From: an uncultured SAR86 cluster bacterium
GTDB taxonomy: Bacteria; Pseudomonadota; Gammaproteobacteria; Magnimaribacterales; D2472
Length of the DNA stretch: 64,000 bases
Direction of reading: 5' to 3'
NCBI GenBank assembly: GCA_943789005.1
Contig: CALSSL010000003.1
Coordinates: 1-64,000 of the forward strand
Positions 1 through 64,000 of this stretch are shown piece by piece. The notes beneath the pieces were generated by a model. It did not search any database. It saw only the letters and a program-made list of their open reading frames with translations, and had not been told where the DNA came from. The position numbers were made by a program, and so were the translations under genes. Position 1 is the first letter of the stretch. Each line of letters opens with the position of its first letter.

Positions 1-524
1 GAAGATAATCCTTTTGTAGGTAAAGAGGGTGCATTAGAAGACATTTATTCTTATGGACACAGAAATATGCAAGGGCTTGTTATTACTTCTTCAGGTGATA
101 TTTATGAGCATGAGCACGGACCAAAGAGGTGGAGATGAAATGAATTTAATTCAGCCTTCATTGAATTATGGATGGCCAGCTATTACTTATGGCATTGACT
201 ACTCTGGAGCTGTTATTAGCCCCTTTACAGAGAAAGAGGGTATGGAACAACCATTGTTACATTGGACTCCTTCTATAGCTCCATCAGATATGATTTTTTA
301 TGAAAAAGACTTATTATCCTGAATTAACAAATAGTTTCTTAGTTACAGCATTAGTTTCAAAGGATGTAAAAAAAGTTATTTTTAATAATAATACAAACAC
401 TCAAGAATCATTGTTTAGTGATCTGAACTTAAGACTTAGAAATATTCAGGATTCTCCAAGTGGCATCATTTATTTGTTAACTGATGGGCCTAATGGAAAA
501 TTATTTAAAGTATTGCCTAAATAA
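1..524 (+). CDS. PQQ-dependent aldose (sugar) dehydrogenase, C-terminal part, two frameshifts
   Basis: The fragment reads as the C-terminal part of a soluble PQQ sugar dehydrogenase (six-bladed beta-propeller, oxidising aldoses, usually periplasmic). Recognisable blocks, in order, are NPFVG, YSYGHRN, EHEHGP, GGDEMNLI, YGWPAITYG, EGMEQP, WTPSIAPS and IYLLTDGP. The gene starts before the window, so the N-terminus is not visible. The blocks are spread over three frames. Frame 1 runs to about 123-125, where one extra A in AAA breaks it. Frame 2 runs to about 311-317, and frame 3 runs to the stop at 522-524. Removing one base at each site restores continuous homology. The next gene's ATG is only 2 nt beyond the stop. 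It may be a true pseudogene, but assembly error is more likely given similar breaks elsewhere. Confidence 0.75.
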
Positions 525-526
525 TT

Positions 527-1355
527 ATGAACATAGCTAAATATCCATTTGCAGTTTTATCAGCAGCTCTATTTACTGTTATGTTGATTACACCAATCTC
601 TTCTGTCTCTAATCTCATATGGTTATCTTCAGTAGATATGCCTGTGAACATAAGCTCATCCTCTGGAGGTGCTCCTCTTTGATTTTCAAAGATTAGGCAT
701 AGTCTTATATGGTGTTGTTATTATAGGCTTTGCAATAGCTTTTAGTGTTGCTGGCTTAATATCTAGATTTACTGACTTAGGCGGAAAATATCTTTATGCA
801 ATAGCTGGATCTGTTGCTATTGCTTTGGCTGTATTTCTTATGGTTGAGTTGTTATTTAAGACAGAATTATTGGGTGGTAACAGAACAATACTAGGTAAGG
901 GCTTACACTGGCTAGCTGGTTTTATTGGAGGTTATTTTTATTATTGGCTTATTTCTAAGGAAAAAAACTATACATTTATTATTAGATATTTAGGGATTCT
1001 TTATTCTTATGTTCTTCTTGGTGCAGTATTAGATTGGATTTTTACACCATCAAATGCTGCTTCCGGATTCGGATTTGTCTTACAAGAGTTATCTAATGAG
1101 GGTCAGAATGCACTGATCAGAGATTTTACGTCATTCTTCTTTGCTACATGTGTATTCTCACTTTTAGGTGCCATAACCCTAAACTCTGCGTGGTTCTTCT
1201 CTGTTGCAATAATTTACTTTGGTGCGGCTATTTTTAATCTTATCGCGATTTATGTTTATGGAACTGGATATAACGATATATATATTAGTGAAATATTATT
1301 GGCTGCCTGGCCAGCTGCTCTTGGTATTACTCTTCTATTAAAAAATAATGAATAA
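527..1355 (+). CDS. Polytopic inner-membrane protein of unknown function, frameshifted
   Basis: I do not recognise the family. An ATG at 527, directly after the upstream stop, opens a frame of 51 codons with one hydrophobic segment and ends at a TGA at 680-682. One frame later the sequence continues as a very hydrophobic protein to 1355 with about six membrane segments. Removing one base between 666 and 680 (for example in CTTT) joins the two into a protein of about 275 residues. Alternatively, GTG at 669 starts a separate 228-residue protein. The joined reading is preferred because six other breaks in the window have the same sign. It is probably co-transcribed with the upstream gene. A DUF name could only come from a profile search. 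Confidence 0.55.
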
Positions 1356-1431
1356 TTGGATTAGCTGGCTTGTCTATATGTGCATAGCCATAGCAATATT
1401 TATATCAGTTATTAAATTAGCTTATAGTTAA
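1348..1431 (+). CDS. Possible 27-residue single-span membrane peptide
   Basis: A short frame begins at the ATG overlapping the last codons of the preceding membrane protein and ends TAA at 1429-1431. The predicted peptide is almost entirely one hydrophobic helix (residues 5-24) with a lysine and a tyrosine near the end. Overlapping start-stop geometry is typical of translationally coupled genes, and a lone transmembrane helix is typical of genuine small membrane proteins. Nothing else supports it, so it remains tentative. Confidence 0.3.
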   Translation: MNNWISWLVYMCIAIAIFISVIKLAYS

Positions 1432-1441
1432 TTTACATATC

Positions 1442-1470
1442 TTGTGTAAGAATAAATTAATTAATATGAT
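1442..1470 (+). promoter_or_regulatory. Candidate sigma-70 promoter for the 49-residue gene
   Basis: TTGTGT at 1442-1447 and TATGAT at 1465-1470 are separated by 17 bp, about 32 nt before the start codon at 1502. A very strong Shine-Dalgarno run, GGGGGAG at 1491-1497, follows. The gap between the two gene groups makes a promoter here likely. AT-richness makes chance matches common. Confidence 0.4.
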
Positions 1471-1501
1471 TTATTCATAACAAGATAAAAGGGGGAGTAA
1501 T

Positions 1502-1651
1502 ATGAATCACCTAAAAACCATTGGCATGGGTTATTTCACACATCTTTTTCATGCATGGAAAGTGGCATTTATATTAATTGTTCACGGTTTGTTGCCAAAT
1601 ATTTGGGAATGGAAGGCTAGTGATATAATTTGTAAACACGATAATATTTAA
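1502..1651 (+). CDS. Small DUF6356-like protein (49 aa)
   Basis: ATG at 1502 is preceded at optimal distance by GGGGGAG, the strongest ribosome site in this part of the window, and the frame ends TAA at 1649-1651. The protein has the pattern GYFTHLFHAW, then a hydrophobic stretch with a central VHGLLP, then a charged tail ending CKHDNI. This resembles the small DUF6356 family, whose members share a GYxxH start and a VHALxP core. The role of that family is unknown to me; one membrane-associated helix is likely. It is followed 15 nt later by the M16 protease, so the two may share a transcript. Family assignment is from memory of the pattern. Confidence 0.6.
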   Translation: MNHLKTIGMGYFTHLFHAWKVAFILIVHGLLPNIWEWKASDIICKHDNI

Positions 1652-1666
1652 TCTATTGAGGCTTAT

Positions 1667-4384
1667 ATGAAAAAAGTATTTCTACATTCATTTTTATTAA
1701 TTTTAATATCACAAACTATATCTTCTGCAGAGCTGCCTCTGCCTGAAATTAAATATAAAAAATTTGTACTTGAAAATGGATTAACAGTCGTGGTTCATGA
1801 GGATAGAAAAGTGCCCATGGTTGCAGTAAATATTTGGTATCACGTTGGTTCAAAAAATGAAAAAGTAGGTAAAACTGGTTTTGCCCACTTGTTTGAGCAC
1901 CTCATGTTTAATGGAACAGAAAATTACAATAATGAATATTTTGAGCCTTTTGAAAAAATAGGCGCAACTGATCAGAATGGAACAACCAGCAATGATAGAA
2001 CTAATTATTTTCAAAATGTACCAACGAATGCAATAGATTTAGCCCTGTGGATGGAGTCAGAGCGAATGGGACATATTCTAGGCGTTATAGATCAAGGTAA
2101 ATTAGATGAGCAAAGGGGCGTTGTTCAAAATGAAAAGAGACAAGGAGAAAATCAACCTTATGGAATGACATGGAATACCATTTCAAAATCAGCTTATCCA
2201 GAAGGACATCCTTATTCATGGTCTGTTATTGGTTCAATGGATGACTTAAATGCAGCTACTATGAATGATGTTCAAGAATGGTTTAAGAATTACTATGGTC
2301 CTAATAATGCTGTATTGGTTTTAGCTGGTGATATTGATTTAGAGACAGCTAAAGTTTTAGTAAATAAATACTTTGGTGATATTCCTGCAGGACCAAATTT
2401 AGCAAAACCGAAAAAATGGATAGCTAAAAGAACTAATACGAAAAGAGAGATTATTTTTGATAATGTTCCACAAACAAGAATTATGAAGGTTTGGAATGTG
2501 CCAGAATCAGGGACAATAGAAAGCTCTGCTCTTGAGCTTGTTGCATCAACTATTTCTGGAAGCAAGAATAGTCCACTCTATCAAAACCTTGTGTATCTTA
2601 ATCCATTAGCTACTAGCGTTTCAGCTTATTACTATGGCCGGGAGATAGGTGGTTTATTTATTATTTCTGCTGACGTTTCTAATACATCTACTGTTGAGGA
2701 GGTTGAAAAAGTTATCGATTCAACTTTAAAGAAGTATCTTCAAGTAGGCCCAGATAAAAAGGCTCTTGATAGTGCAAAAACCTCTACCGTTTCTAGCTTA
2801 ATCAATGGCCTGCAAAGAATTGGAGGTTTTGGAGGTAAGTCAGATATATTGGCAACTTATGAAACTTTTTATGGAGACCCTGGATTCTATAAGACAGATT
2901 ATGAAAGATATATGAAAATGTCTAAATTTGAAGTTAGGGATATAGCAAGAGAGTGGTTATCAAATGGTGATTATGTTTTAACTATTGTGCCAAGTGCTAA
3001 AACTAGTATTACAGAATCGCAAATTGATAGGTCAAAAGGCATACCTTATCCTACGGACAAAATAACCTTTTCATTTCCAGAGATTAAAGTTGGCAAGCTT
3101 GCTAACGGCTCGCAAGTCTATGTTCTTGAGAGAAACGATCTTCCTTTAGTCCAGATGCAAGTTATGTTTGATGGCGGATATGCAATTGAAAACCTTAATG
3201 AAAGAGGTTATGTCAATTTTACAATGAGCATGATGGATGAGGGCACTATAAAATATGATGCATTAGAATTTAATGAAATTTTAAACAGTTTAGGCTCAGG
3301 CGTTGGTTTTGGTTCATCATTAGACACAACATATGGATCACTTTCATCTTTAAAAATAAATTTAGATAAAACTTTAGATTTATTTAAAGAAGCTTTATTA
3401 AACCCAGTTTTTAAAGAGTCAGAAATAGATAGAGTCAAAAATCAATGGCTAGCTAGGATAGATCAAAGTTTAAACAATCCATCCTCTATGGCAGCAATGT
3501 CGATAAGACCACTTATCTATGGAAAAAACCATCCATATGGAAATCCATCAAGCATGGGCAATAAAGAATCTATATTAAATTTAACTAGAGATAATCTTTT
3601 AAGCATGCATAAAAAACTAACTAATCCAAAAAATGCATCATTCATTGTTGTAGGTGATATTTCACTAAGTGAGGCTATTAATACCCTTGATAAGAAATTC
3701 TCTGACTGGAGTTCAGCAGAAGACTTACTTACATTTGACTTAAAAGATGTATATAAACAGACTAGTCCTAGAATTTTTCTTATAAATAAACCAGGTGCAA
3801 TTCAATCGTATATAACTGCAGGTCAATTATTACCTCCAACGAACTCAAGTGATGATATTGTTATTGATTATGCAAACTATGCAATTGCAGGAAGTTTTAC
3901 ATCTAGATTAAATATGAATCTTAGAGAGGATAAGAGCTGGTCTTATGGAGCAAGAGCTGGAATAACTAGCTCTAAAGGACAAAGACTTATGGTTGTCAGA
4001 GCCCCGGTTCAAACAGATAAAACAATAGATTCAATTCAGGAAATCCTAAAAGAATATAATAATTATCTTACCTTATCTCCTGTAACTGCTGAAGAGTTAG
4101 ATAAGATCAAGCGTGCAAGAACCCTTAGATTACCTGGACAATATGAAACACTTGGTGCATTGATGGGTGGAATTGAAGATATTGTTTCAAATGAAAGAGA
4201 TTTCAATTATTTAAACACTTTAGCTGATAAAAGAAATTCTGTAACACTTGATGAGGTTAGGACAGCAGCCAAGGAATATATCGACCCTAATTCTTGGACT
4301 TGGGTGATTGTTGGTGACTTATCAAAAATTGAAGAAGGCATAAGAAATTTAAATATCGGCCCTATTGAAATATTAGAGTTGTAA
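1667..4384 (+). CDS. M16 family zinc metalloprotease (insulinase/pitrilysin type), exported
   Basis: This 905-residue protein has a signal peptide (residues 1 to about 21, ending SSA) and the inverted zinc motif HxxEH at His74-Leu-Phe-Glu77-His78. The length fits the two-repeat M16 architecture: an active N-terminal peptidase half, then an inactive C-terminal half (about residues 460-890) without the motif. Such proteins degrade peptides in the periplasm. Start ATG at 1667 lies 15 nt after the small DUF6356-like gene. No clear terminator follows; the downstream sequence is AT-rich with only a 4-bp GACC/GGTC pairing. Family assignment is firm, substrate unknown. Confidence 0.93.
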   Translation: MKKVFLHSFLLILISQTISSAELPLPEIKYKKFVLENGLTVVVHEDRKVPMVAVNIWYHVGSKNEKVGKTGFAHLFEHLMFNGTENYNNEYFEPFEKIGATDQNGTTSNDRTNYFQNVPTNAIDLALWMESERMGHILGVIDQGKLDEQRGVVQNEKRQGENQPYGMTWNTISKSAYPEGHPYSWSVIGSMDDLNAATMNDVQEWFKNYYGPNNAVLVLAGDIDLETAKVLVNKYFGDIPAGPNLAKPKKWIAKRTNTKREIIFDNVPQTRIMKVWNVPESGTIESSALELVASTISGSKNSPLYQNLVYLNPLATSVSAYYYGREIGGLFIISADVSNTSTVEEVEKVIDSTLKKYLQVGPDKKALDSAKTSTVSSLINGLQRIGGFGGKSDILATYETFYGDPGFYKTDYERYMKMSKFEVRDIAREWLSNGDYVLTIVPSAKTSITESQIDRSKGIPYPTDKITFSFPEIKVGKLANGSQVYVLERNDLPLVQMQVMFDGGYAIENLNERGYVNFTMSMMDEGTIKYDALEFNEILNSLGSGVGFGSSLDTTYGSLSSLKINLDKTLDLFKEALLNPVFKESEIDRVKNQWLARIDQSLNNPSSMAAMSIRPLIYGKNHPYGNPSSMGNKESILNLTRDNLLSMHKKLTNPKNASFIVVGDISLSEAINTLDKKFSDWSSAEDLLTFDLKDVYKQTSPRIFLINKPGAIQSYITAGQLLPPTNSSDDIVIDYANYAIAGSFTSRLNMNLREDKSWSYGARAGITSSKGQRLMVVRAPVQTDKTIDSIQEILKEYNNYLTLSPVTAEELDKIKRARTLRLPGQYETLGALMGGIEDIVSNERDFNYLNTLADKRNSVTLDEVRTAAKEYIDPNSWTWVIVGDLSKIEEGIRNLNIGPIEILEL

Positions 4385-4478
4385 AAAATAAATAGTTGAC
4401 CAATTTGTCGGTCTTTATGTTGGAACTAAAAAGAATTAATATTTTTTTATACACCTAAAGTATAAAAATAAATTAACC

Positions 4479-4574
4479 CTATTTATTCTTTTTTTCTTTT
4501 TTCTCAGCTCTTTTTTCCTTTAGCGTCTTACCTTTCTTTTTTTCATTCTTCTTTTTATCCAATCCTTTAGCCAT
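4479..4574 (-). CDS. Lysine-rich 31-residue protein
   Basis: On the minus strand an AGGGAG ribosome site precedes ATG at 4574 by a normal distance, and the frame ends TAG at 4479-4481. The peptide begins MAKGLDKKK and consists mostly of Lys, Glu, Arg and Ala, with the motif KTLKEKRAEKK. Very similar short basic peptides (MAKG-D-KKK-...-K-T-x-KEKRA-x-KK) occur as conserved hypothetical genes in many gammaproteobacteria. Its role is unknown; the charge suggests RNA, ribosome or nucleoid association, which is inference. It lies convergent to the M16 protease gene. Confidence 0.65.
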   Translation of the reverse strand: MAKGLDKKKNEKKKGKTLKEKRAEKKEKKNK

Positions 4575-4796
4575 AATAAACTCCCTGTTTGATAACACTG
4601 TATACCATCCATCAATATATAGTTAATCCAAAGAATGTTTATTTACTCACATTTAGTTGATGGTCAGCAATTAGATGTAAATAACTTCATGCCTAATATA
4701 GGTTTGAAACAGGTTAAGTAACTCATTATGATTCATGCTCTAAAAAAAGTAGGCAACTAGTACGGCAAAGCCATTTTTAGGGCAAAATGAAATATA
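4575..4796. other. Non-coding gap between the lysine-rich gene and the tRNA promoter
   Basis: About 220 bp with no credible gene. The part next to 4574 should hold the promoter of the minus-strand small gene. A 28-codon frame from 4635 lacks a ribosome site and resembles nothing known. No terminator with a T tract was found. Confidence 0.5.
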
Positions 4797-4824
4797 TTGC
4801 ATTTACCTACAAAGCCTATAAAAT
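4797..4824 (+). promoter_or_regulatory. Promoter of tRNA-Ser
   Basis: TTGCAT at 4797-4802, a 16-bp spacer and TAAAAT at 4819-4824 place a start point about 8-10 nt before the mature tRNA at 4840. The context supports a promoter, because the upstream gene is on the other strand. Confidence 0.5.
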
Positions 4825-4839
4825 AGCGTTTCAGACACA

Positions 4840-4928
4840 GGAGGGATGGCAGAGTCTGGTTTATTGTAACGGTCTTGAAAACCGTCGTGCCTTCATCGGC
4901 ACCGTGGGTTCGAATCCCACTCCCTCCG
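4840..4928 (+). tRNA. tRNA-Ser (anticodon TGA)
   Basis: The sequence folds as a class II tRNA. The acceptor 5' GGAGGGA pairs with 3' TCCCTCC, the T-arm contains GGTTCGAATCC, and the long variable arm runs through about 4887-4906. The anticodon loop is CTTGAAA at 4874-4880, with anticodon TGA at 4876-4878 reading UCA serine codons. The discriminator base is G at 4928, and CCA is encoded at 4929-4931. The thioesterase gene starts 14 nt after the CCA, so the tRNA and the protein genes may share a precursor transcript. Confidence 0.95.
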
Positions 4929-4944
4929 CCAATTGGTAATTATT

Positions 4945-5364
4945 ATGTCTAATTCAACTGAGGATATTTCTAAAAATTTTAAAGAAATTCCTCCTTTCCT
5001 TAAGGTATTTGGTTTAAGTAGCGCATATCCAAGTGATAATGAGACATTTACTTGCGAATTTAATCCATCAGAAGAACTTACACATTCAAATGGAATGGTG
5101 GTGCAGGGTGGATTTGTAACAGGGATGCTAGATTGTTGTATGGCTCAATTTTTAATATACAAAGCTGAAGGCAAACAAATTCCATTAACTTTAGATATAG
5201 ATGTAAAGTTCTATAAACCATGTGCACCTGGACCAGTTAAAGTGATTTCTAAGATTGTTAAAGAGGGTAGATCTATATGTTTTACCGAGGCATTTCTTTA
5301 CCAAAATGATGTTTTGATTGCTGGTTCGACCGCTACAAATAAAATAGTTGATAGTCCCTTTTAA
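4945..5364 (+). CDS. PaaI-like hotdog-fold thioesterase
   Basis: A 139-residue protein of the hotdog acyl-CoA thioesterase superfamily. The central block HSNGMVVQGGFVTGMLD carries the family's loop-helix with Asn/Gly and an acidic residue, and it is followed by beta strands LTLDIDVKFYKPCAPG and VKVISKIVKEGRSICF. Such enzymes hydrolyse acyl-CoA or aryl-CoA thioesters. ATG at 4945 is chosen rather than the TTG 12 nt earlier, which adjoins the tRNA CCA end. It heads a same-strand run with two alpha/beta hydrolases and a transporter. The substrate cannot be inferred. Confidence 0.85.
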   Translation: MSNSTEDISKNFKEIPPFLKVFGLSSAYPSDNETFTCEFNPSEELTHSNGMVVQGGFVTGMLDCCMAQFLIYKAEGKQIPLTLDIDVKFYKPCAPGPVKVISKIVKEGRSICFTEAFLYQNDVLIAGSTATNKIVDSPF

Positions 5365-5379
5365 GATATACTTTTCAAT

Positions 5380-6477
5380 ATGGATGATGAAAAGTTATAT
5401 AAATTATTAGAATATATAAAACCGATAAATTCGTTTGATAACTCCAAACATCCCTTGGCTCCAGATTATTCAGATTTAAATAATTGGGCAGCTTATCCAA
5501 ATAAAGATGCGCAACAATTCTATGTTCCTGATTCAAATCACATAGTTAATAAAACTAATAATGATGTAGACGTTTTTTATATTCATCCAACAGGATATTT
5601 TGAAAAATCTTGGAATTCATTCATGGAAAAAGATCGAGCAGCTTATGAAAGAACTGAAATGATGCTTGGTAATCAAGTTTCTGCATTTAATGAAAGCTGT
5701 AATATTTATGCACCTGAATACAGACAAGCCACATATTATTCCTATTTCTCTAAAGACTCAGACGGTATGAAAGCTCATGACTTAGCTTTTGAGGATGTTT
5801 TAAATTCTTTTAATTACTTTATTGAGAATTTTAATGACAATAAACCCTTTATCATAATGAGTCATAGTCAAGGAGCGCTTCATGCCCATAGGCTTATTTC
5901 TAAATATATTCAAAATACTAAGCTGCAACAAAGAATGATTTGTGCATATGTTATCGGCTATATTATTCCTGATAAACATTATGATGACCTCTTTCCATTG
6001 ATACCTAGGTCAACGTCTTCAACTGATACTAACTGCATTATTTCATGGTCAACTGTTACAGAGGGCTTTAAAAGACAGAGAGAAAGGACAATATTCTGGA
6101 AACCTGATGGATGGTCAGTTGAATATATGGATCAAAAGATTTTTTCTACAAATCCTTATTCATGGACGAACGATTCAAATTGGTATGATCCTCCTTTATA
6201 TCATGGTTCTGTTATTACAAAATCTCCTAATTATGATTTTGCTGATAGGCTTACTACAAAACATTCAGGCGCTAAGAAAAGTTTAAGATTTAGTAGCGAA
6301 CAGGAGTTTTCAGTGTCTATTAATAAGACAAATGGTTTGCTTGAAGCTCGAGGACCTTTGGTTGATAAGATAAAAAAAATGCAACATTTTACCGGCGACT
6401 TACATAGTTATGATGTTATGTTATTTTGGGGTTGTTTGAGGAAGAATATAAAGGATAGAATAAGTGCATATCTATAA
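5380..6477 (+). CDS. DUF3089 family alpha/beta hydrolase
   Basis: This 365-residue protein matches the DUF3089 family: DVFYIHPTGYF near residues 64-74, NESCNIYAPEYRQA at about 104-117 and a nucleophile elbow SHSQG with Ser163. The usual first Gly of GHSQG is Ser161 here. No signal peptide is apparent, so it is probably cytoplasmic. The stop lies inside the next gene (14-nt overlap), implying coupled translation. DUF3089 proteins are presumed esterases or lipases; the substrate is unknown. Confidence 0.85.
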   Translation: MDDEKLYKLLEYIKPINSFDNSKHPLAPDYSDLNNWAAYPNKDAQQFYVPDSNHIVNKTNNDVDVFYIHPTGYFEKSWNSFMEKDRAAYERTEMMLGNQVSAFNESCNIYAPEYRQATYYSYFSKDSDGMKAHDLAFEDVLNSFNYFIENFNDNKPFIIMSHSQGALHAHRLISKYIQNTKLQQRMICAYVIGYIIPDKHYDDLFPLIPRSTSSTDTNCIISWSTVTEGFKRQRERTIFWKPDGWSVEYMDQKIFSTNPYSWTNDSNWYDPPLYHGSVITKSPNYDFADRLTTKHSGAKKSLRFSSEQEFSVSINKTNGLLEARGPLVDKIKKMQHFTGDLHSYDVMLFWGCLRKNIKDRISAYL

Positions 6478-7441
6478 ATTCCTATTTCTTTTAATGCTTA
6501 CATCACCATCTCTACATTCTTTCGAAGAAGGTTTTATATCTAATAATGGTGTAGATATTGCTTACAGGGTCTATGGCTCAGAAAATAATAAACCTATTCT
6601 CTTAGTTCAAGGTCTCGGTGGTCAGCTAATTAACTGGCCAGAACACTTAATAGACTTTTTAATTGAAAATAATTACAGGCCGATAGTTTTTGATAATAGA
6701 GATACTGGACACTCTTCAAGATTTACAGACGATCGCTTTACTGAAGGAAATAGATCTAAAACAATTAATTCAACTTACTTAAAATACTATCTTAGATTGC
6801 CAATCAATCCACCCTATACATTAGATGATATGGCAACAGACGCAATCATGATATTAGATAAATTAAACATCGATACAGCTCATTTACTGGGAATATCAAT
6901 GGGAGGTATGATTGCTCAAATAATAGCAGCAAACCATTCAGAGCGAATTAATTCATTCACACTTATATCATCATCAATTTCTGCTCCCAGTCCATTAAAC
7001 GGTCCTACAAGAGATGTAAGAAGGCTTTTAATGAAAAGATCTGCAAACCCTTATTCAACTAAAGAAGAAAGAATTGAAAGAAGTAAAAAAATATTTAAAT
7101 TAATAGGTCTAGAAGGTTACGACCTTGATACCGAGGAGTTTTATAACAAATCAATAGAATCTATTGAAAGAGCAGGTCCTGATGATACAGGCTTTAGTCG
7201 TCAAATTATGGCAATTCTAGGATCAAAAAATAGAATTAAGAAGGTTAAGTCTATTAAAGCTAAGACGCTTATCATTCATGGAAAAGAAGATCCTTTAATA
7301 AAAGTTAAAAATGCTTACAAGACTAATAAATATATTAAGAATAGCAATCTCCTTATATTACCAAAAATGAGACATCTTATAGAGCCTCCTGTTTTTGATT
7401 TATTTAAACAAGATTTACTAACTCATCTAAATAATAACTAA
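6464..7441 (+). CDS. Alpha/beta hydrolase with signal peptide
   Basis: This 325-residue protein starts with a hydrophobic leader (residues 1 to about 19), suggesting export. It carries the canonical fold marks: an oxyanion loop around VQGLGGQ (residues 48-54), DNRDTGHSS at 77-85, nucleophile elbow GISMGG with Ser145, an acid in GKEDPL and a C-terminal His in KMRHL. It belongs to the large esterase/epoxide hydrolase-like group. It overlaps the DUF3089 gene by 14 nt and the transporter gene by 1 nt (TAATG), so the three are probably one operon. The reaction is unknown. Confidence 0.85.
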   Translation: MHIYKFLFLLMLTSPSLHSFEEGFISNNGVDIAYRVYGSENNKPILLVQGLGGQLINWPEHLIDFLIENNYRPIVFDNRDTGHSSRFTDDRFTEGNRSKTINSTYLKYYLRLPINPPYTLDDMATDAIMILDKLNIDTAHLLGISMGGMIAQIIAANHSERINSFTLISSSISAPSPLNGPTRDVRRLLMKRSANPYSTKEERIERSKKIFKLIGLEGYDLDTEEFYNKSIESIERAGPDDTGFSRQIMAILGSKNRIKKVKSIKAKTLIIHGKEDPLIKVKNAYKTNKYIKNSNLLILPKMRHLIEPPVFDLFKQDLLTHLNNN

Positions 7442-8841
7442 TGTTAAGCACAAAATTTAAATTTAATTATTCTGTTGGTGGAATAGCCAACGGTATCAAG
7501 ACTGATACTTTTACATTTTTTTTATTATTTTTTTATTCAAGAGTTATAGGTTTAGATCCCTTGCTTGCATCTTCAGCAATAGCATTAGCTTTGCTGATTG
7601 ATTCTTTTACAGATCCGATAATGGGCGTTATTTCTGACAGAACAAATACAAAATACGGAAGAAGACACCCATTTATGTTCTTTTCTTTTATTCCAATATC
7701 TATTTTTTATGTTCTTTTATTTACTCCGCAATCTGACTGGGAATTAACTCAAAATCAACTCTTCTGGTGGATGTTTTTATGCGCATCATTAACCAGAGTT
7801 GGTATGACTCTATTTGATGTTCCTCATAGGTCTTTCGGTGCTGAAATTTCAAAAGATTATGATGAAAGAACTAAGTTATTTTCTTGGCGTGAGCTGTTTT
7901 CATGGGTTGCAGGTATTTCAAATGCATTTCTGGCTTATTTTATATTTTTTAGATCGACACCTGACTATCCATTAGGTCAATTAAATCCTGAAGCTTATTT
8001 TTCATTAGCTTTAACAGGTGGTTTTCTTATGGCCATTGCAGTTCTTTTTTCATCCCTTACTACAAGACATGAGATTAAAAATTTATCGGACTGGAAAGGA
8101 TCCACAACCTTATCGGACATATTCAACGAACTTCTAGTTGCAATTACTAATAAATCATTTTTATTATTCTTTTTTGGAAATCTAACTCTTTCTATATCTT
8201 GGGGTCTCTTAAATAACTTAACATTATTTATAAATACTGATTTTTGGGGTCTTAAAGGATCTCAAATTTCTATATTTTTATTTGTATATTTAGCTACTGC
8301 TTTTATTGCTTTTGCTTTAACTCCTAAACTAGTAGCCATACTAGATAAGAGAAAATTGGTTATCCTGTGCGTCTTTGGTGTTGCAGTTGCTTGTCCTTTT
8401 GCTTTTATTACTTATAACTTAGGTCTGACACCAGATAAAGGCTCAACTCAATTAGTATTTTTCTTGTGCTTGCCGCTATTTTTTATATCCACATTATCAA
8501 TTATGGGTAATATGACCCGAGATTCTATGATTGGAGACATAGCTGATGAGGTTGAATTGCAGAGCGGTAAAAGGCAAGAGGGGGTTCTGTATTCTGCAGT
8601 TTCTTTTGTTCAAAAAGTTAATACCGCCATCGGAAGTATTACAGGTGGATTGGTCTTGTCTTATCTTAACTATTCAACAGATAACCCAACCTACGAACAG
8701 ACTTACTCTCTATTCTTTGTTCAGGGTGTAGTGGGTCCGGTCTTATTGATAGTGCCAATTTTTATTTTTTATTTTTATACCCTAGATAGAAAAAGACATT
8801 CAGACATTTTACTAAAAATTAAAGAGAAAGGTTTTAGTTAA
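7441..8841 (+). CDS. GPH-type (MelB-like) MFS cation symporter
   Basis: A 466-residue protein with about 12 membrane segments. The loop DPIMGVISDRTNTKYGRRHPF after segment 2 is the signature of the glycoside-pentoside-hexuronide:cation symporter family. A second family mark is the MIGDIADEVELQSGKRQEG loop near residues 361-380. The protein would import a sugar, glycoside or similar solute with Na+ or H+. It is the last gene of the run with the thioesterase and two hydrolases, and its 3' end overlaps the convergent DUF349 gene by 4 nt. The substrate is not predictable. Confidence 0.88.
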   Translation: MLSTKFKFNYSVGGIANGIKTDTFTFFLLFFYSRVIGLDPLLASSAIALALLIDSFTDPIMGVISDRTNTKYGRRHPFMFFSFIPISIFYVLLFTPQSDWELTQNQLFWWMFLCASLTRVGMTLFDVPHRSFGAEISKDYDERTKLFSWRELFSWVAGISNAFLAYFIFFRSTPDYPLGQLNPEAYFSLALTGGFLMAIAVLFSSLTTRHEIKNLSDWKGSTTLSDIFNELLVAITNKSFLLFFFGNLTLSISWGLLNNLTLFINTDFWGLKGSQISIFLFVYLATAFIAFALTPKLVAILDKRKLVILCVFGVAVACPFAFITYNLGLTPDKGSTQLVFFLCLPLFFISTLSIMGNMTRDSMIGDIADEVELQSGKRQEGVLYSAVSFVQKVNTAIGSITGGLVLSYLNYSTDNPTYEQTYSLFFVQGVVGPVLLIVPIFIFYFYTLDRKRHSDILLKIKEKGFS

Positions 8842-10259
8842 GAAAGTAATTTTTCAATTGAAACAGATATGCGTTTCCAAAGATTTTTTTCAGCAGTAGC
8901 CGGTTTTTTTGATATGTTGTTGAAAAAATGAATGATTAAATCATCTAATGAATCTAAATTATTTGAAGATTTATTAAATTTATTTGTAAGCATTTCAAGT
9001 TGAATGCTTTGTCTTAAATCGGAATCTTTCTTTAAAGAGTCAAGCCCTGCCATAAGTTCTAATTTAATACATGCATATTGAAGGTTATCCATATTAGATT
9101 CAGAAAGTCCCTCGGTATTTATTTTATTTTTTATAGCAGAAGGGGTATTTGAATTTTCTATTTCCCCTTTGGTATAGGTATCTAATAAATTTAAGTATGA
9201 ATCTATCTTTAAATTTTTTTGTTCAAGATTTTGTTCCTCTTTTTTTGAGAATATTTGTTTTTTAAGAGTGTTGAATTCTTTAGTTTTATTAATGTTTGTT
9301 AAATTTTGTAACTCATTATTTGCTTCATTAATTGTTATTTGGTTGTCTTTTAGTTTTGTCATTAAGTCTTTAGCTGATGATATCTCAGAATCAATAACTT
9401 CTTTTTTTGCAGTAAAAAATCTATCTGCAGATTTATTAAACTTTTCCCATAACTTATTGTCAGTTTTTCTACCAGCTGAACCTGCATTTTTCCATTCATT
9501 TTTAAGATCATTAAATTGTTTAATGCATACATCATTATCTTCATTAGATATCGCATTAACCTTTGCAATTAGTCCTTCTTTGATATTGATAACAACTTGC
9601 TCTTGTTTTTTTATAGCATCATTTATAGGTTTTTTAGCCTCTGCGTATGCCATTCTTAGCTTGTTTAGATCTTTATCTAATACCGGTGCATATTCTTGCC
9701 ATCTATCAAATGTAGTTCTTAGGTATTGAATTAGAAATTTTGCTTGTGGCCATTTGGATGAATTGGTTAAAACATATTGATTAATTTCTAAAATTATTGA
9801 CTCTCTTTGTTTTGCATTATTAATTTTTATCTCTTTAAGTTCATCAAAGTATTCGCCACATGGCTCCCATGCTTTGTTAGTTAATTCATTAAATGTATTC
9901 CATTGATCTCTAGATGCAGGTCTACTTGAAAGGTCTAACAATTGCCATTTAGTTTGTATGTCATGAATTAGATGTGCTTGTTTCTTTGGACTATCTAAGG
10001 GGTCTTTAATTACTTTATTGATTTCAGTAATAAGTTCTTCTCTTTTGGGATTGGTTGCAAAAGAAGACATTTCATCAAAATATCTAGACTGACCAATTGC
10101 AAAATTTAGTTTATGTCGTAATTTATTAGGTATTTTACCAATACCTTTTGCTTTAGACATAACATCTCTAACCTTCTTTTGAGCATTTTTAATTGAACCT
10201 TTGCTAAATAAAGCCTCAGCTTCATCTAATTGTTTGAATAAATCTTGACTAGTTTCCAC
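8838..10259 (-). CDS. DUF349 repeat protein
   Basis: A 473-residue, highly charged, mostly helical protein. Repeats of the DUF349 type are visible: a block around LIHDIQTKWQLLDLSSRPASRDQWNTF... at residues 97-135, then WPQAKF...FDRWQEYAPV at about 170-195, and CIKQFNDLKNEWKNAGSAGRKTDNKLWEKFNKSADRFF at about 245-283. The last two carry the conserved W...G...LW.KF.....F pattern. Family members in other gammaproteobacteria tend to be longer, so this is a short version. The function is unknown. It diverges from trpS with only 33 bp between starts, so the two promoters must overlap. Confidence 0.8.
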   Translation of the reverse strand: METSQDLFKQLDEAEALFSKGSIKNAQKKVRDVMSKAKGIGKIPNKLRHKLNFAIGQSRYFDEMSSFATNPKREELITEINKVIKDPLDSPKKQAHLIHDIQTKWQLLDLSSRPASRDQWNTFNELTNKAWEPCGEYFDELKEIKINNAKQRESIILEINQYVLTNSSKWPQAKFLIQYLRTTFDRWQEYAPVLDKDLNKLRMAYAEAKKPINDAIKKQEQVVINIKEGLIAKVNAISNEDNDVCIKQFNDLKNEWKNAGSAGRKTDNKLWEKFNKSADRFFTAKKEVIDSEISSAKDLMTKLKDNQITINEANNELQNLTNINKTKEFNTLKKQIFSKKEEQNLEQKNLKIDSYLNLLDTYTKGEIENSNTPSAIKNKINTEGLSESNMDNLQYACIKLELMAGLDSLKKDSDLRQSIQLEMLTNKFNKSSNNLDSLDDLIIHFFNNISKKPATAEKNLWKRISVSIEKLLS

Positions 10260-10292
10260 AATAATCTCTTTTGATGTTTATAATTATAACAA

Positions 10293-11285
10293 ATGAAAAA
10301 GCGAATTCTAACAGGTATTACGACAACTGGTACTCCTCATATAGGAAATTATTTAGGAGCTATTAAGCCAGCCCTTGAATTAGCAAAAAATTACGATGAA
10401 TCTTTTTATTTTTTAGCTGATTATCACGCAATTATAAAAAACTCTAAAAACTTAGAAGTTTCAGCGTCAGTTAAAGATGTAGCTCTAGCCTGGCTTGCAT
10501 CAGGTCTTGATCCAAATAAATCATTTTTTTATAGACAATCAGATATACCTGAAATTTTAGAACTTAGTTGGATATTGAATTGTGTTACTGCAAAAGGGTT
10601 AATGAACCGCTCTCATGCTTACAAGGCAGCAATAAGTTTAAATCCAGAAGAGGAAGATAAAGGTATAACAATGGGGCTATTTTCTTATCCTGTATTAATG
10701 GCTGCTGATATTTTAATGTTTAACGCAACACATGTTCCGGTTGGAGCAGACCAAATACAACATATTGAAATGACAAGAGATATTGCTGGAAGATTTAATC
10801 ATTTGTATAAAAAAACTTTCATCCTTCCTGAGGCTATCATTCAATCCTCAAAAGAGACAGTTCCAGGAACAGATGGTCAAAAAATGTCTAAATCTTATGG
10901 AAATATTATTCCTTTATTGTCTAGTGAAAAACAACTAAAGAAATCTATTGCTAAGATTATTACAAACTCTCTAGAACCGGGAGACCCAAAAGATCATTTA
11001 AATTGCACAGTTTTTGCTCTATACAAATATTTTGCTTCAAAGCCAATGATTGAAGAGTTTAAAGATGACTATATAAACGGAATTAGCTGGGGAGATGCAA
11101 AAAACAAACTGTTTGAAATTATAAATAAGGATTTAGAGCCTGTAAGAAACAGATACCAAGAATTACTTAATGATAAAGATTTAATTAATGATCTTCTCAG
11201 CGATGGAGCAAAAAAAGTAAGGCCTATAGCCAAGGAAATGATTGATTCAATTAGAAGCTCAATAGGCATTAATAAAATTTCTTAA
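10293..11285 (+). CDS. trpS: Tryptophan--tRNA ligase
   Basis: This 330-residue class I aminoacyl-tRNA synthetase charges tRNA-Trp with tryptophan. The HIGH-type motif is PHIGN at residues 15-19, KMSKS lies at 197-201, and GADQIQHIEMTRDIA at about 151-165 is the specific tryptophanyl block. Length equals the usual bacterial size. The gene opens a 14-kb co-directional run, and its stop overlaps the ATG of the MFS gene by 1 nt. Confidence 0.97.
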   Translation: MKKRILTGITTTGTPHIGNYLGAIKPALELAKNYDESFYFLADYHAIIKNSKNLEVSASVKDVALAWLASGLDPNKSFFYRQSDIPEILELSWILNCVTAKGLMNRSHAYKAAISLNPEEEDKGITMGLFSYPVLMAADILMFNATHVPVGADQIQHIEMTRDIAGRFNHLYKKTFILPEAIIQSSKETVPGTDGQKMSKSYGNIIPLLSSEKQLKKSIAKIITNSLEPGDPKDHLNCTVFALYKYFASKPMIEEFKDDYINGISWGDAKNKLFEIINKDLEPVRNRYQELLNDKDLINDLLSDGAKKVRPIAKEMIDSIRSSIGINKIS

Positions 11286-12475
11286 TGAACTCATCTGGTT
11301 CATCATGGCTTAAATTCGGCTTATTTACTGTTGGTCTAGGACAGTCATTTGTTTTTGTTATTGTTCCTCCTTTAGCCAGAGACTTGGGTTTAACAGAAGT
11401 ACAAACCTCTCTCGTATTTGCTTTCTCAGCAATAGCATGGGCCTTAACAAGTGCTGCATGGGGAAGGGCGAGTGATAAATATGGTAGACGTAATATAGCA
11501 GTGCTTGGTCTTGTGGGTTATTCAGCATCACTTATAGCTATGATCACCCCATTATTTTTAGTTGAAAAAAACCTACTTGATATTGTTTTTTTATTTCCGT
11601 TACTAGTATTTGGAAGGATGCTTAATGGTTTGATAGGTTCAGCTACAAGACCAGCAGCATTTGCTTATGTAGCTGATACATCTACTAGAGAAAGGAGAAC
11701 TGTAAAATTTGCAAGATTAGAGTCAAGTTTTTTAGTTGGGACTGTTGCAGGGCCTCTGATTGGCGGATTTTTAATATTAATTACCAAAGAAACCCCATTT
11801 TATGTTTTCAGTATCCTAGCTTTAATATCTTCTGTTGGTATATATAAAAATGTAGAAAATACGTCTAAAGATAGGGATGGACGTGAGAGTTCAGAAAAAA
11901 TTTCTTGGAAATCAAATACTGTTTGGCCTTTCTTACTTTTAGCATCAATTTCTAGCCTATGTTTAGCATCACTAATACAAACTATAGGGTTTTATCTATT
12001 TGATGTATTTCCTGACGTTGATGATTTACCAATTATTATAAGTATGACTTTTGCTCTGTTATCAATTTCTACTATAGTCAGCCAATATCTTTTTACAGAT
12101 TCATTTCCACTATCTAATAACAAACTATTGATATTCGGTACTTTTTTACTTTTATTTTCATATCTGACAATGGCTTTATTTCCAAAAATTTCAATATATT
12201 ACTTATCAATAATAATAAATGGTTTTGGTGGTGGTATGTTGAGACCAGCTATTTCCTCTTCTTTATCATTATCACAAACCCCAGAACACCAGGGTTCAGC
12301 AGCAGGATATTTGGGTTCTGTATATCCAATAGGGCATATATTGACTCCATTAATAGCTATGCCTATATATGCAATTAATCCATCATATTTATATTATTTC
12401 TCATCTATGCTGTGCCTAATCTGTTTTATATTTATAATAAGTCATCCTATTTTTAGGAAAGAATCTAATATATGA
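11285..12475 (+). CDS. MFS transporter (drug/metabolite efflux type)
   Basis: A 396-residue protein with about 12 membrane helices. The loop between helices 2 and 3 holds GRASDKYGRRN, the motif A of 12-helix drug:proton antiporters, and a VAGPLIGG stretch resembles motif C of exporters. Efflux is therefore more likely than uptake. It begins at the last base of trpS and overlaps hemH by 4 nt (ATGA). The substrate is unknown. Confidence 0.85.
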   Translation: MNSSGSSWLKFGLFTVGLGQSFVFVIVPPLARDLGLTEVQTSLVFAFSAIAWALTSAAWGRASDKYGRRNIAVLGLVGYSASLIAMITPLFLVEKNLLDIVFLFPLLVFGRMLNGLIGSATRPAAFAYVADTSTRERRTVKFARLESSFLVGTVAGPLIGGFLILITKETPFYVFSILALISSVGIYKNVENTSKDRDGRESSEKISWKSNTVWPFLLLASISSLCLASLIQTIGFYLFDVFPDVDDLPIIISMTFALLSISTIVSQYLFTDSFPLSNNKLLIFGTFLLLFSYLTMALFPKISIYYLSIIINGFGGGMLRPAISSSLSLSQTPEHQGSAAGYLGSVYPIGHILTPLIAMPIYAINPSYLYYFSSMLCLICFIFIISHPIFRKESNI

Positions 12476-13488
12476 AAAAAAGCTTATTAATAATTAATCT
12501 TGGTACTCCTGACAGTCCATCATATTTTGATGTGTTTAAATATTTAAGAGAATTCCTGTCAGACGAGAAAGTCTTAAATATTAATCCTGTATTAAGATTT
12601 CTTCTTGTTAATTTTATTATCTGCCCATTCAGATCTTTTAGTTCATCAAAAATATATAAAAAAGTTTGGCATAAAGACTACGGATCACCTTTATTGCATA
12701 ATACAAAAGAGCTTACAAAGCTTCTATCTTATAAATTACCTAATGTTGATGTTCAATTTGCAATGCGCTATCAATCTCCATCTATATCGTCAGTTATAGA
12801 TGGTATGCTTGAGCAAAATCCAGATGAATTAATTATTTTGCCATTATTTCCTCATTATGCAGCTGCAACAACAGGGTCTGTTTATAAAGAAGTATCAAGA
12901 TGTTTGGGTGATAAGTGGGTAGTACCAAAAATTACCTTTATTAATCAATTTTATGATAATAAGTCTTTTATCGATGCTTGGATAACAAAGGCTGCTAAAT
13001 TTGATGTTCATTCCTACGATAAAGTTATTTTTAGCTATCACGGCGTACCTAATAGCCACGTTGATAATGTTTATCCAGATTCACTATGTAGTGATAATGA
13101 TTGTGAGCTAGGTATAACAGAGGCTAATAAATTTTGCTATAAAGCTACCGTATATGAGACTACTAAGCTTATAGCAGATAGATTAAATTTAGATAGTTCT
13201 CAATATATAGTATCTTTTCAATCTAGATTAACAAACAAATGGTTAGATCCATTTACTGATGATGTTTTGAAAAAATTACCAACTCAAAATCATAAAAAAG
13301 TTTTAGTTTTTTCACCCGCATTTACAGCTGACTGCCTTGAAACAATTATAGAAATTGGAGATGAGTACCAAGAGCTATTCGTTGAAGCGGGAGGAGAAAC
13401 TCTTGATTATGTTCCTTCTCTTAATTATTCAGATGAATGGGTTGATTCTATTATTAATATTACAAAATTGGATAAAGATGATGTTTAA
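12472..13488 (+). CDS. hemH: Ferrochelatase
   Basis: This 338-residue enzyme inserts Fe2+ into protoporphyrin IX, the last step of haem synthesis. The N-terminal LLIINLGTPDSP and the block VIFSYHGVPNSHV with the catalytic His are diagnostic, as is the late VFSPAFTADCLETIIEI with its conserved Glu. The length is normal for proteobacteria. The start overlaps the MFS gene by 4 nt, and the end overlaps the SDR gene by 11 nt. The latter is the boundary between haem and fatty-acyl functions in the same transcript. Confidence 0.96.
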   Translation: MKKSLLIINLGTPDSPSYFDVFKYLREFLSDEKVLNINPVLRFLLVNFIICPFRSFSSSKIYKKVWHKDYGSPLLHNTKELTKLLSYKLPNVDVQFAMRYQSPSISSVIDGMLEQNPDELIILPLFPHYAAATTGSVYKEVSRCLGDKWVVPKITFINQFYDNKSFIDAWITKAAKFDVHSYDKVIFSYHGVPNSHVDNVYPDSLCSDNDCELGITEANKFCYKATVYETTKLIADRLNLDSSQYIVSFQSRLTNKWLDPFTDDVLKKLPTQNHKKVLVFSPAFTADCLETIIEIGDEYQELFVEAGGETLDYVPSLNYSDEWVDSIINITKLDKDDV

Positions 13489-14353
13489 AGATGATTTATT
13501 AAAAGATAAAAACATATTAGTCACAGGTGGAGGAACAGGACTTGGTAAAGAGATGGCATCTCACTATGCAAAACATGGAGCAAATATATTTATATGCGGA
13601 AGACGTGAGAACGTTCTTAAAGAAACTGCCAATGAGATCATAGATAAATATGGTACTTCAGTGTCATATGAAACATTAGATATCAGAGGCGCACAAGATG
13701 TTGATGATTATATTGATAGAATTTTTCAAAAGAGTCCTCTTGACGGTTTAGTAAATAACGCAGCCGGTAATTTTATTTCTCCTACAAAAGATCTATCAGC
13801 AAAAGGTTTTGATGCAATTGCGAATATTGTTTTTCATGGAACTTTTTATATGACTCATTCTGTAGGAAAAAGATGGATTGAAGGCGGTCATAAAGGCTCA
13901 ATAGTATCTATCTTAGCTACATGGGTATGGACCGGCTCGCCTTATGTGGTGCCATCGGCAATGTCTAAGTCAGGACTAAATACAATGACTCAATCACTAG
14001 CTGCAGAGTGGGGGAAATATGGAATTAAGGTTAATGCTATAGCTCCAGGACCATTTCCAACAAAAGGAGCATGGGATAGACTTAATCCAGGTGGTGATAA
14101 TGATTCTGGATATATGGCTGATATACCTTTAGGTAGAGTTGGTGAAATGTCTGAATTGCAAAATCTAGCAACTTTTTTGATGGCTGATGGTTGTGATTAC
14201 CTCACAGGTCAAACCATAGCTATTGATGGTGCACAATATTTAACTGGAGGAGGAACCTTTTCTAAACTTGATAAACTAAGTGAAGAAGATTGGGAACAGA
14301 TGAGAGCTATGATAAGGTCTTCTAATAACAAAGATAAAGCAAATAGAAACTAA
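13478..14353 (+). CDS. SDR oxidoreductase, 2,4-dienoyl-CoA reductase-like
   Basis: A Rossmann-fold short-chain dehydrogenase of 291 residues from the ATG at 13478 (a second ATG follows at once); earlier in-frame codons fall inside hemH. It has TGGGTGLG for NADP(H) and NNAAGNF. Its C-terminal third, from LAAEWGKYGIKVNAIAPGP through GAWDRLNPGG to GGTFSKLDKLSEEDWE, closely follows mitochondrial/bacterial 2,4-dienoyl-CoA reductases. The usual YxxxK is replaced by SAMSK, as in that subfamily, where the tyrosine lies elsewhere. The enzyme would reduce 2,4-dienoyl-CoA during beta-oxidation of unsaturated fatty acids. The exact substrate is inferred. Confidence 0.8.
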   Translation: MMFKDDLLKDKNILVTGGGTGLGKEMASHYAKHGANIFICGRRENVLKETANEIIDKYGTSVSYETLDIRGAQDVDDYIDRIFQKSPLDGLVNNAAGNFISPTKDLSAKGFDAIANIVFHGTFYMTHSVGKRWIEGGHKGSIVSILATWVWTGSPYVVPSAMSKSGLNTMTQSLAAEWGKYGIKVNAIAPGPFPTKGAWDRLNPGGDNDSGYMADIPLGRVGEMSELQNLATFLMADGCDYLTGQTIAIDGAQYLTGGGTFSKLDKLSEEDWEQMRAMIRSSNNKDKANRN

Positions 14354-14364
14354 TAGGGGTTAAT

Positions 14365-15795
14365 ATGGAAAATACAATAACAGATATGCAAAGTGTTCTT
14401 GAATCTCAAAAGAAACATTTTATAAAGGAAGGCTCACCATCAATTGAGTTAAGAGTTGATAGGTTAAATCGTTTGAAATCATTAATAATGGATAATAGAT
14501 ATGATTTAGTTGATGCATTGAATGAGGATTATGGAAATAGATCAAAAAATACATCAATAATGACAGATGCCTATAGCATTATTCCTGATATTAACAATGC
14601 CATTAAAAATATTAAGCAATGGACAAGCCCCAAAAAAAGATCGTCTAATTTTCCCTTTGGTCTTTTAGGTGCTAAATCTTATGTAAGGCATGAACCATTA
14701 GGAACTGTTGGCATGATTTCACCATGGAATTTTCCTGTTAATCTTACTTTTAAGCCGCTTGCAGCTATATTTGCAGCCGGCAATCAGGTTATGCATAAGC
14801 CAAGTGAGCTTACACCTTTAACAGCATCATTAATAAAAGAGTTGTGTGATAAAGCCTATGATGAAAATGAATTTGCTACTTTTTTAGGCGGACCTGAAGT
14901 TGGTGAGGCTTTTACAAAGCTACATTTTGATCATCTTTTATATACAGGATCAGGCAATATTGGTAAGCATGTAATGCAGTCAGCATCGCAAAATTTAGTT
15001 CCCGTCACTCTTGAGTTAGGTGGTAAATCACCAGTAGTTATTGGTAAATCAGCAGATATGAAAGTTTCTGCTAAAAGAATAATGTTTGGTAAAACTTTAA
15101 ATGCGGGTCAAATTTGCCTAGCACCTGATTACGTGATTGTGCATAAAGACAAAAAGGAAGAATTTATATCAGAAGCTGAGATTGCTATTAAAGATTTTTA
15201 TCCCACTATCAAAGATAACGATGATTATTCTTCTATCATTAATGAACGTCACTTTAATAGAATTAATTCTTTAATCCAGGATGCAAAAGACAAGGGCGCT
15301 CATATTAATGAAATCAATCCATCAAACGAAGATTTCTCACAACAACAATTTTATAAAATACCTCCAACCATAGTTACAAATACTTCAGATGATATGAAAA
15401 TAATGAATGAGGAAATATTTGGTCCCGTTCTTCCTGTAATAGAATTCGATGATTTGGATGATGCTTTATCTACTATTAATTCAAAGGATAGACCTTTGGG
15501 CCTATATTATTTTGGTACTGATAAATCTGAAGAATCACAAATTATGAATAAGACTTCATCAGGCGGCGTTACTATCAATAACGTTGTTGGTCACATTCAG
15601 CAAAAAGATCTCCCTTTTGGTGGGGTTGGGCCTTCAGGAATGGGAAGGTATCAATCCTATGATGGTTTTAAGAATTTCTCAAACCCCAGAGCATTTTATA
15701 AAGATGTTGGCTTTAAATTTGATAAATTATTTGATGGCATTAGACCTCCTTATACAAAAAGCATTGAGAATCTTTTAAAAAGTCTATTAAAGTAA
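14365..15795 (+). CDS. Aldehyde dehydrogenase, coniferyl-aldehyde-dehydrogenase-like
   Basis: A 476-residue NAD(P)-dependent aldehyde dehydrogenase. The sequence shows GMISPWNFP, the GSGNIG cofactor loop, the active-site Glu in LELGGKSP, and the catalytic Cys in NAGQICLAPDY. The ICLAPDY form is typical of the class 3-like/coniferyl aldehyde dehydrogenase branch, which also acts on medium and long aliphatic aldehydes. Next to a dienoyl-CoA reductase, a fatty aldehyde substrate is more plausible than coniferyl aldehyde; that is inference. It is preceded by AGGGGTT 11 nt after the SDR stop. Confidence 0.88.
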   Translation: MENTITDMQSVLESQKKHFIKEGSPSIELRVDRLNRLKSLIMDNRYDLVDALNEDYGNRSKNTSIMTDAYSIIPDINNAIKNIKQWTSPKKRSSNFPFGLLGAKSYVRHEPLGTVGMISPWNFPVNLTFKPLAAIFAAGNQVMHKPSELTPLTASLIKELCDKAYDENEFATFLGGPEVGEAFTKLHFDHLLYTGSGNIGKHVMQSASQNLVPVTLELGGKSPVVIGKSADMKVSAKRIMFGKTLNAGQICLAPDYVIVHKDKKEEFISEAEIAIKDFYPTIKDNDDYSSIINERHFNRINSLIQDAKDKGAHINEINPSNEDFSQQQFYKIPPTIVTNTSDDMKIMNEEIFGPVLPVIEFDDLDDALSTINSKDRPLGLYYFGTDKSEESQIMNKTSSGGVTINNVVGHIQQKDLPFGGVGPSGMGRYQSYDGFKNFSNPRAFYKDVGFKFDKLFDGIRPPYTKSIENLLKSLLK

Positions 15796-15799
15796 TTTT

Positions 15800-17023
15800 G
15801 TGTTCAAGCTCCCTCTTAGATTAGCGTTTAAGTATTTTAAATCTAACAAAGGTGGAATATTTTCGTTTACCTCATTTTTAGCTGTTACCGGTCTCACTAT
15901 TGGCGTCTCTAGCCTAATCATAGTTATGTCTGTTATGAATGGCTTTGAAAAAGAACTTCAAGATAGAATTCTTGGTGTTGTTCCCCATGCGGTGGTTTAT
16001 TCAGATGAACCAATTAAAAACTATGATAGTCTTATTGACCAATTAAAATTAGCTGATGGAGTTGAAGAAGCCGTCCCATATATTTCATTTCAAGCATTAA
16101 TTACCTCTAACTCCATAAGTAAGGGAGTTTCTGTAAATGGTATTGATGTAGAGCTTGAGGATAGAGTTTCAATACTTCCTGATTATATGCTTTATGGTTC
16201 TTTAGAAGACTTAAGCAAAGATAATACAATTGTAATAGGGTCTTGGCTTGCATCTTATCTCGGAATATTTGTAGGTGATTCAATTACGATTACAACCTCA
16301 GACATTAAAAGTTCAATCATAGGTTCATACCCGAGATCTATAAACCTACAGGTTGTAGGTATTTTTGAACTTAGAGCTGAAATCGATCAGTCTTTGGTAT
16401 TGATATCTCATGAGCTTGCTCAAAAATTTAAATCACTAAATGATGAAACTCAATCAATCAGACTAAAAACATCTAATCTATTTCTTGCGGATAAAATAGC
16501 TTATTTAGCAATACCAGACAATACTGGTTTGAAGTCGTCATCATGGAAAGAGACACATGGAACTTTGTTTGAGGCAATTCAGTTTGAGAAGTTATTAATA
16601 AGCTTAATGTTATTTCTAATAGTGGCGGTAGCTTCGATACTTGTTTTATCAACAATAGTTATGACAGTTAAATCTAAAGAAAGAGAGGTCGGTATATTAA
16701 AAACTATTGGAGCTAACAACCAACAGCTTGTAATGATTTTTTTCTTTCAGGGATTAATGGTCAGTCTTATTGGATTATTAATGGGTTTAATGCTGGGTTT
16801 GATAGTTACTTTCAATATAAATAATTTTATTACTTTTTTAGAAGGTGTTATGGGAAGAAATTTATTAGAAGCTTACTTTATCAATTATTTCCCGTATTAT
16901 ATTGATTACGAACAAATAGCTTTTATATGCTTTATATCTCTTATTTTCAGCTTATTAGCCTCTCTGTTTCCTGCACTTCGTGTAACAAAACTAAATCCAA
17001 TAGAGATTCTTAGACATGAATAA
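15800..17023 (+). CDS. lolC: Lipoprotein-releasing ABC transporter, membrane subunit (LolC/LolE)
   Basis: A 407-residue inner-membrane protein that, with LolD, extracts outer-membrane lipoproteins for transfer to LolA. It has an N-terminal membrane helix in FTSFLAVTGLTIGVSSLIIVMSVMNGFE, a large periplasmic domain (about residues 50-260) and three C-terminal helices with the FtsX-type KSKEREVGILKTIGA loop. It starts with GTG at 15800, 4 nt after the ALDH stop. Only one LolC/E-type gene is present beside lolD, so the complex may be a homodimer (LolF type), or a second copy lies elsewhere. Confidence 0.93.
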   Translation: MFKLPLRLAFKYFKSNKGGIFSFTSFLAVTGLTIGVSSLIIVMSVMNGFEKELQDRILGVVPHAVVYSDEPIKNYDSLIDQLKLADGVEEAVPYISFQALITSNSISKGVSVNGIDVELEDRVSILPDYMLYGSLEDLSKDNTIVIGSWLASYLGIFVGDSITITTSDIKSSIIGSYPRSINLQVVGIFELRAEIDQSLVLISHELAQKFKSLNDETQSIRLKTSNLFLADKIAYLAIPDNTGLKSSSWKETHGTLFEAIQFEKLLISLMLFLIVAVASILVLSTIVMTVKSKEREVGILKTIGANNQQLVMIFFFQGLMVSLIGLLMGLMLGLIVTFNINNFITFLEGVMGRNLLEAYFINYFPYYIDYEQIAFICFISLIFSLLASLFPALRVTKLNPIEILRHE

Positions 17024-17681
17024 GATAAGTTGCATAAATATATCAAAAACTTTTTTTGTGGAAGGTAATAGTATTAAAGTTTTGGATGATATTAATCTGT
17101 CTATACGTAAGGGTGATTTAGTTGCCATTTCAGGACAATCAGGTGCTGGAAAATCAACTCTTCTTCATATAATGGCATCCTTAGATTTAGCTACCTCCGG
17201 TCAAATTATTTATGATGACAATCCTATCGAAAATAATACAAATGCAACTTTAAGCAATATCCGTCTTAATAATTTTGGTTTTGTTTATCAATTTCATCAC
17301 TTATTAGAAGATCTTACAGTTCTTGAGAATATTATGATTCCTGCACAACTTGCAGATAATGATAATCATATGAAGGCATACGACATTATTGAGGAAGTAG
17401 GTCTTTCATCTAGAATAAATCATCTACCTTGGAAACTTTCTGGCGGTGAAAAACAAAGAGTAGCTATTGCAAGAGCTTTGATAAACAAGCCAGACTTTAT
17501 TTTTTTAGATGAACCAACGGGCAATCTAGATGACGAAAATGCTTTAATTATTCAAAATTTATTACTAGACGTCTCAAAAAGAAATAATATTGCTTTAGTG
17601 ACAGCTACTCATGATAATACCTTTATAAAGAGTTTTGATAAAATTTATTATTTAAAAGACTTTAAATTAATAGAGGCCTAA
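17016..17681 (+). CDS. lolD: Lipoprotein-releasing ABC transporter, ATPase subunit
   Basis: A 221-residue ABC ATPase of the LolD/MacB group. Walker A is GQSGAGKST, the Q-loop lies in [13 protein letters not shown], the signature is LSGGEKQR, Walker B is [12 protein letters not shown] and the switch is THD. It powers lipoprotein release with the adjoining LolC. The 8-nt overlap with lolC shows tight coupling, and exbB follows with no gap. Confidence 0.95.
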
Positions 17682-18281
17682 ATGACTGAATTTATAATTG
17701 CTGGCGGACCATTTATGTGGCCATTATTAGCTTGTAGTATTTTAATTATTACTATTTCTATAGAAAGGTTATGGTTTCTTCAAATAAGGCTAGTATCTCC
17801 TATAGGCTTAACCAATCAAATTGTAAATCTCTATAACAAAGGCCTAATTAATAATAAACAGGCTGATGAGATATCTGAATTATCTTCACTTGGTTTTTTA
17901 TTAATATCATGTATCCAATATAAAGATCTCCCAAGAGATAACTTAGAATCAAAGATTGAAGACAAGGCCATAGAAGTAAAGTTTTCTCTTGAACGTAATT
18001 TAACCATGCTTGGAACAATTGCAACAATAAGCCCACTTCTTGGTCTTCTTGGCACAGTAATAGGAATGATTACAGCATTCACAGGTCTTAGCGAAGTGAC
18101 AGGTGCAAATCCTGATGCTCTTGCTGCAGGTATTTCTCAAGCTTTAATAACAACAGCTTTTGGTTTATTTATAGCTGTTCCAGGCTTAGTTTTACATAAA
18201 TACTTTGAACAAAAAGTTTCTTTTTTATTAATTACACTTCAGATAGAGGTGTCTCGTTTTATTGATGTTATAAATAAATGA
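17682..18281 (+). CDS. exbB: ExbB/TolQ family proton channel protein
   Basis: A 199-residue MotA/TolQ/ExbB protein with three membrane segments (about residues 8-28, 108-130 and 150-172). The conserved block ISPLLGLLGTVIGMITAF and the later LITTAFGLFIAVPGL are typical of ion-conducting channel subunits that energise TonB- or Tol-type systems. Such an exbB-exbD pair beside lpxK is common in gammaproteobacteria and is not tied to a tonB gene here. Its exact partner is unknown; it may drive envelope transport. Confidence 0.9.
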   Translation: MTEFIIAGGPFMWPLLACSILIITISIERLWFLQIRLVSPIGLTNQIVNLYNKGLINNKQADEISELSSLGFLLISCIQYKDLPRDNLESKIEDKAIEVKFSLERNLTMLGTIATISPLLGLLGTVIGMITAFTGLSEVTGANPDALAAGISQALITTAFGLFIAVPGLVLHKYFEQKVSFLLITLQIEVSRFIDVINK

Positions 18282-18682
18282 AGTTTATAAGTAATCAAAA
18301 ATCTTCTTTTTCAATTGAAATTACTCCTTTAATAGATATTGTTTTTTTATTAGTTATTTTTTTTGTGGTAACTTCGAAAGTGGGTGATTCGCAATTTCTT
18401 TCCTTGGATCTACCAAAAACTGAATCTTTTGAATATAACATTGTCGAATCCATAAATGAGATATCTGTAATAGCTGATGGAAGTGTTTACATAAATGATA
18501 TTGTTTACAACATCAACAACGTTGAGGAGATAGAACAGGCAATTTTTGAATTAAATAATTCAGATAACTCAATTATTTTGAGTGCTGAGGCTGCCTCTCT
18601 TCATATCTGGATTGTAGGTATAATGGATATTCTTAATAAAAATGGATTTAATGAGGTTCAGATAAGAACTATAGAAAAATGA
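18278..18682 (+). CDS. exbD: ExbD/TolR family protein
   Basis: A 134-residue protein with one N-terminal membrane helix and a periplasmic domain. The helix begins ITPLIDIVFLLVIFFVVTSK, with Asp20 as the protonatable residue essential in ExbD/TolR/MotB. It overlaps exbB by 4 nt and the following msbA/lpxK gene by 4 nt, so all are one operon. It would pair with ExbB in a proton-driven energiser. Confidence 0.9.
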   Translation: MKFISNQKSSFSIEITPLIDIVFLLVIFFVVTSKVGDSQFLSLDLPKTESFEYNIVESINEISVIADGSVYINDIVYNINNVEEIEQAIFELNNSDNSIILSAEAASLHIWIVGIMDILNKNGFNEVQIRTIEK

Positions 18683-21438
18683 AATCAGGTAGTTTAAGAA
18701 GGATATTAGGCTATACCTATAGATATAGGTGGTCATTTTTAATTAGTGTTTTTGGATTCATTGCATTTGCTGCTGCTGATATTGCAGCAGTCGAATGGAT
18801 AAGAAGAATAATAAGTTATATAGATTCAGACGATGAAAGTCTGAATACTCTTTTAGCTATGTCTTTAATATTTATTGCTATAGGAAGGGGATTTGGATTC
18901 TTTGTTGGTAACTATTTCATGTCGCGAGTTGGTTTTGGAATAGTTCATGATTTAAGGGCTGAATTATTTCAAAAGCTTCATGATCTTCCTAAATCATATT
19001 TTGATGCTAATCAGTCTGGACAACTGATAAACAGAATTACTTTTACAACAACTCAAGTTTCTGGTGCAGCATCAAATGCTGTTAAAACATTTGTTAGAGA
19101 AGGTTTTCTTTTGGTTGGCTTATTTGTTTACTTATCTATACTCAATTTTAAATTGACTCTTCTTTTGGTAGGCACGGCGCCATTAATAGCTTTAATTGTT
19201 TACACAGCTGGAAAGAGACTAAAAAAACTAGCTACTAAAATTCAAACAGCCATGGGTGATGTAACTCACATTGCTTCCGAGGCTGTTGATGGTCACGTAG
19301 AGATAAAAAGTTTTAATGCAGAAGAATATGAAAATAATAGATTTTTTAAAGCTAATTCATCTAATAAAAATCAGAATTTAAAATTAGAAGCTACTGGAAA
19401 TCTTGCAACTCCTATAATACAAATTCTTGTTTCAATTTCGTTATCACTTGTAGCATACTTTGCTTTAGGTTCTCAACTTGGAATAAGCTTAGACGCTCAA
19501 ACTTTTGTTGCATTCTTCACTGCAGCAGGTTTAATGGCTAAACCAATTAGACAATTATCTAATATAAATATTATTGTCCAAAAAGGCTTAGCCGCAGCTA
19601 ATGAAATATTTGATCAACTAGATCAGCAAAATGAAAATAATTCTGGTGATATAGATGCGCCAATTTCTGGCGATATTGATTTTAAAAATGTTTCATTCTC
19701 ATATAATACCGGTGGTTTGATTATTGATAATATTTCATTCTCAATATCTAAAAATGAAACTATTGCTATAGTTGGTAAGTCTGGTTCTGGTAAATCAACT
19801 ATTGCCAATTTAATTCCACGTTTTTATAACCACACATCTGGTGATATTTTGATTGATGGTATTTCAGTTAACGACTATTCTTTAAAACACCTGAGGTCTT
19901 CTATTTCTATAGTTAATCAATCTCCTTCATTATTCAACGATACAATTGCAAAAAATATTGCTTATGGTGATGATGAGATAGATGTTGAAAAACTTAAAGA
20001 AGCAGCAAGTCAAGCAGGATGTACCGAATTTATCGAAAGCCTTCCAGAGAGTTTTGAATCTGAAATTGGAGATGATGGCGTTCTTCTTTCAGGAGGACAA
20101 AGGCAAAGACTTGCCATTGCAAGAGCATTTTATAAAAACTCTCCAATCATCATATTAGATGAGGCCACGTCATCCTTGGATACTGAATCAGAACTTATTG
20201 TTCAAGAAGCTCTTGAGAAATTAATCACTAACAGAACAACTATTGTGATAGCTCATAGACTATCAACTATTGAGAATGCTTCAAGGATAATTGTTCTTGA
20301 TAACGGCGCTATTTCAGAAACAGGTACTCATGCTGAATTATTAGATAATGATGGTATTTATCAATCACTATATAAAAATAAATTTAAGGACGCGCCTGAA
20401 GAAAAATTAAAAGTTTCTAAATCAACTCAACTATACATACCAGAATATGATGATGAATATAATTCAAGTCTTGTTGTAGATAGTTGGTACAAAAAAAGTT
20501 TGTGGCTATATCTACTTTTACCTTTCTCTTTAATATTTTCTTATATAACTAATAGAAGAAGAAGAAAGTTTATAAAATCAAAAAAACTTGGTTATAAAAC
20601 ATCAATACCCATCATTATTGTGGGTAACTTAACAATTGGCGGGACAGGTAAGACTCCACTAGTTGCATATATTGCTTCTGAATTAGCCAAAAGAGGTTAT
20701 AAGCCAGGGTTAGTTAGCAGAGGTTATGGTGGCAAATTTAGAGAAACACTTCATGTAACAGCCGATACGCCTGTAAAACAGACTGGTGATGAAGCTCAAA
20801 TATTATCTAAATTAAACTTACCATTTTATATAGACAAAAATAGAGTAAGAGCAGTAAAAGCATTGGAAGAAAAACACGATTGTGATGTGATTATTTCAGA
20901 TGACGGCTTGCAGCATTATAATATGGGTAGAGACATAGAAGTCGTAGTTATAGATGGGAAAAGACGTTTTGGAAATAACTTAACTTTCCCAGCGGGCCCT
21001 TTAAGAGAAACAAAGTCAAGATTAAATAGTGTTGATTTTATTGTTAATAATTCTGGACCAACTCAAGAAAATGAATATTTAATGAATATTAGTCCTGCTA
21101 AATTTGTTCATTTAAAATCTGGTAAATCTTACCATGTTGAGAAATGGCCAATGCACAAACAGGTTCATGCAGTAGCAGGTCTTGGAAATCCTGGTAGATT
21201 TTTTGATCTTCTAGCCAGACTTGGATTTGAAATTATCAGACATCCTTTTCCAGATCACCATAATTTTGATGAATCAGATATATTTTATTTAGATCATTTA
21301 CCTATAATAATGACTGAGAAGGATGCGTCCAAATGTAGACAATTCGACAATAATAAAATTTGGTATTTAACAATTGAAGCTGAAGTTTCTGATAAGTTTA
21401 TTGAGGAACTAGATACTAAATTAAAATCTTTAAATTAA
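18679..21438 (+). CDS. msbA-lpxK: MsbA-LpxK fusion: lipid A ABC flippase plus tetraacyldisaccharide 4'-kinase
   Basis: One uninterrupted 919-residue frame. Residues 1 to about 573 form a complete MsbA-type exporter: six membrane helices, Walker A GKSGSGKST at 366-374, signature LSGGQ at 470-474, Walker B IIILDEATS and switch H526. Residues from about 601 to 919 form a complete LpxK: membrane anchor at about 607-623, then IIIVGNLTIGGTGKTP with its P-loop (646-660), SRGYGG, DDGLQH and RETKSR. The linker (574-600) contains no ATG, GTG or TTG codon in frame; the first is TTG at residue 608, inside LpxK homology. MsbA flips lipid A-core across the inner membrane, and LpxK phosphorylates the lipid A precursor. 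In E. coli they are separate adjacent genes. One caution is an A5 run at 20402-20406: with one A fewer, TAA would follow residue 576. Confidence 0.88.
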   Translation: MKSGSLRRILGYTYRYRWSFLISVFGFIAFAAADIAAVEWIRRIISYIDSDDESLNTLLAMSLIFIAIGRGFGFFVGNYFMSRVGFGIVHDLRAELFQKLHDLPKSYFDANQSGQLINRITFTTTQVSGAASNAVKTFVREGFLLVGLFVYLSILNFKLTLLLVGTAPLIALIVYTAGKRLKKLATKIQTAMGDVTHIASEAVDGHVEIKSFNAEEYENNRFFKANSSNKNQNLKLEATGNLATPIIQILVSISLSLVAYFALGSQLGISLDAQTFVAFFTAAGLMAKPIRQLSNINIIVQKGLAAANEIFDQLDQQNENNSGDIDAPISGDIDFKNVSFSYNTGGLIIDNISFSISKNETIAIVGKSGSGKSTIANLIPRFYNHTSGDILIDGISVNDYSLKHLRSSISIVNQSPSLFNDTIAKNIAYGDDEIDVEKLKEAASQAGCTEFIESLPESFESEIGDDGVLLSGGQRQRLAIARAFYKNSPIIILDEATSSLDTESELIVQEALEKLITNRTTIVIAHRLSTIENASRIIVLDNGAISETGTHAELLDNDGIYQSLYKNKFKDAPEEKLKVSKSTQLYIPEYDDEYNSSLVVDSWYKKSLWLYLLLPFSLIFSYITNRRRRKFIKSKKLGYKTSIPIIIVGNLTIGGTGKTPLVAYIASELAKRGYKPGLVSRGYGGKFRETLHVTADTPVKQTGDEAQILSKLNLPFYIDKNRVRAVKALEEKHDCDVIISDDGLQHYNMGRDIEVVVIDGKRRFGNNLTFPAGPLRETKSRLNSVDFIVNNSGPTQENEYLMNISPAKFVHLKSGKSYHVEKWPMHKQVHAVAGLGNPGRFFDLLARLGFEIIRHPFPDHHNFDESDIFYLDHLPIIMTEKDASKCRQFDNNKIWYLTIEAEVSDKFIEELDTKLKSLN

Positions 21439-22161
21439 ATGAATACTAATTTCACAATTCTTATTCCAGCAAGAATTGGTTCAACTAGATTAAAAAATAA
21501 ACCACTAATAGATATCAAGGGTATGTCCTTAATCGAAAGGGTTTTTAAAAATTCAGTAACTATCTCAGAGAATACATACATCGCAACTGACTCTCAGGAA
21601 GTTTACAAACACGCCCAATCCTTTTCAAAAAATATTATCATGACCAGTGATGCACATATCTCAGGAACTGATAGGGTCTTTGAGGCTGCTGAAAATCTTA
21701 AAATAAACGATGATACTCTTATAATAAATTTACAAGGAGATGAGCCTTTCATGCCCAATGATTTGGTAATTCAGCTTGTGGAAGATTTTTTTCAGAACTC
21801 ATGCGATGTCATTAGTGCCTGTCATCCAATATGCAACTTAGATGATCTAATAAATCCTAATTGCGTTAAAGTTCATTGTGATTCAAACAATTATGCACAA
21901 TCTTTTAAAAGAACAATAAATAGTAGTGAAATTCCCATGAGACATATTGGAATTTATGGATATAAAATGAAAACATTAAGAAAATTGGTAAATCTAAAGC
22001 CAACTAAAAACGAGTTATTGCATAAATTAGAACAGCTTAGATTTATGGACAATAATTATTCAATTTATATGACGCAATATAAAAATGAAATCCCGTCTGG
22101 AATCGATACTCAAGAAGATGTAGATCAAGCTATTACTTATTTGACTGCTAATGAAGATTGA
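21439..22161 (+). CDS. kdsB: CMP-KDO synthetase (3-deoxy-manno-octulosonate cytidylyltransferase)
   Basis: A 240-residue cytidylyltransferase that activates KDO for addition to lipid A. IPARIGSTRLKNKPL at the N-terminus is the nucleotide-binding signature, and SGTDRVFEA and NLQGDEPFM are family motifs. It begins the base after the LpxK stop and overlaps murB by 11 nt. Its place beside lpxK is the classical gammaproteobacterial arrangement. Confidence 0.96.
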   Translation: MNTNFTILIPARIGSTRLKNKPLIDIKGMSLIERVFKNSVTISENTYIATDSQEVYKHAQSFSKNIIMTSDAHISGTDRVFEAAENLKINDDTLIINLQGDEPFMPNDLVIQLVEDFFQNSCDVISACHPICNLDDLINPNCVKVHCDSNNYAQSFKRTINSSEIPMRHIGIYGYKMKTLRKLVNLKPTKNELLHKLEQLRFMDNNYSIYMTQYKNEIPSGIDTQEDVDQAITYLTANED

Positions 22162-23143
22162 AGAAAATGCATTAATTGATAACTCTCTTCGTATTCAATC
22201 AAGGTGTAAATATTTGGTTAGAATACAAAATATCGAAGATCTGAATAAAATTCATGATTTAATTAAATCTAATAAAAAATACTTTATTCAAGGGGAGGGC
22301 ACTAACATAATACCTCCAACTTTCTATGATGGTTTAATTTTGAAATCAGAGTTAAAGCACATCAATCTTAAAAAAAACATTTTAAGTGTAGGTTCAGCAT
22401 ATAATTGGACAGACTTAGTTAAATTCTGCATTAAAAATGATATTAATGGCTTTGAAAACCTAATTGATATTCCAGGCAGCGTTGGCGCAAGTCCTATTCA
22501 AAATATTGGAGCTTATGGCGCTGATGTTTCAAGCTTGATAGAAAGTATAGATTGTTTTTGCTTAAAAACATTTAAACAAGTTAACCTTAAAAACAAAGAC
22601 TGTAAATTTTCATATAGAGACTCTATTTTAAAAAACTCTCATTATCTTATTTATAACATAAACTTTAAATCTAATCTTGAAGAAAATATCTCTTCAGATT
22701 ATGCGTCTATACAAAAATATATACATGATAATTCTCTAAATATAGATAATTTAAATAAACAAGATATCTCAGCAATTATATCTAAAGTCAGAGCAAAGGC
22801 CTTACCCAATCCAGATTATATTTTTAATGCTGGAAGTTTTTTTAAAAATCCTATTATTCATAAAAACCAAATTAATTTTGAGTATTTTGGTGAAGAGCAA
22901 TTAATAATTTGGGACTACTCTGATACTTTAGTTAAAGTTGGGGCCGCAAGGTTGATTGAACTAATTCAAGATCAATTATCGCTATCTAAAAATGTTTCTA
23001 TTTATAAAAATCATTCATTGGTTTTAATAACTAATGGAAAGGCAACTCAGCAAGAAGTGTTAAATTTTGCATCCCATATAAATGATATGGTTTTTAGAAC
23101 CTTTAACATATCCCTTGAAATAGAACCAAATATTATTAATTAA
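22151..23143 (+). CDS. murB: UDP-N-acetylenolpyruvoylglucosamine reductase
   Basis: A 330-residue FAD enzyme of the long (E. coli-like, type I) MurB class. It reduces enolpyruvyl-UDP-GlcNAc to UDP-MurNAc in peptidoglycan synthesis. FAD-binding GEGTNIIPP, IPGSVGASPIQNIGAYG, the tyrosine loop YRDSIL, the catalytic Ser in NAGSFFKNP and the C-terminal Glu of LEIEPNII are all present. It overlaps kdsB by 11 nt; lysE-like starts 2 nt after its stop. Confidence 0.96.
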   Translation: MKIEENALIDNSLRIQSRCKYLVRIQNIEDLNKIHDLIKSNKKYFIQGEGTNIIPPTFYDGLILKSELKHINLKKNILSVGSAYNWTDLVKFCIKNDINGFENLIDIPGSVGASPIQNIGAYGADVSSLIESIDCFCLKTFKQVNLKNKDCKFSYRDSILKNSHYLIYNINFKSNLEENISSDYASIQKYIHDNSLNIDNLNKQDISAIISKVRAKALPNPDYIFNAGSFFKNPIIHKNQINFEYFGEEQLIIWDYSDTLVKVGAARLIELIQDQLSLSKNVSIYKNHSLVLITNGKATQQEVLNFASHINDMVFRTFNISLEIEPNIIN

Positions 23144-23145
23144 TC

Positions 23146-23751
23146 ATGTTTATCTGGTCATCAATTGCTCATCTTATTGCCCTTACCAGTCCTGGCCCAG
23201 ATACTGCTATTATTATCAGGCAGGTTAATCTTCATGGAAGAAGGGCGGGTATTTATGCATCAATTGGAATTGGCTTTGGAATTTACGCACATTGCCTTTT
23301 GGCAATTAATGGAATTTCACTTTTTATTATTACAAATGATATATATAAATTAATTGTAAGCCTAATTGGTAGTATTTATATTTTCTACCTAGGTATTAGG
23401 ATGGCTTTTCCTTCAAATAATGCCAAAGAAAATGACCAAGCTATATCGTCATCATTTTATGGAAGTTTTACGTCTGGATTAATAACAAATATATTTAATA
23501 TTAAAGCCTTTATTTTTTTTGTTTCTCTTTTTTCTATGCTTATTGATTCAATAGATGGATTATTTTTTTATATTTATCCAATATATTTTTCAATAACCTC
23601 AGCTTTGTGGTTTATGTTTTTGAGTTATTTATTAACAAGCTCTAATACATTTAATATTGAAAGAAATTATCTAATAAATAAAGCAATGGCATTAATTTTA
23701 TGCTCTATTGGACTCTTTATTTTTTTAAAATCAATGTATGAGTATTTCTAA
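23146..23751 (+). CDS. LysE/RhtB family exporter
   Basis: A 201-residue membrane protein with about six helices. The N-terminal ALTSPGPDTAIIIRQ is the LysE/RhtB signature, and the length is standard. These proteins export amino acids such as lysine, homoserine or threonine. It sits directly after murB with a 2-nt gap and overlaps the DUF1285 gene by 14 nt, so it is part of the long run. The substrate is unknown. Confidence 0.88.
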   Translation: MFIWSSIAHLIALTSPGPDTAIIIRQVNLHGRRAGIYASIGIGFGIYAHCLLAINGISLFIITNDIYKLIVSLIGSIYIFYLGIRMAFPSNNAKENDQAISSSFYGSFTSGLITNIFNIKAFIFFVSLFSMLIDSIDGLFFYIYPIYFSITSALWFMFLSYLLTSSNTFNIERNYLINKAMALILCSIGLFIFLKSMYEYF

Positions 23752-24272
23752 AATAGCTAATAATATAAAAATTAATGATTCAGGTTTTCCACCTGTTCAT
23801 CTTTGGAATCCTGAATTATGCGAAGGACAAGAAATATCAATCAATAGAGAGGGTGATTGGTATTTACAACAACTCTCCTATAAAAAACATAAAATTAGTA
23901 AAACTGTTTAGCACAGTCTTAAGAAATGATAACGGATTATATTTCTTAATTACTCCTCATGAAAAAGTACCAGTTTCTGTTGAACTGGCTCCGTATATCA
24001 TTACTGACTTTGATGTTGCTGATAATATTATAACTCTTCACACAAATCTTGATTATTCATTTACATTAGATAATAAGAATACAACAAGATTAATAAACTA
24101 TGAAAATACTATTATCCCATTAGTTAACGTTAGGAGTGATATAGAAGGTTTTTTTAATAGAGCAACTTACTATAAGTTGGTTGATATTGCACTCAAGGAA
24201 AATATAATTATTGATAATATTCTACATATTAGAAGTGGAACCAATCATTACCCTTTAGGAACAATTGCATAA
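23738..24272 (+). CDS. DUF1285 family protein, frameshifted
   Basis: ATG at 23738 opens a frame with [13 protein letters not shown] and INREGDWY, which is the DUF1285 N-terminus. After an extra T in the TTT at 23863-23865 the homology continues one frame later with [45 protein letters not shown] and GTNHYPLG, to the stop at 24270-24272. Repaired length is about 177 residues. DUF1285 proteins are cytoplasmic and of unknown function. The full set of motifs argues for an intact gene with a sequencing insertion. Confidence 0.8.
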
Positions 24273-24423
24273 AAAAATTACATTGCCATCTAAAATTTGC
24301 TCAGCTTGTCAAAAAGAATTTAAGTGGAGAAAAAAATGGGAGAGAGATTGGAAAGAAGTTAAGTATTGTAGTGAGAGATGTAAAAAATCTAAGAATTTAA
24401 AGATTCGTAAATCCACTCATTAA
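24265..24423 (+). CDS. DUF2256 family zinc-ribbon-like protein (52 aa)
   Basis: A 52-residue frame starts at TTG 24265, overlapping the DUF1285 stop by 8 nt, and ends TAA at 24421-24423. The pattern [20 protein letters not shown], then [13 protein letters not shown], is the DUF2256 signature: a CxxC and a CxxxC pair that would bind one zinc ion, around a WRKKW core. The function is unknown; it is often found next to photolyase- or cryptochrome-like genes, none of which are seen here. Its end overlaps the convergent DUF885 gene by 35 nt. It would be the last gene of the long envelope run. Confidence 0.82.
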
Positions 24424-26188
24424 TATATGTTTCTAAAATATCTAAAGGAAGAGAGCCTCTTTTAAGAACTTCATGGTGAAAATCTTTAATATCATATTTA
24501 TCGCCTAATTCTTTTTCAGCTTTATTTCGTAATTCAAGAATTTTTAATTGGCCAATTTTATATGCTAAAGCTTGTCCTGGCCAAGCAATATACCTATCAA
24601 CCTCATTTTCTATATCAAGTTTTGATTTAGCGGTATTTTCTATAAAAAGATCTATAGCATCTTGTCTTGACCAGTTTTTATAATGCATGCCTGTATCAAC
24701 GACAAGTCTTATAGCCCTCCACATATCATATGTTAGTTGTCCAAACTTATCATAAGGGTCGTCATACAAATTCATGAACTCACCAAGTTCCTCACTATAA
24801 AGACCCCAACCCTCAACAAAGGCTGTAAAGCTTTGATATTTTCTAAATGTAGGTACATTTTCTAGTTCTTGAGCTATTGATATTTGAAAATGATGTCCGG
24901 GAACAGCCTCATGAACTGTTAATACAGGAATTTCATATTTAGGTCGCGATTCAGGTTTGTATAAATTAGCATAGAAGTAACCCGGTCTTCCCTTGGCTGG
25001 TGAGTTGTAATATGCGGTGGTTGTAAAAGGTGCTGATTCATCAGGTATTGGTATTACTCCATATGGAGCCCTTGGAAATACTTTAAATATTTTTGGTAAT
25101 AAGGGGTCTATTGACTTAGCCATTATCAAATAAGCATTTAATAAGTCCTCAGAATTATCATAATAAAATCTTGGACTAGTTCTTAAATAATTCAAAAATG
25201 ATTTGAAGTCTCCAGCCCATTCCAGATCATTGATAATTTGCTCCATCTCTGTTCTTATTCTTTTAACTTCACTCAAACCAATATTATGAATCTCATCTGG
25301 CGTTAGATTAGTTGTCGTATGATATTTTGCTGCATATTCATACCATGTATCTCCATTTGGAACACCATTTAAACCAATAGTTAATCTTGAGTTTGGTAAA
25401 TATACAGTCTTCAGAAAATCATTTAAATCCTTATAGGCTGGAAGAATCTTAGATTCAATTAAAAACTTAGCGCTCTCTATTAAATCTTCCTTTTCATCTT
25501 CATTAAAAAAAGAATCATTGGCTGATAAAAAAACTTTTAGGTAAGGATTATCTTCAATAGTTGTATCTAATATATTGTCTATTTGGGCTACAACCTGTTC
25601 AGTAACAAGTTTTGGTTGTGTGTAATTATTATTTAAACCTTCTTGAAGATTGATTTTAGTATTTATAATATTTTCTGCATACTTTGACAGCCTTATTAAC
25701 CAATCCTCATAATCTTGTTTTGTCTCATAAACAAGACGATCTCCTGTTTCATAATAACTTTGAACACCGCCTCTTTGATTCAGACTCATATAGTATGAAG
25801 GATAATTTGTAGCTTCTAATGAATTTTCAAGACTTATTTTTTTTAGCTGGTAATTTAGTTTATTTTCACTATTCAGATTATCAAAATTAAAAGCATTTAA
25901 ATTAACTAGATTATTTTGCAGTTTAGCCTTTTTTTTATAAAAAAATTCGATGCTATTAGGTGTTATATCTTGGTTATATTTTTTATTACCTATAAGAGAT
26001 GCAAAGACTGGGCTATCTTCAAGCTCCTGAAGCCATTGATTAGAAAGAAATTCCTCAAATTTAATATTTTCATCAATAATTGGTTCTTGAACTTTTTTAG
26101 TAATATCACTTTTAATGTCAGTTTGACACGCTGAAATTAAAAATATTGTTAATACTGATAATTGTAATATTTTAAATTTATAGGTCAT
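24389..26188 (-). CDS. DUF885 family lipoprotein, putative metallopeptidase
   Basis: A 599-residue protein with a lipoprotein signal (LISAC, cysteine near residue 21), so it is probably membrane-tethered in the periplasm. The DUF885 family is recognised by [14 protein letters not shown], an HExxxxHH-like zinc motif, and by [14 protein letters not shown], which supplies the further Glu ligand. Members are presumed zinc peptidases. It starts exactly where the ETF-QO gene stops (shared base 26188), so it is probably co-transcribed with it, although no functional link is obvious. Confidence 0.88.
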
Positions 26189-27819
26189 TACATATTTGGA
26201 TAGTTAGGTCCGCCAGGTCCCTCAGGGCTGACCCAGTTTATATTTTGAGAAGGATCTTTTATGTCACAAGTTTTGCAATGAACACAGTTTTGAGCGTTTA
26301 TAACAAATTTCTTTTCGTTATCTTTTTCAACTACCTCATAAACTCCTGCAGGACAATATCTCTGAGCAGGCTCATCATATAATGGCAAGTTTACGCTAAT
26401 AGGTATTGATGGATCTTTAAGTTGGAGATGACAGGGCTGATCTTCTTCATGATTAGTGTTTGATAAATAGACAGATGAGAGTTTATCAAATGAAATCACT
26501 CCATCGGGTTTTGGATAATTAATTTTGGGCATTTCATCTGCTTTTTTTAAGCACGCATAATCAGGTGTTGGATGATTCATTGTAAAGGGTAGATTACCTC
26601 TAAATATGAATTGATCTATTACATTTAATGCTGCTCCAATAAGAGCGCCAAATTTATGAAAAATAGGGCCAAAATTTCTTGATTTATACAATTCCTTATA
26701 GAGCCATGAATCTTGTATCTTTGTATCATATGAAATTCCAGTTGAAATATCATTATTAAGATTCTGATATATATGTTCTCCTGCAATAAGACCAGATTTC
26801 ATTGCTGTATGAGAGCCTTTAATTTTTGAAAAATTAAGAGTGCCAGCATTATCACCTATTAATAAACCTCCAGGAAATTCCATTTTTGGTAGAGATTGAA
26901 GACCTCCTTTAATTAAGGCACGGGCTCCATATGATCTTCTCTCAGCACCTTCAAGATATTTTTTAATAGAAGGGTGGGTCTTCCATTTTTGAAATTCATC
27001 AAATGGGCTTAGGTGAGGATTTTTATAGTCAAGAGGAACTACATATCCAATATATGCTTCTTGATTTTCTCCATGATAAAAATATGAACCAGAAGGCGTA
27101 TCTATTGAAGTAGGCCATCCGTTTGTATGAATTACTAATCCTTCTTCATGAAGATCATCTTGAAGTTTCCATACCTCCTTAAAACCTATTCCATAATGCT
27201 GTGGATCTTTATCTTTAGATAAATCAAATTTTTCTATAATCTCTTTGCCTAGATGACCTCTACAACCTTCTCCTAAAATAGTATATTTTGCTCTTATGTC
27301 GATACCGGGCTCATTACCAGGTTTTAATTCACCATTAGCACCTATACCCATGTCTCCGGTTTGTACACCAACAACTTTATCATTCTCATAAATTAATTTA
27401 CTAGCAGGGAAGCCTGGAAATATTTCTACACCAAGATTTTCGGCTTGCTCAGCAAGCCATCTACATAGATTACCAAGGCTAATTACATAATTACCGTGAT
27501 TGTTCATTGTTGGCATAATAAATGCCGGAACTGGCAAGCTTATTTTTTCTAAAAGATATAAAAGTTTATCTTTTTTAACAGGCACATTTAAAGGAGCGTT
27601 TAAGTCTTTCCAATTAGGTATTAATTCATCAAGTGCTGTTGTTTGGAAAACATTACCAGATAGTATGTGAGCACCTATTTCAGAACCTTTTTCCAGCAAG
27701 CATATAGAGTAATCAGTTCCATTTTCTTGATTCAATTGAGCAAATTTAATAGCTGTTGATAAGCCAGATGGTCCGCCGCCAACAATAACTACGTCATACT
27801 CCATTGTTTCTCTTTCCAT
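26188..27819 (-). CDS. etfD: Electron transfer flavoprotein-ubiquinone oxidoreductase
   Basis: A 543-residue membrane-associated flavoprotein that passes electrons from ETF to ubiquinone, draining acyl-CoA dehydrogenases. FAD-binding GGGPSGLS is at the N-terminus. The C-terminus has the 4Fe-4S cysteines in YCPAGVYEV and in NCVHCKTCDIKDP, followed by the family's WVSPEGPGGPNYPNM end. Length matches the family. It is divergent from etfB-etfA, with an inverted repeat between them. A second Met five codons downstream could be the true start. Confidence 0.96.
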   Translation of the reverse strand: MERETMEYDVVIVGGGPSGLSTAIKFAQLNQENGTDYSICLLEKGSEIGAHILSGNVFQTTALDELIPNWKDLNAPLNVPVKKDKLLYLLEKISLPVPAFIMPTMNNHGNYVISLGNLCRWLAEQAENLGVEIFPGFPASKLIYENDKVVGVQTGDMGIGANGELKPGNEPGIDIRAKYTILGEGCRGHLGKEIIEKFDLSKDKDPQHYGIGFKEVWKLQDDLHEEGLVIHTNGWPTSIDTPSGSYFYHGENQEAYIGYVVPLDYKNPHLSPFDEFQKWKTHPSIKKYLEGAERRSYGARALIKGGLQSLPKMEFPGGLLIGDNAGTLNFSKIKGSHTAMKSGLIAGEHIYQNLNNDISTGISYDTKIQDSWLYKELYKSRNFGPIFHKFGALIGAALNVIDQFIFRGNLPFTMNHPTPDYACLKKADEMPKINYPKPDGVISFDKLSSVYLSNTNHEEDQPCHLQLKDPSIPISVNLPLYDEPAQRYCPAGVYEVVEKDNEKKFVINAQNCVHCKTCDIKDPSQNINWVSPEGPGGPNYPNM

Positions 27820-27845
27820 ATCTAACCTCTATTATTGTTGTAAAA

Positions 27846-27871
27846 TGCACAAAAGGAATTACAATTGTGCA
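27846..27871. promoter_or_regulatory. Inverted repeat between divergent ETF genes, candidate operator
   Basis: TGCACAA at 27846-27852 and TTGTGCA at 27865-27871 are perfect inverted 7-bp arms separated by 12 bp. The centre lies about 40 bp from the etfD start and 80 bp from the etfB start, a position where one dimeric regulator could act on both. The arms contain most of the G and C of this otherwise AT-rich gap. The regulator is unknown. Confidence 0.45.
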
Positions 27872-27940
27872 GTATTTATGATTATAACTATCATTTATAA
27901 TCTTAAACATACTATTTTAAAAATTTATATATAAAACCTT

Positions 27941-28693
27941 ATGAAAATACTAGTACCGTTAAAGAGGGTTGTGGATTACAACGTCAAAGTTAGACCTTTA
28001 CCTGATAATTCAAATGTTGATTTAAATAATGCAAAAATGTCGGTTAATCCTTTTTGCGAAATAGCTCTTGAAGAAGCTGTGCGTATAAAAGAAGCTGGTA
28101 ACGCTGAAGAGGTCATAGCTGTAACGGTTGGTAAAACTGAATCTCAAGAACAATTAAGAACTGCTTTAGCTTTGGGTGCAGATAGAGCCATATTAATTGA
28201 AACTGATTCTATACTTGAACCCCTAGCTATCTCTAAAGTTTTAACTAAAGTGGTTGAGCAAGAAGCACCAGATTTAATTATATTAGGTAAACAAGCTATT
28301 GATGGAGATAATAATCAGACAGGGCAGATGTTAGCATCAATGCTTAATTATCCTCAAGCTACTAATGCTTCAGAGGTTAGATTTGATGGTGATAAAGTAA
28401 ATGTTACTAGAGAGATAGATGGTGGTCTTCAAACTTTACAATTAAATAAACCAGCCATTATTACTACTGATCTAAGATTAAATGAACCAAGATATGCATC
28501 CCTCCCAAATATAATGAAGGCTAAGAAAAAAGAGTTAACCATTATAAATGTTTCTGATCTTGGTGTAGACATTAATCCTAGAACAGAATTACTTTCAGTT
28601 GAGTTACCTCCTTCAAGAGATGCGGGTATCATCGTAGAGACTGTAGATGAGTTAGTTGAAAAACTTAAAAATGAAGCAAAGGTGATCACATGA
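27941..28693 (+). CDS. etfB: Electron transfer flavoprotein beta subunit
   Basis: A 250-residue ETF beta subunit that binds AMP and pairs with EtfA to accept electrons from acyl-CoA dehydrogenases. It starts [17 protein letters not shown] and contains [28 protein letters not shown], the family block [17 protein letters not shown] and a [12 protein letters not shown] stretch. It overlaps etfA by 4 nt (ATGA). The two acyl-CoA dehydrogenases at 51-53 kb and the dienoyl-CoA reductase fit the same pathway. Confidence 0.96.
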
Positions 28694-29619
28694 GTATATT
28701 AGTTATTGCGGAACATGATAATTCTTCTCTAAAAGGAGCTACTTTAAATACTGTCACAGCAGCTACTGGCTTAAATGGCAACATAACCCTTCTAATTGCT
28801 GGTTCAAATATATCTTCGGTTATAGATGAGGCAAAAAAAGTCTCAGGAATTTCAAATATTATTTCTTGTGATGACGAGTTGTATAAAAACTTCCTAGCTG
28901 AAGACTTGTCTAGCCTTGTTGTCAGTATTTCAAACTCATATTCTTATATATTAGCTCCAGCTACGACCTTTGGTAAAAACTTATTACCAAGAATTTCAGC
29001 TAAATTAGATGTTCAGCAAATATCTGATATCATTTCGATTGAATCTGAGGATACATTTAAAAGACCTATATATGCTGGTAGTTGTATAGCTACAGTTAAA
29101 TCAAATGATTCAATAAAGTTAATAACTGTTAGATCTACTGCATTTGATGCAGCTCCAATGGATAATTCTAATGTATCAGTTGAGTCACTTGATGCAGTTA
29201 ATGCCTTAAATATTAGTGAATTTGTTAGTGAAGAGATAGCTAAAAGCGATAGACCTGAATTAACAGCTGCTAATATTGTTATTTCTGGTGGAAGAGGGAT
29301 GCAATCAGGAGAAAACTTTCATCTACTTGATTCAATTGCCGATAAACTAGGCGCAGCAGTTGGAGCTTCAAGAGCAGCAGTAGATGCAGGCTTTGTTCCT
29401 AATGACTATCAAGTAGGTCAAACTGGTAAGATCGTTGCTCCTGATTTATATATAGCAGTAGGCATTTCAGGAGCTATTCAACATTTGGCTGGCATGAAAG
29501 ACTCTAAAGTTATTGTAGCCATAAATAAGGATGAGGATGCTCCAATCTTTCAAGTTGCTGATTATGGACTTGTTAGCGATTTGTTTGATGCTTTACCTGA
29601 GTTAGAAGCTAAACTTTAG
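28690..29619 (+). CDS. etfA: Electron transfer flavoprotein alpha subunit
   Basis: A 309-residue ETF alpha subunit. The C-terminal FAD domain is clear: [56 protein letters not shown] and [19 protein letters not shown]. The N-terminal domain is short and typical of group I ETF. It is coupled to etfB by a 4-nt overlap. About 100 bp follow before the next gene, with only a weak ACTAG/CTAGT hairpin. Confidence 0.96.
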
Positions 29620-29717
29620 ATATTATTATTTAGCAAATAAAACATACTAGTTTTAATTTTCTAGTTAATAGATCTATAACCCTATTTTTTTCCCCATAGA
29701 CATGTAGAATAAATCAC

Positions 29718-30992
29718 ATGAGATTTATATATACAACTTTCCTTTTAACATCATCTTATTTATTTTCAGAAACAGTTATCTATTCAAGTAGTTATATAGA
29801 TGTAAATTCTGGAACGATTAAATATGATTACTCTATTACAATTAACAACAATATAATCACATCAATAGATAAAGGTTATATAGATATTAATGATGATGAT
29901 GTCCTGATTGATCTAAGAGGCAAAACATTAATGCCTGGTTTAATGGATATGCATGTACATTTTGGTCAAGAATATAAATCTAAATCTGAACGACCTGTCA
30001 AAGTTGAGCGCGAGACGGGTGCAATTTTAGCAAGCAAACATGCCCTTGTAACTTTAAAGGCTGGTTTTACAACTGTGCGACAGGTAGGTGATAGTGGTTT
30101 AATTGCAATCTCTCTAAGAGATTTAATTAATAGTTCACAGATTGAAGGACCGCGAATTTTTACATCGGGCAAAAGCATAGCTACCACCGGAGGTCATGCA
30201 GATCCAACAAATGGAAAAAATTCTGATTCATATGAATATCCTTTAGCTGAAGATGGTGTAATAAATGGACCTTATGATGCATATACTGCTGTAAGGCAAC
30301 GTTATAAGGATGGTGCTGATGGAATAAAGCTTACTGTTACAGGTGGTGTTTTGAGCGTAGCTAAATCTGGAGATAATCCTCAATTCACTGAAGAGGAGGT
30401 TGTAGCTGTTGTTAATGCAGCAAAGGATTATGGTATGTGGGTTGCGGTTCATGCTCATGGAGCAGAGGGCATGAAAAGAGCAGTGATCGCAGGTGTTGAT
30501 TCAGTTGAACATGGAACATTTATGACAGAAGAGGTTATGGATCTGATGATAAGTAAAGGCACTTTTTATGTGCCCACTATATCAGCTGGTGAATTTGTTG
30601 CAGATAAAGCTAAAATTGATAACTATTTTCCAGAAATTGTTCGGCCAAAAGCAGCTAGTGTTGGTCCTCAAATTGGAAGTACTTTTAATAAAGCACACCA
30701 AAGAGGTGTAAAAATAGCATTTGGAACCGATGCTGGCGTTCAACCACATGGAACAAACTGGAAAGAATTTGTTTATATGGTGAAATTTGGTATGTCCGCT
30801 ATGGAGACGATACAATCAGCAACACTTAACACTGCTAAACTTCTTAAAGTTGATTCTATCCTAGGATCAATTGATATTGGTAAAATAGCTGATTTAGTTG
30901 CTGTGGATGGCAACCCAATAAAAAATATAAACTCCATGGAAAATGTAGTCTTTGTAATGAAGGACGGTAAGAGGGTTGAACTTGATCGATAA
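29718..30992 (+). CDS. Exported metal-dependent amidohydrolase
   Basis: A 424-residue amidohydrolase-superfamily protein with a signal peptide (residues 1 to about 18). Metal-binding features are MDMHVHFG near residues 75-82, VHAHG around 244, VEHGTF near 263 and GTDAG near 340. It ends in the small beta domain GSIDIGKIADLVAVDGNP. Closest known groups are secreted imidazolonepropionase-like or Xaa-Pro dipeptidase-like hydrolases acting on cyclic amides or peptides. It has its own upstream gap and a possible terminator after it. The substrate is not predictable. Confidence 0.86.
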   Translation: MRFIYTTFLLTSSYLFSETVIYSSSYIDVNSGTIKYDYSITINNNIITSIDKGYIDINDDDVLIDLRGKTLMPGLMDMHVHFGQEYKSKSERPVKVERETGAILASKHALVTLKAGFTTVRQVGDSGLIAISLRDLINSSQIEGPRIFTSGKSIATTGGHADPTNGKNSDSYEYPLAEDGVINGPYDAYTAVRQRYKDGADGIKLTVTGGVLSVAKSGDNPQFTEEEVVAVVNAAKDYGMWVAVHAHGAEGMKRAVIAGVDSVEHGTFMTEEVMDLMISKGTFYVPTISAGEFVADKAKIDNYFPEIVRPKAASVGPQIGSTFNKAHQRGVKIAFGTDAGVQPHGTNWKEFVYMVKFGMSAMETIQSATLNTAKLLKVDSILGSIDIGKIADLVAVDGNPIKNINSMENVVFVMKDGKRVELDR

Positions 30993-31030
30993 CTTATATC
31001 ATTTCCTATATGGTATTTGTTATCAACCTT

Positions 31031-31053
31031 AGTAAAATATTTTTACTTTTTAT
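31031..31053 (+). terminator. Weak intrinsic terminator after the amidohydrolase gene
   Basis: AGTAAAA at 31031-31037 and TTTTACT at 31041-31047 form a 7-bp stem with a three-base loop, followed by a T-rich run. The stem has a single G-C pair besides A-T pairs, so its strength is doubtful. Confidence 0.35.
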
Positions 31054-31057
31054 ATTA

Positions 31058-31078
31058 TAGGGATGAGAGCCATCCCTA
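31058..31078. other. GC-richer hairpin 3' of infA
   Basis: TAGGGATG at 31058-31065 pairs with CATCCCTA at 31071-31078 around a five-base loop. It lies 18 nt beyond the infA stop. No T tract follows on either strand, so it is not a standard intrinsic terminator, but it may protect the infA transcript end or act with Rho. Confidence 0.35.
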
Positions 31079-31095
31079 AAGAAAGAATGATTAGT

Positions 31096-31314
31096 TTATC
31101 TACCTCTAAAAGTTATTCTACCAACAGTTAGGTCGTAAGGAGTCATTTCTACTTTAACTTTATCGCCAGTTAATATACGAATATAATGCTTACGCATTTT
31201 TCCTGAAATGTGTGCAGTAATAACGTGATCGTTTTCTAGTTTTACTTTAAATTTGGTATTAGGTAAAGTTTCAATAACCTCACCCTCAAACTCTAATGCA
31301 TCTTCTTTTGACAT
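31096..31314 (-). CDS. infA: Translation initiation factor IF-1
   Basis: A 72-residue single-domain OB-fold protein that binds the ribosomal A site during initiation. The sequence has the classical run [48 protein letters not shown] and FRGR. Length is exactly that of the family. In relatives infA often adjoins clpA; here they are 3.3 kb apart with other genes between. Confidence 0.97.
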
Positions 31315-31399
31315 ATGCTCATTTTAAACTATATTTTTACTAATAGGGCGTTCATATAGCTATATAATTATTAATATAAATTAGACATAGGATATTAGT

Positions 31400-31855
31400 A
31401 TGATAATTAATCCAGGTGAGATTAACTTAGATGAAGCATTAAATATTTGCAAAGAGGCATTAAAAAAAGGTCGAGAATTAAATTTAATGCCACTAACTGT
31501 AACTGTTATTGATGTTGCAGGAGTTGTTAGGGCATCATTGTCAGAAGAAGGTTCAGGACTAATAAGGTCTGATATTGCATATGCAAAAGCATGGACATGT
31601 TTAGCTTTTAACGTTTCATCGAATACACTACGAGACACATTTGAAGGCCAGCCAAGGCTAGCACCAGCTGTAACTGGAATGCAAACAATGGCAGGCGGTA
31701 AACTTGTACCAACACCTGGTGGCATGTTGATTCAAAAAGATGGTAAGAATATTGGTGCAGTTGGTGTTACGGGAGATGTTTCTGATAAGGATGAGATCTG
31801 TGCTGTTGCAGGTATAGAGTTATCTAACCTTACTGCAGCTCATAAGTCAAAGTAA
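31400..31855 (+). CDS. GlcG/HbpS family protein (DUF336)
   Basis: A 151-residue protein of the GlcG/HbpS-like family (formerly DUF336). Recognisable parts are VTVIDVAGVVRASLSEEG, the DIAYAKAWTCLAFN helix, PGGMLIQKDGKNIGAVGVTGD and the C-terminal DEICAVAGIE. Some members bind haem, others are linked to glycolate or diol metabolism, but the biochemical role of this branch is unclear. It is followed by a DUF1330 gene on the same strand 56 nt later and diverges from infA. Confidence 0.85.
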   Translation: MIINPGEINLDEALNICKEALKKGRELNLMPLTVTVIDVAGVVRASLSEEGSGLIRSDIAYAKAWTCLAFNVSSNTLRDTFEGQPRLAPAVTGMQTMAGGKLVPTPGGMLIQKDGKNIGAVGVTGDVSDKDEICAVAGIELSNLTAAHKSK

Positions 31856-31911
31856 ACCAGTATTTTAATGTGATAGAAAGTCATAAATCATACTAAATAA
31901 GGAATATTAAT

Positions 31912-32226
31912 ATGAGTGACATAGCAGTATATATGATAGTAAATTTAAAGATTCACGATGCAGAGGAATATAAAATATATGAAAAAGGTTTTTTTCCTTT
32001 TCTAAAGAAACATAACGGATCATTCATTACCTTTGACGACTCACCAATATGTTTGGAAGGAAACGAGCCAACGCAATTTGATAGAGTCATACTATTTTCT
32101 TTTCCATCAGAAAATGATGCTAATAATTGGTGGAATGATACTGGTTATCAAGAACTATCAAAACATAGAAGAACTGGTGCTGAAATAACACTGCAAAGAG
32201 TTAAAGGAATGTTACCAAGAAAATAG
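31912..32226 (+). CDS. DUF1330 family protein
   Basis: A 104-residue protein with the DUF1330 ferredoxin-like (dimeric alpha/beta barrel) pattern: YMIVNLKIHDAEEYKIYEKG at the start, a strand with FITFDDSP, and RVILFSFPSENDANNWWND, where family members have an aromatic-rich SxxxAxxWY-type helix. The function is unknown. AAGGAATATTA precedes the ATG at a good distance. It probably shares a transcript with the GlcG-like gene. Confidence 0.82.
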   Translation: MSDIAVYMIVNLKIHDAEEYKIYEKGFFPFLKKHNGSFITFDDSPICLEGNEPTQFDRVILFSFPSENDANNWWNDTGYQELSKHRRTGAEITLQRVKGMLPRK

Positions 32227-32266
32227 TTCTTATCATAAAATCATAATAAACTATTATAAAATTAAA

Positions 32267-32308
32267 CATAATATATATTATGCGAAGTTATATATTATAT
32301 TAATATAA
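32267..32308. repeat. Pair of AT-rich perfect palindromes
   Basis: CATAATATATATTATG (32267-32282) and TTATATTAATATAA (32295-32308) are each their own reverse complement. They lie 40-80 nt after the DUF1330 stop. They could be transcription end hairpins, protein binding sites or simply low-complexity sequence. Confidence 0.4.
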
Positions 32309-32324
32309 CCTCCCTTTCTGTAAT

Positions 32325-32450
32325 TTATATACTTAAGTCCTCTAGGTTATAAAGCTCTTCTCTTAGATTATCAGATAAATATGTAATCCATGAACTGTTA
32401 ATGAAATCATCTTTATTCCATGCTGATTTAATATCGTAATTTTTATACAT
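32325..32450 (-). CDS. 41-residue frame resembling the N-terminus of a TauD/TfdA-type dioxygenase
   Basis: Minus-strand ATG at 32450 to TAA at 32325-32327. The peptide contains IKSAWNKDDFINSSWITYLSD followed by LREELYNLEDLSI. The spacing of SAW, D-D, W-I and L-S then an acidic ExL resembles the first 40 residues of bacterial TauD/TfdA-family 2-oxoglutarate dioxygenases, but no catalytic core follows. It may be a remnant of a deleted gene or a small free-standing gene. Only pattern memory supports the likeness. Confidence 0.3.
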   Translation of the reverse strand: MYKNYDIKSAWNKDDFINSSWITYLSDNLREELYNLEDLSI

Positions 32451-32608
32451 TATCTTATCTAAATTCTTTTATCTAAATATACTGTAAAAATATTTCTATT
32501 GGGGAGACATTATCAATGTAAATTTTTTATAAATAAATTTCTACTTTAGAAGATTATTTATAAAGACATTTATTGTGATAAAATCGATTTTTTTTTAACT
32601 TATTCAAT

Positions 32609-33647
32609 ATGATATACCCAAGTATTTTAAGCACCATAGGTAAAACACCTGTTGTAAAAATAAATAATTTAGCTCCAGATGGAATTAATTTGTATGTTAA
32701 AGCTGAGTACTTTAACCCAGCTTCTTCTGTAAAAGATCGTTTGGCATTTAGTATTATAGATGAAGCTGAAAAACAAGGTGTTTTAAAACCAGGTCAAACG
32801 GTTGTAGAAGCAACAAGTGGTAATACTGGTATTGGACTTGCCTTTGTTTGTGCTGCAAAAAATTATCCATGTGTAATTACGATGCCAGAAAGCGCATCAA
32901 TAGAAAGAAGGAAGATGATGAGATTTCTTAGGAGCTAAAGTTATTATAACTCCAGCTTCAGAAGCTGGTTCGGGAGCTTACAAAAAAGCAAAAGAATTAG
33001 CAGATCAAAACGGTTGGTTTTATGCAAGACAGTTTGAAAATGAAGCAAATGCAAATATCCATGAATCTACAACAGGTCAAGAAATAGTATCTGATTTCAA
33101 GGAATCAGGGTTAGACTATTGGGTATCAGGATACGGCACTGGTGGAACATTTGCAGGAGTATCAAGGGTTTTAAGAGAATCTATGCCAGAAACAAAATTA
33201 ATAATGGCTGAACCCGATGTTGCACCACTAGTTGCTAAAGGAATATCTCAAGAAAGAACAGATGATGGTGCTCCTGCCCTATCACATCCTGATTGGAATC
33301 CACATCCAATCCAAGGATGGACTACTGATTTTATACCCTTGGTATTGCAAGAAGCTATAGATAAAGAATTTATTGATGAAATAATTCCAGTTGCTGGTTC
33401 TAATGGCATTAAATGGTCTCAAAAACTTGCAGCTGAAGAAGGTATATTAACTGGAATTTCAGGTGGCTCAACTTTTGCTGTAGCAATGGAAGTTGCAAAT
33501 AAAGCTCCTAAAGGCTCAACAATACTATGCATGTTAGCTGATACAGCTGAAAGATATCTCTCAAGTTTATTATTTGAAGATATACTGCCTGACATGAATG
33601 ATGAAGAGTTAACAATTTTAAACTCAACACCATCATATAAAAATTAG
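32609..33647 (+). CDS. cysK: Cysteine synthase (O-acetylserine sulfhydrylase), frameshifted
   Basis: A PLP enzyme forming cysteine from O-acetylserine and sulfide. The first frame has GKTPVVKINN, NPASSVKDRLA with the PLP lysine, and EATSGNTGIGLAF. It breaks at 32930, where an extra base turns CTTGG into CTTAGG and creates a stop at 32936-32938. The next frame continues without loss: GAKVIITPAS, SGYGTGGTF, GISGGST and LADTAERY. Repaired length is about 345 residues, matching the longer CysK forms. The adjoining minus-strand YeiH-like transporter may relate to sulfur compounds. I regard the gene as intact in the organism. Confidence 0.88.
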
Positions 33648-33659
33648 TTTTATCTTCAA

Positions 33660-34580
33660 TTAGCTAATTGCTACAAAGTAAGCAACTGGTATAACTATAA
33701 ACCAAACACTTATTGCGGTTATTAGTGGTTTTGCTTTGATAAGACTTAAGTCTAAATTTGATGATTGAAGCCCTATTGTAAAAATTCCATATGCAATAAA
33801 AGTTTTACTTAGAATATTTAAATACAAAATAGTTTCGTAAGAAAAATTTATCGCATTTGATATATAGATAGCAAAAATAAAAAATACTATAAATAGAGGA
33901 AATGCATTCTTAACCTTATTTGTATTAAATTGGTAATTTAAAATAATAATTAAAGGAATGAGCCATAAAGTTCTCATAACTTTAAGAGCAGTAGCAACTT
34001 CTACAGAATTTTTATCAAACTGAAGTGCTGATCCTATAACTGAAGCAGTATCATGAATCGCAAGTGCTGAAAAAGCTCCAAATTCATAAGAGCTCATGCC
34101 TAAATATGAGCCAATAATTGGAAATAAAATAATTGCGATAGTGTTTAGAGTAAAAATTATAGCTAAAGATATGAGCAAAGTTTGGGGTTTGGCCTTGATT
34201 AAAGGTGAGACTAATGCCATAGCAGTTGCTCCACAAATAGCTGAACCACTTGATAGCAATAGATTTAATTTAGAATCTAAGCCAACTAATCTGCCAATTG
34301 AATAGCAAATTAAAAATGAAAATATGACAAAGACGGATACCCAAATAAAATAATCTTTAATTACTGGGGTTAGAGTATCTAGACCAATTGTTAAACCAAG
34401 AAAAACTATTCCTATTTGTAATGGGTATGATCCAATTTTTTTTGAAATTACTTTTGCTTTATCTTTAAAGAACGTTGCAAATAATATTCCTAAAATTATA
34501 GAAAGAATTGGGTGAATAAAAAAAATCACAAGAAGTGAAGATATAACAAAAATAATATTAGCTAAATTATTTTTTATCAT
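33660..34580 (-). CDS. YeiH/UPF0324 family membrane protein, putative sulfur-anion exporter
   Basis: A 306-residue protein with about ten hydrophobic segments. GSYPLQIGIVFLGLTIG, LLSSGSAICGATAMALVSP and FGAFSALAIHDTASVIGSA are the conserved UPF0324 blocks. Members have been annotated as putative sulfate or taurine-derived sulfite exporters, on limited evidence. It faces the cysteine synthase gene tail to tail (12 nt) and lies 17 nt downstream of clpA on the same strand. Confidence 0.85.
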   Translation of the reverse strand: MIKNNLANIIFVISSLLVIFFIHPILSIILGILFATFFKDKAKVISKKIGSYPLQIGIVFLGLTIGLDTLTPVIKDYFIWVSVFVIFSFLICYSIGRLVGLDSKLNLLLSSGSAICGATAMALVSPLIKAKPQTLLISLAIIFTLNTIAIILFPIIGSYLGMSSYEFGAFSALAIHDTASVIGSALQFDKNSVEVATALKVMRTLWLIPLIIILNYQFNTNKVKNAFPLFIVFFIFAIYISNAINFSYETILYLNILSKTFIAYGIFTIGLQSSNLDLSLIKAKPLITAISVWFIVIPVAYFVAIS

Positions 34581-34597
34581 TAGGTCAAGGAAAACGA

Positions 34598-36844
34598 CTA
34601 GACTTTAACCTTCTCTTTTATTTCAGTGAACTTAAGATTGTTAGATTCTATATCTAGTTTAATTTGTCCACCAGCTTTAAGATTGCCAAACAATAATTTA
34701 TCAACTAATGGTTTTTTAATATTTTTAGAAATAAACCTCTCCATAGGTCTAGCGCCCATCTCTTTGTCATAGCCATTATCAGCTATCCAACTTATAACTG
34801 CTTTGGAGACAACTATTTCTACATTTCTTTTATCTAACTGAGCTTGAAGTTTTGTTAAGAATTTATCAACAATAGACAAGATAATTGATTTTTCAAGATA
34901 ATTAAATTGAATAGTCTCATCTAATCTATTTCTAAATTCAGGGGTAAAGAGTTTATTTAGTGAGTTCATTGCATCAGTCTCATTAGATGATTCGCTAAAA
35001 CCTATATTTCTCTTTGCTAGAAGCTCAGCACCAATGTTGGTTGTCATAATAAGTATTACATTTCTAAAATCAGCCTTCCTGCCGTTATTGTCAGTAAGAA
35101 CGCCAGCATCCATAACTTGAAGAAGAATATTGAATATATCAGGGTGTGCTTTTTCAATCTCATCAAGCAGCAACACACAATGAGGTGATTTAACAATAGC
35201 TTCTGTTAAAAGGCCGCCCTGATCAAAACCTACATATCCTGGTGGAGCTCCTATAAGTCTTGATACAGTATGTCGTTCCATATACTCACTCATATCAAAA
35301 CGGACAAGATCAATTCCCATTATTTCTGAAAGCTGTTTTGATATTTCTGTTTTACCAACACCAGTCGGACCGGTAAATAGAAAAGATCCTATTGTTTTAT
35401 TATCATCTCTTAAGCCAACTCTAGATAGCTTAATAGCGCTAGATAATGTCTCAACAGCAAGATCTTGGCCAAAAATAACTCTTTTTAAATTTTCTTCTAA
35501 ATTCTTTAAATCTTTTTTATCAGCAACAGTAATACTTTGCTCTGGAATTTTTGTAATTTTTGAAACTGTTTTTTCAATATCTCTTTGATTTACTGTTATA
35601 TTTTTTTTATTTTTTCTAGTTATGTTCAACATTGCTCCAGTCTCATCTATTACATCGATAGCTTTATCTGGCAAAAATCTATCATTTATATATTTTGATG
35701 AAAGATCGACAGATGACCTAATAGCATCAGTTGAATAAGTAACATTATGATATTCCTCATAAATACCCTTTATACCATCGAGTATTTCGATACATTCATC
35801 ATATGAAGGTTCTAGTATATCTATCTTTTGAAATCTTCTTGAGAGCGCTTGATTTTGATCAAAGATACCTCTGTATTCTTGAAAAGTTGTTGAACCAATA
35901 CATCTAAGAGAGCCTTTACTGAGCGCTGGTTTAAGAAGATTGGATACATCCAGAGAACCTCCTGAAGCTGAGCCAGCACCAATTATTGTATGAATTTCAT
36001 CAATAAACAGGATTGCTTTATCCTTGTTTTCAAGAAATTTTAAAACCTCTTTCAGCCGTTTCTCAAAATCACCTCTATATTTAGTCCCAGCTATTAAAGC
36101 AGCAATATCTAAGGAGTAAATAATTGAATTATCTAAAATTTTTGGAACTTTATGATTACAAATTAAATATGCTAATCCTTCAGCAATAGCAGTTTTTCCT
36201 ACACCTGATTCTCCAACAAGTAGAGGATTATTTTTTGTTCTTCGTGAAAGAATTTGAATGAGTCTTTCTACTTCTTTTGTTCTTCCAATTAAGTTATCAA
36301 TTTTATTTTCGCTAACCAGATTGTTTAAATTAATAAGGTAGGGATTTTCTTCAGATTTTTCACTAGATATACCCACCTCATCTTCGTCAGCAGATTCAAG
36401 TTTAGTTTGTTCCGATTTATGGGTTGAGCCATGTGAAATATAAGTAACAACATCTAGTCTGTTTATATTATTTTTATTTAAGAGATAAACAGATCTAGAT
36501 TCTTTTTCTGAAAATATTGCAACTAAAATATTTATTGGTTTAACAACACCTTTCCCAGATGATTGAATATGAAAAACCGATCTTTGTAAAACTCTTTGGA
36601 AACCAAGTGTTGGCTGAACAGGTTTTTGGGAATCAGTTCTCATAATGCTAGATATTTTTAGATGATCATTTAACTCATCTTTCAATGATTCAACTTTTAC
36701 ATCATTAGATTCTATAAAATCTTTAACATCATAATCATTTAAAATCATTAAGAATAAATGCTCAACAGTAAGGTACTGAATGTTAATTTCATTAGCTTTA
36801 TCAAATAAATTTGCTATTGAAATTTCTAAATCTTTACTAAACAT
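34598..36844 (-). CDS. clpA: ATP-dependent Clp protease ATP-binding subunit ClpA
   Basis: A 748-residue Hsp100 unfoldase that feeds substrates to ClpP. It has an N-domain (residues 1 to about 140), a charged linker, the first AAA module with Walker A GESGVGKT at 211-218 and ILFIDEIH at 278-285, and a second module with GPTGVGKT at 492-499 and VLLLDEIEKAHPD. There is no long middle coiled coil, which separates it from ClpB. It lies directly downstream of clpS (2-nt gap), as in most gammaproteobacteria. Confidence 0.97.
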   Translation of the reverse strand: MFSKDLEISIANLFDKANEINIQYLTVEHLFLMILNDYDVKDFIESNDVKVESLKDELNDHLKISSIMRTDSQKPVQPTLGFQRVLQRSVFHIQSSGKGVVKPINILVAIFSEKESRSVYLLNKNNINRLDVVTYISHGSTHKSEQTKLESADEDEVGISSEKSEENPYLINLNNLVSENKIDNLIGRTKEVERLIQILSRRTKNNPLLVGESGVGKTAIAEGLAYLICNHKVPKILDNSIIYSLDIAALIAGTKYRGDFEKRLKEVLKFLENKDKAILFIDEIHTIIGAGSASGGSLDVSNLLKPALSKGSLRCIGSTTFQEYRGIFDQNQALSRRFQKIDILEPSYDECIEILDGIKGIYEEYHNVTYSTDAIRSSVDLSSKYINDRFLPDKAIDVIDETGAMLNITRKNKKNITVNQRDIEKTVSKITKIPEQSITVADKKDLKNLEENLKRVIFGQDLAVETLSSAIKLSRVGLRDDNKTIGSFLFTGPTGVGKTEISKQLSEIMGIDLVRFDMSEYMERHTVSRLIGAPPGYVGFDQGGLLTEAIVKSPHCVLLLDEIEKAHPDIFNILLQVMDAGVLTDNNGRKADFRNVILIMTTNIGAELLAKRNIGFSESSNETDAMNSLNKLFTPEFRNRLDETIQFNYLEKSIILSIVDKFLTKLQAQLDKRNVEIVVSKAVISWIADNGYDKEMGARPMERFISKNIKKPLVDKLLFGNLKAGGQIKLDIESNNLKFTEIKEKVKV

Positions 36845-36846
36845 AT

Positions 36847-37185
36847 TTAATCACTTAATGGTTCAATTTCACTTAATAATGGATGGTTGTGATGTTTGGC
36901 CATATTATTTACTTCATATGACATCATCTCAGCAATCTCTTTAGAAAATATACCACAAACTCCTTTACCTTTAGTATGAACAGCCATCATTATTTGTGTT
37001 GATTTTTCATGTGTATGATTGAAAACTGTTTGAAGGACGTATACAACAAACTCCATAGGGGTATAGTCGTCGTTAACGAGGATAACTTGATATAAAGAGG
37101 GTTCTTTAAGTTCTGGGTCTTTCTCTAATACTGCTGAACCTAAATTATTTGATGAATCAATGGTATCTTTAGACAACCTTATCAT
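36847..37185 (-). CDS. clpS: ClpS adaptor for N-end rule substrates
   Basis: A 112-residue adaptor that binds N-degron peptides and the ClpA N-domain. YQVILVNDDYTPMEFVVYVLQTVF contains the acidic N-degron pocket (NDDYTPMEFV), and HTKGKGVCGIFSKEIAE is the second conserved block. The disordered N-terminal part, about 30 residues, is typical. It overlaps the icd stop by 1 nt and precedes clpA by 2 nt, so icd-clpS-clpA are probably one transcript. Confidence 0.96.
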   Translation of the reverse strand: MIRLSKDTIDSSNNLGSAVLEKDPELKEPSLYQVILVNDDYTPMEFVVYVLQTVFNHTHEKSTQIMMAVHTKGKGVCGIFSKEIAEMMSYEVNNMAKHHNHPLLSEIEPLSD

Positions 37186-38438
37186 TACATCCTTTTAACC
37201 ATTTCTTCACCAAAGCCTGAACATGATACTAAATCAGCACCATCCATCATTCTTGCAAAGTCATAAGTAACCTTTTTTGCAAGTATGGTTTTTTCCATTG
37301 AAGAAATAATTAAATCTGCAGCTTCAGTCCACCCCATATGTCTTAACATCATTTCTGCAGATAGAATTAAACTACCAGGATTTACTTTATCTTGACCTGC
37401 ATACTTTGGTGCAGTGCCGTGTGTAGCTTCAAAAACTGCATATTGATCTGATATATTTGCTCCAGGAGCTATACCTATGCCGCCAACGCAAGCTGCTAAT
37501 GCATCAGAGATATAATCCCCATTTAAATTCATGGTAGCAATAACGTCATAGTCTGTTGGCCTGAGGAGTATCTGTTGAAGAAAAGCATCGCAAATTACAT
37601 CATTGATAATAATATTCTTACCGTTTTTTGGATTTTTAATTATTTGCCATGGTCCACCATCTAAATCAGATGCATTATATGAAGTCTTTGCAAGTTCGTA
37701 ACCCCAATCCCTAAATGCACCTTCTGTATATTTCATGATATTACCTTTATGCACTAGTGTGACAGAGCTTCTATCATTATCTATAGCATAATCAATAGCT
37801 TTTTTAACAAGTCTAGAAGTTCCCTCTTTTGAAATTGGTTTAATCCCAATACCAACAGTATCAGGAAATCTTATTTGCACTATTCCAAATTCTTCTTCAA
37901 GTGTTTTTACAATTTTCTTTGATTCATCAGATTCAGCTTTAAATTCAATACCACAATAAATATCTTCAGAATTTTCTCTAAAAATAACCATATCAGTATC
38001 TTGAGGTCTTTTGACAGGTGAAGGAACACCATCAAAATATCTAATCGGTCTAAGACAAACATACAGATCTAGAATTTGACGAAGTGAAACATTTAAAGAC
38101 CTTATCCCACCACCAACTGGGGTTGTTAACGGTCCCTTAATGCTAACAACATATTCCTTAAGAGCCTCTATTGTTTCATCTGGTAACCATGTATCTTTTT
38201 CATAAACTTTTGTAGATTTTTCTCCGCAAAAAACTTCCATCCACTCTATTTTTCTTTTGCCCTCATAAGCAATTTTTACTGCGTTATCAACAACATTTAT
38301 CATAGGAGGTGTTATATCAACACCAATACCGTCACCTTCTATGTAAGGTATAATTGGGTTGTCGGGCACATTTAATACACCATCGATATATGATATTTTT
38401 TGTCCTGATTTTGGTTCCTTAATTTTATTAAATTTCAT
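37185..38438 (-). CDS. icd: Isocitrate dehydrogenase (NADP-dependent)
   Basis: A 417-residue enzyme of the E. coli type, oxidising isocitrate to 2-oxoglutarate in the TCA cycle. [19 protein letters not shown] contains the substrate-binding Ser that AceK phosphorylates in E. coli, and [14 protein letters not shown] and [11 protein letters not shown] are dehydrogenase signatures. It diverges from mnmA across 96 bp. With isocitrate lyase 3 kb away, both enzymes of the isocitrate branch point are encoded in one locus; no aceK is seen in the window. Confidence 0.96.
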
Positions 38439-38534
38439 TTAAATTAACGGTCCTTACATTTAGATTTAAGAGATTTGAACGGCACTAATTATACTATTAA
38501 TTGATACAATATAATATGCATAAAAACAAAGAAA

Positions 38535-39614
38535 ATGAGTAAAAAAACTGTTGTTGTCGGACTATCTGGAGGCGTAGATTCATCAGTATCTGCCTTTTTA
38601 CTAAAAGAAGCTGGATATGACGTTAAAGCATTATTCATGCAGAATTGGCAATCAGAGCCTGGCGAGGTTTGCACTTCTGAGATAGACTTCAAAGATGCAT
38701 CTGATGTTTGCGATAAGTTAAATATTCCATTACATCGAGCAAATTTTTCAGATGATTATTGGGATAGAGTATTTACAAACTTTCTTAGCGAGCATGAAAA
38801 AGGAAGAACTCCAAACCCAGATATTTTATGTAATAGAGAAATTAAATTTAAATCTTTTCTTGATTATGCTTTTAAGATAGGAGCAGATTACATTGCAACT
38901 GGACATTATGCAAAATTAGAAACTATTAATGGCATCAGATATCTTACAAGAGCTAAAGATATTGATAAAGATCAAACTTATTTCTTACACGAAGTTAACG
39001 AAAAAGAGTTTAAAAATTGCTTATTTCCTCTTGAAAACTTAACAAAATCTGAAGTGCGAGCTATTGCAAAAAATAATGATTTAATAACTGCAAATAAAAA
39101 AGATTCAGTTGGAATATGCTTTATAGGTGAAAGAAATTTAAAAGACTTCTTGAACAGATTTATTAAACTTAAAAAAGGTCCCATTAAAGATGAAGAAGAT
39201 AATATTATAGGTGAACATCAGGGGGCTGTTCTCTACACACAAGGACAACGACAGGGTTTAATGATCGGCGGTGTAAAAGGAAGAGATGAGCTGCCATGGT
39301 ATGTTTATAAAAAAGATATTATTAATAATATAGTTCATGTCTGTCAGGGTGGAAATAATAAATTATTAATGAATAAAGGTTTATATATAGAAAAGATAAA
39401 CTGGATAAATAATATAAATTATGAATTTCCATTAGATTGCAGCATACAAGTAAGACATCAACACACTCCTGTGGATTGTAAAATAATCATTGAAAATAAT
39501 ATGTTTAAAGTATTATTTTCTGATTCCATTAGAGCAATTGCTCCTGGTCAATCAGGAGTTTTTTACAATTGTAATATTTGTTTGGGTGGAGGAATTATTA
39601 CAAATACTTTTTGA
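38535..39614 (+). CDS. mnmA: tRNA 2-thiouridylase MnmA
   Basis: A 359-residue enzyme that thiolates U34 of tRNA-Lys, -Glu and -Gln. It carries the PP-loop GLSGGVDSS at residues 9-17, the catalytic Cys of PDILCNREIKF, and the persulfide Cys of SVGICFIGER. ATGHYAKL is a further family block. It is followed 39 nt later by purB. The hflD gene that separates mnmA and purB in many gammaproteobacteria is absent. Confidence 0.96.
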   Translation: MSKKTVVVGLSGGVDSSVSAFLLKEAGYDVKALFMQNWQSEPGEVCTSEIDFKDASDVCDKLNIPLHRANFSDDYWDRVFTNFLSEHEKGRTPNPDILCNREIKFKSFLDYAFKIGADYIATGHYAKLETINGIRYLTRAKDIDKDQTYFLHEVNEKEFKNCLFPLENLTKSEVRAIAKNNDLITANKKDSVGICFIGERNLKDFLNRFIKLKKGPIKDEEDNIIGEHQGAVLYTQGQRQGLMIGGVKGRDELPWYVYKKDIINNIVHVCQGGNNKLLMNKGLYIEKINWINNINYEFPLDCSIQVRHQHTPVDCKIIIENNMFKVLFSDSIRAIAPGQSGVFYNCNICLGGGIITNTF

Positions 39615-39653
39615 TATATAATTCTTAGAAATTTAAAGATAATAAAATACTTT

Positions 39654-41010
39654 ATGAAATTTAATCACGATAATATTTCCCCACTTGATAGTAGATATGC
39701 CTTAAAAATAAATTGCTTTAAGAAAAAACTTCAGCGAGTCTGCGCTTATAAAAATAAGATTTGATATAGAAATTGAATGGATTCTATATTTATGCACTCA
39801 ACTACCAAAAACATTTAAGCCAATATCAAAAGAATCTATTAAAAAAATAAATATATTCAAGGATAGCTTTGATAATAAATCAGTTTTAAGGATAAAAAAA
39901 ATTGAATCAACAACCAATCATGACGTAAAAGCTGTTGAGTACTATATAAGAGATTATTTTATAAAAGATAAAGTCCTTAAAACCTACACTCATCTTATTC
40001 ATTTTGGCTTAACAAGTGAAGATGTAAATTCTCTAAGCTATGCATATATGATCAAAAATGGTATCTCAATTTTTGTTGATGAACTTAACAAGGTAAACAA
40101 ATCTTTAAAAAGAAATTCAAATAGATATGCTAAACAAGCCTTTGTAGCCAGGACTCATGGTCAGCCAGCCTCACCTTCAACATTAGGAAAAGAGTTTAAA
40201 GTTTTTCACGAAAGAATTAATAGAGAATTAGAACATCTAAGATCTATTAAGCCTCTAGCGAAGTTTAGCGGAGCTACTGGAAATTATCATACATTTAAAA
40301 TTGTAGATGAAAAAATAAATTGGGTTAAATTCAATAAGAAATTTATAAATAAATTTGGTGTAACTCATAATGAATTCACAACTCAGATTGAGCCGCACGA
40401 TTGGATAGCAGATGTTAGTCATGTTGTTATCAGAATAAATAATATCTTGATTGATCTTTGTCAGGACGTCTGGATATATATATCAAATGACATCTTTGCT
40501 TTAAAGCTTTTAAAGAATGAAGTTGGATCTTCAACCATGCCACATAAGGTTAATCCAATAGATTTTGAAAATGCAGAGGGAAACTTTGGGCTATCTAATG
40601 CATTAATGGAATTTTTTGCCAATAAGCTTACAAAGTCGAGACATCAAAGAGATCTTTCTGATTCAACTGTTTTAAGAAATATAGGATTAGCTTTTGGATA
40701 TTCTGCTCTTGCTTTCATTTCAACAAACAAAGGACTTGGAAAAATTACACCCAATAAATCTAAAATTGATAATGAGCTTAATGATAACTGGGAAGTATTA
40801 ACTGAAGCAGTTCAGACAATAATGAGGTATGAAGGCATACCTAACGCTTATGAACAACTTAAAAATCTTTCTAGAGGAACCAAATTAAATAAAGATACTT
40901 ATATGATGTTTGTTGAATCTCTTGATATATCTATTAAATCCAAAGAAAAGCTATTAAAACTAGAACCAAGATCATATATTGGAATTTCTAGTGAATTGTC
41001 AAAATGCTAA
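39654..41010 (+). CDS. purB: Adenylosuccinate lyase, frameshifted
   Basis: The enzyme cleaves SAICAR and adenylosuccinate in purine synthesis. ATG at 39654 gives NISPLDSRY, the PurB start. The A6 run at 39723-39728 has one A too many: with five, the reading becomes KKNFSESALIKIRFDIEIEW and continues in frame through HFGLTSEDVN, ARTHGQPASPSTLGKE and the catalytic-loop signature VGSSTMPHKVNP to the stop at 41008-41010. Repaired length is about 451 residues, close to E. coli PurB (456). Since purB is normally needed and everything else is intact, an assembly error is the best explanation. Confidence 0.92.
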
Positions 41011-41025
41011 TTATTACTAGTAAAT

Positions 41026-41094
41026 TGTAGTTAAACTACACGATATAACCCTTATAAACCCCTTTAATTAAACATTTATATGTTTATGTTGACA
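41026..41094 (+). promoter_or_regulatory. Regulatory region upstream of isocitrate lyase with two inverted repeats
   Basis: TGTAGTT-A-AACTACA at 41026-41040 is a perfect inverted repeat. TAAACAT-TTAT-ATGTTTA at 41069-41086 is a second. The second ends 2 nt before a consensus -35 TTGACA at 41089-41094; a -10 such as TATTAA follows near 41110. The half-site AACTACA recurs at 41114-41120. This arrangement suggests a regulated promoter for aceA. The binding proteins are unknown. Confidence 0.5.
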
Positions 41095-41151
41095 TAAAAT
41101 ACCTAATAATATTAACTACACTACATAATTATTTCTTAATAGGGTGTTGTA

Positions 41152-42732
41152 ATGAATAAACATATTGATAATAAAAATAAAGCATCCAATATACCTGAGA
41201 TGTCTACTCCAAACTGGAGTTCAATTAATCCAGAGTATGTTGCCAGAATGAGGATGCAAAATCGTTTTAAAACTGGATTAGATATTGCAAAATACACAGC
41301 TGAAATTATGAGAAAAGATATGGATGAGTACGATAGAGATTCATCTAAATATACACAGTCACTAGGCTGTTGGCATGGTTTTATTGGTCAACAAAAATTA
41401 ATATCTATTAAGAAACATTTTCAAACAACTGAAAAAAAATATTTGTATCTGTCAGGATGGATGATTGCTGCACTTAGATCAGAATTTGGCCCTCTTCCTG
41501 ATCAATCCATGCATGAAAAAACATCTGTTGCTAGTTTAATTTCTGAGCTCTATACATTCTTGAGACAAGCAGATGCAAGAGAATTAGGTGATCTATATAG
41601 GAAATTAGATAAGGCAAATGAATCTGATAAACAAGAAATCCAAAATACTATAGATAACTTTCAAACACATATTGTTCCAATAATTGCAGATATAGATGCT
41701 GGTTTTGGTAATGAAGAAGCAACTTACTTAATGGCAAAACAGATGATTGAGGCAGGAGCATGCGCTATTCAAATTGAAAATCAGGTTTCTGATGAAAAAC
41801 AATGTGGTCACCAAGATGGAAAAGTTACTGTTCCTCATTCAGACTTCCTCGCTAAAATTAATGCGGTTAGATACGCATTTTTAGAGCTTGGTATAGACGA
41901 TGGAATTATAGTTGCAAGAACCGACTCACTAGGCGCAGGCTTAACTAAACAAATTGCTATAACCAATGAGAAAGGAGATTTAGGAGACAAGTACAACTCA
42001 TTCTTAGATGTTGAAGAGGTTGATGAGACTAACATGAAACATGGTGATGTAATGATAAATCAAGATGGAAAGCTTGTTAGACCCAAAAGGCTTCCAAGTA
42101 ATCTGTATCAATTTAAAAAAGGAACTGGTGAAGCTCGATGCATCTTAGATTCTATTACTAGTTTGCAGAACGGTGCAGACTTAATCTGGATTGAAACAGA
42201 AAAGCCTCATATTGGCCAAATTGGAGCAATGATGGATGAAATTAAAAAAGTAGTTCCAAATGCAAAACTTGTATATAACAATAGTCCTTCTTTTAACTGG
42301 ACGCTAAACTTTAGACAACAAGTTTTTGACTCAATGGAAAAAGAAGGTAAGGATGTTTCAGAATATGACAGAAATGACCTTATGAATGTTTCATATGATG
42401 AAAGTGAATTAGCAATCGAAGCTGACAATAAAATACGAACCTTCCAAGCTGATGCTGCAAGAGAAGCAGGAATTTTCCATCATTTAATAACACTACCAAC
42501 CTATCATACAGCTGCTTTATCAACCGATAATTTAGCAAAAGAATATTTTGGTGACCAAGGTATGTTGGGTTACGTAGCTAATGTTCAAAGAAAAGAAATT
42601 AGAGAAGGTATTGCATGTGTTAAACATCAAAACATGTCAGGATCTGATATGGGTGATGATCATAAAGAATATTTTGCTGGTGAGGCTGCATTAAAAGCAG
42701 CTGGTGAAGACAATACTATGAATCAGTTTTAG
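41152..42732 (+). CDS. aceA: Isocitrate lyase
   Basis: A 526-residue enzyme cleaving isocitrate to glyoxylate and succinate, allowing growth on acetate or fatty acids. The catalytic motif is KQCGH at residues 216-220 with Cys218, preceded by the metal-site DIDAGFGNEEAT. The length and KQCGHQDGKVTVPH version belong to the longer Pseudomonas-type isocitrate lyases, not the 434-residue E. coli form. It is alone downstream of a regulated-looking promoter, with AGGGTGTTGTA before ATG. Its 3' end overlaps the convergent nqrM gene by 17 nt. Malate synthase is not in the window. Confidence 0.96.
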   Translation: MNKHIDNKNKASNIPEMSTPNWSSINPEYVARMRMQNRFKTGLDIAKYTAEIMRKDMDEYDRDSSKYTQSLGCWHGFIGQQKLISIKKHFQTTEKKYLYLSGWMIAALRSEFGPLPDQSMHEKTSVASLISELYTFLRQADARELGDLYRKLDKANESDKQEIQNTIDNFQTHIVPIIADIDAGFGNEEATYLMAKQMIEAGACAIQIENQVSDEKQCGHQDGKVTVPHSDFLAKINAVRYAFLELGIDDGIIVARTDSLGAGLTKQIAITNEKGDLGDKYNSFLDVEEVDETNMKHGDVMINQDGKLVRPKRLPSNLYQFKKGTGEARCILDSITSLQNGADLIWIETEKPHIGQIGAMMDEIKKVVPNAKLVYNNSPSFNWTLNFRQQVFDSMEKEGKDVSEYDRNDLMNVSYDESELAIEADNKIRTFQADAAREAGIFHHLITLPTYHTAALSTDNLAKEYFGDQGMLGYVANVQRKEIREGIACVKHQNMSGSDMGDDHKEYFAGEAALKAAGEDNTMNQF

Positions 42733-42898
42733 AACAAGAATTAATTTCTGTCTTGCCGCAGATTGTACAAACTCCATCTTCTGAGGTCATAACACCGCCG
42801 CATGAACCTTTAATTGGTTTATTTCTAAGTATCAATCCAATAGCTAACCCTGCAAAAGCAGTACCTATAACTATAAATGCAGCAATAAATGTATTCAT
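42716..42898 (-). CDS. nqrM: NqrM, Na+-NQR maturation factor
   Basis: A 60-residue protein with one N-terminal membrane helix (about residues 4-24) and a cysteine-rich tail, KGSCGG then CTICGK and SCSK. This is the NqrM (DUF539) pattern; NqrM delivers iron for the NqrD/NqrE cysteine centre. It overlaps apbE by 4 nt and ends the nqr run, as in other gammaproteobacteria. Confidence 0.92.
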   Translation of the reverse strand: MNTFIAAFIVIGTAFAGLAIGLILRNKPIKGSCGGVMTSEDGVCTICGKTEINSCSKTDS

Positions 42899-43881
42899 AA
42901 GTTTAAATCATACCATCTATTAGAAAAAATTAATTCTGCACCACCGTCAATATCAACAACTAACATCAATGCAATATTATTGTTATTAGCATATTTAATA
43001 GCATCTGGATATCCAATAACATTAAAAGCAGTTGCCAAAGCATCTGCATATGTAGCAGAGTATTCGTGAGCCACTGTAACTGATAGAATTTTTGAATCAA
43101 TGGACTTTAATGTTTTAGGGTCTATAGTATGTGTAACCTTATTAGTATCAGAAATCTTATAATTTCTATACTCACCAGAAGTTGCTATAGCTAAGAATTT
43201 ATTATTATTTTTAACCACATAAATTGCTTTATCTTTGAATGAATAAGGGTCTTGTATACCTATTATCCAAGGATCTTCGTAATTTGAACCATGTGTTATT
43301 AATTCCCCACCTATATCAACTAAATGATTAGGTAAATTATTATTTATTAAGTACTCATGAATTAATTGAACCGCGTAGCCTTTTGCAATTGATGACAAGT
43401 CAAACCAATTTGAAGATTCTTTAATTAGTGATTTATTTTTAGTTAAGAAGTAGCCTCCATCTTCGTTCTGTTTTAAATCCTTATCAAAGCTAGGAGCAAA
43501 ACCAAGTTTACTAGAAACTTTTCCAAGCATAATATTGTATGAACCCTTTGAAATCTTATTAATTTCACTTGCTATATTTAGAATATTAAATAAATCACTA
43601 CTTATGGTTAATTCTTCATCTACGGGTAGTTGATTAACGATTGCTATTTCAGAATCTATTTTATAATTAGATGCGATCTCATCAACATGATCAATTATCT
43701 TAATAATATTCTTCTCATGATGATCGGCTATAAATGATGTTGAGACGACAGACCAACTCGTTCCATATGCTGATCCATTAATTTTATAGGTTTTGTTTAT
43801 ATTAGAACTATAAGCTATATAAATACAAAATAAGCCAACAATAAGGGCAATTATTTTTGATATAACTTTTCTTGATAACAA
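42895..43881 (-). CDS. apbE: FAD:protein FMN transferase ApbE
   Basis: A 328-residue enzyme that attaches FMN covalently to threonines of NqrB and NqrC. It has an N-terminal hydrophobic anchor and no clear lipobox, so it is probably anchored by the helix. Family blocks are YGTSWSVVST, WFDLSSIAKGYAVQLIHEYL, HLVDIGGELITHG, THTIDPKT and SATYADALATAFNVIG. It lies 6 nt after nqrF and overlaps nqrM. Confidence 0.94.
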   Translation of the reverse strand: MLSRKVISKIIALIVGLFCIYIAYSSNINKTYKINGSAYGTSWSVVSTSFIADHHEKNIIKIIDHVDEIASNYKIDSEIAIVNQLPVDEELTISSDLFNILNIASEINKISKGSYNIMLGKVSSKLGFAPSFDKDLKQNEDGGYFLTKNKSLIKESSNWFDLSSIAKGYAVQLIHEYLINNNLPNHLVDIGGELITHGSNYEDPWIIGIQDPYSFKDKAIYVVKNNNKFLAIATSGEYRNYKISDTNKVTHTIDPKTLKSIDSKILSVTVAHEYSATYADALATAFNVIGYPDAIKYANNNNIALMLVVDIDGGAELIFSNRWYDLNL

Positions 43882-43887
43882 ATTTAA

Positions 43888-45114
43888 CTAGCCGCCAAAA
43901 TCATCGAGAGCTATGTTTTCTGGTTCTACGCCAATATTTGTAAGAAGATCTATTACTGCTTTATTCATCATTGGAGGTCCGCACATGTAATACTCACAAT
44001 CCTCTGGAGCTTCGTGATGTTTTAAATAATTTTCATATAAGACATTATGAATAAAACCAGTATCACCATCCCATTCATCTTCAGGTTGAGGATCTGATAA
44101 AGCAACATACCACTCAAAATTATCATATTTTTCTGCTAAGTCATTGAATTCTTCAACGTAAAACATTTCTTTAAGGCTTCTAGCTCCATACCAAAATGAT
44201 ATTTTTCTATCAGTATTGATACGTAATAATTGATCAAAGATATGAGATCTCATAGGCGCCATACCAGCACCACCACCAACAAATACCATTTCATTTTTAG
44301 TTTCTTTAGCAAAGAATTCACCAAAAGGACCAAACACTTTAACTTTATCACCAGGCTTTAAATTAAATGTCCACGTTGACATTATTCCTGGAGGAAAATC
44401 AGTTCCAGGAGGCGGAGATGCAATTCTAATATTAAACTTTATAACACCCTTCTCTTCTGGATAATTAGCCATTGAGTATGCTCTAATAACTGGCTCATGA
44501 TTAATAGATTTATTATCCCAAATTTTAAATTTATTCCAATCACCATGATATTCGTCTTGAATATCAAAAGATTTATAGTCAATTTCATAAGCAGGTGCTT
44601 CAAGTTGAACATAGCCACCAGCTTTGAAATCAACATTTTCTCCTTCTGGTAATTTTAGAACTAGTTCTTTGATAAAAGTTGCAACATTATCATTAGAAAT
44701 AACTTCACACTCCCACTCCTTAACACCAAAAATCTCTTCTGGAACCTCTATCTTCATATCACTTTTGACAGGAACTTGGCATGAAAGTCTCCATCCTTCA
44801 TTTTTTTCTCTAGAATTAAAATGGGATTCTTCAGTGGGTAAAATTGATCCGCCGCCATCTAGAACAACGCATTTACATTGACTGCATGTTCCACCACCAC
44901 CACAAGCTGAAGATAAAAATATCTTATTTTCTGCTAGTGTTTGGAGAAGTTTTGATCCAGCAGGAACTATAATTGGATTTGAAGAATCTCCATTAATTTC
45001 AATAGAAACATTTCCTGTTGATACAAGTTTAGATCTAGCAGCAATAATAATTGCCACTAAAGCCAGAACTATTCCTGAAAAAGAAATAACACCAAGTAAT
45101 AAATCAATCTGCAT
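43888..45114 (-). CDS. nqrF: Na+-NQR subunit F (NADH-oxidising)
   Basis: A 408-residue subunit that takes electrons from NADH. It has an N-terminal membrane helix (about residues 5-26), a 2Fe-2S domain with Cys71, Cys77, Cys80 and Cys112 ([10 protein letters not shown] then LSCQ), then the FAD domain (RAYSMANYP) and the NADH domain ([12 protein letters not shown] and YMCGPPMM). The C-terminus [10 protein letters not shown] is the family's. It is 15 nt downstream of nqrE. Confidence 0.96.
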
Positions 45115-45129
45115 AATTAACTCCTTATT

Positions 45130-45741
45130 TTAAAGAGATATACCTCCAAATGACATAAATCCAAAACTCATAAGACCCACAATAATAAATGTTGCTCCCA
45201 AACCCTTTAATCCTTCAGGAATATCAGAATATTTTAACTTTTCTCTTATGCCCGCAAGAATGACTATTGCCATTGCCCATCCAAAACCAGCTCCAAGACC
45301 ATAAATAACACTTTCTCCAAATAATAAATCTTTTTCAATCATAAAAAGTGATGCGCCTAAAATTGCACAATTAACAGTAATTAAGGGCAAAAAGACACCT
45401 AATGCATTGTATAAGGCTGGTACATATTTATCTAAAAACATTTCAAGAATTTGTACTACAGCAGCGATTACACCTATGTAGCTTATTAACTCAACAAACT
45501 CCAAATTGGTATTAGGTAATCCAGCCCAACTGAGAGCCCCATCTCTAAGAATATAGTTATATATTAGATTATTTAGAGGAACGGTTATAAGACAGACCAC
45601 AATAACTGCTATACCTAGACCGAATGCTGCATCAATTTTCTTTGATATAGCTATGAATGTACACATACCCAAGAAAACTGATAAAGCAATATTCTCTATG
45701 AATACAGTAGTGATAAAAATATTTAAATAATGTTCAAACAT
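45130..45741 (-). CDS. nqrE: Na+-NQR subunit E
   Basis: A 203-residue membrane subunit with six helices, paired with NqrD around an iron centre in the membrane. [20 protein letters not shown] includes the conserved Cys of the first half-site, and [14 protein letters not shown] carries the second. It overlaps nqrD by 8 nt. Confidence 0.95.
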
Positions 45742-46420
45742 TTAATTCTCTCTTGGTTAAATCTGGACTTGTAGAATGCTTTGATAAAGCAAAATCGTCT
45801 TCTTCTATTTGTGCAGGCTTGTAAGATCTGATCGCCCAAATAAATAAACCGATAATAATAAATGAGCTAGGAGGTAAAAGTAATAAGTTATTAGCCATAT
45901 ACCAACCACCATTAGATACTAGTGGAAGAATTTCATAGCCAAATAATGTACCAGCTCCAAAAAGCTCTCTTATTGCAGCAACTCCAATTAAAATAACACT
46001 ATACCCTAGACCATTACCTAGGCCATCAAAAAAGCTTAATAAAGGCTTTTCCTTCATCGCAAAGGCTTCTGCACGCCCCATAACAATACAGTTAGTAATA
46101 ATTAAACCAACAAATACAGATAACTTTTTACTAGTTTCATAGTCATATGCTTTCAAGAGCTCATCAACAACTATAACCAACGAGGCTATAATAGTCATTT
46201 GAACAATAATTCTAATACTGCTTGGTATGTGATTTCTAATTATTGAAATAAATAAATTTGAGAATGCTACAACGCTTGTTAGTGCAACGCACATAACCAT
46301 TGTGACTGAAAGATTATTTGTAACAGCTAATGCAGAACAGATTCCTAATATCTGAAGAGTAATAGGATTTTCATCTATAAGAGGTTTAACCAATACATTT
46401 TTATACTTACTAAGATTCAT
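45734..46420 (-). CDS. nqrD: Na+-NQR subunit D
   Basis: A membrane subunit of 228 residues from the ATG at 46420, which gives the family's start [20 protein letters not shown]. The frame is open 39 nt further upstream, inside nqrC, but those codons do not match the family. [12 protein letters not shown] and [14 protein letters not shown] hold the two conserved cysteines of the NqrD/E iron site. It overlaps nqrC by 11 nt and nqrE by 8 nt. Confidence 0.94.
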
Positions 46421-47198
46421 ATTCCAGCTCACTAAATAAATTTGCATATCCTGAATCACTAAACCAATATTTCAACATGTTGGTCACACCTCTGCTAGTC
46501 AAAGTCGCTCCAGACAGTCCGTCAACTTTATAATTTAAATTTTTATCATCAACAGGAACTTTTCCTTTTATAACTTCCAAAGAAACAATATTATTTTTAT
46601 AAAGCTGTTTTCCTGGCCATAAAGCTTTCCATTTTGGATTATCTACTTCAGCTCCAAGGCCTGGTGTTTCTTTGTGATCATAAAACTCAAGACCGGCTAC
46701 AGTGTTAAAGTCTTCTTCAATAGATATATAACCAAAAAGAGTTCCCCATAATCCATACCCGCGAACAGGAAGTATGATTTTATCAATAGAATTATCTTTA
46801 TTTCTGAGAATAAAAAACTTACCAACATTTTCTCTATTTTTGATAATAGCAATATCCTCTGATGAATCTAAAGAAGTTGAATATTCAGGTTTTCTAGTTG
46901 CAGCAATCTGATCATAGTCTCCCTTGTGTTCTTCTAAGAAAACTTCAAGGTCTGAACCTCTTAATAACTTACCAGAATTAAAATCTAAATATTTTTCTTC
47001 TAGTTGGTTAAATTGCTCTTTTATATCAAGCTCTGGATTAAAAATACCTGCAGCTTGAAGAATTTTTGTTCTTTTATCATTAGCCTTATTCTCATTTTGC
47101 ATATCACGAAGACTGACTGCAGTTGATGATACAACCAGTGAGCATATTAAACATATTGCAAAAGCAACACCTAATGTTTTAACTATTGAATCATTCAT
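46410..47198 (-). CDS. nqrC: Na+-NQR subunit C
   Basis: A 262-residue subunit with one N-terminal helix and a periplasmic FMN domain. The flavinylation motif is SGAT at residues 229-232, so Thr232 is expected to carry FMN through Apb[17 protein letters not shown] and [11 protein letters not shown] are conserved blocks. It overlaps nqrB by 4 nt. Confidence 0.95.
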
Positions 47199-48421
47199 TG
47201 TGTTAAAGCCTTTCTTCTGTTTATATTAGCCATCATAACCATATGATCTATGACAGGAGCAAGTAAATTAGCAAATAAAATTGCAAGCATCATTCCTTCA
47301 GGGAAAGCAGGGTTTATTACTCTTATCAAGATAACTGTTATACCAATAATAAAACCATAAATACATCTACCTGTATTAGTACCTGAACCGGACACTGGCT
47401 CTGTGGCCATAAAAACTAGCCCAAATGCAAAACTTCCAATAACTGCATGCCAATACCACGGAACTTCAAACATAGGATTTGTATCTGACCCTACTATATT
47501 TAATAGACTAGACATTGCTATCATTCCTATGAATGTCCAGAGAACAATTCTCCAAGAGGCAACTTTAGTTGCTAGAAGGATTATCAAACCAATACCAATA
47601 GCAATTATAGAGGTTTCTCCAATAGACCCTGGAATATTACCTAAAAATGCATCCATCCACGTGAAATTATCGTAGATACCTGCCATGCCACTTTCAGCAG
47701 CCACACCAAGCGCAGTTGCTCCACTATAGCCTTCTGGAACTATATTATTATCAGCTAAACCTGCAATCCAAACTTTATCTCCTGAAATTTGTGACGGATA
47801 TGCAAAATACAAAAATGCTCTTCCAGTCAAAGCAGGATTTAAGAAATTTTTACCTGTACCACCAAATATCTCTTTACCAATAACTAAACCAAAAGTTATA
47901 CCTAGTGCAGCCTGCCAAAGAGGTAGATCAGGAGGACAGCTAAGTGAAAACAAAACTGTTGAAACAAAAGCACCTTCATTTATTTCATGTTTTCTTACGA
48001 CAGCAAAAATAGTTTCCCAACCAATTCCTACCACAAAAACAGTTATATAAATTGGCATAAAGTAACAAGCACCGAACCATAATTTAGCAACGAAGCTCGA
48101 TGAGTCATACCCAACAAGATTGACTAAATAATGATGCCAATCTCCTGTATTTAACTGATTAATAGATTCTAAATATTCTAATGAGTGAGATCCAAGATTG
48201 TACATACCAAAAAACATTGCTGGAAATGTTGCCAACCAAACAATTACCATTATTTTTTGAATATCTACAGCATCTCTTATATGAACAGGATTGGTCGTTT
48301 TTGTTTGTGTTGAGAAAATAAAGTTTTCAACAGCATCAAACAAAGGGAACCATTTAGCGTATCTACCCTCACCAATAAAATTTGGTTTCACTGAATTTAT
48401 GTAATTTCTTAGGCCGTTCAT
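47195..48421 (-). CDS. nqrB: Na+-NQR subunit B
   Basis: A 408-residue membrane subunit with about ten helices, the core of the Na+ path. The flavinylation motif SGAT at residues 233-236 puts FMN on Thr236, the same number as in Vibrio. GKEIFGGTGKNFLNPALTGRAFLYFAYP is a strongly conserved segment. It overlaps nqrA and nqrC by 4 nt each. Confidence 0.96.
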   Translation of the reverse strand: MNGLRNYINSVKPNFIGEGRYAKWFPLFDAVENFIFSTQTKTTNPVHIRDAVDIQKIMVIVWLATFPAMFFGMYNLGSHSLEYLESINQLNTGDWHHYLVNLVGYDSSSFVAKLWFGACYFMPIYITVFVVGIGWETIFAVVRKHEINEGAFVSTVLFSLSCPPDLPLWQAALGITFGLVIGKEIFGGTGKNFLNPALTGRAFLYFAYPSQISGDKVWIAGLADNNIVPEGYSGATALGVAAESGMAGIYDNFTWMDAFLGNIPGSIGETSIIAIGIGLIILLATKVASWRIVLWTFIGMIAMSSLLNIVGSDTNPMFEVPWYWHAVIGSFAFGLVFMATEPVSGSGTNTGRCIYGFIIGITVILIRVINPAFPEGMMLAILFANLLAPVIDHMVMMANINRRKALTQ

Positions 48422-49734
48422 TGTTCTAGATATAAAGCATTAAGGTTGTTTGCAAGTATTGAACAATAATCATACTTGCTTGGACAAATATAAGAGCATA
48501 GCGCTAAATCTTCTGGAGCTAGTTCAAGCATTCCAAGATCAACAGCTTGTTCAATATCTCCTACAACTAGGGATTTAAGTAATTGAGGGACTAATATGTC
48601 CATAGGCATTATCTCATCATAAGATCCTACTGGTACTATAGCTCTATCACCACCGTTAACAGATGTGTTAAATGTATACTTCTTAGGTTTTAAGAACGAA
48701 GAAGAGAATACATTTAATTTTGAATGCATTTTTGATCCAGGCATAAGCCAATTTAAAAATATATCATTAGCTGCATCTGGTATTACAGATAAAATAGAAT
48801 CATAAAAACCAAGATAATTCATCACTCCCTCAGATGCATGACCATATATTAATGATCCAGATACTACTCTTGTATTATCATCAATTTTACCTGCAGTTAA
48901 TTGATCAATATTTCCTGAAATTCTTGCATTAATCATAGAGGGGTTAAAAACAGATGGTCCTCCTAGTGCAATCAATTTATGAGTTCTTAGAGTTTTATTT
49001 TTTAATAAATAACCGAAGGAAATAATGTCTTGATAACCAATAGTCCATACAACTCTAGCTAAATTAACTGGATATATATAGCTTATATGGGTACTGGATA
49101 AACCAGCTGGATGCGGTCCAGACACTTGACAATAATTAATTCCATCAATATTTGTATCGAAGTTTGAATTTTGGTATGTGCAATGAATTGGACAAGAAAA
49201 TAAATTTTTTAAACCCTCTAAACCTTCTTTAAAATAATCTTTATCTTGATCAATAATAAATGATGGGTCGATAGATAGTGGGTTGGTGTCACATGCATTT
49301 ACAAATACTGCATCAGGTAATGAATTAACTTTAGGTGTTCTATTGAAAGGTCTTGTTCTAAAGGCATTCCATAAACCTGAATCAATAAGTAATTTTTTAT
49401 ATCCATCAGAATTAGTTTGATATTCAAATAATTCTGCTTCTTCGTTTTCAGCTATCTCGATCTCAATTGAAAGAAATTTTCTTTTGTCTCCTCTGCTTAT
49501 GTCTTTAACGATGCCGCCAGCAGGAGATGTAAAATAGATTCCTGGATTTTTTTTATCCTCAAAAAGCTTCGTTCCTCTTTTAACAGAATCACCAGTTTTA
49601 ACCATCATGGTTGGTTTCATACCTATAAAATCATTTCCAAGCAATGAAACAGAGCTTACATTTGGAGTGTCAGTAACTACAGCTTCAGGAATACCAGAAA
49701 TTGGTAAATTTAGACCTTTAGAAGTTTTTATCAC
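48418..49734 (-). CDS. nqrA: Na+-NQR subunit A
   Basis: A soluble quinone-site subunit of 438 residues when started at GTG 49734. That start gives MIKTSKGLNLPISG, matching the canonical NqrA N-terminus (MI-x-KKGLDLPI). A TTG 15 nt further upstream (49749) is open but would add five unmatched residues. GMKPTMMVKTGDSVKRGTKLFEDKKNPG is the diagnostic N-terminal block. It is first in the nqrABCDEF-apbE-nqrM run and lies about 80 nt after the GAPDH stop. Confidence 0.93.
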   Translation of the reverse strand: MIKTSKGLNLPISGIPEAVVTDTPNVSSVSLLGNDFIGMKPTMMVKTGDSVKRGTKLFEDKKNPGIYFTSPAGGIVKDISRGDKRKFLSIEIEIAENEEAELFEYQTNSDGYKKLLIDSGLWNAFRTRPFNRTPKVNSLPDAVFVNACDTNPLSIDPSFIIDQDKDYFKEGLEGLKNLFSCPIHCTYQNSNFDTNIDGINYCQVSGPHPAGLSSTHISYIYPVNLARVVWTIGYQDIISFGYLLKNKTLRTHKLIALGGPSVFNPSMINARISGNIDQLTAGKIDDNTRVVSGSLIYGHASEGVMNYLGFYDSILSVIPDAANDIFLNWLMPGSKMHSKLNVFSSSFLKPKKYTFNTSVNGGDRAIVPVGSYDEIMPMDILVPQLLKSLVVGDIEQAVDLGMLELAPEDLALCSYICPSKYDYCSILANNLNALYLEQ

Positions 49735-49754
49735 GTGTGCTGTACCCAAGTAAA

Positions 49755-49760
49755 ATTATA
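49755..49760 (-). promoter_or_regulatory. Candidate -10 element for the nqr operon
   Basis: On the minus strand TATAAT occurs 20 nt upstream of the preferred nqrA GTG. A CATCA/TGATG inverted pair lies just upstream of it. No good -35 hexamer is present at 16-18 bp, so recognition may need an activator, or the operon may also be read through from the GAPDH gene. Confidence 0.35.
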
Positions 49761-49812
49761 TACATCAAAAACGTGATGATTATAAAACTAAAGAGCTATT
49801 GATTCTATAGTT

Positions 49813-51315
49813 TTATGAAATTGGTTTAGGTAATCTTTCCAGTGAAATGCCAGCAACTTTTTTTGCTAAATTAATAACCTGTTTTGAATAGCCATACTCG
49901 TTGTCGTACCAACAATACAAGGTGACTCTTTTCCCACTTGTGATTGTAGCTTGTGAGTCAATTATTGAAGCAAAGGGGCTAGAATAAAAATCAGTTGAAA
50001 CTATCTCTGGAGAATTAACAAAACCAATTGTTTCTCTATATTTAGAGTGAAAAGCCATTGATTTAAGGTAATTATTAAGACTTTCTTTATCAATGCTTTC
50101 ATTTAATACTAGTGATAAAATTGCAAGACTTACATTTGGAGTAGGAACTCTTATAGCATTACCTGTTAATTTATTAGCTAATTCTGGAATGGCTTTGCCA
50201 ACAGCTTTAACAGCCCCTGTAGAGGTTATAACCATATTTAATGGAGCTCCCCTACCTCTTCTATCCCCTTTATGAAAATTATCAATTAAGTTTTGATCAT
50301 TTGTATATGAATGAACTGTTTCTATATGGCCGCCATCAATTCCGTATTGATCATTAATAACCTTTAGAACAGGAACGATAGCATTTGTAGTACATGATGC
50401 AGCTGAAATTATTTCATCAGAATCTTCAAGGATATTATCATTAACCCCATAGACAACATTTTTTATATCTCCCTTACCTGGAGCTGTAAGGATAACTTTT
50501 GATGCTTTAGATTTAATATGTTGAGATAAACCATCAACATCTCTCCAAACGCCTGTATTATCTATAACTATAGGATTTGTAATATCATAATCATGATAAT
50601 TAACATCATTAGGACTTTGAGCATAAATAATTTTTACTGGGTTGCCATTAATAACCAGAGTTGATTTATCTTCATCAACTCTTACAGTGCCATCAAAAGA
50701 GCCATGAACTGAATCTCTAGATAATAAACTAGCTCTTTTGTAGATATCATCATCACTAGCCTTTCTTATTACTATAGCTCGTAATCTATAATAATTACCT
50801 GGTCCTGTATTTTGTATCATCATTCTAGTGACAAGTCTTCCGATTCTTCCAAATCCATAAAGCACAATATCTTTAGGTTTATTTGGACGTTTTGAATCTT
50901 TATTTATAACACTCGATAATTCAGTATCTAAATATTCTTTAAGACCAGATATATCGTTTTTTAGTTCTGCAAAATTAGGGAATCTTACTGCGAGCTCTCC
51001 AATATCAATTTCACAATCTGCGATTTTTAAAGTATCTAAATATTGAAGAATAGGAAATGTCTCAAGTTCACTTAGTTCATTTTGGTCAGATTGTCTCGCA
51101 AATCTGTGAGCTCTCATAATCTCAACAGGTGACTGGTTTACAAGCGATTTACCATAAATGAGAATATTTATTCCATCACGATATAAGCCTCCAACAACTG
51201 GAACCATAAGTTCAGCAAGCCCTTCTCTCCACTTCCAATCACCGAAAGAATCTTCAGGAAGAAGACGATCTTGTCTTTTGGTGGATTGAAAAGAAGAATC
51301 TTTATTAACGTTCAT
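49813..51315 (-). CDS. gap: Glyceraldehyde-3-phosphate dehydrogenase, long form
   Basis: A 500-residue GAPDH. The catalytic half (from about residue 145) has YGFGRIGRLVTRMM, the active-site Cys in SAASCTTNAIVPVL, HSYTNDQNLID and WYDNEYGYS. About 140 extra residues precede it, including FGDWKWREGLAELMVPVVGGLYRDG and a helical region. This extended class is known in Pseudomonas and other gammaproteobacteria, often between mfd and nqrA. It is 60-70 nt upstream of nqrA on the same strand. Whether it works in gluconeogenesis or glycolysis cannot be told. Confidence 0.94.
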   Translation of the reverse strand: MNVNKDSSFQSTKRQDRLLPEDSFGDWKWREGLAELMVPVVGGLYRDGINILIYGKSLVNQSPVEIMRAHRFARQSDQNELSELETFPILQYLDTLKIADCEIDIGELAVRFPNFAELKNDISGLKEYLDTELSSVINKDSKRPNKPKDIVLYGFGRIGRLVTRMMIQNTGPGNYYRLRAIVIRKASDDDIYKRASLLSRDSVHGSFDGTVRVDEDKSTLVINGNPVKIIYAQSPNDVNYHDYDITNPIVIDNTGVWRDVDGLSQHIKSKASKVILTAPGKGDIKNVVYGVNDNILEDSDEIISAASCTTNAIVPVLKVINDQYGIDGGHIETVHSYTNDQNLIDNFHKGDRRGRGAPLNMVITSTGAVKAVGKAIPELANKLTGNAIRVPTPNVSLAILSLVLNESIDKESLNNYLKSMAFHSKYRETIGFVNSPEIVSTDFYSSPFASIIDSQATITSGKRVTLYCWYDNEYGYSKQVINLAKKVAGISLERLPKPIS

Positions 51316-51380
51316 AATTTATGTAAATAATTTACAGTACAAAAATTATTTTAAACGATATAGGTTTAAATAAAAATCAT

Positions 51381-52476
51381 TTATTTAGAAAATGCTTTTA
51401 AATGATGGTCAGCATTTCCAAACATAGCATCAATAGCAACCATTTTCTTAAGATAATGACCAATCATCATCTCCTCACTAACCCCCATTCCACCATGAAG
51501 TTGAACAGCATTTTGAGCCGAAAGTTTACCAAATTTACCAACGTGCGCCTTTAGAGCTGAAACATGTTTAAATTTTTCATCCGAGTTTGAGTCAACTTCA
51601 AGCATAGCTTTGTATAAAAGTGATTTAGCTAATTCACTATCAATAAACATATCTACCATTCTATGTTGTAAGACTTGGAAGTTTGATATTGGCTGATCAA
51701 ACTGTTCACGTTCTTTAGTATATTGAACTGTCTTGAGGTAGCAAGATGTCATACATCCAACAGCCTCTGCACTAACACATAATGTTGCAAGGTTAATGGC
51801 TTCCTCTAGCAATTTCTTAGCCTCATCCCCTGAAGCAATAATATCGGAATCCTCAACAGAAACATTTTCAAAGATGAACTCTGCACAAGTTTGCTCATCA
51901 ACTGTTCTAAAAGAGTTAAAAGAAACACCACTCAGCATCTTGATCGACTAAAACCAATGATAAGGAGTCATTTTTAACACAAGATACAATTAACTTAGAA
52001 GCGTTTTTGCCATTTAATACTAATGATTTAGTACCATTCAACTTATTATCATCTGAAATATTTGTATTAGATTTAAAATAGTCATATGAATTTGCAGGTT
52101 CTGCAAATGCAAGAGATACATGCATTGAGCCTGAGCATATGCTTTCAATTAACTCTACTTTATTACTAAAATTTGATTTATCAAGAACAGTTCCGGCTAA
52201 TACAACATTAGCTAAATATGGTTCTATAACAAGAGATTTACCAAACTCTTCAAATAAAACAGAAAGTTCAATTGGGCCAAAGCCAAAACCGCCAGACTCT
52301 TCAGAAAAAGGCATTGATAACCAACCTTGTTCTGCAAATAAAGACCATGCATTTTCATCAAAATCTTTATCTGATTTAACTACATCTTCTCTTTTATAAA
52401 AATCATATTCTGTTTCACAAAATTTCTGAATCTGTTCTCTGAGCATTACCTGTTCTTCTGTATAACTTAAGTTCAT
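51381..52476 (-). CDS. Acyl-CoA dehydrogenase, smaller subunit-like, frameshifted
   Basis: The first frame (ATG 52476) covers the N-terminal and middle domain, ending LVLVDQDAEWCFF. One frame later the C-terminal domain runs from GVSFNSFRTVDEQ through AEAVGCMTSCYLKTVQYTKEREQFDQPISNFQVLQHRMVDM and QLHGGMGVSEEMMIGHYLK to 51381. A single extra base at about 51931-51936 (minus strand GCTGAG) explains the break. Repaired length is about 364 residues. The C-terminal YTKEREQFDQPI and HGGMG marks are standard. It is paired with the next acyl-CoA dehydrogenase gene (3-nt gap). Such pairs often form mixed tetramers acting on unusual acyl-CoAs, for example dicarboxylic or steroid side-chain esters. Confidence 0.87.
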
Positions 52477-52479
52477 TTT

Positions 52480-53649
52480 TTATACTCCTAGTACAAATTT
52501 AGAAATTATATTTTTTTGAATTTCATTACTTCCACCATATATAGATGTTTTTCTAAAATTTAAAAACCTTTCTAGAGATACAGCAGCATGTTCTGGACCA
52601 GATGGCTTATCATTTGAGCCATAACCTCCTGCTCCTGGATACATAAGCGCGTACTCACCAGCCGCTTCTACAAAAATTTCAGTAAGTCCTTGTTGTATTT
52701 CTGTACCTTTGATTTTTAGTATGGAAGATTCAGCTCCAGGATGTCCACCGTTTTCAAGTTCTGATAAAAGTCTTAATTCTGTCATTTCTAAAGCAGAAAT
52801 AGCAATCTCCATTTCAGCTACTTTTTTATCTAAATCTGAATTATTTAATGTTGAAACAACTTCTTTCAGCTCATTAAGTGCTCTCATTGAAGCTCCCACA
52901 GCAGCTATACCAAATCTCTCATGTGCTAGTAAAAATTTGGCATATGTCCAGCCTTTACCTTCTTCACCAACTAAGTTTTCAACTGGAACTTTCACATCTG
53001 TAAAAAATACAGAATTGACTTCATGATCTCCATCAATGGTAATAATTGGCTTTACTTCTATGCCAGGGGTTTTCATGTCTACTAAAAGAAATGATATACC
53101 TTCTTGTTTTTTTCCAGTAGATTCAGTTCTAACAAGCAGAAAAATCCAATCGGCATTTTGAGCTAACGTTGTCCATGTTTTAGAGCCATTAACAATATAA
53201 TGATCTCCATCTTTAACAGCTTTTGTTTTTAGGGAAGCTAAATCAGAACCTGAGCCTGGTTCAGAATATCCCTGACACCACCATGTATTAAAATCTAATA
53301 TATCAGGTAAAAATCTCTTCTTTTGTTCATCATTACCAAAGGTGTATATTACTGGAGCTACCATGCTTACACCAAAAGCTAAAAGCGGTGGACAACCTGC
53401 TAAACCAAATTCTTTATTAAATAAATATAACTGGGTAGCACTCCACCCTGTACCACCATATTCTACAGGCCAGTTGTAACCCATCCATCCTTTTGCAGAT
53501 AAAGCTTTGTGGTAATCAACCATATCCTGTCTAGTTAAATGCTCGCCTTTATTCATTTTATCTTTTACATGTTTTGGATAGTCATTAGCAAGCCACTCTC
53601 TAAGCTCATCTCTAAATTGAAGATCCTCTTTTGAAAAATTTATGTCCAT
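52480..53649 (-). CDS. Acyl-CoA dehydrogenase, larger subunit-like
   Basis: A 389-residue flavoprotein introducing a trans-2 double bond into acyl-CoA. WCQGYSEPGSGSDLASLKTKAV is the FAD/substrate signature, WTTLAQNADWIFLLVRT the mid-domain, and RKTSIYGGSNEIQKNIISKFVLG the C-terminus. It is of the PimC/FadE-like type that pairs with a second, shorter partner, which follows 3 nt downstream. Electrons would go to EtfAB and EtfD. It diverges from mfd across 75 bp. Confidence 0.93.
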   Translation of the reverse strand: MDINFSKEDLQFRDELREWLANDYPKHVKDKMNKGEHLTRQDMVDYHKALSAKGWMGYNWPVEYGGTGWSATQLYLFNKEFGLAGCPPLLAFGVSMVAPVIYTFGNDEQKKRFLPDILDFNTWWCQGYSEPGSGSDLASLKTKAVKDGDHYIVNGSKTWTTLAQNADWIFLLVRTESTGKKQEGISFLLVDMKTPGIEVKPIITIDGDHEVNSVFFTDVKVPVENLVGEEGKGWTYAKFLLAHERFGIAAVGASMRALNELKEVVSTLNNSDLDKKVAEMEIAISALEMTELRLLSELENGGHPGAESSILKIKGTEIQQGLTEIFVEAAGEYALMYPGAGGYGSNDKPSGPEHAAVSLERFLNFRKTSIYGGSNEIQKNIISKFVLGV

Positions 53650-53724
53650 AATTACCTTTATTTTTATTTGATTGATAGAATACGCGACACATTATACTAG
53701 GATTTGTAAAAAATTTACTAACAA

Positions 53725-56700
53725 ATGACTAAAATTATTGACCATAGATATGCACATTTATTGTGTGATAAATATCATATTAATGATCAATCAATGGTTA
53801 TTGTTGTTCATGACAATAGAGAGGCAAAGTTATTGGAAAATGAGTTATCACTTTACATGGATAAAAATAAAATTAAATATTTTCCAGATAATGAAATTCT
53901 TCCATATGATCATTTCTCAATTCCAGAAAATATTCAAAAAGAACGATTTCAAATATTAAACTCTTTGAATAGTCAAAAAGAGGTAGTCATAACAACTATC
54001 AAAAGTTTATTTGAGCTATATCCAACAATAGATTTGTTCAAATCTAAAGAAGTTTTTAAAATTCATGACGGAATATCACTTAAAAATTTAGAAAATATTT
54101 TAATTTCATTAAATTATGAAAAAACAAACAAAATTGAATCACTAAATCAATATGCCATTCGAGGTGGCATTATTGATATATTTACGCCGATTTATAGGAA
54201 CCCACTAAGAGTTGAAATCTTTGATGATGAAATAGAGTCGATAAGATATTTTGATATAGAAACACAGCTATCTATAGAAAAAATTGAAAATTTTAAACTG
54301 ACTAAGAGTTCTCTTTATGGTTTAGATGAAAAAAATCTTAAGCTTTTTCGAGATAATTGGAGAAATTATTTTCAAAATAATGATGAAAGACATTGTGAAA
54401 TATTTCAAAAGTTAAATAAAAACGAAAAGGTCGAAGGTTCAGACATATATCTACCATTATTTTTTAATAAAACATCTACATTTTTTGATTTATTTTTAGA
54501 GTATGAGTTCATTTTATTGAAAAATTTAGATACTGAGATATCTTTATATGATACTTATATATATCAAAGGTATAAGGATGAAAATATTGATTCTGCAAGG
54601 CCTTTATTAAAACCAAAAGATTGCTTTGTACATAAAGATTTAGTTATGTCATTTTCCTCAAAAGATAAAATTGTAACTGCTATAGATAATTATAAAATTC
54701 CATGTTTTAAAGATTTTGATTCATTATTAAGACTCATTGATAACAAAGAGATAAATAATAAAAAAATAATTTTAATAACTTCTATTCAAAGTGAATACGA
54801 AAAGCTTATTAAAAAATTCTCTACAAACATAAATGAAATTTCAAATATAGATAATGCTATTGATTCATTAAATTTGATGCTTTCAGAAATAGTTAGGCCA
54901 ATAGAGTTAAATAGCTATGTAGTTTGTCATAAAGAATATTCTGAAACTGTCAACATGTCTTTATCGTCTAACGATCAAACCAAATCATTAGCTACTAACA
55001 AAGATATCTTATTCAAAGAAGGAGATTATGTTGTTCACGAAAATTATGGAATTGGGCTATATTCAGGATTAGAAGTTGTAACAACAAATGGTACTTCAAA
55101 TGAATATATGAAGATTATATATTCTTCCAATGAGGCGCTTTACGTTCCCTTAAGAAGCGTAGAATTAATATCCAAATATCATAAAAATGATTTTTTTGCT
55201 GAAGTTATTTTGGATTCTCTTTCTTCTAATAAATGGTCAAAAAACAAAGCAAAAGCAGAACAAAGGGCATATGACCATGCTGCTGAGATACTTGATATTG
55301 AATCAAGAAGACAAGCATCAACTGCAAAAGTTCTTCGAGTTGATGATTTTGAATTTAATAAATTTAATAATTTATTTCCTTTTACAGAAACGCCAGATCA
55401 ATTAGAGGCTATCAAATCAATTAGAAAAGATATGGGCTTAGTAAAACCAATGAATAGAGTTTTATGTGGTGATGTTGGTTTTGGAAAAACAGAAGTTGCA
55501 ATGAGATCGGCATTTATTTCCATATCTTCAGGGAAACAAGTCATCATTCTTTGTCCTAGCACAGTTTTAAGCGACCAACACTATGAATCATTTTTAGAGA
55601 GATTTAAATCTCTTGCGGTCAATACCCAAATTATAAATAGACATGTAAACAAAAAAAATAAAGAAGGAATTGTTAGTGATTTCAATAAGGGTAATGTTGA
55701 TATATTAATTGGTACACATGCCCTATTTACATCAGGAATTAATTTCACAAATACAGGGCTTTTGGTTGTTGATGAAGAACATAAATTTGGAATTAGGCAA
55801 AAAGATCTAATCAAAAGCAAGCAAGAAAATATTCATATTCTTTATCTTTCTGCAACTCCAATTCCAAGAACTATGAATTTTATATTTTCTGGATTAAAAG
55901 AATTTTCTTTTCTTCACACCCCTCCAACAAATAGAATAAGTATTAAATCATTTTTAAAAGTAGAAAACTTTCAACTTTTTAAAGAAGCTATTTCAAGAGA
56001 GGTATCAAGGGGCGGTCAGTGCTTTATTGTTCAGAATGATATTTCGAAAATGGAATCACTGAAAAAAAATCTAATCTCTATTTTGCCAGAAATAACCATC
56101 GATATAGCTCATGGAAAACTTAATAAAAACGAGATTTCAAAAGTAATGGGAGATTTTGATCTTGGTAGATTGGATGTCCTTATTTGTACAACCATAGTTG
56201 AAATGGGATTGGACATACCAAACGCTAATACAATATTAATAATAGATGCACAAAACTTTGGTTTATCTCAGCTTCATCAACTTAGAGGACGTGTTGGAAG
56301 GTCTATAAAACAAGGTTATTGCTATTTTTTAATACCTATACCTGATTTATCTAGAATTGCTAAAAATCGACTAGATTCAATAATTAGACTGTCAGATCTT
56401 GGATCTGGATTCTTTATTGCCCAGGAGGATTTAGAAATTAGAGGTGGTGGCGAGATACTTGGTGATAAACAAAGTGGGCATATAAATACCATTGGAATAA
56501 ATTTGTACCTATCAATGCTAAAAAATGCATTAAATAAATTTAAAAATAATGACGAAAAAGAATTAATTCAAACAGAGATTAATTTTTACGACTCCTCATA
56601 TATCAACGATGACTATCTTCCATCACCTTTAGAAAGGTTAAAAATATATAAATCGTTAAATAGTGCGTCTAGTATTGATGAAATAAATAAGATAAAGAAT

Positions 56701-57003
56701 GATTTGATAGATAGATGTGGCGCACTCACTGAAGAAATAATTAATCTAATAAGTGATACAAAACTAGCAATTAATATAAAAAATTCTGGAATTTTAAAAA
56801 TTAATTCAAGCAAAATAAAAACCTCACTTCTTTTATCAAGTAATTTAAATAAAGGTGTTTTCGATAAGATATTGACACTAGTTACAAAGGAGCCCAATAT
56901 TTATAACATTAACAAGGAAAATAAACTTATCATTAATTTGAATGAGTCCAATGCCCTAAATAGAAGAAATAAAATAACAAATCTAATAAATGAGATTTTA
57001 TAA
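53725..57003 (+). CDS. mfd: Transcription-repair coupling factor Mfd
   Basis: A 1092-residue protein that displaces stalled RNA polymerase and recruits UvrA. It has an N-terminal UvrB-like region (residues 1 to about 400), the RNA polymerase-interacting domain (GDYVVHENYGIGLYSGLE), and the RecG-like motor with GDVGFGKTE, VVDEEHKFGIRQ, LSATPIPRT and QLRGRVGRS. It is about 55 residues shorter than E. coli Mfd. Its end overlaps csiV by 14 nt. Confidence 0.97.
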   Translation: MTKIIDHRYAHLLCDKYHINDQSMVIVVHDNREAKLLENELSLYMDKNKIKYFPDNEILPYDHFSIPENIQKERFQILNSLNSQKEVVITTIKSLFELYPTIDLFKSKEVFKIHDGISLKNLENILISLNYEKTNKIESLNQYAIRGGIIDIFTPIYRNPLRVEIFDDEIESIRYFDIETQLSIEKIENFKLTKSSLYGLDEKNLKLFRDNWRNYFQNNDERHCEIFQKLNKNEKVEGSDIYLPLFFNKTSTFFDLFLEYEFILLKNLDTEISLYDTYIYQRYKDENIDSARPLLKPKDCFVHKDLVMSFSSKDKIVTAIDNYKIPCFKDFDSLLRLIDNKEINNKKIILITSIQSEYEKLIKKFSTNINEISNIDNAIDSLNLMLSEIVRPIELNSYVVCHKEYSETVNMSLSSNDQTKSLATNKDILFKEGDYVVHENYGIGLYSGLEVVTTNGTSNEYMKIIYSSNEALYVPLRSVELISKYHKNDFFAEVILDSLSSNKWSKNKAKAEQRAYDHAAEILDIESRRQASTAKVLRVDDFEFNKFNNLFPFTETPDQLEAIKSIRKDMGLVKPMNRVLCGDVGFGKTEVAMRSAFISISSGKQVIILCPSTVLSDQHYESFLERFKSLAVNTQIINRHVNKKNKEGIVSDFNKGNVDILIGTHALFTSGINFTNTGLLVVDEEHKFGIRQKDLIKSKQENIHILYLSATPIPRTMNFIFSGLKEFSFLHTPPTNRISIKSFLKVENFQLFKEAISREVSRGGQCFIVQNDISKMESLKKNLISILPEITIDIAHGKLNKNEISKVMGDFDLGRLDVLICTTIVEMGLDIPNANTILIIDAQNFGLSQLHQLRGRVGRSIKQGYCYFLIPIPDLSRIAKNRLDSIIRLSDLGSGFFIAQEDLEIRGGGEILGDKQSGHINTIGINLYLSMLKNALNKFKNNDEKELIQTEINFYDSSYINDDYLPSPLERLKIYKSLNSASSIDEINKIKNDLIDRCGALTEEIINLISDTKLAINIKNSGILKINSSKIKTSLLLSSNLNKGVFDKILTLVTKEPNIYNINKENKLIINLNESNALNRRNKITNLINEIL

Positions 57004-57841
57004 AATAATTCTAATAATCATTATTCAGTCTTCATTAGTTATGGCGGAGGAAGCTTTAGAGCTTAAGGAATACCAAATAGAATTAATAATTTTTAAACAT
57101 TCAAACGTTGAAACTGATGAAGTATTTGATGATAGCTTTATTACTCCAGCTGATGACTTTTTAAATTTCTATGAACCAAAACTTCAAATTAATAAAAAAT
57201 CATTTGATGTGAAAGTTGAAGAAAATTTCTTTAATAAGCTTTTTACCAACTTAAAGCCCTTAAATATTAGAAACAGAATAATCAATAAAGAGGATGTTTC
57301 TTCTAATATATCTAATCCAAAATCTTGGTATAGAAAAAATAATAACCTTGAAACTTTAGATAAATTAAACAAAAAATTATTGAAAAATAATAACTATGAA
57401 GTGCTAGATAGTTTTTCATGGGTTCAAAATATTGAAGATAAAGAAGGTGCAGTTTATTTACATCATGAAGTTATTGAAAAACAATATGGATTTCTCTTAA
57501 AGCTTTATAGAAGTCGTTTTTTACATACCGATCTAAAAGCCTATTTAGGATCAATAAATTTATCTTCAAACGACATAACAAAATTGCATATTAAAGAATA
57601 TGAAAATAGATTATTAGAATCCTCAAATAAAGATAATACGATAAATAATATAAAAATTAATTTAAATAAGGCGAATGAATTTATTGATATTAATTCAGAG
57701 ATGTCGTTTCAAAATAATCAAATATCAACAAGTGGAGAAATTAAATTATTTATTGATCAAAATAAAAGAATTTTTAATAATGAAATTCATTATTTTGACC
57801 ACCCTTACTTTGGGGTGGTTATAGCTGTAAAAGAAATTTAA
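56990..57841 (+). CDS. csiV: CsiV-like periplasmic protein
   Basis: A 283-residue exported protein with a signal peptide (residues 1 to about 19, ending VMA). YQIELIIFKHSN near the N-terminus and the C-terminal NEIHYFDHPYFGVVIAV are the marks of the CsiV family, described in Vibrio as a peptidoglycan-binding protein affecting cell wall growth and Mur/PBP control. The position directly after mfd is conserved in gammaproteobacteria. It ends tail to tail with nfuA (4-nt overlap). Confidence 0.85.
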   Translation: MRFYKIILIIIIQSSLVMAEEALELKEYQIELIIFKHSNVETDEVFDDSFITPADDFLNFYEPKLQINKKSFDVKVEENFFNKLFTNLKPLNIRNRIINKEDVSSNISNPKSWYRKNNNLETLDKLNKKLLKNNNYEVLDSFSWVQNIEDKEGAVYLHHEVIEKQYGFLLKLYRSRFLHTDLKAYLGSINLSSNDITKLHIKEYENRLLESSNKDNTINNIKINLNKANEFIDINSEMSFQNNQISTSGEIKLFIDQNKRIFNNEIHYFDHPYFGVVIAVKEI

Positions 57842-58431
57842 GTTTTATAATAAGCGTTATCATCCAATGAATGATCGGTGCTATCTTTAACAGATTTTAA
57901 TTCAGGTATTTGCTCTAAAAGAGTTTTCTCAATACCATCTTTAAGTGTTACATCTACCATTCCACAACCTTGACAGCCGCCACCAAATTGAAGAATGGCT
58001 TCACCCTTATCAGTAAATTCAAGAAGGCTAACTTCACCACCATGTGATTCGAGCATTGGATTTATTTCGTTATATATAACGTAATTTATTCTATCTTCAG
58101 GAGGGCTATCAGGAGAAATATTGGGTAACCTTGCGTTTGGAGCTTTGATTGTTAGCTGCCCACCAAAAGTATCATTATCATAGTTAACTTCTGCATCTAC
58201 TAAAAATGGAATGCTTCTTTTTTCAATATGCACTTTAAGTGAGTTGAGGTTTAAAATCTCATCGTCCTTCATTGCTTCTTCTGGTTTACAATAAGCTAAA
58301 CATGTCTCAGCTTTTGGTGTTCCAGGGTCAGATATAAAAATTCTGACAGCAAGATTGGGTTCATTTTTATCTTGAAGAAGTTTTGCTAAATACTCTTCGG
58401 CTGATTCTGTAATATTTACAATTTTTTCCAT
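57838..58431 (-). CDS. nfuA: Fe-S biogenesis protein NfuA
   Basis: A 197-residue two-domain protein that carries a 4Fe-4S cluster for delivery to apoproteins. The N-terminal half is a degenerate A-type domain (TESAEEYLAKLLQDK). The C-terminal Nfu domain has INPMLESHGGEVSLLEF and the CxxC of GCQGCGMVDVTLKDGIE. Length is close to E. coli NfuA (191). It diverges from the small membrane-protein gene with only 6 nt between starts. Confidence 0.95.
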   Translation of the reverse strand: MEKIVNITESAEEYLAKLLQDKNEPNLAVRIFISDPGTPKAETCLAYCKPEEAMKDDEILNLNSLKVHIEKRSIPFLVDAEVNYDNDTFGGQLTIKAPNARLPNISPDSPPEDRINYVIYNEINPMLESHGGEVSLLEFTDKGEAILQFGGGCQGCGMVDVTLKDGIEKTLLEQIPELKSVKDSTDHSLDDNAYYKT

Positions 58432-58437
58432 AAATAT

Positions 58438-58605
58438 ATGTGGTTTAAAAGAATAATTGATTCATTATTGGGTATCAGAACAAAGCAAGACTTTGAAAAA
58501 GATATTAAACAATTCTCAATAATAAAAATAATTATCTTATTTATTCTTATCAATATAACATTTATAGGGCTAATATTTTTTATAACAAGATTCTTTATCA
58601 ATTAA
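58438..58605 (+). CDS. DUF2970-like small membrane protein (55 aa)
   Basis: ATG at 58438 to TAA at 58603-58605, immediately before the trmA ATG. The peptide has a short basic and amphipathic part, IIDSLLGIRTKQDFEKD, followed by a single hydrophobic helix and a basic end. GIRTKQDFEKDI then FxIxxIIILFILIN is close to the DUF2970 pattern (GVQSxxNxxRDF, then one helix). The function is unknown. Start-to-stop abutment suggests coupling with trmA. The family call is moderate. Confidence 0.55.
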   Translation: MWFKRIIDSLLGIRTKQDFEKDIKQFSIIKIIILFILINITFIGLIFFITRFFIN

Positions 58606-59616
58606 ATGAATAAATTTCAGAAAGCAACATCATTAATAGACGAACATTATAAAAATAATATTACAATTAATTTAAGTCCTTCTCATGGCTATAGATCAAG
58701 ATGTGAATTTGGCTATAAGAATAATTTTTATACTATGTATTACCCTTCGGGAGACATAATTTATTTAGATACTTTTAGAGTTGCTAGGCCATCTATTCAA
58801 ACCTTAATGCCAAAACTCTTAAATCATATTAATAAATCGAATGTTCTTAAAACTAAATTATTTCAAATTAACTTTAGATCAAATAGAAAAAACAGAGTTT
58901 TAGTGTCGCTGATTTATCACAAATTATTAGATGATGAGGTTAAGGGCTTAGCAAATAAAGTTGCAAATATTTTAAATACTAGCATTAATCTCAGGTCTAA
59001 AAATGATTTATATTCAACTCACAGTGACCTGCTAGAAGATGATATAGAACATCTAGAAACAATACTTTATCAAACTGATCAATCATTCTATCAACCAAAC
59101 CATTTTCACATGCCTGAAATGGTTACAAAGGCAATGAGTTTTGTAAAAGATCCAAAAGATCTTCTAGAACTGTACTGTGGATCTGGTACATTTTCTCTCC
59201 CAATGAGAAAATTATTTAATAAGATATTTGCAACTGAGAATAACCGTCAGTCAATAAGGTGCCTAAATAAATCAATTGATGAGCAAAATATTAAAAATAT
59301 TTTTCATGCAAGACTTTCAGCTGAAGATGTTTCTGAATTATTTGCAGGCAGAGTTTTTAAAAGAATGAACGGAATAAACATCTCAGATTTTAACTTTACA
59401 CATGTACTAGTTGACCCGCCCAGAGCTGGATTAGATAAAGATGTGATAAGTCTGATTAGTAAATTTAAAAATATAATTTACGTTTCATGTAATTATGAAA
59501 CATATGAAAGAGACGTAAAAAATTTAAAAGGTTTCACTATTAAAAATATAGAAATTTTTGATCAATTTCCTAATACTAAACATCTTGAAATAGTATCTTT
59601 ATTATCAAGAGAATAA
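58606..59616 (+). CDS. trmA: tRNA (uracil-5-)-methyltransferase TrmA
   Basis: A 336-residue enzyme methylating U54 of tRNA to ribothymidine. SAM-binding LLELYCGSGTFSLPM, the VLVDPPRAGLD motif and the nucleophilic Cys of IYVSCNYETYERD are present. The CRFRAEFR-type RNA contact is represented by YRSRCEFGY near residue 28. It is about 30 residues shorter than the E. coli protein. No Fe-S TRAM domain precedes it, which favours TrmA over RlmC/RlmD. Confidence 0.94.
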   Translation: MNKFQKATSLIDEHYKNNITINLSPSHGYRSRCEFGYKNNFYTMYYPSGDIIYLDTFRVARPSIQTLMPKLLNHINKSNVLKTKLFQINFRSNRKNRVLVSLIYHKLLDDEVKGLANKVANILNTSINLRSKNDLYSTHSDLLEDDIEHLETILYQTDQSFYQPNHFHMPEMVTKAMSFVKDPKDLLELYCGSGTFSLPMRKLFNKIFATENNRQSIRCLNKSIDEQNIKNIFHARLSAEDVSELFAGRVFKRMNGINISDFNFTHVLVDPPRAGLDKDVISLISKFKNIIYVSCNYETYERDVKNLKGFTIKNIEIFDQFPNTKHLEIVSLLSRE

Positions 59617-59659
59617 AGAAAATATATTTAATTAATATACATGAAAAGTCTGCAGAAAC

Positions 59660-59718
59660 TTGAATATAAACATATTTTGGATGTATAAATAAATATTCAT
59701 CAAATACCTTGGGAGGGG
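59660..59718 (+). promoter_or_regulatory. Promoter and strong ribosome site of the 142-residue membrane protein
   Basis: TTGAAT at 59660-59665, an 18-bp spacer and TATAAA at 59684-59689 form a good sigma-70 promoter about 33 nt before ATG 59723. GGAGGGG at 59712-59718 is an almost full-length Shine-Dalgarno match. Together they suggest high expression. Confidence 0.5.
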
Positions 59719-59722
59719 AATT

Positions 59723-60151
59723 ATGGATTTATTTACAAGTGTTTCTTATGAGATTGAATTATGGAACCTTTTTGCAAGTTCAAGAGGAGCAAATGCAACT
59801 ATTTTTCTTGCTACAGTAATAGCTGTTTGGGTTGCTGCAAGATTCAGCAGCGTTATGGTTGATAAAGGTGCAAATACTGTCGCAAAATTAATTGGCACAG
59901 CTTTTGCTATATCTGTATTTTTAATAGGATTAAATCTAGGTGGATTAATCACAGGGACCTATGAAGGACATGCAATGGCTTTAAATGCACTTGATGTTGC
60001 AAATGGTGATATTGATCTTGGAGCTGGTTCACAGGGTTGGCTAGCAGCACAAGCTGAAGGAAATATGATTAGCACATTAGGTGGCTGGATGTTTTATATC
60101 ACAGGTTTATTAATTGCTGTTTTACCACTCTGGTTAAATCCTAGCGATTAA
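59723..60151 (+). CDS. Three-helix membrane protein of unknown function (142 aa)
   Basis: I do not recognise the family. The protein has three membrane segments (about residues 24-42, 56-79 and 114-138) and an N-terminal part with ELWNLFASSRGANAT. It has a polar, Asp/Gly-rich loop between helices 2 and 3 and very few lysines compared with its neighbours. It has its own promoter, the near-perfect Shine-Dalgarno and an intrinsic terminator 18 nt after the stop, so it is monocistronic and probably abundant. Alternatives such as a small channel, a scaffold or an electron-transport accessory protein cannot be distinguished. Confidence 0.75.
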   Translation: MDLFTSVSYEIELWNLFASSRGANATIFLATVIAVWVAARFSSVMVDKGANTVAKLIGTAFAISVFLIGLNLGGLITGTYEGHAMALNALDVANGDIDLGAGSQGWLAAQAEGNMISTLGGWMFYITGLLIAVLPLWLNPSD

Positions 60152-60168
60152 TCCTTTTTTTATATCTT

Positions 60169-60195
60169 AAGGCACTTTAATTAGTGCCTTTTTTT
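60169..60195 (+). terminator. Intrinsic terminator after the 142-residue membrane protein
   Basis: AAGGCACT at 60169-60176 pairs perfectly with AGTGCCTT at 60183-60190 around a six-base loop, and five further T follow. It is the clearest intrinsic terminator in the window and separates the membrane protein from the his cluster. Confidence 0.85.
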
Positions 60196-60197
60196 AC

Positions 60198-60226
60198 TTT
60201 ACTTTGTATTAGCATAGTAATACACT
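60198..60226 (+). promoter_or_regulatory. Candidate his-cluster promoter overlapping an operator-like repeat
   Basis: TTTACT at 60198-60203 and TACACT at 60221-60226 are spaced by 17 bp, which would put the transcription start almost at ATG 60234. No Shine-Dalgarno sequence lies between, so the first gene might be read from a leaderless or near-leaderless mRNA. The prediction rests only on hexamer likeness. Confidence 0.35.
60205..60224. promoter_or_regulatory. Inverted repeat resembling a TrpR-type operator
   Basis: TGTATTA at 60205-60211 and TAATACA at 60218-60224 are perfect inverted arms around GCATAG. The 18-bp core GTATTAGCATAGTAATAC agrees with the E. coli trp operator core GTACTAGTTAACTAGTAC at 12 of 18 positions, including the outer GTA/TAC. 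It lies across the putative promoter of a TrpR-superfamily gene, so autoregulation and control of the following his genes is a natural reading. Confidence 0.5.
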
Positions 60227-60233
60227 AGCACGC

Positions 60234-60500
60234 ATGAAAAACTTGAATGAAATATTTTTATTACTTAAAAATAAAAATGAAGTAGATGATTTCTTAAAAG
60301 ATCTTTGTACTCCAGCAGAATTAAAAGCTTTAGAAGAGCGCTGGGCTGTTGCACAACTTTTATATGAAGATACTTTATCTTATAGAGAGATTGCAGCTAA
60401 ATTAAAAACTAGCACAACAACTGTAACCAGAGTAGCAAGATTTTTATCAAGTGAGCCGTATCAAGGTTATAAACGAATTCTTAAAAGGATAAATAAATGA
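60234..60500 (+). CDS. TrpR-superfamily regulator (YerC/YecD-like)
   Basis: An 88-residue helical DNA-binding protein. LKDLCTPAELKALEERWAVAQLL followed by LSYREIAAKLKTSTTTVTRVARFL is the YerC/YecD branch of the TrpR superfamily: dimerising helices, then a helix-turn-helix at about residues 54-75. It overlaps hisG by 4 nt, so it is co-translated with the histidine genes. To my knowledge, TrpR-type YerC homologues have been proposed as histidine-biosynthesis regulators in Firmicutes. A repressor sensing histidine is therefore plausible but inferred. Confidence 0.88.
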   Translation: MKNLNEIFLLLKNKNEVDDFLKDLCTPAELKALEERWAVAQLLYEDTLSYREIAAKLKTSTTTVTRVARFLSSEPYQGYKRILKRINK

Positions 60501-61360
60501 AAAATAGATTAACTATTGCTGTTCAAAAAAAAGGTCGTCTGTTTGATCAAAGTATTGATTTGATTAAAAAGTCCGGTATTAATTTCTCAACAAAAGGAGA
60601 TAATTTATTAGCAAAATCAAATAATTTACCCATTGATATTCTTTTTGTAAGAAGTGATGACATACCCTCTCTTGTTTCAAATGGAGATGCTGATTTAGCT
60701 ATAGTCGGTGAAAACGTATTACTAGAAAAATCATTATTTAAAAGAACTTATATTGATAAAGTCCTTTATTTGGGATTTTCAAGATGCAGGCTATCTTTTG
60801 CATGCCCAGAAAATATAAATATTAGATCATTTAAAGGTAAGAAAATTGCTACCTCATATCCAAATACAGTTAAAAAATACTTAAAAGATAAAAATATTAA
60901 TGCCTCTGTTGTTAATATTCATGGGTCAGTTGAACTTACGCCATATATTGGAATGTCTGATTTAATATGTGATCTTGTTTCGTCTGGTGCAACTTTAGAA
61001 GCTAATAATTTAAAAGAAATTGAAACCATCCTAGAATCGCAAGCTATTCTTATAAAAAATAAAAACCTATCAACTGCTAAAACAAAAATTGCTGAAAAAG
61101 TTATTAGTAGAATGCAAGGCGTAGTGAATGCAATTGAGAGTAAGTATGTAATGCTCAATGCTGATTCTTCAAAAGTTCAAGAAATTTGTAAGATATTGCC
61201 AGGATCAGAATCTCCAACGGTTATACCTCTTGAGAATGAGAATAAAGTGGCTATTCATGCTTTATGTCAAGAACCAATATTTTGGGAAACTATGGAAAAA
61301 CTGAAAGCTAAGGGAGCTTCCTCTATTTTAGTTATGCCTGTTGAAAAAGTCTTAAATTAA
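60497..61360 (+). CDS. hisG: ATP phosphoribosyltransferase, long form
   Basis: A 287-residue enzyme for the first step of histidine synthesis, joining ATP and PRPP. LTIAVQKKGRLFDQSIDLIKKSG, LAIVGENVL and the PRPP loop DLICDLVSSGATLEANNLKEI are conserved. The C-terminal domain (about residues 215-287) is the histidine-binding regulatory part of the long HisG type, so HisZ is not needed. It overlaps the TrpR-like gene by 4 nt and is 1 nt ahead of hisD-hisB. Confidence 0.95.
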   Translation: MKNRLTIAVQKKGRLFDQSIDLIKKSGINFSTKGDNLLAKSNNLPIDILFVRSDDIPSLVSNGDADLAIVGENVLLEKSLFKRTYIDKVLYLGFSRCRLSFACPENINIRSFKGKKIATSYPNTVKKYLKDKNINASVVNIHGSVELTPYIGMSDLICDLVSSGATLEANNLKEIETILESQAILIKNKNLSTAKTKIAEKVISRMQGVVNAIESKYVMLNADSSKVQEICKILPGSESPTVIPLENENKVAIHALCQEPIFWETMEKLKAKGASSILVMPVEKVLN

Positions 61361-61361
61361 T

Positions 61362-63236
61362 ATGAAAGAATTAATATTAAATAAAAAATCTAAGATCTTA
61401 GAATTTAGTGAGTCAAAAATTTCATCAAAAGACATCACAACTATTAATAAATTTAAAAAGCTTGTTATCGAGAAAGGTGACAATGGTTTAAGAAATATAT
61501 CTAAAATCTTAAAAGAAAAAGAAATTAAATCCTTTAAAGTCAGTAATTCTGAATTTAAAAAAGCTGAACAATTAGTTGATGATCAATTAAAGAATGCCAT
61601 TCTTACAGCATATTCAAATATTAAAATGTATCATGAAAAACAATTAGATGGCTTGTCAGTTAATAAAGTAGAAACCACAAAAGGTGTTTCCTTATGGTCT
61701 GAGTTTAAGCCTATAGATAGTGTTGGGTTGTATATACCTGGGGGTACTGCCCCACTGTTCAGCTCACTTCTAATGCAAGCAATACCAGCAATTATTGCTG
61801 ATTGTCCAAATATTGTCATTTGCACACCTCCTGATACCAATGGAAAAATAAATCCAACTATATTGTGGGTTGCTGACTTACTAAATATTAAAAATGTATA
61901 CAAAGTTGGAGGTTCTCAAGCTATTTTTGCAATGGCATATGGAACAGAGTCTATTCCAAAATGTTATAAGATATTTGGACCTGGTAATAAATATGTTACA
62001 GAAGCAAAATTACAGGTTAGTAAAGATATCTCAATTGATATGCCAGCTGGGCCAAGTGAAGTATATGTCGTTTCAAACGATATAGAAAAAGCAGACATCA
62101 TAGCGTCTGACTTGCTTTCACAACTTGAGCACAGTATCGACGCCAAAGCAGTTTTAATTTCAAAAAATAAAAAGTTGCTTAAAGATATAAAAACAACTAT
62201 CAGCAATCAAAAAGAATCTTTGAGCAGACAATCTATACTCAACGAAAGTATAAAGAATACATATTTAGTTAAAGCCAAAAATGACAAAGAAATAATAAAT
62301 TTTATTAATGATAATGCGCCTGAGCACTTAATATTAATCGATGATGATTTTGTAAAAATTGCACCATACGTTAACAATGCAGGTTCTGTATTTTGTGGTA
62401 AATATTCACCCGAATCATTTGGAGACTATGCGTCTGGTTCAAATCACACACTTCCAACTGGACAAGCTGCTAAAACATATTCTGGACTATCTGTTAAAGA
62501 CTTTGGTAAGACTATTACCTTCCAAACTGCTACTCCTGAGGGGTTTCTTGCTCTTGCTCCAACAGTCAAGACCCTTGCAGAAGCCGAAAGCTTAGATGCT
62601 CATACAAATGCAGTACAAGTTAGAGAAATTTATGCTATCAATGATTCAGGCTTATTACCTAGAACTTCTTTTATAAAACGAACTACTAAAGAGACTAGTA
62701 TATTTATAAATTTAAATATTGATGGTACTGGTAACTACAATGTGGATACCGGTCTTAAATTTTTTGATCATATGCTTGAGCAATTCGCAAAACATGGTCA
62801 ATTTGATATCACTATAAAATCTTTTGGTGATTTGGAAATTGATCAACATCACACCATAGAAGATGTTGCTATAGCATTGGGTGAGGCATTTAAATCCGCT
62901 CTAGGAGATAGAAAAAATATCGACAGATATTCATCTAATGAATCACTAGTTATGGATGAAACTATTTCGAATGTAAGTATTGATATGGCATCCAGGACGC
63001 TTCTAAAAATGAAAACATCTAAATTAAGAGAATATGTTGGTGATTTTCCAACTGAAATGTTGGAACATTTTTTTATATCTTTTATAAATGCTCTTAATTT
63101 TACTTGCCATATAGAAACTAAAGGAGAAAATAGCCATCACATTGTTGAAGCAACTTTTAAAAGCTTTACAAGGGCACTAAATAAGGCTTTACAAAGAAAT
63201 AATACAAATATTGCATCAACAAAAGGAAGTCTATGA
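61362..63236 (+). CDS. hisD-hisB: HisD-HisB fusion: histidinol dehydrogenase plus imidazoleglycerol-phosphate dehydratase
   Basis: One 624-residue frame. Residues 1 to about 426 are a full histidinol dehydrogenase: Zn ligands Gln254, His257, Asp355 and His414, catalytic Glu321-His322, and FGPGNKYVTEAK. After a linker of about ten residues, residues 437-624 are a full HisB dehydratase domain: TTKETSIFINLNIDGTG, FFDHMLEQ with His470, DQHHTIED with His496-His497, MLEHFF and SHHIVEA. No in-frame ATG, GTG or TTG lies in the linker. The phosphatase domain that precedes the dehydratase in E. coli HisB is absent, and so is hisC, normally between hisD and hisB. The chain would catalyse steps 6 and 9-10 of the pathway. 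Confidence 0.93.
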   Translation: MKELILNKKSKILEFSESKISSKDITTINKFKKLVIEKGDNGLRNISKILKEKEIKSFKVSNSEFKKAEQLVDDQLKNAILTAYSNIKMYHEKQLDGLSVNKVETTKGVSLWSEFKPIDSVGLYIPGGTAPLFSSLLMQAIPAIIADCPNIVICTPPDTNGKINPTILWVADLLNIKNVYKVGGSQAIFAMAYGTESIPKCYKIFGPGNKYVTEAKLQVSKDISIDMPAGPSEVYVVSNDIEKADIIASDLLSQLEHSIDAKAVLISKNKKLLKDIKTTISNQKESLSRQSILNESIKNTYLVKAKNDKEIINFINDNAPEHLILIDDDFVKIAPYVNNAGSVFCGKYSPESFGDYASGSNHTLPTGQAAKTYSGLSVKDFGKTITFQTATPEGFLALAPTVKTLAEAESLDAHTNAVQVREIYAINDSGLLPRTSFIKRTTKETSIFINLNIDGTGNYNVDTGLKFFDHMLEQFAKHGQFDITIKSFGDLEIDQHHTIEDVAIALGEAFKSALGDRKNIDRYSSNESLVMDETISNVSIDMASRTLLKMKTSKLREYVGDFPTEMLEHFFISFINALNFTCHIETKGENSHHIVEATFKSFTRALNKALQRNNTNIASTKGSL

Positions 63237-63808
63237 AAATTGGAATTGTTGATTGCGGAGGTGCAAATCTTAATTCAATCTATTATTCCTTTAAAAGATT
63301 GAATATAGATGCATTTATTTCTAATTCCATAGATGAACTCTCACAAATGGATGCATTGGTACTACCCGGTGTCGGTTCTGCAGGAAAAGTGATGGAAACA
63401 TTATCAAAAAAAAATTTAGCTAGCTTTATTAGGGAAACCAATAAACCACTACTTGGAATTTGTATAGGAATGCAAATTTTATTTGATTATTCTGAAGAAG
63501 ATAATACTGAGTGCTTGGGTTTAATTAAAGGAAATGTAACTAAATTTAATAAAAAAGATGTTATTGCTGTCCCTCAGATGGGTTGGAATAAAGTCGAATG
63601 TAAGTTTGACAATACTCTGAATGGTTACTATTACTTCGCTAATAGTTATTTCAATAAAGACAGTGATTGCACAGTTGGGTATACCTCATATGGTAATCAA
63701 TTCTCATCAATTATAAAAAAAGACAATCTTTTAGGATGTCAATTCCATCCAGAAAAATCTTCTACTGCAGGCGAAATGTTTTTAAAAAATTTTATTAATT
63801 CAATATGA
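63233..63808 (+). CDS. hisH: Imidazole glycerol phosphate synthase, glutaminase subunit
   Basis: A 191-residue class I glutamine amidotransferase supplying ammonia to HisF. It has the nucleophile Cys77 in GICIGMQ and the His172/Glu174 pair in QFHPEKS, with LPGVGSAG forming the oxyanion region. It overlaps hisD-hisB and hisA by 4 nt each, indicating coupled translation. Confidence 0.96.
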   Translation: MKIGIVDCGGANLNSIYYSFKRLNIDAFISNSIDELSQMDALVLPGVGSAGKVMETLSKKNLASFIRETNKPLLGICIGMQILFDYSEEDNTECLGLIKGNVTKFNKKDVIAVPQMGWNKVECKFDNTLNGYYYFANSYFNKDSDCTVGYTSYGNQFSSIIKKDNLLGCQFHPEKSSTAGEMFLKNFINSI

Positions 63809-64000
63809 AAATAATTCCTGCTATTGATATCTTAAATGGTAAATGTGTTAGGTTGCTAAAAGGAGACTACTCCAAGGTTACTGAGTATAATAATGATCCT
63901 TTAACACAGGTCTATCTTTTTAAAAAAGCAGGCTTTAAAACTATACATATAGTTGATTTAAATGCTGCTAAAACTGGTGGCAGTGAAAACCTAGAAATTA
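63805..64000 (+). CDS. hisA: Phosphoribosylformimino-AICAR-P isomerase HisA, N-terminal part
   Basis: The gene runs out of the window after 65 codons. The start IIPAIDILNGKCVRLLKGDY includes catalytic Asp8 of the HisA TIM barrel, and IHIVDLNAAKTG is the second strand block that distinguishes HisA from HisF. Its ATG overlaps the hisH stop (ATGA). hisF and hisI presumably follow. Confidence 0.95.
   Translation, partial: MKIIPAIDILNGKCVRLLKGDYSKVTEYNNDPLTQVYLFKKAGFKTIHIVDLNAAKTGGSENLEI

Follow-up and report, generated by a model that had tools for sequence, protein, structure and literature searches.

In one family of SAR86 (f1), the histidinol dehydrogenase gene hisD is joined in frame to the dehydratase domain of hisB (IGPD), a fusion (hisDB) that is evident in gene structure, conservation, phylogeny, and gene neighbourhoods. 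The window, a stretch of 64,000 nucleotides at the start of contig 3 of an uncultured SAR86 genome (1.27 Mb, 91% complete), holds one copy, which is the sole HisD of its genome and has its closest named records in other SAR86 genomes (94–96% protein identity). It is very probable that hisDB serves steps 6 and 9–10 of histidine synthesis, with HisC and a HAD-IB phosphatase for steps 7 and 8, and that the fusion arose once, in a transferred operon, with a benefit in expression.

ORF analysis of the window found the hisDB frame uninterrupted throughout its 624 codons, with about 10 residues separating a complete HisD from a complete IGPD (Table 1). The HisD model TIGR00069 scored 464.4 bits over residues 34–421 (curated cut-off, 243.8), Pfam placed PF00475 IGPD at residues 463–606 (E 1e-53, 181 bits), and the NCBIfam HisB models began at residue 433–438 and ended at 624. 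The score for the HisB/IGPD model NF002111 lay just above its cut-off (233.6 vs 231 bits) and that for the bifunctional HisNB model NF003937 far below (234.8 vs 443 bits), with alignment only from profile position 166. Neither a HisN phosphatase domain (Pfam and NCBIfam profiles) nor the HAD DxDGT motif was found in hisDB. HisD and IGPD were the only domains detected; HisI and HisE are absent from the chain, hisIE being a separate gene.

Table 1. Coordinates of hisDB, its parts, and the neighbouring histidine genes in the window
Feature	Position	Strand	Basis or remark
yerC, putative TrpR-like regulator that opens the operon	60234..60500	+	TIGR02531, 53.7 bits (cut-off 42.2)
hisG, long form (C-terminal regulatory domain present)	60497..61360	+	TIGR00070 and TIGR03455 over cut-off
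hisDB, HisD-IGPD fusion	61362..63236	+	single ORF, 624 aa, two profile domains
HisD domain, residues 26–421	61437..62624	+	PF00815 Histidinol_dh (Pfam profile search), E 3e-143; E. coli key residues kept
junction, residues 422–432	62625..62657	+	variable; consensus identity and model
IGPD domain of HisB, residues 433–624, without HisN phosphatase	62658..63233	+	NF002111, metal motifs
hisH	63233..63808	+	TIGR01855 over cut-off; 4-base overlap of its start with the end of hisDB
hisA start	63805..64000	+	hisF and hisIE lie past the window end

The operon reads yerC-hisG-hisDB-hisH-hisA-hisF-hisIE and includes neither hisC nor HisN, which, with the missing HAD motif, agrees with the original prediction that hisC and the HisB phosphatase are absent from the cluster. 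A single base separates hisG from hisDB, models for hisA, hisF, and hisIE were over cut-off at L117 5806-7884, and the position of yerC upstream of hisG is kept across f1. The order hisG-hisD-hisC-hisB, which had been taken as usual, is indeed common (E. coli, Bacteroidota), but it is not the sole one, as hisD-hisB neighbours and split loci exist. Upstream of yerC, the window (59723–60151) encodes a putative membrane protein of 142 aa that is conserved in SAR86 (36–48% identity) and has no Pfam or NCBIfam match.

Judged by residues and predicted fold, both halves of the chain look functional. Residues Q254, H257, E321, H322, D355, and H414 of hisDB align with Q259, H262, E326, H327, D360, and H419 of E. 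coli HisD, which are the zinc ligands and the catalytic Glu/His pair. The catalytic and metal residues of hisDB are invariant across f1, as are the IGPD metal-binding motifs HHTIED and HHxxE in the family alignment. An AlphaFold2 monomer model (mean pLDDT, 87.9) contained both folds, with the last HisD helix (residues 412–429) followed by a short loop and the first IGPD strand at residue 435; the best Foldseek matches were the HisD structures 6an0 and 1k75 and, for the C-terminal part, the IGPD structures 6fwh and 8qax. Apart from the N-terminus, the junction is the most variable region of hisDB, mean consensus identity being 43% over residues 422–436 but 71% and 76% within the domains, as one would expect of a linker. 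Such variability would also suit a chain that is cleaved, or translated separately, into two ordinary enzymes in the cell, but the window copy has no in-frame ATG, GTG, or TTG at the junction, the sole such codon up to 60 codons ahead of FFDHM being a GTG within IGPD, and the frame is unbroken in 50 genomes; we regard cleavage or separate translation as very unlikely.

The order-wide search covered 203 genomes, in which the fused frames, counted by hand, totalled 50, all uninterrupted, all from f1, and with 48–100% identity. One sequence by itself could not have ruled out an assembly or sequencing error, but 50 separate genome assemblies carry the same fusion as one open frame over both domains, so that the chance of an error in a single genome is negligible and, as had been claimed, a frameshift at the junction is excluded, as is a chance joining. 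The fusion occurs in genera g1–g5 and g7–g9, while g10 yielded pieces only. Every intact copy in f1 is fused and no f1 genome holds intact separate genes; the other f1 matches are fragments, and those inspected stop at contig edges, including hisDB in G011 and G026, with the G011 piece beginning inside the junction (L023/L024). In the other histidine-positive families of the order, f2 and f3, all intact HisD and HisB are separate, and the two genes lie at different places wherever both loci were read. Separate genes in relatives had been named in the original prediction as evidence against a fusion, and they are present in f2 and f3, but these belong to a different lineage and every intact f1 copy is fused, so they do not refute it. 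Among the matches listed for a 369-genome sample of the class there was no further HisD-HisB fusion, the two near cases (family f147) being adjoining yet separate genes. A contig labelled Flavobacteriales (L046) carries a SAR86 histidine operon at 76% identity and is probably misbinned.

Within f1, hisDB had no match in genus g6 and part of g5. Because these include genomes up to 96% complete, the absences are probably true losses, and g6 and part of g5 are likely histidine auxotrophs within the family. In g1, four genomes also gave no match, at a completeness of just 78–84%.

Phylogenetic trees of HisD, IGPD, and both combined placed the fused genes in one clade (100/100), adjoining L053 (95/86) and L059 (99/99), each a single metagenome contig that may be misbinned. 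The combined HisD and IGPD tree included E. coli, Bacteroidota, and others, and in it L053 joined the fused clade first and L059 next. The HisD of f1 forms one clade (100) apart from that of f2 and f3, which group elsewhere and are about 32–37% identical to the f1 version, and HisG is long in f1 compared to 204–207 aa in other SAR86 families (L127/L129). Together, the separate HisD clade and the long HisG suggest that the f1 operon was probably acquired by transfer, displacing ordinary split genes. Since L059 was no longer beside the fused clade once HisG was added to a concatenated tree of HisG, HisD, and IGPD, HisG may have a history separate from that of the other two.

Both L053 and L059 read hisD-hisNB with hisC absent from between the two, and the flanks of L059 match the f1 operon. 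Because these relatives already lack hisC while keeping hisNB, a loss in two steps is favoured: the precursor would have been a transferred operon yerC-hisG-hisD-hisNB-hisH-hisA-hisF-hisIE, hisC was probably lost first, and a deletion of the HisN domain would then have joined hisD in frame to IGPD in a single event predating the diversification of f1. The earlier suggestion that hisC and the HisB phosphatase had been cut out thus holds in that both are gone, but probably through two losses and not one cut. No HisN remnant was seen at the hisDB junction, where the gap is only about 10 residues. The route is likely rather than proven, because adding HisG weakened the link to L059 and each relative is represented by one metagenome contig. 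The same end could have been reached by loss of the stop codon between an adjoining hisD-hisB pair, as found in Bacillota and gammaproteobacterial family f147, which would need just a small change and for which unfused neighbours are known (L112, L164, L165); yet such pairs have short HisG and fall into a clade of their own (100/99), and the fused genes cluster with long-HisG operons of the hisD-hisNB type, which makes stop-codon loss unlikely. Ancestry from an ordinary gammaproteobacterial hisD-hisB pair was rejected, the f147 pairs belonging to another clade. That IGPD fusions can arise by deletion of HisN is supported by a Bacteroidales metagenome contig (L090 1891-3714, one genome only) in which HisC and IGPD share a single frame with HisN missing, a parallel fusion through a similar event one gene further along.

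Several other unusual histidine genes were observed. Two alphaproteobacterial IGPD proteins (L111 8795-10414 and L113 645-2264; operon order hisG-hisD-XB-hisH-hisA) have, in place of HisN, an N-terminal stretch of about 175 aa that is unrecognised by NCBIfam. Balneolota HisB proteins of 295–298 aa (L093, L096, L103-L105) carry about 105 aa before IGPD that resemble the remains of a degenerate HisN lacking the HAD motif, and a Magasanikbacteria contig (L102 11890-13365) encodes HisA and HisF in one frame of 491 aa.

For step 7, the search for a HisC-like aminotransferase elsewhere in the genome returned only one HisC over cut-off (G000 C1:752695-753753; TIGR01141, 340 vs 276.55 bits), in an aromatic-amino-acid cluster, gyrA-serC-pheA-hisC-tyrA-aroA, the adjoining genes being identified by eye from sequence. 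Such a cluster is where HisC2-type genes are located. A HisC2 homologue from Pseudomonas fluorescens was able to complement E. coli hisC (PMC11535334). In the sister genus g5, hisC closes the hisDB operon in the six genomes read in detail.

The best candidate for the step 8 phosphatase is a HAD-IB protein that probably belongs to the Pseudomonas-type histidinol-phosphatase group (L134, G000 C1:589183-589776); it matched NF052360 HolPasePseu over its full length (E 3e-76, 255.8 bits, a little short of the cut-off of 280) and scored 145.7 bits against the wider model TIGR01490 (cut-off 98.3). In Burkholderia, Pseudomonas, and Marinobacter, genetic evidence shows that histidine synthesis depends on phosphoserine-phosphatase-like proteins, which had first been annotated as phosphoserine phosphatases (PMC5764234). 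In g5, the HAD-IB gene lies on the contig that bears hisDB in all seven genomes with the fusion, divergent from and adjoining yerC in the six genomes read in detail, and all three histidine-negative genomes (93–96% complete) are without both the HAD-IB gene and a true HisC. Evidence against the assignment is that the HAD-IB gene persists in g6, which lacks hisDB, and is missing from G023 (one contig, 92% complete), which carries hisDB. A search for a HisN- or PHP-type enzyme had been suggested, and the genome has none over cut-off: there was no HAD-IIIA HisN outside the operon, and the sole PHP match lies within a frame of 1156 aa that was taken by size as DnaE. A Gph-like HAD at C1:743689 was set aside, its top match being N-acetylmuramic acid 6-phosphate phosphatase or phosphoglycolate phosphatase.

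Inositol-monophosphatase-like enzymes, cf. HisN of Actinobacteria, are a known histidinol-phosphatase class (PMC5516325), and the genome encodes three Inositol_P proteins, among which an orphan (G000 C2:299627-300307) or SuhB might act in step 8. This assignment appears improbable, as their top score, about 103 bits, is well below the 275 bits set as cut-off for HisN, histidine-negative genomes retain all three, and the gene beside the g5 operon is HAD-IB. With HisC over cut-off and HAD-IB as the preferred phosphatase candidate, the aminotransferase and phosphatase that the original prediction expected from elsewhere are both most likely supplied.

Taken as a pathway, the C-terminal IGPD would catalyse step 6, the dehydration of imidazoleglycerol phosphate, HisC from the aromatic cluster step 7, the putative HAD-IB histidinol-phosphate phosphatase step 8, and the N-terminal HisD steps 9–10, from histidinol through histidinal to histidine, so that both activities would work in one chain. 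Because steps 7 and 8 fall between 6 and 9–10, the chain is not expected to hand an intermediate directly from one domain to the other, and the likeliest benefit would be that a streamlined genome expresses the two enzymes compactly and in equal amounts. IGPD is normally a 24-mer and HisD a dimer, and therefore the fusion may assemble into a large particle. A further arrangement, in which an IGPD 24-mer core bears surface HisD dimers with docked HisC and HAD-IB phosphatase, bringing steps 6–10 together, is doubtful.

Fusions of histidine genes are already known as a kind. Like hisDB, the HisNB of E. coli and Bacteroidota has IGPD at its C-terminus and occupies the operon slot before hisH, but at its N-terminus it carries the HisN phosphatase, so that it serves steps 8 and 6, whereas in hisDB HisN is gone and the partner is HisD. 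Yeast HIS4 (HisI-HisE-HisD) likewise holds HisD within a multifunctional chain, though C-terminally and with HisIE as partners, compared to an N-terminal HisD with IGPD in hisDB. The L053 and L059 operons contain the closest relatives of both domains, and L059 shares the order yerC-hisG-hisD-..B-hisH-hisA-hisF-hisIE without hisC, but in both hisD and hisNB are separate and HisN is retained. The same two enzymes occur in f2, f3, and most Gammaproteobacteria, of the same order or class as f1, but from another lineage, with short HisG and with hisB-hisH-hisA-hisF at another locus. The fusions described are HisNB, HisIE, HIS4, and HIS7, those with HisD being only eukaryotic, in HIS4 (PMC1963479, PMC11237513), and Fani et al. 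2007 detected no HIS4-like protein among prokaryotes (PMC1963479). Open-licence papers contained nothing relevant on a HisD-HisB fusion or on SAR86 hisD, an earlier account in a closed journal, or an annotation in a database, being possible, and we found no report of the HisD-HisB pairing or of its combination of the non-consecutive steps 6 and 9–10.

Histidine synthesis is a classical model for the evolution of gene fusions and operons, and a stable natural HisD-HisB fusion of non-consecutive steps tests the idea that fusions serve the passing of intermediates. For SAR86, a very abundant ocean group, the fusion is kept throughout the histidine-making members of the window's family, and the absence of HisNB and of an operon hisC explains how automated annotation might miscall these bacteria as histidine auxotrophs. 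The analysis also names a likely phosphatase and indicates the branches of the family in which the pathway has probably been lost.
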